Assembly: GCA_902386205.1 (NCBI GenBank)
Contig: CABMIH010000002.1
Coordinates: forward strand, 1 to 33,106
Source: an uncultured archaeon
GTDB lineage: Archaea; Halobacteriota; Methanosarcinia; Methanosarcinales; Methanoperedenaceae
Direction of reading: 5' to 3'
DNA: 33,106 bases
The position numbers were made by a program, and so were the translations under genes. Shown here one piece after another: positions 1 to 33,106 of the stretch. How positions within the stretch are numbered: position 1 is the first letter of the stretch; each line of letters begins with the position of its first letter. A model generated the notes under the pieces. It saw only the letters and a list, made by a program, of their open reading frames with translations. It was not told the DNA's origin and did no database searches.

Positions 1-725
1 CAGCGGCTTGTGCCTGGTCCGTCCTCAGTCCTTGTGACTATGGTCGGGATGTGCACTGCCTGCCATGATGTCTTGCCTACAGCTGCCTTGATCTGCTTTG
101 CCTGGTCTGCCGGGAATTCGTTGTCAATGTTGATAACGAACTGTTTGTCAACTTCATCCTGCAGTGTCTCGTCGCCTGTGAATATTTTCACATAGCAGTC
201 ATCTACCAGTGCCGGATGGGTTTCGACCATGTGTTCCTGGACGATTGCTGCGCCGGGCATTGCATGGTTCAAGACTTCGAGATAGTAGTTGATTGTCTCA
301 GGGGTAACTTCCTTGCCCAATCTCTTCTCAAGTGTCTCGTGTGCCAGGTCAAGTCCTACGACGCATGTTCTCCTTATGTCGTCCCATTCCTGCTGCATTG
401 CAGCATTGTTGACGAAGTGGAGATCGTCACCATCGCATACGATATCTGTTCCAGATATTACGTATGGGGTCAACTGTCTCTGACCCATGGGGATACCGGC
501 AAGATGCAACTTTGGATCATATGCCTGTAATCCTCTCTTCTTGGTGATTGCTGCTCCGCACTTTGCCATTTCTACCTTTCTTGGGTTCTGTGTGTATCCA
601 AGTCTGAGGTATTTGGTCTTCTTATCCTGTATTGACTTTGGCTTTGCTGTGGAGCCGCATTTGTTGGATCCCCATTCTTTTGCGTATTTAATTTCCATTG
701 CTTTCTTAAATCTTGGTTCTGCCAT
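1..725 (-). CDS. mcrA: Methyl-coenzyme M reductase alpha subunit, N-terminal 241 residues (cut by window edge)
   Basis: Alpha subunit of methyl-coenzyme M reductase, the cytoplasmic nickel-F430 enzyme that makes methane from methyl-CoM and CoB or, in anaerobic methanotrophs, activates methane in reverse. The ATG is at 725 and reads [20 protein letters not shown]; the frame is open to base 1, so more than half of the usual ~550-570 residues lies outside. The McrA-specific stretch [18 protein letters not shown] is at residues 154-171; by family alignment Q163 corresponds to the axial F430 ligand Gln147 of Methanothermobacter. [17 protein letters not shown] (73-89) is also typical. The CoM/CoB cavity and most modified residues are not in view. 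It starts 10 bases after the mcrG stop and is the last visible gene of a mcrBDGA operon. Identity is certain; whether it runs forward or in reverse cannot be read from the sequence. Confidence 0.97.
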
Positions 726-735
726 TTGAATCACC

Positions 736-1485
736 TCACGCCTTTGGCTGGAAGCCATATTTGGTTCTTAACTCCCAGACTCTCTGTACGTGTTCGACTA
801 CTTCCTTGTCGCTCCTGAAGGGAACGTTGTCCACTCTATATATGGTGGTCCTCTTGGCTGCTTCGGACTCGCTGATTGGCTTTCCAAGGTTGACTTTTCT
901 GTCAATTGGTACGCCGACCTGGTCTTTGTCCATTACAATTACGCCGCCTTCCAGTCTGCGCCTGTCCAGCATATCGAACATGGTGCCATCTTCCTGCAAT
1001 CTGAGGGAGTGTCCGTGAACTGTACAGCCCCTGAGTCCAGCAAGACCCCAGTCTGTGATCTCGGTCTCTGCCTGTCTCTTGGTGTACTCTTCAAGATCTC
1101 TCTCTCTCATTTCATTGACCTGTCTGCCTGACAGTGTACCTGGGTCAACTCCTCTGAAGTTGATAGCTGCGTGGTACGATCTCCAGTATGGTACTGCTGG
1201 TGCATTATACATTGAGTCAGCGAACTGTGAATATCTGACCCTGTCACCTGCTGCTGCACCTGGGGTTGGTTCAACAACCTCTCTTACCGGGCAGTCTGGT
1301 TCTCCCATTTCCGTGAGCGGTGGATGTGTGCTCGGATAGTCCGAACCGGGTGCTCTGTGTCCGAGAATTGCGGTTAAGTCCTCATCTGAGATATCACGCA
1401 GTTTCTCGACGTCATCTGACATGTGTTTTCTTCTATTCTTAGCAACTGAGGTATTGCCAGGATAATATTGTGGTTTATAAGCCAT
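736..1485 (-). CDS. mcrG: Methyl-coenzyme M reductase gamma subunit
   Basis: Gamma subunit of the (alpha-beta-gamma)2 methyl-CoM reductase, 249 residues, the usual family length. Recognised by [20 protein letters not shown] (about residues 40-59), the [17 protein letters not shown] segment and the [14 protein letters not shown] segment, all conserved in McrG and lining the active-site channel. The ATG at 1485 is preceded by a strong Shine-Dalgarno sequence (TTAGGAGGAAAAAAT before the ATG). It lies 54 bases after the mcrD stop and 10 bases before the mcrA start. In Methanosarcina mcrC sits between mcrD and mcrG; here no mcrC is present in that gap. Confidence 0.97.
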
Positions 1486-1539
1486 ATTTTTTCCTCCTAA
1501 TTATTTTTGAATTGGTTCTTTCCGCTTGCCTGGATAAAC

Positions 1540-2061
1540 TCATGAATTTTCCTCTGATTTGACGATACAGAGGTTTGTTTCCAGTTTTGCATGGGGGTCA
1601 GTAAGGCCAAGCATCCGTTCATCTTCAAGATTGATGCTTTCATCGATCTTGCTCTTGAACCCATACTTGCCGTAATCGGTCAGAGTAGGCTTTCTCTTGA
1701 TGAAATGCCCTCTTTTTAATTCAAAGGGGAAGGGAAGCGCTCGCTCGCACGCAGTTCTGACACCTTCAATAGCACTTTCATCATCCACTTCGACATATAT
1801 ATCTCCCACTATAACATGCAATTCGAATGCACATCCTCCGACATGGATTATTAGCCTGTCGGGATGGTTTACATCTGCGCCTGTACCGGGTCCGCAAGTG
1901 ACCTTTCTTGGCAGATTTTTTCCGCTGACGAGCATTCTTATCACGCCTTTGACCTGATCGATCTCGTTCAAGATCTTCTCAGCGGTCTGGGGCTGTAACA
2001 TCCTGTATGGAAACACTCTTAGCTGGATGGGTTTATCCGTGACTGAAGCAGTTTTTACCAT
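1540..2061 (-). CDS. mcrD: Methyl-coenzyme M reductase operon protein D
   Basis: McrD, a small protein encoded in mcr operons that is not part of the purified holoenzyme; family work links it to assembly or maturation of the reductase. At 173 residues it is of normal size. The characteristic segment CGPGTGADVNHPDRL (about residues 57-71) followed by IIHVGG, and the N-terminal IQLRVFPYRMLQPQTAEK, identify it. The start is ATG 2061, 10 bases after the mcrB stop, so it is almost certainly cotranscribed with mcrB. A role in maturation is family knowledge, not visible here. Confidence 0.93.
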   Translation of the reverse strand: MVKTASVTDKPIQLRVFPYRMLQPQTAEKILNEIDQVKGVIRMLVSGKNLPRKVTCGPGTGADVNHPDRLIIHVGGCAFELHVIVGDIYVEVDDESAIEGVRTACERALPFPFELKRGHFIKRKPTLTDYGKYGFKSKIDESINLEDERMLGLTDPHAKLETNLCIVKSEENS

Positions 2062-2071
2062 TCAATTCTCC

Positions 2072-3376
2072 TTATACGGCCTCCGCTACTGCCTTGATGG
2101 GCTCTCTGAACTCATCGACCGAGCTGAAGACATCTCCTACTAATCCGGATGTCTTTGCTGGGCTGTATATCTGCACACCTGCATCAAGAGCAACTGCTGC
2201 TGCTACGCATGGTACTGCAAGACCCTTTGAGTGTCTGGTAACGACGTGGTTGCCGTTGAAGACACCAGGTCCTCCGCCACCATAGATGGAGTGCGAGAAG
2301 AACGAGAAGCCAACTGCAGCTCCTTCTACCTTTCCGAAATCGCATCCTGGGAGTGAGGTCTCTTTCTCAATGAGGTCGTTGAAGTACAGCAGTACTGCTG
2401 ATACCGACTGTGGGGCTCTCATTGCACCGCAGTTAATGAGGGTTGCGATCATTGTGCCTGCTGCACAATATGCATTCCACTTTCCTACATCAGCGGTCTT
2501 ATATGTTGTATAGCCTGATGCGAATTTCTTATCAGCGGTGATTACTTTGTCAGCGATTGCTTTCTCGACACATGCATGGACAACTGTACCGATTGTTCCG
2601 GTCTTGCCCTGAGCCTTCACTGTTCCATAAACAATGTTGTTTGCGTTCAAGCCCTGGTGCGAGAATGCCAGTAATCTGTGTCTCTCCTGTATGCCGATTG
2701 CGTCTCCCATTTCGAAGACACCGGTGTTCTCAAGGATAGAGCACAGTGCTCCTGTGTTCATAGCATTATGTTTGCATGTTGCTGCAAGGTGGTTTGCCAT
2801 GACGTTCCTGAGTGTATAACCAAAGCCTTCATCTTTCTGTGGGATTTCGACGATTGACTTTACGTTTCCACCGACCATATCCAGGGTCTGTGGGTACTGT
2901 CCCCAGACTGCGGACTTGACGGTTGGTGCATCAAACATTCCGATCTTGAACTGATCGATTATAGCCTGTGTGGTTGCTGATGCTGCGCAGGTAAGTGAGG
3001 ATACATATTCAGCTGCTACATCGATTCTGGTAGATGGTACCTGAACGAGTAACTGCTTTCCTCCGTTTAAGGACTCTACATTTGTGTCGTCGCCGCTCTC
3101 TACCTTTATCATGTCGGCAACTGCACTCTTGATCTTATCTGAGTTCTTTACTATATCTAACTTCATTTCTCTTCCGGGAATCTTTCTGCCTTTTCCGCCT
3201 ATTGCTGCGGTTGCCAAGGTTTTCTCGATTCCGGCTAAGTCAACGGCTGCTGTTCGCTTTATACCGGTGACTATTTTCTTGATAGCGGCATTCTTCATCG
3301 GGCTTATGGCGCTTATGTCCACACCTGATTGAAGTTTTGCTCCTCTGTCGCTATATAGGTCTATTGTGTCAGCCAC
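2072..3376 (-). CDS. mcrB: Methyl-coenzyme M reductase beta subunit
   Basis: Beta subunit of methyl-CoM reductase, 434 residues, first gene of the operon. The start is a GTG (3376-3374) reading MADTIDLYSDRGAKLQSGVD, with a good Shine-Dalgarno sequence (AGGAGGTAAATAAAC before the GTG). The family signature GFSFFSHSIYGGGGPGVFNG, near residues 350-370, forms part of the CoB/F430 pocket. The C-terminal part (GVQIYSPAKTSGLVGDVF) is also typical. About 293 bases upstream hold no gene and must contain the operon promoter and leader. Confidence 0.97.
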   Translation of the reverse strand: MADTIDLYSDRGAKLQSGVDISAISPMKNAAIKKIVTGIKRTAAVDLAGIEKTLATAAIGGKGRKIPGREMKLDIVKNSDKIKSAVADMIKVESGDDTNVESLNGGKQLLVQVPSTRIDVAAEYVSSLTCAASATTQAIIDQFKIGMFDAPTVKSAVWGQYPQTLDMVGGNVKSIVEIPQKDEGFGYTLRNVMANHLAATCKHNAMNTGALCSILENTGVFEMGDAIGIQERHRLLAFSHQGLNANNIVYGTVKAQGKTGTIGTVVHACVEKAIADKVITADKKFASGYTTYKTADVGKWNAYCAAGTMIATLINCGAMRAPQSVSAVLLYFNDLIEKETSLPGCDFGKVEGAAVGFSFFSHSIYGGGGPGVFNGNHVVTRHSKGLAVPCVAAAVALDAGVQIYSPAKTSGLVGDVFSSVDEFREPIKAVAEAV

Positions 3377-3669
3377 GTTTATTTACCTCCTATGTTTTCT
3401 TTTCCAAGAAATTGATCACTTGGCATCGATACAACAAACGAGCGACAACAACACGAGAGAGTATAGAACTCCAAAAAAGATATTTACGTTCTATTTAACC
3501 CGGACCCGTATTGTTTTTTATTGTATCGAACGACCATTACAATCCCTTGTATTCCCAACCTACTCACTTATAGTACTTAAATCTTGCGAATCATTCATGA
3601 TAATACATTATAAACTAAAATCAAGGCTACAGCTATAGCTTTGTCAAAAGGTGTACTACTCAAAGCAGG
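3377..3669 (-). promoter_or_regulatory. Upstream region of the mcr operon
   Basis: Non-coding stretch before mcrB. On the minus strand I see an SD (AGGAGG) next to the GTG start and two weak TATA-like candidates: TTTATAATG at about 3605-3615 and GTAAATATC at about 3479-3489. Either would give an untranslated leader of some 80-200 bases. No other gene is visible. The exact promoter is not certain. Confidence 0.35.
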
Positions 3670-3978
3670 TTATCCGCCACTTTCAACATTAGAATGATCC
3701 ATTTCAGTTGGAACGAATTCTTTCTGCTTTTCTAATGTTTTCTCCACTTCATCGACCGTGAATTCCTTCTCGCCAATTTCTTTCTCTTCAGCCCTGTTTA
3801 TTATTGTAAGAGCTTCGGTTTTATAATAAAGATTGGTCTTATCCACAAGAGCCCAGGTTCCTTCCTCATCCGACATGAGTTCGGTTACCGTCCCTTTTGT
3901 CCCGGTCGCACTATATACTACTGATGTTCCCACATGCAAAGGACTGCCATTTGAGTCAATTGCCACTGTTTCACTCAT
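3670..3978 (-). CDS. DUF2098-family small protein
   Basis: A 102-residue soluble protein matching, from memory, the archaeal DUF2098 family seen mainly in methanogens and relatives; its function is unknown. The core (residues 10-60) has the pattern GSPLHVGTSVVYSATGTKG, then EEGTWALVDKTNLYYKTEAL, which looks like a small SH3-like beta barrel. The C-terminal third is charged and probably helical. ATG 3978 is chosen because the conserved domain begins just after it. A TATA-like box (TTTATATAG on the minus strand, about 4032-4040) lies in the 3' end of the isomerase gene upstream, so it may have its own promoter. It is transcribed in the same direction as mcr but 293 bases away. Confidence 0.7.
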   Translation of the reverse strand: MSETVAIDSNGSPLHVGTSVVYSATGTKGTVTELMSDEEGTWALVDKTNLYYKTEALTIINRAEEKEIGEKEFTVDEVEKTLEKQKEFVPTEMDHSNVESGG

Positions 3979-4030
3979 CTTGGCCTGATGAGGTTTTTAT
4001 CCATATTAATGGTTACGCTCGCCATGAATC

Positions 4031-4042
4031 ACTATATAAAAT
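4031..4042 (-). promoter_or_regulatory. TATA box candidate for the DUF2098 gene
   Basis: Minus-strand sequence AATTTTATATAGTG has the archaeal TATA form. It lies about 55-60 bases before the ATG at 3978, which would give a leader of about 30 bases. It overlaps the last codons and stop of the isomerase gene. Confidence 0.4.
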
Positions 4043-4044
4043 TT

Positions 4045-4776
4045 TCATTCAAGCATATCTTCAAATAAATGCAGATATTCCATAGGTCTTGTCAAAAACT
4101 CAAGTTTTGCCAGGCACCTCACAAGCCCGTACATCTCCCTGCCTTTTTGCAGTCCGGATCCCTTGAAATTATTGGGTTCGCAAACCCTTATTTCAGGCAC
4201 TACAGCATAATTTTTATTTTTTACAATCCCGTCTTGGAGGATAAAATACGCTCCGCCGCCTTTTTCCTTTACGGGTAAATATATCGATTCAAAATCCCGT
4301 GCCACCCAATTCGCCATTTTCAGTACTTTATTGGAGGCGTTGATCGTAAGATGCCCATATCCGGGGGGGATAATTACCTTGTCCCCCTGCGCAGCTTTTA
4401 TGAGAATGACATCTTTTATCATATCGTTTTCGGGTTTTTGCATAATATAATGTGCTTCCCCGCTCAGGACTTCATATATTTCGGGATATGTAGTATCTGT
4501 CCCAGGTACTATTGGGTGGTAATGCCCAGCCGTTTTTACGAATTCACTCCCCAGCATTCGGGGAGGAATGACAGTAATATCATATCTCAAACCATGTTCT
4601 TTCACCAGAAGCGAATCGTTCCTGCTGAGCGACAGGTCACGGTACATATAATATAACTCGCAATTGCTTGCACTTGAGAGCCATTCCCGGTCATATATGA
4701 CATCTTTCATGTCAAACAGCATTCGCACCGTGGGCTTTACTTTCCTTGCTCCGAATTCCAGAATATTCTCCTCCAT
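4045..4776 (-). CDS. pgi: Glucose-6-phosphate isomerase, archaeal cupin type
   Basis: Metal-dependent cupin phosphoglucose isomerase (glucose-6-phosphate / fructose-6-phosphate interconversion), unrelated to the bacterial/eukaryotic enzyme. The metal-binding motifs are present: GHYHP (H85, H87), YPEIYEV (E99) and PPGYGHLTIN (H142), matching the three-His/one-Glu site known from the Pyrococcus furiosus enzyme. YEVLSGEAHYIMQ is the typical substrate-loop region. Length 243 residues, slightly longer than thermococcal forms (~190) because of a C-terminal tail. I use ATG 4776; the preceding TTG (4779) is also possible. A TATA box (TTTTATATTA) about 21-30 bases before the ATG and no clear SD suggest a leaderless mRNA. 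In this organism it probably serves gluconeogenesis and sugar-phosphate supply. Confidence 0.92.
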   Translation of the reverse strand: MEENILEFGARKVKPTVRMLFDMKDVIYDREWLSSASNCELYYMYRDLSLSRNDSLLVKEHGLRYDITVIPPRMLGSEFVKTAGHYHPIVPGTDTTYPEIYEVLSGEAHYIMQKPENDMIKDVILIKAAQGDKVIIPPGYGHLTINASNKVLKMANWVARDFESIYLPVKEKGGGAYFILQDGIVKNKNYAVVPEIRVCEPNNFKGSGLQKGREMYGLVRCLAKLEFLTRPMEYLHLFEDMLE

Positions 4777-4796
4777 CAAACACTAATTGTGTATAT

Positions 4797-4806
4797 TAAT
4801 ATAAAA
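4797..4806 (-). promoter_or_regulatory. TATA box for the isomerase gene
   Basis: Minus-strand TTTTATATTA, centred about 26 bases before the ATG at 4776. This spacing places transcription start at or next to the start codon, consistent with a leaderless message. Confidence 0.5.
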
Positions 4807-4833
4807 TCTATCCTCTATTGCTTTTCTTTAATT

Positions 4834-4840
4834 AAAAAAA
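4834..4840 (-). terminator. Poly-T termination signal after the cytochrome c assembly genes
   Basis: Seven consecutive T on the minus strand immediately after the stop of the membrane protein ending at 4841, without an obvious hairpin. Archaeal RNA polymerase terminates at such U-tracts. It separates the UPF0200-ccm transcript from the isomerase promoter. Confidence 0.4.
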
Positions 4841-5443
4841 TTATTTAAGTTGCGACAATGAATTAATCCTGCCAGGATAAAAAGAAAAAATATTCCCTGC
4901 AATGACCAGCAGTGTTCCCGTCCAGAATATCGAAATGTGAAACGGGTTTTCCCTGAACGTCACAAAATTAAAAATCAGGATCACTACCCCCAGGTGCAGG
5001 AGGACCGAACCCAGCCTCACAATATAACCTTCTTTCTCAAACCTGACCGTTTTGCTTTTTTTAATTGTTAATATAAGAACAATGCACTGGACACCTGTCA
5101 TTATTGCAAGGATAAAACCCAGCCCGGTTTCGATTCCAGAGAGGAACGTCAATATAATTGTAACTCCAAGCGCAAGAACCCCGAATTTTATCAGAATATC
5201 CTGTTCAAGCAGCCTTTTCGGTATGCACAAACCAAGAGAAATGAGAAGCAATACAAGGAAAGGATAAAGAAACGAATTCATATTATTAATGTACTGAATA
5301 TATAGGGGCGTATACTGCCACTGCGGATTTGCAGCGAGATAATTATAATAGGCGATCCCATAAACACATACCAGTCCTATCGCAAATAGAACCAGCGTAG
5401 TAAGAATTATCAAACCATAATCATAATTTTTCAGGTATTTCAT
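4841..5443 (-). CDS. Membrane protein of the cytochrome c assembly cluster, possibly a CcmF partner
   Basis: A 200-residue integral membrane protein with about six hydrophobic segments (for example residues 11-33, 57-75, 85-105, 108-127, 143-162 and 168-186). I choose ATG 5443 (MKYLKNYDYGLIILTTLVLF): it overlaps the upstream gene's stop as ATGA, a translational-coupling arrangement. A longer frame running upstream to 5656 has an unlikely soluble N-terminus antisense in character. I do not recognise a named family. The preceding gene is a short CcmF/CcsA-type heme-handling protein, so this could supply a missing half of a split CcmF or another assembly factor; that is inference from position only. 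Confidence 0.7.
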   Translation of the reverse strand: MKYLKNYDYGLIILTTLVLFAIGLVCVYGIAYYNYLAANPQWQYTPLYIQYINNMNSFLYPFLVLLLISLGLCIPKRLLEQDILIKFGVLALGVTIILTFLSGIETGLGFILAIMTGVQCIVLILTIKKSKTVRFEKEGYIVRLGSVLLHLGVVILIFNFVTFRENPFHISIFWTGTLLVIAGNIFSFYPGRINSLSQLK

Positions 5444-6426
5444 GGCTGTACCACCGAATGTATCCCTGGCACAATATAAGTAAGTAAATATGTAAATAAT
5501 AATGATGCAAAACAGATGATCCCCAGGTATGCTGTTGCTTTCCACATTTTTCCCCTGCCTGCATAAATGTGGGCATGCAGGTAGGCTGTATAAAGCACCC
5601 ACATCATTATCGAGCCGCTGATCTTGGGATCCCACCACCACGCACTGTCTTTCCATGCCTCAACAGCCCACGGGTAACCGATGAGCATTCCGAAAGTAAG
5701 AAGGATATACCCCGCCTTTGCATACCTGTAGGCAATCTCATCATAGACCGGATCCCTCTTGACGAGCATATAAACACATGCCGCAGCGGTGATAATTAAA
5801 GAGGCGTACGCTATAAAAAGCATTGGGGGATGAGTCCACATGTACGTGGAATCGTAGTAGAATGTTATGCGCCCGAAGAGATTCCCGGCCATTTCGAAAA
5901 TTCTCCCGTCTCCTGATGAGAGGGTGGAATACCACATAGTGATCTCATTATGAACTATCGGCAGCGGCTCTTTAAAAGGGTTCGATAAGAAATAAACAAT
6001 GGTTGAAAATATTGATAATACTACTCCAAGAAAGGATACCAGATCTTTCCTGCGCTGCACTGTCAATACAAAAACCGAGGCGACCATCGCCCAGAAATAC
6101 AGCTTTTCCGACTCTATCCACAGAGGTATGATGAAACGGCTGCTCTCGACGGGGATCAATTGACGCAGGAATTCAGGATATTCTATTAAAACTGTGTTAT
6201 AAATTTGTAAATGGAACCATATAAGAAAAAGAAATCCAAGCACATAGAGATATGTAATAATGTAGGTACATTTTACTAAATAGCTGTAATAATTATCTTT
6301 GTGTTTCAGAAGATAAATTATGGAAAAAAAACCTTGGAGGAAGGAAACCAGTAGAATATATGTAATAACAGGCTGCCCGATAATTGACAGGAAATCCCTT
6401 GCTGCGAGATATTCCGAAAAGGCCAT
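5440..6426 (-). CDS. Cytochrome c assembly protein, CcmF/CcsA (heme-handling protein) family
   Basis: Polytopic membrane protein of 328 residues that would present heme outside the membrane for attachment to apocytochrome c. The tryptophan-rich WWD loop is visible as AWWWDPKISGS, followed by IMMWVLYTAYLHAH (about residues 265-290), and an upstream P-His element reads THPPMLFIAYA, close to the HPPLLYLGY of CcmF. The acidic residue usual in the WWD loop (WDPxE) is replaced by isoleucine/lysine here. It is half the length of bacterial CcmF (~650), like the shortened CcmF forms of archaea. It overlaps both neighbours (TAATG with UPF0201, ATGA downstream). Anaerobic methanotrophs need this system for their many multiheme cytochromes. 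CcmC or CcsA cannot be excluded as the better name. Confidence 0.85.
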   Translation of the reverse strand: MAFSEYLAARDFLSIIGQPVITYILLVSFLQGFFSIIYLLKHKDNYYSYLVKCTYIITYLYVLGFLFLIWFHLQIYNTVLIEYPEFLRQLIPVESSRFIIPLWIESEKLYFWAMVASVFVLTVQRRKDLVSFLGVVLSIFSTIVYFLSNPFKEPLPIVHNEITMWYSTLSSGDGRIFEMAGNLFGRITFYYDSTYMWTHPPMLFIAYASLIITAAACVYMLVKRDPVYDEIAYRYAKAGYILLTFGMLIGYPWAVEAWKDSAWWWDPKISGSIMMWVLYTAYLHAHIYAGRGKMWKATAYLGIICFASLLFTYLLTYIVPGIHSVVQP

Positions 6427-6848
6427 TACAATTCAATCTCCACGACTGGCTTGCCATCGATGGTCTCCGGAGCCAGCCAGTCAATGATCTTCATGAGTTC
6501 TACTTTATTTTCAGCAAAAATCTCAATATGTATTGGGCCAAGGGTTTCATCCCAGGCCGGAAAATTCACCTTTCCAATATAAGCCACCTGTTTGCTCACA
6601 TGAAACTGTATAGTATTTCCATCAATCCCTGTTAAAAGAATATGGCGCGCAGTATCAAGAATCCGCTCTTCTCTTAAAAGCAAATGCAGTTTCCGGAGAT
6701 TTTCGATGTTCCCTTCTCCGCAGAGGCGTGGTACCCCAAAGTCCTGGAAATCGAGTTCTAAAGGAACAATATTTATAATCGCTGTTTTAACTTTTTCCTG
6801 CATTTCGGTCGGATATACAAGTGCAGAGACTTTGACTGTTACGTTCAT
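6426..6848 (-). CDS. UPF0201 family archaeal protein
   Basis: A 140-residue soluble protein of the archaea-specific UPF0201 (COG1325) family, thought to be RNA-associated but without an established function. Family features are clear: the opening VKVSALVYPTEMQEKVKTAI, NIVPLEL, the ILDTARHILL segment, SKQVAYIGKVNF and the C-terminal IDWLAPETIDGKPVVEIEL. The ATG overlaps the stop of the UPF0200 gene (ATGA), and its own TAA shares a base with the next ATG (TAATG), so all these genes are translationally coupled. UPF0200-UPF0201 pairs are common in euryarchaeota. Confident family call; function unknown. Confidence 0.86.
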   Translation of the reverse strand: MNVTVKVSALVYPTEMQEKVKTAIINIVPLELDFQDFGVPRLCGEGNIENLRKLHLLLREERILDTARHILLTGIDGNTIQFHVSKQVAYIGKVNFPAWDETLGPIHIEIFAENKVELMKIIDWLAPETIDGKPVVEIEL

Positions 6849-7384
6849 AATGTTCGGATCAGCTTTTTTATTTCATCCTGGAATTTTTCAATAGTACCGG
6901 TATTTTCTATGGTTATATCAGCCGTTTTGATAGCTTTTTCCAATCCCCAGCTTTTTTCACGATCATCCCGTCTTTTTAACTCTTCCACATTGCGCATATC
7001 ATCGGAACGGGCGCGCCTTATCACACGTTCGAACCTGATTTCAAGCGGTGTATGGATGGCTATCAATTTAAAATCACTCCCGAATTGTTTTTTAAAGTAA
7101 CTTATTTCTTCTTTATTCCTTATCCCGTCAACAACCACGATAGGAGAATCTATCGAACGTATCCTTGGAACACATCGTATGGCTATTGCATCCATACCTT
7201 CTTCGCTTCGCAGATTCGTTCCGGTTCCCCCTATATTCTCATCCGTTGGGGGTAGTCCCCGTCTGGCAGTTTCTTCCCTTACGACATCTCCCATATTGAC
7301 CACCGGGATGTTCATCTTCCTTATGACGGCAGAAGCTTCGGATTTTCCTGATGCCGGCATTCCTACAAAAGCTATGATCTTCAT
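6845..7384 (-). CDS. UPF0200 family P-loop NMP-kinase-like protein (dephospho-CoA-kinase-like)
   Basis: A 179-residue P-loop protein of the archaeal UPF0200 family, related to dephospho-CoA kinase and nucleotide kinases. Walker A is GMPASGKS at residues 8-15; NMGDVVREE is the substrate-site helix, DGIRNKEEI the next NMP-kinase element, and RRARSDD a lid-like arginine region. The substrate is not established; archaeal dephospho-CoA kinase activity has been assigned to a different family, so naming it CoaE would be unsafe. It heads the run UPF0200-UPF0201-CcmF-like-membrane protein and is divergent from the PAN gene across 78 bases. Confidence 0.85.
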   Translation of the reverse strand: MKIIAFVGMPASGKSEASAVIRKMNIPVVNMGDVVREETARRGLPPTDENIGGTGTNLRSEEGMDAIAIRCVPRIRSIDSPIVVVDGIRNKEEISYFKKQFGSDFKLIAIHTPLEIRFERVIRRARSDDMRNVEELKRRDDREKSWGLEKAIKTADITIENTGTIEKFQDEIKKLIRTL

Positions 7385-7431
7385 GGGACGTTTTAATTTC
7401 GCTGGAAGATAATAAACATATGCACCTAATA

Positions 7432-7440
7432 TTTATATGG
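7432..7440 (+). promoter_or_regulatory. pan: TATA box for the PAN gene
   Basis: TTTATATGG lies about 27 bases before the ATG at 7463, fitting a leaderless transcript. The same AT-rich block read on the other strand (CCATATAAATATTAGG) could serve the divergent UPF0200 gene with a leader of about 25 bases. Confidence 0.5.
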
Positions 7441-7462
7441 TATAAATCCATTCTAATTCATC

Positions 7463-8674
7463 ATGGAAGATGCAATAGCAAAGACTCCTGTGACGGGAAG
7501 TACAATAAAAGAAGATAGTGGTGCGAAATTGGAAGAATTGCAGGAGACGGTTGAGTCGCTTAAGAACCAGATAAAAGAGATGCATTCAAGGCTTCTTGAA
7601 GCCGCCGTGCTGAACAATAAATATGTCCAGACGATACAGGAGTACCAGAAACAGATAGAGCAGCTTAAGAAACCTCCACTTTTCATTTGCAGTGTCGTGG
7701 AGCTGCTCGGGGATATGGTGCTTCTCAGGCAGCATGGGAGCAACCAGGAGATTATCACGAAGATACCGGATGATATAGAACCTGCAATTGAGAACGGCGC
7801 GCGTGTCGCAGTCACAGGCAACCTGGCCATTGTAAAAGTTTTATCAAAATCCGCTGATGTCCGGGCAAGGGTAATGGAATTGATAGAAGCCCCCGATGTA
7901 GATTACAATATGATAGGCGGCCTGCGTAAACAGATAGACGAAGTCATTGAGACGCTTGAACTTCCACTTACGAATCCGGAACTTTTTATAGAAGTCGGGA
8001 TAGAACCACCTCACGGCATTTTGCTTTATGGGCCTCCCGGCACTGGCAAGACCCTGATAGCCAAGGCCGTCGCCCACAGGGCAAAAGCGACTTTTATCAG
8101 GATGAGCGGGACAGAGCTTGTGCAGAAATACATTGGTGAGGGAGCGCATCTTGTAAGGGACGTGTTTGATATCGCGCGTGAAAAAGCACCGAGTATCGTA
8201 TTTATTGATGAGATAGACGCTGTGGGGAGCCGCAGGACCTACGACGGCACTACAGGTTCGTCTGAAGTCAACCGGACAATGGTACAGCTTCTTGCAGAAC
8301 TTGATGGTTTTGACAAGCGGGGAGATGTGAAAATAGTTGCAGCCACGAACCGCATCGACCTTCTTGACCCGGCGTTGCTGCGGCCCGGAAGGTTTGACCG
8401 GATAATTGAAATACCTTTACCCGATGCCGAGGGGCGCAAGGAGATATTTAAGATCCATTCGAGAAACATGAAACTTGAAAAAGTGGATTTTGAAGAGTTC
8501 CTGGAAATGACTGAAGGATTGAGCGGCGCAGATTTAAAGGCAATCGTTACTGAAGCTGGCATGTTCGTGATCAGGCGGAAAGGCAAAGCTGTTACAATGC
8601 AGGACTTCAAGGATGCCTATACCAAGATGATAATCAAAGAATCAAAAGAAGATGCAACAGGAATGTTCGTATGA
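7463..8674 (+). CDS. pan: Proteasome-activating nucleotidase (PAN)
   Basis: AAA+ ATPase ring that unfolds proteins and feeds them to the archaeal 20S proteasome. Domain order is canonical: N-terminal coiled coil (about residues 20-70), OB domain (about 72-135), AAA core with Walker A GPPGTGKT (190-197), pore loop KYIGEG (222-227), Walker B FIDEID (247-252) and arginine fingers in LLRPGRFDR (about 305-313), then the helical domain. Length 403 is normal. The C-terminus reads GMFV: the hydrophobic-Tyr-X (HbYX) tail that opens the proteasome gate normally has Tyr in the penultimate position, and here it is Phe. A Cdc48-like ATPase is excluded by the single AAA module and N-terminal coil/OB. Confidence 0.95.
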   Translation: MEDAIAKTPVTGSTIKEDSGAKLEELQETVESLKNQIKEMHSRLLEAAVLNNKYVQTIQEYQKQIEQLKKPPLFICSVVELLGDMVLLRQHGSNQEIITKIPDDIEPAIENGARVAVTGNLAIVKVLSKSADVRARVMELIEAPDVDYNMIGGLRKQIDEVIETLELPLTNPELFIEVGIEPPHGILLYGPPGTGKTLIAKAVAHRAKATFIRMSGTELVQKYIGEGAHLVRDVFDIAREKAPSIVFIDEIDAVGSRRTYDGTTGSSEVNRTMVQLLAELDGFDKRGDVKIVAATNRIDLLDPALLRPGRFDRIIEIPLPDAEGRKEIFKIHSRNMKLEKVDFEEFLEMTEGLSGADLKAIVTEAGMFVIRRKGKAVTMQDFKDAYTKMIIKESKEDATGMFV

Positions 8675-8680
8675 AAAAGT

Positions 8681-8716
8681 TACAGGCGGGATTTTTAATC
8701 CATTGTTTCGCCTGTA
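8681..8716. terminator. Inverted repeat between convergent genes, possible bidirectional terminator
   Basis: TACAGGCG (8681-8688) and CGCCTGTA (8709-8716) are exact inverted repeats with a 20-base AT-rich loop. They lie just after the PAN stop and inside the last codons of the small HTH gene on the other strand. A role in ending both transcripts is inferred. Confidence 0.35.
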
Positions 8717-8913
8717 TCCTTTTGTAACAGCTCGGATAAAGAAAATGAGAGTTGTTTAAGCCTTATTGTTTCTTCGTCAGTAGGAGCTTCGCCTTTCTTG
8801 ATGGCTTTGATCCTTTCAGTGGGTATGCCTGAATATTTTCCGACCTGTTCATAGGTAAGTTTATGTTTGTGAAGTAATTCAATCAAATAGCGTTTTGTGG
8901 GGGGAAGTACCAT
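8695..8913 (-). CDS. Small helix-turn-helix protein
   Basis: A 72-residue protein that is nearly all a Cro/C1-like helix-turn-helix: helices at KRYLIELLHKHKL and TYEQVGKYSG, recognition helix at IPTERIKAIKKGE. I choose ATG 8913 (MVLPPTKRYLIEL) because AGGTGATCAAA directly before it is a good SD; the longer reading from 8961 adds an unlikely hydrophobic leader. It is divergent from a hypothetical gene at 8986, and a 7-3-7 palindrome sits between them, the arrangement expected for a self-regulating repressor. Convergent with PAN. Regulator role is inferred; specific family not recognised. Confidence 0.6.
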   Translation of the reverse strand: MVLPPTKRYLIELLHKHKLTYEQVGKYSGIPTERIKAIKKGEAPTDEETIRLKQLSFSLSELLQKDTGETMD

Positions 8914-8939
8914 TTTGATCACCTGTAATAGGAACTTTA

Positions 8940-8956
8940 ATACATGAAACATGTAT
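8940..8956. promoter_or_regulatory. Palindrome (candidate operator) between divergent genes
   Basis: ATACATG-AAA-CATGTAT is a perfect 7-3-7 inverted repeat. It lies 26 bases before the HTH gene start (8913) and 29 bases before the divergent gene start (8986), where both promoters must be. TTTAATAC on its left edge could be a TATA element for the HTH gene. A binding site for the adjacent HTH protein is the simplest explanation. Confidence 0.45.
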
Positions 8957-8985
8957 ATCAAGGTATCTTACGGTGGAATAATAAA

Positions 8986-9306
8986 ATGAACAATGAAGAT
9001 ATTGATGTCATACAAACAACTGAAACTGAGATCGGCGGCCTTAAAAAGACACTAAAGAAAATTAAAAGGAAATGTACCGTGGTTCGCGTTGCAGAGGCCA
9101 AAGGCTGGAGAAACGTAGTGGTTGAAGATTCAAAAACAAAAAAGAAATATTTTTTTGGCAAGGTTATAAAACCGCAACCAGAGATAAATCCTGGAGACGA
9201 GCTGTTTATAGGTTTTGAAGATCTGCCATATGAACTGCCTGACAGGAAAAATAAGATAATCCTGATGACGCTTGATGGTATGCAGCTTGACTGGACTATG
9301 GTCTAA
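8986..9306 (+). CDS. Hypothetical protein, basic, 106 residues
   Basis: I do not recognise the family. The protein starts with an acidic segment (MNNEDIDVIQTTETEIGGLK), then a lysine-rich stretch (TLKKIKRKC) and a probable small beta barrel containing GWRNVVVEDSKTKKKYFFG and GDELFIGFEDLPYEL. No signal peptide or membrane segment. I choose ATG 8986 over the in-frame ATG at 8944 because GGTGGA is suitably spaced before it and the longer form would run through the palindrome. The stop overlaps the convergent zinc-ribbon gene by 4 bases. Confidence 0.55.
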   Translation: MNNEDIDVIQTTETEIGGLKKTLKKIKRKCTVVRVAEAKGWRNVVVEDSKTKKKYFFGKVIKPQPEINPGDELFIGFEDLPYELPDRKNKIILMTLDGMQLDWTMV

Positions 9307-10010
9307 GGTTCAACGATAATACTTCCATTCAGGTTTTCATTATTTTTTAGATAAAAACCATAAGTTCCTGGTTTTTTAAATATATATGAAATTATTTTAT
9401 CATTATCCAGAAGTTTTTCCCCGAAATCCGGTATATCATTGCTGAGAAGGGTGAACGGGTCTTTTCCTATATTTTTCCATGTCACCTTGTCCCCTACCTT
9501 TATGTTTGAAGCATCATTTCTAAAAATCCTGTAGCTGTCTAATTGAATCCATTTCTGGGCGCCGGTCGGTGTGACTTCAGTAACGGGCGTATTGGTGATA
9601 GCAACTGCGGCAGTGGCAGCAGGACTTCCTGTGATCGTCGGGACCGGGGTCGGGGTTGGGGTTTCAGACGATTGTTTTGGTGCAGGCGGCAAAAAAACCC
9701 ATGCAAGCGCTGCAACGACAAATATAGCAAGAACAACAATTATGACTGGATTCATACCTGATGATGAGGGTTCTGCTTTTGGCCGTATCTTCACTGGCGC
9801 CGCCGCAGGTTTTACCTTATTTTTTTCTATTTCTTCTTCCGGTATTGCAAGAGGTTTCGGGACTATATCCCCGGCCCCTGTCAAATCCTTGCTCCAGTTG
9901 CATTTCGGACACATCTGGGAAACAGGATAATCAATACTGCCCTGACCCAATTCCTTTTTAATGGTTTTCGTAATTAAGAAATTACCGCATTTTGGACACT
10001 TATCTTCCAT
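9303..10010 (-). CDS. Zinc-ribbon, single-TM protein with a cupredoxin-like external domain
   Basis: A 235-residue membrane-anchored protein. Residues 5-37 form a zinc ribbon (CPKC at 5-8, CPKC at 34-37), then a basic/proline linker, one transmembrane helix at about 88-107 (NPVIIVVLAIFVVAALAW), a Thr/Pro-rich spacer (about 115-150) and a C-terminal domain (about 158-235) with the plastocyanin/cupredoxin pattern KVGDKVTWKN...FKKPGTYGFYL. The usual type-1 copper ligands (His, Cys, His, Met) are absent; the expected Cys loop reads YLKNNENLNG. It is therefore probably a non-copper structural or binding domain. The ribbon would be cytoplasmic. An SD-like GAGGGT and TATA (ATTTATATAC) lie upstream. 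Function unknown. Confidence 0.7.
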   Translation of the reverse strand: MEDKCPKCGNFLITKTIKKELGQGSIDYPVSQMCPKCNWSKDLTGAGDIVPKPLAIPEEEIEKNKVKPAAAPVKIRPKAEPSSSGMNPVIIVVLAIFVVAALAWVFLPPAPKQSSETPTPTPVPTITGSPAATAAVAITNTPVTEVTPTGAQKWIQLDSYRIFRNDASNIKVGDKVTWKNIGKDPFTLLSNDIPDFGEKLLDNDKIISYIFKKPGTYGFYLKNNENLNGSIIVEP

Positions 10011-10346
10011 TGTGATACCCTCTGAATTAAATACTATTTAGTCGTATATAAATATATCCCGATATTAAGACTCCTTGCTTTATCAATTATTCCGCTCTTG
10101 TAATTTTTCTTGCACCACTGATTTAAAAGAGTGAAAGGCGGCACACCGTGCTGTCGGATGAACTCCTTAACCTTTTATTATCGGCCGCATAATTTGTTAT
10201 TTGGACTGGGTATCTAATTCAAAATTCAAATTTTGCAGGTTCTGTTTCTTTCCCAGTGCTCGCCAAGGTCATGCGTATCCCCAATATTTACTGATTTCTT
10301 CATAACTTTATGCTTTCTATTCGGGGCTTGTATTACTGCTCATGTT
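10011..10346. other. Intergenic region with promoter and a decayed gene fragment
   Basis: Between the zinc-ribbon gene and the exported protein gene. It holds the minus-strand TATA candidate near 10042-10056 and a minus-strand coding remnant (10034-10174). The rest, about 10175-10346, shows nothing I can assign. Confidence 0.5.
10034..10174 (-). pseudogene. Fragment of an unidentified protein gene
   Basis: The minus strand encodes about 46 residues of protein-like sequence without a start codon, beginning just after TAA TAA: KVKEFIRQHGVPPFTLLNQW and then CKKNYKSGIIDKARSLNIG, ending at TAG. The composition (amphipathic, Trp/Cys, charged ends) is unlike random intergenic translation. I do not recognise the parent family; a truncated remnant is the best reading. 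Confidence 0.3.
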
Positions 10347-10997
10347 TTATTGCTCATGTTTCTTACGCTCAGAATCTGAATAGGAATTCAATACGAAATC
10401 AAAGAATTTACTTGGTTGAACGGGACTTGCGCTAATTGCTTTTAATCTAAATCTATATTGACCATCTGGAATATCGTATTTGGCGACGATCGTCATTTTT
10501 ATTTTATATACCCAGTTTGAAGATGCATTGATTTCGGGATACGTCGGTGAAAGAACAATTTCAGATGGTTCTACATTAGTATTGAATAGTTCATCGTCCG
10601 GCGACTCAAGTGATAATGCAAGATTCTGCTTGTTTTTTATATTGTCAGAAGCAATAACAAGAGTGGATACGTTTAAGTACTGACCCTGATTAAAGCCGAA
10701 CACATTATATGATACCTCTGAAGGGATCGCACCATAACCATATTGTCCTATTTTCGTTTGATTTGACTTATTATGATAATCCTCAAATATAAATTCTGGA
10801 TGCATATAATATTCTTTTGATATGTTTGCAATATTGAGTTTACCAGAACGGAAATCTTCTTTAACTTTTTCAAAATCATATGGTTTCCCATCTTTCCCCC
10901 ATAATGGCGTATTTGATGAAAATATATTTGAACCTGAAAAAAAAAGAATGACAGAAATCATTATTATGATCCCTGTCACATAAATCAATTTTTTCAT
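10347..10997 (-). CDS. Exported or membrane-anchored hypothetical protein
   Basis: A 216-residue protein with a positively charged start and one hydrophobic helix (MKKLIYVTGIIIMISVILFF, residues 1-20), then an extracytoplasmic domain rich in Asn, Ser and Tyr, with beta-strand character (YLNVSTLVIASDN, YKIKMTIVAKYDIPDGQYRF). No cysteines, heme motifs or metal sites. I do not recognise a family. It starts 26 bases after the stop of the next exported protein gene (11024), so the two are probably cotranscribed, and both are AT-rich relative to the flanking housekeeping genes. Confidence 0.6.
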   Translation of the reverse strand: MKKLIYVTGIIIMISVILFFSGSNIFSSNTPLWGKDGKPYDFEKVKEDFRSGKLNIANISKEYYMHPEFIFEDYHNKSNQTKIGQYGYGAIPSEVSYNVFGFNQGQYLNVSTLVIASDNIKNKQNLALSLESPDDELFNTNVEPSEIVLSPTYPEINASSNWVYKIKMTIVAKYDIPDGQYRFRLKAISASPVQPSKFFDFVLNSYSDSERKKHEQ

Positions 10998-11023
10998 CTA
11001 TGCTCGAATCTTTTATCTTTTGT

Positions 11024-11521
11024 TTAGGTGGCGATTATATTCAAATTTCTTGTCGTATTGGTTGCAAGTGTAAAGTTGGCTTTAGCGTACAAATTTACAC
11101 TAGCTCCCGCAGGTACAGAATTCCAACCTGTCGGAGATTGAGCAGAGGCCGCTAATACAACCGAATTCCTCATATCTGAAAAGTTACTTACCCTCAGCTG
11201 AATGGAGCCAGGATTTGCAGTGGTTAGATTCACTCTGAATGTCTGCGCTACATCTCCGTTATTACTGATGGTTGCCCAGGGGGTCCCCGTCGCTGCAATT
11301 TGCCCAGCCGGCTCTACATCCTTTTGGTCTCTGTTTGCGGTGAAATTCATTTTTTCAACGATAGCAATACTATTAACTGAAAATCCAGTACTACTAACTA
11401 TTATGTAGTTCACTTCAAATGCCGCTGGGGTACTTTGGTCCCCAGGAACATTAACTGCTGTTGCTATTGAAGGTGCAAATACTGCAGCAAGTATTAACAC
11501 CAGCGTCATTTTTTTATACAT
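11024..11521 (-). CDS. Secreted hypothetical protein with signal peptide
   Basis: A 165-residue protein with a classical signal peptide (MYKKMTLVLILAAVFAPSIA, cleavage likely after ATA at residue 22) and a mature domain of about 140 residues made of Thr/Asn/Ser-rich beta strands (WATISNNGDVAQTFRVNLTT, GASVNLYAKANFTLATNTT). No cysteine, heme-binding or anchoring motif is seen. Such composition is usual for archaeal surface or filament-forming proteins, but this is only an inference. A strong SD (AGGAGGAAGT before ATG) suggests high expression. First gene of a two-gene unit with the exported protein at 10347. Confidence 0.62.
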   Translation of the reverse strand: MYKKMTLVLILAAVFAPSIATAVNVPGDQSTPAAFEVNYIIVSSTGFSVNSIAIVEKMNFTANRDQKDVEPAGQIAATGTPWATISNNGDVAQTFRVNLTTANPGSIQLRVSNFSDMRNSVVLAASAQSPTGWNSVPAGASVNLYAKANFTLATNTTRNLNIIAT

Positions 11522-12016
11522 ACTTCCTCCTATTGTTTTTTTCTCAAAAGATATTTCGTAGCTTAATCACATTTGTATTACAAATCAAGCTGTTCGAAAT
11601 AATCTTATGAGTAGAAAGTCTAAATTCTTTTTTCATTTTTACCACCTATTTTAATTAATATATCTCTATGACCACCATTTCTAGCAATACTAGATGTTCC
11701 TATATTATCGATCTAAATAGGAAAGCAATGCATGCTTAGCATATTGGCTGCATGGCCAATTCCATTTCCCGAAAAGTTTGCATAAATTATATTTGCTTCT
11801 ATTTGAAAGCCGTTTTTCTGGCAATTCGTTTTATCACCTCTCCGGAAAACTCCTATCCACAATCAGCTTTTTTAATTAATTAATCATTATTAAAACTTTC
11901 GGTCTGGAGTGCGAATCCTGTAAAAAACCTAAATATCAATCAGCTCTGGGTTGCTGATATTACAGATATCCAGCTATCGAAAGAGTTAGTGTTCCTGACA
12001 GTAATCGTTGATATTT
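11522..12016. other. Long gene-poor region between the secreted protein and gyrA
   Basis: AT-rich spacer of 495 bases. It holds a possible 30-codon ORF (11544-11636, minus), an ATTGGC/GCCAAT inverted repeat (11743-11760), and on the plus strand the transposase fragment starting at about 11884. No complete gene. Confidence 0.5.
11544..11636 (-). CDS. Possible 30-residue small protein or leader peptide
   Basis: ATG at 11636 preceded by AATAGGTGGTAAAA (an SD-like GGTGG) and by an AT-rich TATA-like stretch (ATATATTAATTAAAAT on the minus strand). It would encode MKKEFRLSTHKIISNSLICN plus ten more residues and stops 22 bases before the secreted protein gene. No similarity recognised; may be chance. 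Confidence 0.22.
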   Translation of the reverse strand: MKKEFRLSTHKIISNSLICNTNVIKLRNIF

Positions 12017-12039
12017 TCAGCAGGCGTTGCATCGGTGGG
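11884..12039 (+). pseudogene. Transposase fragment (rve integrase core, IS3-like)
   Basis: The plus strand in one frame reads NINQLWVADITDIQLSKE and then [17 protein letters not shown]. This is the start of the integrase core (rve, DDE) of IS3/IS481-type transposases, whose usual form is NQVWVTDITYI...YLxxVIDLFSRRxVGW, including the first two catalytic Asp regions. There is a stop at 11881 and no start; the match ends at about 12036, where the gyrA 3' end begins on the other strand. It is a short remnant of an insertion sequence. No terminal inverted repeats could be seen. Confidence 0.72.
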
Positions 12040-14533
12040 AGCTATACCCCTCCAGCTTCTTCTGCTCCCCATCCCCATTCTCCTCTTCCTTCGCAAGCCT
12101 CGCCACGCCCACGACCCTGTCTCCTCCCTCAACATTCATTATCTTCACGCCCTGCGTGTTCCTTCCCTGCAAGCGGATGCCTTTGACCGGTACGCGGATG
12201 ATGATGCCCTTCGAGGTCGTAACCATGATCTCGTCATCTTCATGCACGCTCCTTATATCCACCACGTTCCCATTCCTCACGTTCACATCAATGGTGATAA
12301 CGCCCTGCCCGCCGCGGTTGCTGGTGCGGTACTCTTCAAATGCTGTGCGCTTCCCGAAGCCGTTTTCCGTGACTGTCAGAAGGCTTGTGCCTTCCTCAAC
12401 GATAGCCGCGCTCACAACTTCGTCCTCTCCTACAAGCTTCATTCCCCGGACGCCGTAGGCGCCGCGTCCCATATCCCTTACATCATCCTCGCCAAACCTT
12501 ATGGCCTTTCCATGCTTTGTGCCGACCACAACTTCTTTGGTGCCGTCCGTGAGCTTCACGGATACAAGTTTGTCCCCTTCATCCAGAGATATTGCGATTA
12601 TCCCTGATTTCCTGGGATTTGAGTATTCGGTGAGCGCGGTTTTCTTGGCTGTGCCTTTTTTCGTGACCATGAGGAGGAAATGTTTCTCATCGAACTTGCT
12701 GATGGGCACATAGGCGTTGATCCTTTCACCCTGCTCTATCTGGAGCAGGTTGACTATCGCCGTTCCGCGCGCCTGCCTGCCTGCTGTCGGAATCTCGTAC
12801 ACCTTAAGCCAGTACACCTTGCCCCTGTCCGTGAAGAAAAGGAGGTAGTCATGAGTGTTGGCGATGAAAAGGTCGCCCACGAAATCCTCTTCCTTTGTCT
12901 CCATACCTATTACTCCCTTCCCACCGCGGCGCTGCTGTTTATATGCATCCACAGCTATGCGCTTTATATAGCCGCTGTTCGTTATCGTGATAACGACGTC
13001 TTCTTTGGGTATCAGGTCCTCTGTGACAAGTTCACCTGTACTTTCGATTATCTCCGTCCGCCTCTTATCGGCAAAGCGTGCTTTGATATCGGCAAGCTCG
13101 GTCTTTACCAGATTGAGTATCTTGGGTTCGCTTGCAAGAAGTTCTTTCAGCCATGCAATGGTCTTTAAGAGCTCGCTGTATTCAGCGTCTATCTTTTCGC
13201 GTTCAAGTCCTGTCAGGCGCTGGAGTCTCATGTCAAGTATCGCCTTTGCCTGTTCTTCGCTCAATTTGAACTTCGCGACAAGACCCGCACGCGCTTCGTC
13301 TGGCGTTTTTGAGGCTTTTATGAGTTTGATGACCTCGTCAATGTTGGAAAGCGCGATCCTCAGGCCTTCGAGGATATGGGCGCGCTGCTCTGCTTTCTTA
13401 AGTTCGAACTGGCTGCGCCTTATGATAATCTGTTTCCTGTGGGCTATGTAGTGGACTATGAGATCTTTTAATGGAAGAAGCCGGGGCTGGCCATCAACGA
13501 GAGCGAGGTTGATGACGCCGAAGGTATCCTCAAGCTGCGTGTGAGAATACAGTTGATTGAGAATGATATTGGCCTGCGCCTGCCTTGAAACTTCCATGAC
13601 GATCCTGATGCCATCCTTGTCCGATTCGTCGCGCAGGTCAGTGATGCCTGCTATCTTTTTATCCCTTACAAGCCCGGCGATCGTCTCTATCAGTTTTGCC
13701 TTGTTCACCTGGTAGGGCAGTTCTGTAACAATGATCTGTTCCTTGTTCTTTATTTCCTCTATCACGGCGCGCGCACGCATCTTGATCGAACCGCGGCCTG
13801 TGGCATACGCGTCGCGTATCCCCTGCCGCCCGTAGATGAAACCCGCAGTTGGGAAATCCGGTCCCTTGACCACTTTTATGAGTTCATCAAATCCGACATC
13901 CGGCCTGTCGATGACCATTGTTATGCCGTCTATCACCTCGCCAAGATTGTGGGGCGGCATATTGGTCGCCATGCCAACCGCTATCCCTGTTGAGCCGTTG
14001 ATCAGGAGATTGGGAAGCTTGCAGGGAAGCACGGTCGGCTCTTTTAAGGACTCATCATAGTTGGGCACGAAGTCCACGGTCTCCTTGTCGATATCCACAA
14101 GGATCTCTTCAGCTATCTTTGCAAGCCTGACTTCAGTGTATCGCATCGCAGCGGCGCTGTCCCCATCAATACTTCCAAAATTCCCCTGCCCGTCTATCAA
14201 TGGATAGCGAAGCGAAAAAGTCTGGACCATCCTGACGATCGTATCATAGACAGCTATGTCGCCGTGCGGATGGTATTTACCCAGGACATCTCCCACTATC
14301 CTTGCAGATTTCTTGTATGGTTTGTCCGAGGTCATCCCCTGCTCGTTCATTGCATAAAGGATGCGCCTGTGGACGGGTTTCAGGCCGTCCCTGACATCCG
14401 GCAGCGCGCGCCCCACGATGACACTCATGGCGTAGTCGATATACGAGCGTTTCATCTCGTCTTCGATATTGATGGGGCTGATCTTTTCCTGTACGAGTTT
14501 CTGCTGGGGGTTTTTGGGTTCCTGGTCGGTCAT
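12017..14533 (-). CDS. gyrA: DNA gyrase subunit A
   Basis: Breakage-reunion subunit of type IIA topoisomerase; with GyrB it introduces negative supercoils. 838 residues. The N-terminal domain has [20 protein letters not shown] and the catalytic tyrosine Y132 in AAMRYTE, the coiled-coil tower follows, and the C-terminal beta-pinwheel has the GyrA box QRRGGKG (534-540) needed for wrapping and true gyrase activity. The very end, SSHRCNAC before TGA, is encoded by bases that read as transposase on the other strand, so the natural tail was probably replaced by an insertion sequence remnant. No intein. Gyrase in archaea is of bacterial origin by established view. It lies 277 bases from the MNT gene, separated from gyrB by a two-gene cassette. 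Confidence 0.97.
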
Positions 14534-14810
14534 GGTGTATCAGCTCGAATTTATTGTAGTTTTTCTCACTGCAGAGTAGGCTAAGAACAGCAGTTCATAG
14601 ATAGGAATATAAAATCCATTATTAGCCGGTTTGATGTGAGATAGAACACGGATTGCACGGATGACACGGATACACACGGATTTCATATCCGTGGAAATCC
14701 GTCCAATCCGTGTCATCCGTGTTCTTTGCGGTGACTTATTTGATTCTGATGAAAAAACTTCAAATCTGCGTTCATCCGCGTTTATCTGCTGTTTTTTTAA
14801 TAAATCTGTA
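14534..14810. other. Spacer between MNT gene and gyrA holding repeat sequence
   Basis: Mostly occupied by the palindromic repeat at 14644-14724 and its degenerate continuation (about 14765-14790, TCTGCGTTCATCCGCG). A 92-codon frame reads through it on the minus strand, but it is repeat translation. gyrA's promoter must be in the remaining part; I see no clear TATA box. Confidence 0.5.
14644..14724. repeat. Palindromic repeat built of ACACGGAT-type units
   Basis: Imperfect 81-base palindrome. The left arm starts GAACACGGATTGCACGGATG and the right arm, read on the other strand, starts GAACACGGATGACACGGATT; the centre is CACGGATTTCATATCCGTGG. The core ACGGAT recurs about every 8-10 bases. From memory, such CACGGAT palindromes occur dispersed in many archaeal and bacterial genomes and often give spurious small proteins. 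A genome-wide copy count would confirm it as a dispersed family. Confidence 0.7.
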
Positions 14811-15128
14811 TTATCCATAAATGACCTTGCCCTTTCTCATAACAGAAGTAATAAACGCCGCTGATGCGCCTTTCCAGTTCTCAACTTCTTCGGGTGTATA
14901 AACAATTATATCTTTAGGAATTCGAAAATCACGGAGTAACTTCCTTATTTGTAAAATCCTTTTATGCATTGGCTCATCTGATGGCATTATCACCAATAAA
15001 TCCAGGTCGCTGTCTTTTGTCGGGGTCCCATAAGCGTAAGAGCCGAAGAGGATTATCTTTTCTGGATGTACTCCGCTGACGATGCGGTTTTTAATTTTCT
15101 GGATGAGTTCATCGGTTATTGGTTGCAT
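14811..15128 (-). CDS. MNT-type minimal nucleotidyltransferase
   Basis: A 105-residue protein of the polymerase-beta-like minimal nucleotidyltransferase family. The signature GSYAYGTPTKDSDLDLLV (residues 29-46) gives the GS motif and the two metal-binding aspartates D41 and D43. Such MNT proteins usually act as antitoxins of HEPN RNase toxins by adenylylating them. No textbook HEPN gene is adjacent; the preceding gene (15152-15754), 23 bases upstream in the same direction, is the only candidate partner. Family confident, role inferred. Confidence 0.85.
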   Translation of the reverse strand: MQPITDELIQKIKNRIVSGVHPEKIILFGSYAYGTPTKDSDLDLLVIMPSDEPMHKRILQIRKLLRDFRIPKDIIVYTPEEVENWKGASAAFITSVMRKGKVIYG

Positions 15129-15151
15129 AATCTTATTTTATTTCTATACCC

Positions 15152-15754
15152 TCAATCATTTTTGTCGGCTATAATTCTTGGATAATTCTCCAAGAATTTG
15201 CCAAATCCCCAAAGGGCATCATCAATTTCCTTTTTTTCTTTTTCTGTAATTCGATTTGTTATAGTTGCAATCTCATTAAAAAAGTCCATATATTTTTGAT
15301 AGGTCTCCCAATTATATACAGGCAATTCGTTCTCTCCATTGTGTATATAATTATAAGCTCTATATGCATACATATCCGCTATCGGACATTTTTCATATTT
15401 TAATATATGAAGGAAGAAAAGATTCCAGATGTACCCATTCTCAAAAAATTCAAAACTGTAATTGTATATTTCTTCCAATTCATTTTTGGAATTACCATAT
15501 GTACTAATTTTTTTTTGAATCTCAGACAATTTATTTTTGAGATTATTGAGTGATTCCTGTTTTTTATCGGAAAGGCGCATTCCATTTTTCCATAAGAATA
15601 AATTCTGTATGTTGTCCTCAGTTAATTTATTGATTGGATTCAGATTTGTAAAATAAATCGTATCTTTATTTTCATCAGAAATATAAAATTTTCTCCAGGC
15701 TTTTATAAAATCATCAACTGTTGCATCTTCTAATTTTAGTATTTGTAGATTCAT
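15152..15754 (-). CDS. Hypothetical protein between gyrB and the MNT gene
   Basis: A 200-residue, mostly helical, AT-rich-coded soluble protein that I cannot name. Recognisable segments are NIQNLFLWKNGMRLSDKK (about residues 48-65), a Lys/Glu-rich helix, then YIWNLFFLHILKYEKCPIAD and YAYRAYNYIHNGE. The last includes R-x5-H, which is compatible with, but does not prove, the Rx4-6H catalytic motif of HEPN RNases. It starts 8 bases after the gyrB stop and precedes the MNT gene by 23 bases. Its base composition is visibly more AT-rich than gyrA and gyrB, suggesting acquisition as a cassette with MNT. Start ATG 15754. Confidence 0.6.
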   Translation of the reverse strand: MNLQILKLEDATVDDFIKAWRKFYISDENKDTIYFTNLNPINKLTEDNIQNLFLWKNGMRLSDKKQESLNNLKNKLSEIQKKISTYGNSKNELEEIYNYSFEFFENGYIWNLFFLHILKYEKCPIADMYAYRAYNYIHNGENELPVYNWETYQKYMDFFNEIATITNRITEKEKKEIDDALWGFGKFLENYPRIIADKND

Positions 15755-15762
15755 ACAATCCC

Positions 15763-20960
<5,198 letters not shown>

Positions 20961-23288
20961 ATGCGCAGACCCGAACTGCTGGCTCCGGCAGGCAGCAAAG
21001 AAGCCCTCATAGCAGCGATTGAGAACGGAGCGGACGCAGTCTATTTCGGAGGAACTTTTTTCAGCGCGCGCCAGTATGCTTCGAACTTCACCCGGGCGGA
21101 CCTGGAATGGGCTATCGATTATGCGCATATAAGAGGTGTGAGGGCTTATGTGACAGTGAACACCCTGATAAAGGATTCTGAGCTTGAAGAAGCAAGCAAC
21201 TATTTACAGTTCCTATGCAACTGCGGTGCAGATGCAGTAATAGTACAGGACCCTGGCATCCTGGAACTATTGCGGGAGCAGCTCCCGAATATTGCGGTCC
21301 ACGCAAGTACACAGATGACCATCCATAACGCGGAAGGAGTGAAATTCCTTCAGGAGATGGGAGTAAAACGCGTTGTGCCTGCCCGTGAACTCTCACTTGA
21401 TGAGATAAAAAGGATAAAATCGCAAACTGCCATAGAGATTGAAACCTTTATCCACGGCGCGTTATGTTTCTCATATTCAGGGCAATGCCTCCTAAGTAGC
21501 ATGATAGGGGGAAGGAGCGGGAACCGGGGATACTGTGCACAACCGTGCAGGAAAAAATACAGGATGGATGAAACCGGGGGTTATCTCCTGAGCCCAAAAG
21601 ATCTCAATATGAGCGGGCACATCCCTGATTTAGTGGAGGCTGGTATCGATTCCTTCAAGATCGAAGGGAGGATGAAGCGACCAGAATACGTTGCGGGCGT
21701 GGTCAGGGTTTACAGGAAACTCATCGACAGGTATCTTGATGCACCTTCAGACTTCATGGTAACGGAAGATGAAAAGCATACTCTTCGCCAGCTTTTCAAC
21801 CGGGGATTTACAACAGGGTATTTTTTCGGGAAACCGGGAAACGACCTGATGAGCCGCAAATATCCTCACAATATCGGGACTGAGCTTGGAAAAGTCATTG
21901 ATTATGAACCGCGAAGAAAACTTGTTTCCATATATCTCAAGGCTCCTTTAAGAAGAGGGGACGGCATCGGTGTAGGAGGAAGGGAAACCGGCGTTATAAT
22001 CAGGAATATCTATGTAAATAATAAAAACGTGGTTTCAGCAGGTCCTTATTCCACCGTAATGGTACCCCTGGAGATGGAGGTCGCAAGGGGTGATATTGTT
22101 TTTAAGACAAGTGACTACCAGCTAATGGCTTCCCTGGAGACAAAAAATGGTAGGAAAATCCCGATAAAGATGTCAATTAAAGCCAGGGCTGGAGAGACTG
22201 TTGAACTCTTCATAAGCGACGGTGAAAACGAAGTTACGGTCCGGGAAGGGATTGCCATCAATGCCGAAAGGCACCCCTCATCCAGGGAATCTATAGAGAA
22301 CCAGTTGAAAAAACTCGGCAGTACTATTTTTGAATCGCGGGAGATAACATTTGATATTGAGGAAAATATCTTTATCCCTGTTTCGGTACTTAACTCTCTT
22401 CGAAGGTCGGGGATCGAGAGGCTTGAGAGAACACGCGCGCAGAAATGGAAACGCCAATGCAACATGCCAGCAATTCCTGATGGAAAAAAAAAGGTGGGAT
22501 CCAAACCTGTACTCTCGGTTAGCACCGGCTCAGTTGAATGCTTTGAGGCAGCAGCAGATAACGGCGCTGATATTGTTTATTTAGGGGGGGAAGTTTACAT
22601 GGAAGATTCCCTTGATAAGGATGATTACAGGTATGCCGTCGAATTTGGAAGGAAAAAGGGCGTGAGCGTATTTTTCAACACACTCCGGATCATCAAGGAA
22701 ATAAAGGATTTAAATACTGATCTGGATCCTGACGGTTTCCTTGTATCAAATCCCGGCATTTTATATTATCTTCGCGGCCTCAAGCCCATAGTAACAGATT
22801 ATCCCTTCAATGTCCTGAACAGGCTGTCGATGGAACACCTTTTTAAATACAGCCAGAGAATAACATTATCACCTGAACTCACGCTCAAAGAAATTAGGAA
22901 CCTGGCACCATCTGGCCAGACTGAATGCATCGTGCACGGTTTTTTCCCGCTGATGGTTTCAGAGCACGGTCTTGCGAGTTGTCTCTTTCCTGGTGGAAGA
23001 GTGGAGGATGTGTGCCTGAAAGATGAGAAAGGATTTGTTTTCCCTGTCAAAACCGATTCAGAAAATCGTACTTTTATTATGAACTCACGCGAGCTGTGCA
23101 TGCTGGATTATGTGCCTGATATTGTTAAGGCAGGCGTTGATTGCCTCAGGATCGAAGCGAAAATATATGATAAGGAAAAGACGGGGAAAATAACCCGGAC
23201 TTACAGGAAAGCTATGGACAGCATGAGCCCTGATACCAAATGTGAAGAAGAGCACACCACAGGCCATTATTTCAGGGGGATTTTATGA
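20961..23288 (+). CDS. Peptidase U32 family protein, RNA-hydroxylation (RlhA/TrhP-like)
   Basis: A 775-residue protein of the so-called U32 collagenase family, whose characterised bacterial members (RlhA/YdcP, TrhP/YegQ) are iron-sulfur enzymes that hydroxylate cytidine in 23S rRNA or uridine in tRNA, rather than proteases. The N-terminal barrel starts RRPELLAPAGSKEALIAAIE; the signature is ETFIHGALCFSYSGQCLLSS (161-180) plus GNRGYCAQPCRKKY (187-200), with Cys169, 176, 192 and 196 as probable cluster ligands. A middle domain (about 310-440) and a second U32-like domain (about 505-760, starting VLSVSTGSVECFEAAADNGA, with the degenerate HGFFPLMVSEHG) make it RlhA-sized rather than TrhP-sized. 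It overlaps the next gene by ATGA. The RNA target is unknown. Confidence 0.88.
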   Translation: MRRPELLAPAGSKEALIAAIENGADAVYFGGTFFSARQYASNFTRADLEWAIDYAHIRGVRAYVTVNTLIKDSELEEASNYLQFLCNCGADAVIVQDPGILELLREQLPNIAVHASTQMTIHNAEGVKFLQEMGVKRVVPARELSLDEIKRIKSQTAIEIETFIHGALCFSYSGQCLLSSMIGGRSGNRGYCAQPCRKKYRMDETGGYLLSPKDLNMSGHIPDLVEAGIDSFKIEGRMKRPEYVAGVVRVYRKLIDRYLDAPSDFMVTEDEKHTLRQLFNRGFTTGYFFGKPGNDLMSRKYPHNIGTELGKVIDYEPRRKLVSIYLKAPLRRGDGIGVGGRETGVIIRNIYVNNKNVVSAGPYSTVMVPLEMEVARGDIVFKTSDYQLMASLETKNGRKIPIKMSIKARAGETVELFISDGENEVTVREGIAINAERHPSSRESIENQLKKLGSTIFESREITFDIEENIFIPVSVLNSLRRSGIERLERTRAQKWKRQCNMPAIPDGKKKVGSKPVLSVSTGSVECFEAAADNGADIVYLGGEVYMEDSLDKDDYRYAVEFGRKKGVSVFFNTLRIIKEIKDLNTDLDPDGFLVSNPGILYYLRGLKPIVTDYPFNVLNRLSMEHLFKYSQRITLSPELTLKEIRNLAPSGQTECIVHGFFPLMVSEHGLASCLFPGGRVEDVCLKDEKGFVFPVKTDSENRTFIMNSRELCMLDYVPDIVKAGVDCLRIEAKIYDKEKTGKITRTYRKAMDSMSPDTKCEEEHTTGHYFRGIL

Positions 23289-23704
23289 AGATTTTTTTTG
23301 CAGGGTCGATACGGGGAGGAAGGCAATTGATCCCGACATATCAATATATAATTGGCTTCCTGAAATCCCATGACCAGATTGTAATGAGCGAACATGTGAC
23401 ATCAAAGGACCTTGAAAAAACAGAGGCAAAGATGTCTGAAAATGATATCTTTGAAAAGGATATTAACTGGATAAAAGAAGCCGATTGTATCATTGCGGAG
23501 ATAACAGTCCCCTCAATAGGCGTTGGGTATGAGATTTGCCACGCAGTTACACTTGGTAAACCTGTGCTGTGCCTGTATGAGAAAGGAGCAAAAGCTTCGG
23601 CTATGGTGCTTGGAAATGAAAATGTTACTGCAAAAAAGTATTCAGACAAGGAAGAGCTTGAACAGATACTGCTTGATTTCATGGGAGTGGGGAGTGTAAC
23701 ATAA
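23285..23704 (+). CDS. Nucleoside 2-deoxyribosyltransferase-like / 2'-deoxynucleoside 5'-phosphate N-hydrolase (DNPH1-like)
   Basis: A 139-residue protein of the nucleoside 2-deoxyribosyltransferase superfamily, closest in pattern to DNPH1 (Rcl), which cleaves the N-glycosidic bond of deoxynucleoside monophosphates in nucleotide-pool cleaning. Visible motifs: KIFFAGSIRGGR (2-13, phosphate loop), SEHV (35-38), the acidic D-W-AD element (DINWIKEAD, 59-67) and SIGVGYEI (77-84), where E83 is the expected catalytic Glu. A Ser for phosphate binding in ASAMVLG (about 104-110) also fits. The ATG overlaps the U32 stop by 4 bases, so the two are cotranscribed. Substrate inferred from the family. Confidence 0.85.
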   Translation: MKIFFAGSIRGGRQLIPTYQYIIGFLKSHDQIVMSEHVTSKDLEKTEAKMSENDIFEKDINWIKEADCIIAEITVPSIGVGYEICHAVTLGKPVLCLYEKGAKASAMVLGNENVTAKKYSDKEELEQILLDFMGVGSVT

Positions 23705-24044
23705 TTTACTAAAACTTGCACCAGCTTCTGGCAATCATCGTTTGTCATTGGAACAATTTTGATTGCGCAGACTACTGGTATGATACTCACTAATCCTCAA
23801 CTCTTGTTTTCACTGAAAAAGTACCATCTTCTGCCACGATAATCCCATTTTTTAAATAACTTTCGAATAAAAAATATTTTGTAAAATCCACTATAGAGAT
23901 TTTTCTTCAGGTGGGTGGACAGGTTATAACCTGATGTCGCTTAGTTGATGGTATGTTGGTGGTATCATTCAAAAAAATCACTCTAACCTGCCCACAATAA
24001 TTATTAAGAGTTTCATCAAGTATAAATCTTGCGATTCAGTATTT
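23705..24044. other. Intergenic region with decayed coding sequence and palindromes
   Basis: Between convergent genes. It contains short protein-like minus-strand frames (23700-23891), a perfect 14-base palindrome CAGGTTATAACCTG (23920-23933), and GTGGG..CAGGTT (23911-23925) matched by the inverted AACCTGCCCAC (23985-23995), which could form a long stem-loop. No intact gene seen. Confidence 0.4.
23790..23891 (-). pseudogene. Remnant of an unidentified small gene
   Basis: From GTG 23891 the minus strand reads VDFTKYFLFESYLKNGIIVA then EDGTFSVKTRVED and TAG: protein-like with a natural C-terminus. The stop overlaps a GTG that opens a second frame (VSIIPVVCAIKIVPMTNDDC) which then runs antisense into the DNPH1-like gene. 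This looks like the junction of two small overlapping genes, each truncated. The family is not recognised. Confidence 0.22.
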
Positions 24045-25103
24045 TTAGTGTATCTTTTCTTTGTCATCTGAAAAAGAATACAGGCTTTCTGCAACATTCT
24101 TTGATAAAAAATACAAATCAGTGTATCCATCGTTGCTTTTTGTGATTATCCCGTTCTTAACAAGAACTTCGAGATGATGCCTGATAGTTTTATAATCCAT
24201 ACTCAAAAGCTTGGCTAATTGATGCGCATTGTAAGACCTGTCAACGAGATGCCTCAATATCAATGCACGGCTTTTTCCCCCGCGTGTGCCTTCGATCAGA
24301 TAGCATAAAAGCTTGCGCTGTTTATTTGATTTATTAAGTTCCTGCTTAAGCTTCATATTTTCAGTAATATCCCTTGCTATGCCATGAACTATTATTTTGT
24401 CTTCGTTCCTGATCAACCTCGTTCTCACATCTCCCCATTTGTGTTCCCCGTTCTTGCATATGACCTCGATGACCACAGGTTCTTCCAATGGCTGCCCTGC
24501 AAGGATTTTTTTCACGCGTTCCCTGAAATTATTGTAGCTATCCTTCGTCAGCCACTGTGAGACATTTGATCCGATCACTTCCTCTTCCGTTCCTCCCAGT
24601 AATTTCAGCCCGATCTTGTTTATTGAAAGAAAACGTCCCTCAAGATCATGTGTATACATCGGGTCATCGGCATTCTCAAAGAGTTCCCTGTATTTTGCCT
24701 CGGATTCTTTTAGATCCAGTTCACGCTTTTTAAAATCCGTAATATCCTTGGTAACAGATACAATTTTCTTTTTTCCGTTTATCGTGCTCAAAGTGTGGGC
24801 CACTTTTATATATTTGATCTCACCGCCTTTGGTCATTATTTTCGTTTCAAAATCACCTGGAACCCCTTCACGAACATTACGCCACTGCCGGATGATAAAA
24901 TTGCATTCATCCTCCGGGATTATTTTTCTGTAATAATGACCGATTATTTCTTCCTCAGGCCAGCCGATTATCCTGCAGAAAGAATCGTTCACGAATTCAA
25001 ATCTGCCCTGCTCATCTACGACCGTTATTCCATCGGGGGATGAATCTATTATCATCCTGAGATATTCCTCATTTCCATGAACCGGCAGAAAAGGTTCAAC
25101 CAA
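24045..25103 (-). CDS. PAS-PAS-winged-helix transcriptional regulator
   Basis: A 352-residue soluble one-component sensor. PAS 1 (about residues 13-127) has DSSPDGITVVDEQGRFEFVN and IVSVTKDITDFKKRE; PAS 2 (about 137-255) has LFENADDPMYTHDLEGRFL and the closing IARDITENMKLKQEL. A short linker leads to an ArsR-like winged helix (about 270-340): RALILRHLVDRSYNAHQLAK then MDYKTIRHHLEVLVKNGIIT. No histidine kinase domain and no cysteine/heme motif is visible. The start is a TTG (25103) supported by CAGGTGAGAA just before it. Divergent from the glycosylase gene. The ligand and target genes cannot be told. Confidence 0.87.
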   Translation of the reverse strand: MVEPFLPVHGNEEYLRMIIDSSPDGITVVDEQGRFEFVNDSFCRIIGWPEEEIIGHYYRKIIPEDECNFIIRQWRNVREGVPGDFETKIMTKGGEIKYIKVAHTLSTINGKKKIVSVTKDITDFKKRELDLKESEAKYRELFENADDPMYTHDLEGRFLSINKIGLKLLGGTEEEVIGSNVSQWLTKDSYNNFRERVKKILAGQPLEEPVVIEVICKNGEHKWGDVRTRLIRNEDKIIVHGIARDITENMKLKQELNKSNKQRKLLCYLIEGTRGGKSRALILRHLVDRSYNAHQLAKLLSMDYKTIRHHLEVLVKNGIITKSNDGYTDLYFLSKNVAESLYSFSDDKEKIH

Positions 25104-25154
25104 ATTCTCACCTGTATCGTTTTTTATCCAATTCCTAAAGATTCCTAATTCCGA

Positions 25155-25170
25155 ATTTGTATATATAATT
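25155..25170 (+). promoter_or_regulatory. TATA-like element upstream of the glycosylase gene
   Basis: TTTGTATATATAATTA in the 127-base divergent spacer. It lies about 65 bases before the GTG start of the glycosylase, giving a leader of about 40 bases; it could also serve the regulator on the other strand. Confidence 0.35.
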
Positions 25171-25230
25171 ATTGATTATTGAGATTTTTAATTTGGAACC
25201 ACAATGTATTTCAAACCTGTGAGATAATTC

Positions 25231-26067
25231 GTGGATGTGTACCGTTTTTATACGAAAAATTTCAACCTTGACCATACCCTCTCCTGCGGCCAGGTCTTCA
25301 GGTGGGAAAAAAAAAACTGGTGGAGTGGCGTGGTCAACGGCGCGGTCATAAGGATAAAACAGGAAGGTAATGAACTTATTATAGATTCATCCCTTGAAAA
25401 AAAATTCATTATGGATTATTTCAGGCTTGACGACGATATGGAAACGATATATTCGCAAATCAATAAAGATAAATTGATGGATTCATTAATTAAAAAATAC
25501 AGAGGCATGCATCTCATCCGGCAGGACCCCTGGGAATGCCTGGTATCATACATCTGCTCAAGCAACAACACCATCAGGAACATCACAAACTCCATCAGGC
25601 ACATGAGCGAGTGTTTTGGTAAAAATATCGCAAGAGGTTATTTTTCCTTCCCCTCGCCCCGGCAGCTTGCTGGAATAGATGCATGCGACATGGAGCAGTG
25701 CAAACTCGGGTTTCGCGCCCCTTATGTCCTTGGCATCGCGAACACTATTGTAAACGGCGAATTTGACCTTTACGGGATTAAAGACATGTGCTATGGGCAG
25801 GGGCGCGAGGAACTTGTGAAGTTAAAAGGCGTCGGGAACAAGATAGCTGATTGCGTGCTGCTTTTTGCGTTCGGGAAACTTGAATCTTTTCCCGTGGATA
25901 CGCATATTGAACAGATCATGGACAGGTTTTATGGTAATAACTGGAAAAACGTAAAAAAAAGTAAGAAGAGGGAGGAAATTGCCGACTTTGCCCGCAGGTA
26001 TTTTGGGGAATATTGCGGGTATGCGCAGGAATATCTGTATATGGAGGATATGGGTAACCAACCATAA
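25231..26067 (+). CDS. ogg: 8-oxoguanine DNA glycosylase/AP lyase (OGG1 type)
   Basis: A 278-residue base-excision repair enzyme removing 8-oxoguanine opposite C. The N-terminal OGG domain shows LDHTLSCGQVFRW (13-25) and QDPWECLVSYICSSNNTI (98-115). The helix-hairpin-helix and Gly/Pro-Asp loop read LKGVGNKIADCVLLFAFG then FPVDTHIEQIM: K204 and D223 stand 19 residues apart, exactly as K249 and D268 in human OGG1. The start is GTG 25231. This is the eukaryote-like OGG1 family rather than the short archaeal Ogg2 or AGOG. The gene is followed after 32 bases by RPA in the same direction. Confidence 0.92.
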   Translation: MDVYRFYTKNFNLDHTLSCGQVFRWEKKNWWSGVVNGAVIRIKQEGNELIIDSSLEKKFIMDYFRLDDDMETIYSQINKDKLMDSLIKKYRGMHLIRQDPWECLVSYICSSNNTIRNITNSIRHMSECFGKNIARGYFSFPSPRQLAGIDACDMEQCKLGFRAPYVLGIANTIVNGEFDLYGIKDMCYGQGREELVKLKGVGNKIADCVLLFAFGKLESFPVDTHIEQIMDRFYGNNWKNVKKSKKREEIADFARRYFGEYCGYAQEYLYMEDMGNQP

Positions 26068-26099
26068 ACCTTTTATCGGACTTTTTCTTTTTAGAAAGC

Positions 26100-27224
26100 A
26101 TGGTGAGTTTCGAAGAAATCGAAGAGGTTTACAGGAAGCTTGAAGGAAAAATCAATCCTGCTGAATTCAAGACAATGGTCGAGGAAAAAGTCGCAATGAT
26201 GAACGGCCTGTGCGATTCCAAGACCGCAGCCATGCTTGTGGCAAGCGAAATGGGAATAAATGAGACGATAAAGATCAGGGATATGGCACCGGACAGGGGC
26301 AATGTCGTTTTTATCGCAAAAGTGCTCTCTGTCGGGGATATCCGCGAATTTTCGCGTGACAACGACACTACGGGTCGCGTCGTCAACCTGACACTTGCAG
26401 ACGACACGGGTTCTATTAAAGCCGCACTGTGGGACGAAGCCTGCGATCTCGTGAAGATAGGAGATATAAAGGCAGGACAGAGCCTCAAAGTGAAAGGGTA
26501 TATCAAAGAAGGTCAGAGGGGACTTGAGGTCAACGTAGGACGGGGCGGGGGTATCGAGCATGCAGATATGGAAGTGGCAGTGAATGTTAAACCTGTAAAA
26601 ATCAGTGATATCAAGCCAGGGATCAACGGCCTGAATATCGTTGCCAGGGTAATTGATACAGGAACAATAAAGACATTCCAGCGAAAAGACGGGACCGCAG
26701 GAAAGGTCAGGAATGTCACTGTCGGGGACGACACAGGCAAGATAAGGCTGACCCTGTGGGACGGCAAAGCCGATGCTCCGGGTTTTAATGCAGGGGACAC
26801 TGTAGAAATAATGAACGCCTATTCCCGCGAAAATACTTTCAGCAACCAGACCGAACTGCAGCTTGGTTCAGGCGGAAGCATTATAAAAAGCAGCGCTTCT
26901 GTTGATTATTCCGAACCCCTGACACCTATTGCTGATATAGAGATTAATTCTGCTTACAGCGTTAAAGGCCATGTTTCAGGGATTGATGAAATAAGGGAAT
27001 TTGAGCGCCCCGACGGGACAAAGAGCAGGGTATCGAATATATACATCTCTGATGAGACCGGCCGTATTAAGGTGGCCCTCTGGGGTGAACATGCAAACCT
27101 TGTCAATGAACTTGATATAGGAAGCGAGATATGCATTATTGACGCTTACGCAAAAACAGGAAGGAACGAGGAAGTGGAATTGAGCGCAGGCGCAAGGACT
27201 GGCATCCAGGTAATTCGCAAATGA
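26100..27224 (+). CDS. rpa: Replication protein A, three OB folds
   Basis: Single-stranded DNA-binding protein of replication and repair, 374 residues. After a helical N-terminus (1-55) there are three OB folds of similar pattern at about 60-155, 170-265 and 278-372; each has the repeating V..V.DDTGxIKxALWD-like strand (LTLADDTGSIKAALWDEA, VTVGDDTGKIRLTLWDGK, IYISDETGRIKVALWGEH). No C-terminal zinc finger is seen, unlike the zinc-finger RPA proteins of some Methanosarcinales, so it may be one of several paralogues. Its stop abuts the convergent ribB stop with no gap. Confidence 0.9.
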   Translation: MVSFEEIEEVYRKLEGKINPAEFKTMVEEKVAMMNGLCDSKTAAMLVASEMGINETIKIRDMAPDRGNVVFIAKVLSVGDIREFSRDNDTTGRVVNLTLADDTGSIKAALWDEACDLVKIGDIKAGQSLKVKGYIKEGQRGLEVNVGRGGGIEHADMEVAVNVKPVKISDIKPGINGLNIVARVIDTGTIKTFQRKDGTAGKVRNVTVGDDTGKIRLTLWDGKADAPGFNAGDTVEIMNAYSRENTFSNQTELQLGSGGSIIKSSASVDYSEPLTPIADIEINSAYSVKGHVSGIDEIREFERPDGTKSRVSNIYISDETGRIKVALWGEHANLVNELDIGSEICIIDAYAKTGRNEEVELSAGARTGIQVIRK

Positions 27225-27917
27225 TTATTGGAAACTTCCTGAACATCCCTGGATATCTTTCCCCTCAACAAAAGGCATGTCATGGCTCAGTGAATACTTT
27301 TTCGCATCTTCCTTTGAAAGCGCTTTCCCGGTTCTCTCATCGAGCATCTCGCATACCACCATCGAGGGGTTTATCCCTGCTATCAACGCCAGGACTATCG
27401 ATAATTCGGTCTGCCCCCGCCTCTCATCAAGAAGGCCGGATGCCGCCCGTAACAGGGCTACATGGCCGGGAGACCTGAATTCATCCCCGAAATCGATATT
27501 TTTCCCTTTCATGACCCTATCCACGGTCTCACCTATCTTTTTTATCGTTAGAGCCCTGTCGTTGTCGGTTATGCCGGTAAACGTGTCCCTGTGGTTCACC
27601 CACAGGGAGAACGAGGAACGGGCGTCATACCGGATATCCCCTTTCTTTTCAATAAGGGTGCAAAGGGACTTATGGCCATTCAAAGAAACACTTTTTAATA
27701 TATCAGAAAAAAAAGGCAATCCCAGTTTGTCGGCAGCCTTCCCATATATGGACACACATATCAATCCCCCGCCATCGCGACGCATGCATGCAACGTCAGA
27801 AGGTGTGACAGAGAGCGCCGGGATCACAAGATCAGTCTCCCCTTCCCTGTCTTCGGCATCAAATAAAAGTATCATTTTTCCATGCCTGATCGCCTCTATT
27901 GCTTTTTCAAGACTCAT
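27225..27917 (-). CDS. ribB: 3,4-dihydroxy-2-butanone 4-phosphate synthase
   Basis: Converts ribulose 5-phosphate to 3,4-dihydroxy-2-butanone 4-phosphate and formate in riboflavin synthesis. 230 residues, a stand-alone enzyme without a GTP cyclohydrolase II fusion, as in archaea. The acidic active-site loop FDAEDREGETDL (about 19-30), MRRDGGGLICVSI (45-57), DRALTIKK and the motif RRGQTELS (about 166-173) are all present. The ATG overlaps the end of the upstream riboflavin kinase gene by 4 bases (27914-27917), so the pair is translationally coupled. Supplies FMN/FAD and the ribityl part of F420 precursors. Confidence 0.95.
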   Translation of the reverse strand: MSLEKAIEAIRHGKMILLFDAEDREGETDLVIPALSVTPSDVACMRRDGGGLICVSIYGKAADKLGLPFFSDILKSVSLNGHKSLCTLIEKKGDIRYDARSSFSLWVNHRDTFTGITDNDRALTIKKIGETVDRVMKGKNIDFGDEFRSPGHVALLRAASGLLDERRGQTELSIVLALIAGINPSMVVCEMLDERTGKALSKEDAKKYSLSHDMPFVEGKDIQGCSGSFQ

Positions 27918-28561
27918 CTTATTACCTCCACATCAACACTGCTCCCATCTTTGATATTGAAATGATCCCTCAAATTCACTGGCGCTATTATCTCAATAAT
28001 GTCTTCCGGGTAATGTGTGCGTTCCGGAATAATGACGGCCCCCCTGATGTCCCGGATTTTGACATTAAAGCACGAGCCCCTTCCGAACGTCCTGTTCTGG
28101 TCTGTAAATCCCGATATCTTTATCACTCCGCCAATTCTCTTTCGAAGCTCGATGCTTGGCTGGTCAAGTTTGATGTTCAATGTGCCAGGATATGGGTCAA
28201 ATCCGAGTTTTTCCCGAAACTGCATCCTGTACCCGGGAAGAGAGATGTAATACTGGCCTTCTCCCAGTCCGGTGATCACCTTACCGCTCAGGATCCTTTT
28301 ACCTCCATTACCTGAAAATATCTCCTGGTAATCATTCAATTCCTGCTGCAACAATGAAAGCCCTTTCTCAGTAATGGAAATCATTTGCCCTTCAGGCAAT
28401 ATCAGCCTTGAAATGAGATTTTCTTCCTCAAGGTTTTTAAGCTTCCTGGCCGCCGTCTGCTGGCTTGAATCTATATGCGATGCGAATTCAATGGATGACA
28501 ATTCCAGGGGCTTCTGGTGGGCCCCCATAAGTGCAAGTTTTTTTAAAGATAGTATATCCAT
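27914..28561 (-). CDS. ribK: HTH-fused CTP-dependent riboflavin kinase (RbkR-like)
   Basis: A 215-residue bifunctional protein: an N-terminal winged helix (1-80: SSQQTAARKLKNLEEENLIS and ITEKGLSLLQQEL) and a C-terminal archaeal riboflavin kinase (DUF120; about 88-215) with GLGEGQYYISLPGY, LGFDPYPGTLNIKL and the later PERTHYP loop. It makes FMN from riboflavin, using CTP rather than ATP in this family. Fusions of this kind are known as RbkR and repress riboflavin genes. A tandem repeat directly in front of the ATG may be its operator. First gene of the ribK-ribB unit. Confidence 0.92.
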   Translation of the reverse strand: MDILSLKKLALMGAHQKPLELSSIEFASHIDSSQQTAARKLKNLEEENLISRLILPEGQMISITEKGLSLLQQELNDYQEIFSGNGGKRILSGKVITGLGEGQYYISLPGYRMQFREKLGFDPYPGTLNIKLDQPSIELRKRIGGVIKISGFTDQNRTFGRGSCFNVKIRDIRGAVIIPERTHYPEDIIEIIAPVNLRDHFNIKDGSSVDVEVIR

Positions 28562-28591
28562 ATGCCACTCATTTTTGAGATGCCACTCATT
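28562..28591 (-). promoter_or_regulatory. Tandem direct repeat before the riboflavin kinase, candidate operator
   Basis: TGCCACTCATTT occurs at 28562-28573 and 28580-28591 (18-base period), i.e. AAATGAGTGGCA twice on the minus strand, ending one base before the ATG. An AT-rich TATA-like element (TTTTATCTTATTT, about 28600-28614) stands upstream, so the repeats would cover the transcription start. Autorepression by the encoded HTH domain is inferred. Confidence 0.45.
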
Positions 28592-28621
28592 TATGGATTC
28601 GAAATAAGATAAAACTTTCCG

Positions 28622-28674
28622 TACAAAAAAGTAGAAAAAAGAAAAAATTAAGGCCCTGCTTTCTGCAAAGCCTT
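28622..28674 (-). terminator. Intrinsic-type terminator after the glutamate-synthase-like gene
   Basis: Nine bases after the stop codon, the minus strand reads AAGGCTTTGCAGAAAGCAGG then GCCTT, a hairpin with AAGGC/GCCTT and inner GC pairs, followed by three T-rich runs (TTTTTT each) down to 28622. Good for ending the minus-strand transcript. Confidence 0.55.
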
Positions 28675-28683
28675 ATTATTTAT

Positions 28684-30273
28684 TCACTCATCCAGTATTG
28701 CTTCAGCCTCTTCGCGATACGCGTTCATAATGTAGGGTATTCCTGAGATCTCTGAAGCTTCCTCTGTCAGTGCCATGACATCCCGGCGATTGATCGCTGA
28801 AATCCTGAACCTGCGAGAACCCGCCATCAACTGCTGCAGGCCAGTCCTGAATTTCTGGGCGTATGTATAGACACCAAGAGCTCCGAGGGGGAGATTTTTA
28901 ATGTCGTCCCCAAGGCGGTGGGCGAGTTCCTCATAACATACGAAAATCTCCTCGACTTTCGTACCATACTCAGAAACGGTCTTCGGGAGGTCATTCTCCT
29001 TTATCCATTTGCCGATGTTCTTACCCACAAAGCCCGGTATCATGAGAGCGCGTCCCATGCATACCGCTTTCACATAGGGGGAACCCATCGCGAGCGCCTT
29101 ATAAACGCCGTCCTCGCTTGAGAAACCCCCTGCCATGGCAAGGTCCGGTATTCTCATGCCCTTTCCGCTCAGCTTCTCTGCAAATTCATAGACCAGTGAC
29201 TGGAGATAGAATGTTGGTATTCCCCATTCTTCCATCATGGGCCAGGGGCTCATGCCAGTTCCTCCCGGCGCGCCGTCAAATGTCAGGAGGTCGATCTTTG
29301 CCTCTGAGCAATATTTCAACGCCATTGCAACTTCAACCATCGAATAAGCGCCTGTCTTCAATGTAACGCGCTTGAACCCGAGATCGCGCAGGCGGTCAAC
29401 TTCATCAAAGAAACCTTCTTTTGTGACAAAGCCGAGTCTTGAATGCCGCTCGAACTCCTTTATCGCGGTATCTTTGTAAGCAGCCTTTATTGCAGAATCC
29501 TCGGGGTCGGGAGTGACAATATATCCTCTTTTCTTGAGTTCGGCAGCGCGCTCTATGCTGTTAACTTTTATCTCGCCGCCTATACATTTGGCTCCCTGCC
29601 CCCATTTTAGCTCAATTGTATCCAGATCGTGCTTTGAGGATACATATTCGGCCACACCGAGCCTTGTATCTTCCACGTTCATCTGGACAAGTATCTCACC
29701 ATAGTCTTCCTGGTACTTTTTATATGTCTCTATCCTGCGGTCCATTTCAGGAGACTTCTTTATCTTGCGGTTGCTGTCAAGCACAAGTCCCGGATCTATG
29801 CCGCACACGTTCTCACCACATACGAGCGTTATCCCTGAGATCGCAGCGCCGGCGGCAAAGTGCTCCCAGTTCTTCCGCGCGACTTCTGTCGAGCCGAGGG
29901 CGCCTGTGAAAATAGGCACTTTCATCCTGACTTTTCTATCCCAGCCGTATTCCGTCTTTGTGTCCACCTTGGGAAATGTCGCTGTGTCGGGATTTGGCTC
30001 TTCCCCATCAGGAAGCCCCCATGCTCCGACCGCATAACCCTGGATATTCAGGTGCGAATAATCCACAGGGTAGTTCTTGTCCGCTCCGGCAGTGATATTC
30101 CCGAAAGGCCCGGGGTAAATTACTTCGCGTCCCCTGAATGAGGATTTGAAGATCTCACAGTTCCCACGGCATCCGTCCAGACATCGGGTGCATATCCCGG
30201 ACATCGGGGATACACTTTTTGAGCGATTATATGTTTGCGTCGCTTCGTTCGCATTTGGTTGTCTAAGATTCAT
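28684..30273 (-). CDS. FMN-binding glutamate synthase family oxidoreductase
   Basis: A 529-residue protein of the glutamate synthase central/FMN-domain family (COG0069). The N-terminus has a four-cysteine motif CTRCLDGCRGNC (28-39), likely an iron-sulfur site; the barrel shows GAAISGITLVCGENVCGID, ELKWGQGAKCIGGE, LLTFDGAPGGTGMSPWP and DLAMAGGFSSEDGVYKALAM, the last two binding FMN. The glutamine amidotransferase and GXGXG domains of full glutamate synthase are absent, so glutamine use cannot be assumed. ATG 30273 has a strong SD (TTGGAGGAAAA). It is divergent from the NuoE-NuoF module, an association that might mean a shared electron donor. Confidence 0.85.
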   Translation of the reverse strand: MNLRQPNANEATQTYNRSKSVSPMSGICTRCLDGCRGNCEIFKSSFRGREVIYPGPFGNITAGADKNYPVDYSHLNIQGYAVGAWGLPDGEEPNPDTATFPKVDTKTEYGWDRKVRMKVPIFTGALGSTEVARKNWEHFAAGAAISGITLVCGENVCGIDPGLVLDSNRKIKKSPEMDRRIETYKKYQEDYGEILVQMNVEDTRLGVAEYVSSKHDLDTIELKWGQGAKCIGGEIKVNSIERAAELKKRGYIVTPDPEDSAIKAAYKDTAIKEFERHSRLGFVTKEGFFDEVDRLRDLGFKRVTLKTGAYSMVEVAMALKYCSEAKIDLLTFDGAPGGTGMSPWPMMEEWGIPTFYLQSLVYEFAEKLSGKGMRIPDLAMAGGFSSEDGVYKALAMGSPYVKAVCMGRALMIPGFVGKNIGKWIKENDLPKTVSEYGTKVEEIFVCYEELAHRLGDDIKNLPLGALGVYTYAQKFRTGLQQLMAGSRRFRISAINRRDVMALTEEASEISGIPYIMNAYREEAEAILDE

Positions 30274-30357
30274 TTTTCCTCCAAGTTGGGTTTGAAGAAG
30301 TTACCTTAACTGCTCTTCTTCTGCATTGTAAACAGATTGTAGCGTAATCTCACGCTC

Positions 30358-30419
30358 GGAAGCGGAAGGGAGTTTCCTCTATATAAATATTACGCCAAGG
30401 AAGCGGAAGGCGGTTTCCT
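30358..30419. repeat. Two copies of GGAAGCGGAAGG..GTTTCCT with flanking TATA boxes
   Basis: Copy 1 (30358-30378) GGAAGCGGAAGGGAGTTTCC and copy 2 (30399-30419) GGAAGCGGAAGGCGGTTTCC, 41 bases apart, i.e. about four helical turns. Each has GGAA at one end and TTTCC at the other (an inverted pair), is preceded by ACGC and is followed by an AT box (TATATAAATAT at 30380, TATATATA at 30423). Probably a tandem promoter/operator duplication. Confidence 0.6.
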
Positions 30420-30479
30420 TTGTATATATATTCTATTTATTTGATTAAACTATCTGTATTTATATACTATCTGGTAGGT

Positions 30480-30578
30480 GAGGGGTGAGCGCATATAGGA
30501 TAATGATGGCTATCGGCAGTGATTAGCTGCAAAGCAGGCAAGGCGCCAGGTAGCGCGATTATCGGACAATCACCGGGA
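30480..30578 (+). ncRNA. Possible structured 5' leader of nuoE mRNA
   Basis: Several nested complementary segments: GGTGA near 30480 with TCACC near 30570; GATAAT (30500 region) with ATTATC (about 30558); GCTA/TAGC and a tight hairpin CTGC-AAA-GCAG in the middle, then GGTAGCGCGATTATC. This is denser pairing than expected in an AT-rich spacer. I cannot assign a known riboswitch class; some words recall the c-di-GMP (GEMM) motif but the spacing does not fit. Confidence 0.25.
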
Positions 30579-30587
30579 GGAACTAAT

Positions 30588-30620
30588 ATGGAACAGGAGG
30601 AATCATATGACGATCGATGA
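30588..30620 (+). CDS. Possible 10-codon upstream ORF overlapping nuoE
   Basis: ATG 30588, preceded by a strong SD (GGGAGGAACTAAT), encodes MEQEESYDDR and stops at 30620, 14 bases inside nuoE in another frame. The nuoE SD (GGAGGAA) lies within it. It could tune nuoE translation or be accidental. Confidence 0.3.
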   Translation: MEQEESYDDR

Positions 30621-31062
30621 ATCCAGACTGGATTCAATAATTGACGAATACAATGCTGAACAGGGTTCGCTGATATCTATTTTGCAGGACGTACAGGCAG
30701 AATACAAGTACCTGCCAAGAGAAGCGCTGGAATATGTTGCAGGACGGCTGGATATCCCGCGTGTCCAGGTATTCGGCGTAGCGACCTTTTTCAAAGCCTT
30801 CAGCCTAAAACCCAAGGGCAGGCGCCAGATACATGTGTGCATGGGTACGGCCTGCCACGTCAGGGGTTCAAAAAAGGTACTGGAAGAATTTGAACGCAAG
30901 CTGGGAATTGAAGCAGGCAGCACAACAAAGGACGGAGAATACACGCTTGAGACGGTCAACTGCGTGGGTGCATGCGCTTTAGGCCCTGTGGTCATGAATA
31001 ATGAAAAATACCACGGCCAGATGACGCCGATAAAGGTTGAGGACCTCCTGAAAAAAGTCTGA
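30607..31062 (+). CDS. nuoE: NuoE/HoxE-like [2Fe-2S] subunit
   Basis: Thioredoxin-fold [2Fe-2S] subunit of an NADH-oxidising module (24-kDa subunit family), 151 residues. Helical N-terminus with YKYLPREALEYVAGRLDIP and GVATFFKAF, then the cluster ligands C78 and C83 (CMGTAC), C119 and C123 (CVGAC). It begins at ATG 30607 with GGAGG five bases upstream. It precedes the NuoF-like gene by 11 bases. Such subunits occur in complex I, NAD-linked hydrogenases and NAD-dependent or bifurcating formate dehydrogenases; the parent enzyme depends on the truncated third gene. Confidence 0.92.
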   Translation: MTIDESRLDSIIDEYNAEQGSLISILQDVQAEYKYLPREALEYVAGRLDIPRVQVFGVATFFKAFSLKPKGRRQIHVCMGTACHVRGSKKVLEEFERKLGIEAGSTTKDGEYTLETVNCVGACALGPVVMNNEKYHGQMTPIKVEDLLKKV

Positions 31063-31073
31063 AGGTGAATTAA

Positions 31074-32921
31074 TTGAAATTAAAATCAGGAAAGGAATTG
31101 GAAGCTTTTCGGAAAAAAATACTGGCAAAAAAAAACCCGGATAAACCCTGCATTACGGTTTGCGGCGGCCCGGGATGCCTTGCCAGGCAATGCCTGGAAG
31201 TCCGGGATGCATTTGTGAACGAGATATCGTCCAGAGGTCTGGCAGATAAAGTTGATATCAGAACCACAGGCTGTCATGGATACTGTGAAATGGGGCCGAT
31301 CGCCCTTGTATTTCCTGAAGGGATTTTCTATCAGAAACTGAATGTTAAAGACGTTGGGGAAATCGTCGAAGAAACTATAGTCAATAACAGGATAGTAAAG
31401 AGGCTTCTTTATTCAGATGAAACCGGCCGGCAGGTCAAAATTGAAAAGGAGATCCCGTTCTATAAAAAGCAAATGCGGCTCTTATTGAGCAGCAACAGCA
31501 AAATCGATCCCCATATATTTGAAGACTATCTCGCGATAGGCGGATACACTGCATTGGCAAAAGTACTGACAGGAATGAAACCCACGGAAGTCCTGGAAGA
31601 AGTCAAAAAATCAGGTCTGCGGGGCAGGGGAGGCGGCGGTTTCCCAACTGGAAGAAAATGGGAATCCACCCGCGATGCCAAGGGAGATATCAAGTATGTC
31701 ATATGCAATGCGGATGAAGGCGATCCCGGCGCTTTCATGGACAGGAGCATTCTTGAAGGGAATCCTCACAGCGTCCTTGAGGGAATGATCATCGGGGCCT
31801 ATGCTATGGGTTCCAATGAAGGGTATGTCTATGTAAGGAACGAATATCCGCTCGCGCTCAAGAATGTAACCATTGCCATTAAGCAGGCAAGGGAGGCGGG
31901 CCTTCTTGGGGAAAATATCCTGGGTTCAGGATTCGGATTTGATGTGAAGGTCAACAGGGGCGGCGGAGCATTCGTATGTGGCGAATCGACGGCGCTCATG
32001 GCCTCGCTTGAAGGAAAGCCCGGTGAACCAAGGGCAAAATACATCCATACTTCCGAAAAAGGATTGTGGGATAGGCCGTCCAACCTGAACAATGTTGAGA
32101 CATGGGCCAATGTTCCTTTAATAATAAACAACGGCCAGGGATGGTTCGCTGGCATAGGCACCGAATCCAGCAAGGGGACTAAAGTATTCAGCCTCGTTGG
32201 TAAGATCAAAAATACCGGGCTTGTTGAAGTGCCAATGGGAATGACCCTCAGGGAGATTATCTTTGATATCGGGGGCGGTATCCCCGACGGAAAGGCTTTC
32301 AAGGCCGTCCAGACCGGAGGCCCCAGCGGAGGCTGCATACCTGAAAGCCTGATAGACATGCCTGTTGATTACGAACAGCTGACAAATGCAGGTTCCATGA
32401 TGGGGTCGGGAGGGATGATAGTGATGGATGAGGATACGTGCATGGTTGACCTTGCAAGATATTTCACAAATTTCCTTCAGGGAGAATCCTGCGGCAAATG
32501 TACGCCCTGCAGGGAGGGGCTCTTGAGGATGGGCGAGATACTCACAGGCATAACTGAAGGGAGAGGCAGGATGGAAGACCTTTCCCTTATCGAAGACCTT
32601 TCGGGAGTGCTGAAGGACGCATCCCTTTGCGGCCTTGGAACAACGGCTGCAAATCCGGTGATCTCCACGATGAAATATTTCAGGGATGAGTATGTGGCCC
32701 ATATAAGGGACCGCAAATGCCCGGCAGGTGTGTGCAGGGAACTTATCACATACGGCATCGATGCGGGAAGCTGCACAGGATGCGGCCAGTGTTTGAAGAA
32801 CTGCCCCTCAGGCGCCATCGAAGGCGAAAAGAAAAAGCCACATGTGCTTGATACGGCAAAATGCATCAAATGCGGCATCTGCTACGATGTATGTAAATTC
32901 GATGCAGTGAGGAAGGAGTGA
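31074..32921 (+). CDS. nuoF: NuoF/HoxF-like NAD(P)H-binding flavoprotein with extra iron-sulfur domains
   Basis: 615-residue FMN and NAD(P)H-binding subunit. Domain order: N-terminal thioredoxin-like [2Fe-2S] domain (about 22-105; C30, C35, C67, C71); NuoF core with the glycine-rich GLRGRGGGGFPTGRKWE (181-197) and GDPGAFMDRSILEGNPHSV; SLBB-like region; [4Fe-4S] N3 site ESCGKCTPCREG (C473, C476, C479) with C519; and a C-terminal double [4Fe-4S] ferredoxin (C567-C577, C597-C607). This layout matches the beta subunits of soluble and electron-bifurcating hydrogenases or formate dehydrogenases rather than plain complex I NuoF. The start is TTG 31074 with AAGGTGA upstream. Followed after 5 bases by the third subunit. 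Confidence 0.93.
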   Translation: MKLKSGKELEAFRKKILAKKNPDKPCITVCGGPGCLARQCLEVRDAFVNEISSRGLADKVDIRTTGCHGYCEMGPIALVFPEGIFYQKLNVKDVGEIVEETIVNNRIVKRLLYSDETGRQVKIEKEIPFYKKQMRLLLSSNSKIDPHIFEDYLAIGGYTALAKVLTGMKPTEVLEEVKKSGLRGRGGGGFPTGRKWESTRDAKGDIKYVICNADEGDPGAFMDRSILEGNPHSVLEGMIIGAYAMGSNEGYVYVRNEYPLALKNVTIAIKQAREAGLLGENILGSGFGFDVKVNRGGGAFVCGESTALMASLEGKPGEPRAKYIHTSEKGLWDRPSNLNNVETWANVPLIINNGQGWFAGIGTESSKGTKVFSLVGKIKNTGLVEVPMGMTLREIIFDIGGGIPDGKAFKAVQTGGPSGGCIPESLIDMPVDYEQLTNAGSMMGSGGMIVMDEDTCMVDLARYFTNFLQGESCGKCTPCREGLLRMGEILTGITEGRGRMEDLSLIEDLSGVLKDASLCGLGTTAANPVISTMKYFRDEYVAHIRDRKCPAGVCRELITYGIDAGSCTGCGQCLKNCPSGAIEGEKKKPHVLDTAKCIKCGICYDVCKFDAVRKE

Positions 32922-32926
32922 TTGAA

Positions 32927-33106
32927 ATGTCGAGGAACATTACAAGACAAAGAGGCGAGATGGTCACGTTCATGCTCAACGGCGCACAGGTGCAGGCTGA
33001 CCCGAACTGGAGCCTGCTTGAAGCCGCAAAATTCTACGGTCTGTTCATACCCACACTTTGCCATGACGAAGGGTTGGCGCCATACGGTGTGTGCAGGCTC
33101 TGCGTA
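32927..33106 (+). CDS. Start of a [2Fe-2S] FdhA/NuoG/HoxU-type subunit (cut by window edge)
   Basis: Open from ATG 32927 to the last base: 60 residues, beginning MSRNITRQRGEMVTFMLNGA. It is the first part of a plant-type ferredoxin domain: LLEAAKFYGLFIPTLCHDEG followed by APYGVCRLC, giving the ligand spacing C-x10-C-x2-C usual in NuoG, HoxU, HydC-type and formate dehydrogenase alpha subunits. The lead GAQVQADPNWSLLEAA is the usual entry. Whether a molybdopterin formate dehydrogenase or an iron hydrogenase domain follows lies outside the window. It follows nuoF by 5 bases. Confidence 0.88.
   Translation, partial: MSRNITRQRGEMVTFMLNGAQVQADPNWSLLEAAKFYGLFIPTLCHDEGLAPYGVCRLCV

Follow-up and report, generated by a model that had tools for sequence, protein, structure and literature searches.

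What kind of genes can settle between the two subunit genes of DNA gyrase is the question raised by a 33,106-nucleotide contig stretch (the window) from an uncultured, methane-consuming archaeon of the genus Methanoperedens. To our knowledge, operons that contain essential genes, the gyrase operon among them, are usually considered closed to mobile cargo, and gyrase is assumed to be essential in this archaeon. A preliminary description of the sequence had stated that gyrB and gyrA lie about 1.2 kb apart, and had proposed that the interval holds a toxin-antitoxin or defence module attached to the gyrase operon, in which an AT-rich gene without recognizable relatives (the orphan) could encode a divergent HEPN toxin for a neighbouring MNT (minimal nucleotidyltransferase).

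The measured spacing between the two gyrase genes is 1,229 bp. On the minus strand, gyrB is followed after 8 nt by the orphan gene, after a further 23 nt by the MNT gene, then by repeat-bearing DNA with a palindrome, and finally by gyrA (Table 1). The GC content is 28% in the orphan, 52% in gyrA and 45% in the window. The AT-rich gene behind the gyrB stop, the MNT gene and the palindrome had all been described correctly, except that the palindrome is imperfect. The gyrB gene is broken by two intein-like insertions, in which Pfam models detected two Intein_splicing stretches and LAGLIDADG_3. The window also contains an mcrB gene, which agrees with its assignment to Methanoperedens.

Table 1 Features of the gyrB-gyrA region in the window (positions in nucleotides of the window).
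Feature	Position	Strand	Remarks
gyrB	15763-20670	-	1635 aa; left border of the hotspot; Pfam DNA_gyraseB, Toprim, DNA_gyraseB_C
Orphan gene	15152-15754	-	200 aa; predicted HhH-GPD (DNA glycosylase) fold; candidate catalytic Asp127
Type A MNT gene (MntA-like antitoxin)	14811-15128	-	105 aa; PF01909, E 7.9e-13
Remaining start of the HEPN-A gene, ATGGATAAT (M-D-N)	14810-14818	-	lies across the MNT stop codon, as where HEPN is intact; from comparison of the junctions of 17 MNT-A loci
Repeat-bearing DNA at the position of the HEPN-A body in relatives	14540-14810	-	within ORF 14540-14818
Palindromic copy of a dispersed repeat	14643-14725	.	39-nt arms, 5-nt loop
Conserved GAGCTGATACACC ahead of the gyrA ATG	14534-14546	-	putatively Shine-Dalgarno-like
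gyrA	12017-14533	-	838 aa; right border of the hotspot; PF00521, E 4.9e-171

The gyrase locus was compared across 31 Methanoperedens genomes, in 29 of which gyrA was matched. Both borders were located on the same contig at 26 junctions from 25 genomes (bounded junctions). This set leaves out G030, G010 and G011, whose contigs end before gyrB, the partial G028, and G004 and G029, which had no gyrA match. At 24 of the 26 bounded junctions the genes are split by 0.65-5.8 kb, and at the junctions of G001 and G015 they are just 2-3 nt apart with nothing between them. A split of gyrB from gyrA is the norm in Methanoperedens. In another genus of the same family, inserts were present in G031 (a TPR gene) and G033 (a type A MNT and a gene of 185 aa). 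Outside the family, the distance between the two genes was -21 to 176 bp in 15 of 18 loci, taken from the best 18 of 47 genomes; at the other three loci, gyrB was not found within 1.5 kb or ~10 kb upstream of gyrA. The statement that the two genes are usually adjacent in archaea thus holds outside the family but not for Methanoperedens, where the split is usual. No paper on this gyrase hotspot was among the matches listed for the open-access literature, as far as the listings and the first parts of abstracts tell.

To map the contents of the gaps, 16 query proteins derived from plus-strand ORFs were compared with 29 gaps, comprising the 24 split bounded junctions and the gaps of G030, G010, G011, G031 and G033. 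All 96 genes or gene fragments located in this way are co-oriented with gyrase. The same gaps contain 56 minus-strand ORFs of at least 60 aa, of which 52 lie mostly opposite located genes; the other four are 63-87 aa long. MNT genes occur in 22 of the 24 split bounded gaps, the exceptions being G012 and G002. They belong to three types (A, B and C), each accompanied by its own HEPN where the latter is intact (PF05168; E 6.9e-25 for HEPN-A, 1.2e-28 and 1.2e-17 for the HEPNs of the other types), and at least one HEPN was judged intact in 13 of the 24 gaps. In the eight gaps that carry two or three full-length MNT types, the modules follow each other in the order C, A, B; in G020, a truncated MNT-A fragment precedes C. 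Besides these modules, the gaps carry genes for TPR proteins, for a PLD nuclease similar to NgoFVII and DrmC and for a helicase-HNH protein reminiscent of restriction helicases. Several further cargo proteins are uncharacterised, and two of them appear PD-(D/E)XK-like by eye. The gap of G008, the closest genome by GyrA (97% identity), contains MNT-C and repeat DNA along with HEPN-C and MNT-B in cut form, and therefore shares none of its module types with the window.

Contents that vary between the same core genes across related genomes, as observed at the 26 bounded junctions, characterize a hotspot. The comparison shows the gyrB-gyrA junction of Methanoperedens as a turnover hotspot of putative toxin-antitoxin and defence-like cassettes. 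This hotspot is genus-wide and not a one-off, and the gaps of the relatives uphold and much strengthen the proposal of a toxin-antitoxin or defence-like module attached to the gyrase operon. Variable cargo between conserved genes is also typical of defence and toxin-antitoxin islands and of hotspots between core genes. The Methanoperedens array differs from these in that it is situated inside a two-gene operon, is co-directional with it, and carries its full-length toxin-antitoxin modules in one order.

The MNT of the window has an intact nucleotidyltransferase motif, GSYAYGTPTKDSDLDLLV (GS...D.D type), and matched the NCBIfam model MntA_antitoxin with E 2.7e-9 and 36.9 bits, below the cutoff of 60. 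In relatives, MNT-A has as its partner a HEPN of 131 aa; the HEPN gene begins within the end of the MNT gene, with ATGGATAAT or a variant of it lying across the MNT stop. The first nine bases of this HEPN-A gene, overlooked in the preliminary description, are left in the window, followed by a short stretch and then by the repeat; the repeat-bearing stretch is an open frame without HEPN sequence. An adjacent HEPN toxin gene, as expected of a toxin-antitoxin pair, is represented in the window by ATGGATAAT alone. Among 17 full-length MNT-A loci, HEPN-A is intact in eight and absent or not intact in nine: it is truncated in G014, G013 and G003, replaced by a 185-aa gene in G024 and G033, and replaced by repeat-bearing DNA in G000 (the window locus), G025, G022 and G010. 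This comparison shows that the HEPN toxin gene of the window MNT has been deleted, with repeat-bearing DNA in its place.

The modules are reminiscent of the type VII HEPN/MNT system (HepT/MntA), in which MntA adenylylates HepT (excerpt of PMC7641770). They share with it the MNT fold and motif and, in relatives, the overlap of the MNT gene with a PF05168 HEPN gene. They differ in the missing HEPN and the MntA score below the NCBIfam cutoff of the window copy, and in the presence of up to three distinct modules per gap inside a gyrase operon.

MNT-A copies that have lost their toxin look constrained. The median dN/dS, calculated from pairs with finite values and with synonymous sites near saturation, was 0.087 for MNT-A without HEPN (36 pairs) and 0.091 for paired MNT-A (26 pairs), which suggests purifying selection on the solitary genes. 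Most of this divergence could predate the loss of HEPN, except in the best-timed pair, the solitary MNTs of G025 and G022, which share the same insertion (dN/dS 0.097 at dS 0.30). Elsewhere in the window genome there are seven clear HEPN genes and one weak match. MNT-type genes lie near seven of these eight, and the HEPN closest to HEPN-A has 34% identity to it. Most likely, the window MNT survives as a solitary antitoxin.

The right border of the gaps is marked by a short motif before the gyrA ATG, GAGCTGATACC, of which at least nine of 11 bases were matched in 22 of the 24 insert-bearing bounded gaps. The match was 7 of 11 bases in G012, and G023 was unreadable (misplaced start). In the two clean junctions (G001 and G015), 4-5 bases matched. 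Where HEPN-A lies beside gyrA, the motif contains the HEPN-A stop in some loci (e.g. G007 and G020). The motif resembles a Shine-Dalgarno sequence, and a ribosome-binding function of this kind would explain why the HEPN deletions stop there.

Signs of exchange between lineages were sought by dS comparisons of gyrB, gyrA, the orphan and MNT-B among G000, G026, G006 and G005. Between G005 and G026, dS was 0.41 for MNT-B compared with 1.49 and 1.27 for the flanking gyrB and gyrA, respectively, and because of this difference we suggest that the MNT-B module was transferred between the lineages of these two genomes. In the comparison of G026 with G006, the first 190 gyrA codons were identical and gyrB was divergent (dS 0.77), which could reflect recombination or assembly chimerism.

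The palindrome in the window has arms at 14643-14681 and 14687-14725 that are 79% complementary, and it folds far more strongly than shuffled sequences (z -7.9). It represents a dispersed repeat with matches at 16 distinct places in the genome (25 match rows, its own site included, some of them short), and matches to the repeat occur in 13 of the 29 gaps. A known RNA was considered and rejected for this element, as all Rfam matches were sub-threshold and to eukaryotic families.

At the gyrase position, the orphan has homologues in G026, G006 and G005 (58-66% identity), each located before MNT-B and HEPN-B. Other archaeal homologues are few: G010 has one non-gyrase copy, G008 has one and in addition a second, weak one, and G233 gave a single weak match. 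A match was obtained in 3 of 392 sampled genomes of the phylum, the window genome and G008 included. A scan of genomes yielded 27 loci, of which 24 are from bacterial genomes (20 of these Bacteroidota) and the remaining three (L077-L079) agree in position with the gyrase loci of G026, G005 and G006. Two homologues are located on plasmids and one on a viral contig. Single-sequence searches of genome and viral contigs and of phages found no orphan relatives. Because of this patchy distribution in archaea, the orphan was likely acquired horizontally. In comparison with the G026 copy it shows a dN of 0.22 and a dS of 1.51. The alignment of 29 family members contains 15 invariant residues, including W110, H116, P124, D127, D178 and G185, and the window orphan retains all invariant residues of this family found across phyla.

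Among the 24 bacterial loci, 13 have restriction or defence genes within three genes of the orphan homologue; since the neighbours were partly picked by eye (including the first 20 neighbour proteins scanned) and no comparison was made with random genes, an enrichment is a matter of judgement. Type I restriction genes adjoin the homologue in L080, L088, L097 and L100, and a type I R-like helicase together with a PADLOC candidate in L086. A type IIG-like enzyme and an ATPase are its neighbours in L083, L092, L094 and L096, the enzymes of L083 and L094 having been assigned through 58% identity to that of L092. The other neighbours are a McrC-like nuclease and a PADLOC candidate (L084), a PADLOC candidate (L082), AbiH (L103) and ApeA, an ApeA-type HEPN protein (L099). 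The one neighbour protein tested from L095 was not identified as a restriction or defence protein. In the other ten loci (34 neighbours), no restriction family was among the 25 of 50 families listed, and the toxin-antitoxin families HigB and PIN as well as integrase were present. The non-gyrase copies of G008 and G010 adjoin seemingly metabolic genes.

The orphan family (29 members) has no meaningful Pfam model, the window orphan matched no model in NCBIfam or PADLOC, and a PDB sequence search with an eight-row orphan profile gave only two weak, unrelated matches. The AlphaFold2 model of the window orphan is all-helical with a mean pLDDT of 91.7 and a pTM of 0.86. In the Foldseek search against the PDB, the top five matches belonged to the glycosylases OGG and MutY, at best with E 0.12 and a probability of 0.98, with unrelated proteins from rank 6 onward and no match below E 0.001. 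VIA-align, run on Foldseek's own candidates, gave glycosylases in all 50 matches listed, with a maximum Z of 7.5 (top ten: Z 7.0-7.5, rmsd 4.2-5.1, 155-164 aligned residues), where a Z below 8 may mean a mere common arrangement in helical proteins. In a fold search of BFVD there was no significant match, the weak top row being the helical domain of a 5-hmdU DNA kinase.

Two archaeal EndoIII-like sets aligned weakly with the orphan profile (P 0.018 and 0.19), nothing useful came from a MagIII-like set, and a pooled glycosylase set (n=28) gave P 0.016. Asp127, which is invariant in all 29 rows of the orphan alignment, falls on the Asp of VDTHV in both EndoIII-like alignments (two of the three sets), and the better of the two also places DALWGFGKFL on the following helix. 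The Asp of VDTHV is catalytic in EndoIII. The fold match to HhH-GPD DNA glycosylases is moderate, resting on a predicted model and on search results of which no single one is significant. The orphan may resemble MutY, OGG, EndoIII and MagIII in its predicted all-helical fold over nearly its full length and in the register of its invariant Asp with that of EndoIII-like proteins. It differs from them in lacking a Pfam match and in having its own invariant W55-K56-N57 and W/H/P/D pattern. The HhH motif LPGxGxxTA was not evident, and the aligned stretch reads GYIWNLFF or similar in the orphan family.

The fold of PabI-type restriction glycosylases differs from that predicted for the orphan, and no match to their HALFPIPE superfamily was found in the orphan fold lists. 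What they have in common with the role proposed for the orphan is base excision coupled to restriction-modification (PMC4357717, PMC10273834, PMC7806768, each in excerpt). The antiviral glycosylases Brig1 and Brig3 likewise stand for the concept of a protein with a glycosylase fold that is encoded in defence loci (excerpts of PMC11078745, PMC13160076). Because these belong to the uracil-DNA glycosylase superfamily, with a mixed alpha/beta fold in the solved Brig3, the orphan with its all-helical model would be of separate origin.

These results bear directly on the proposal that the orphan is a divergent HEPN toxin forming a pair with the adjacent MNT. The protein is small and helical, lies directly upstream of an MNT in all four gyrase-locus copies, has one bacterial homologue next to an ApeA-type HEPN protein, and does contain RAYNYIH (residues 132-138), the R-x5-H element on which the preliminary description had relied. 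R132 is present in 26 of 29 family members, but H138, and with it the R-x5-H pair, in only 11, and both residues are absent from the three other gyrase-locus copies. A conserved R-x4-6-H, as in HEPN proteins, is thus not a feature of the family. Pfam yielded no HEPN family for the window orphan at E up to 1; when all 29 members were searched at E up to 5, 23 families were matched, none of them HEPN, and hhalign comparisons with the gyrase-locus profiles gave P 0.28 for HEPN and P 0.33 for MNT. The structure prediction that had been recommended for finding a HEPN fold yielded lists led by HhH-GPD glycosylases, and such lists can miss a related fold. A pairing of orphan and MNT was not seen elsewhere: gyrase-type MNT or HEPN genes were absent from the neighbourhoods of 29 non-gyrase homologues (some with short flanks), as were MNT-A relatives from those of the G008 and G010 copies. 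Moreover, the cognate HEPN-A is a different gene, downstream of the MNT and lost in the window, and the other three gyrase-locus orphans adjoin an MNT-B already paired with its own HEPN. A fold unlike HEPN and homologues that never accompany MNT genes had been named in the preliminary description as grounds for dropping the proposal, and on these grounds it fails. We rejected the orphan as a HEPN toxin, and consider a toxin partnership with the MNT very unlikely, with the caveat that the glycosylase fold is a prediction.

Three other explanations were weighed. Orphan and MNT may be decaying remnants in a recombination-prone gap, with no present function. This would fit the loss of HEPN, the repeat DNA that moved in, the truncated genes in several other gaps, and the G008 gap, which has neither orphan nor type A MNT. 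Yet both ORFs are intact, the dN/dS of solitary MNT-A is about that of paired copies, and the orphan keeps every invariant residue of a multi-phylum family, so that we regard mere debris as rather unlikely. The MNT could alternatively adenylylate gyrase or a gyrase-linked protein and for this reason stay in the operon without a toxin. Its location and its persistence without HEPN would agree with this, and there is a precedent in a Fic toxin that attacks GyrB by AMPylation (excerpt of PMC13327609). Against it stand the two genomes with gyrB and gyrA 2-3 nt apart, the two split gaps without MNT, and the MNT-type genes near most of the HEPN matches elsewhere in the genome, and it seems extremely improbable. 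Equally improbable is an assembly or binning artefact. The window genome is a draft of 88 contigs, most genomes of its relatives are drafts too, contigs can be wrongly joined at repeats, and the gyrA identity of G026 and G006 could indicate a chimera. MNT-bearing gaps nevertheless recur in 22 bounded junctions, co-directional and with a near-constant sequence before gyrA.

We consider it probable that HEPN/MNT modules and defence-like cargo are gained, exchanged and lost at the gyrB-gyrA junction, co-directionally with gyrase, and that the window represents a partly decayed state with an orphan of predicted glycosylase fold and a solitary MNT-A. Given their common direction, the cassette genes are likely co-transcribed with gyrase. 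Such co-transcription, together with the retention of gyrA's own putative ribosome site, would allow the cassette to be expressed without harming gyrA. The toxin-antitoxin modules would make the array hard to lose. Where HEPN has been deleted, the MNT may stay and act in trans, neutralising HEPN toxins encoded elsewhere in the genome or on incoming mobile elements. The orphan has a predicted HhH-GPD fold, has apparently spread horizontally and is often associated with restriction genes. Its probable target is DNA that is foreign or modified, whose bases it would bind, flip out or excise, most likely as part of a restriction-like defence.

A more far-reaching version of this scenario is possible, although we hold it only tentatively. 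The orphan would then represent a new, restriction-associated defence family with an HhH-GPD fold that excises or flips bases, and the order-conserved toxin-antitoxin array would be expressed with gyrase and anchored between gyrB and gyrA, which would protect it from loss. The solitary MNTs would in this case have an anti-addiction role, guarding the cell against HEPN toxins that arrive on incoming elements.

The comparison across one genus presents the gyrase operon as a landing site for putative toxin-antitoxin and restriction-like genes. As toxins have been lost repeatedly and antitoxins kept, the question why solitary antitoxins persist becomes directly testable at this junction. The second result is an uncharacterised, apparently restriction-linked protein family: the orphan ties a predicted fold like that of DNA glycosylases to restriction loci in several bacterial phyla. 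Should it excise bases, the antiviral glycosylases described in recent work would have a helical counterpart in this family.

Among the related gyrB-gyrA gaps compared, a GAGCTGATACC-like sequence preceding gyrA was near-constant across the insert-bearing loci, and at some of these the stop codon of HEPN-A, the toxin partner of the type A MNT antitoxin, falls within it. It was not found at either of the two clean gyrB-gyrA junctions. At the gyr loci of two further archaeal genomes (G026 and G006; L010, L011), gyrA codons 1-190 are identical while the gyrB ends diverge with a dS of 0.77, a combination that either recombination or a chimeric contig could produce.

The window's gyrB carries two intein-like insertions, and Pfam matches to LAGLIDADG and HTH domains fall in the C-terminal one. 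In four other genomes (G020, G017, G019 and G002; L039-L042), an intein-like interruption splits gyrA near residue 120-130 without breaking its single long open frame.

Coordinates of features in the window and at locus L084
Feature	Location	Domains
GAGCTGATACC-like sequence preceding gyrA	window 14534-14546, and same place in related gaps	
gyrB with two intein-like insertions	window 15763-20670	two Intein_splicing stretches (Pfam)
True OGG-type DNA glycosylase	window 25231-26067	OGG_N + HhH-GPD
Litchfieldia orphan-domain protein, fused to extra C-terminal stretch	L084 4956-6182	

No profile similarity was found between the window's OGG-type glycosylase and the orphan protein encoded between gyrB and gyrA. 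A second orphan subfamily (31-35% identity) occurs at L013 and L014 (genomes G008 and G010) in a neighbourhood common to both, where, judged by eye, one adjoining gene looks glutamine amidotransferase-like and others seem to encode nitrogenase-like subunits.

In bacteria, some orphan homologues lie beside restriction-like genes. The Litchfieldia fusion adjoins a McrC-like PDDEXK_7/DUF2357 gene. In Bacteroidota, a type IIG-like restriction enzyme, an AAA ATPase and an orphan homologue recur together at L083, L092, L094 and L096, joined at three of these four loci by a 154-aa protein, whose relative at L082 had no Pfam match. This recurrent gene set possibly constitutes an undescribed restriction system.
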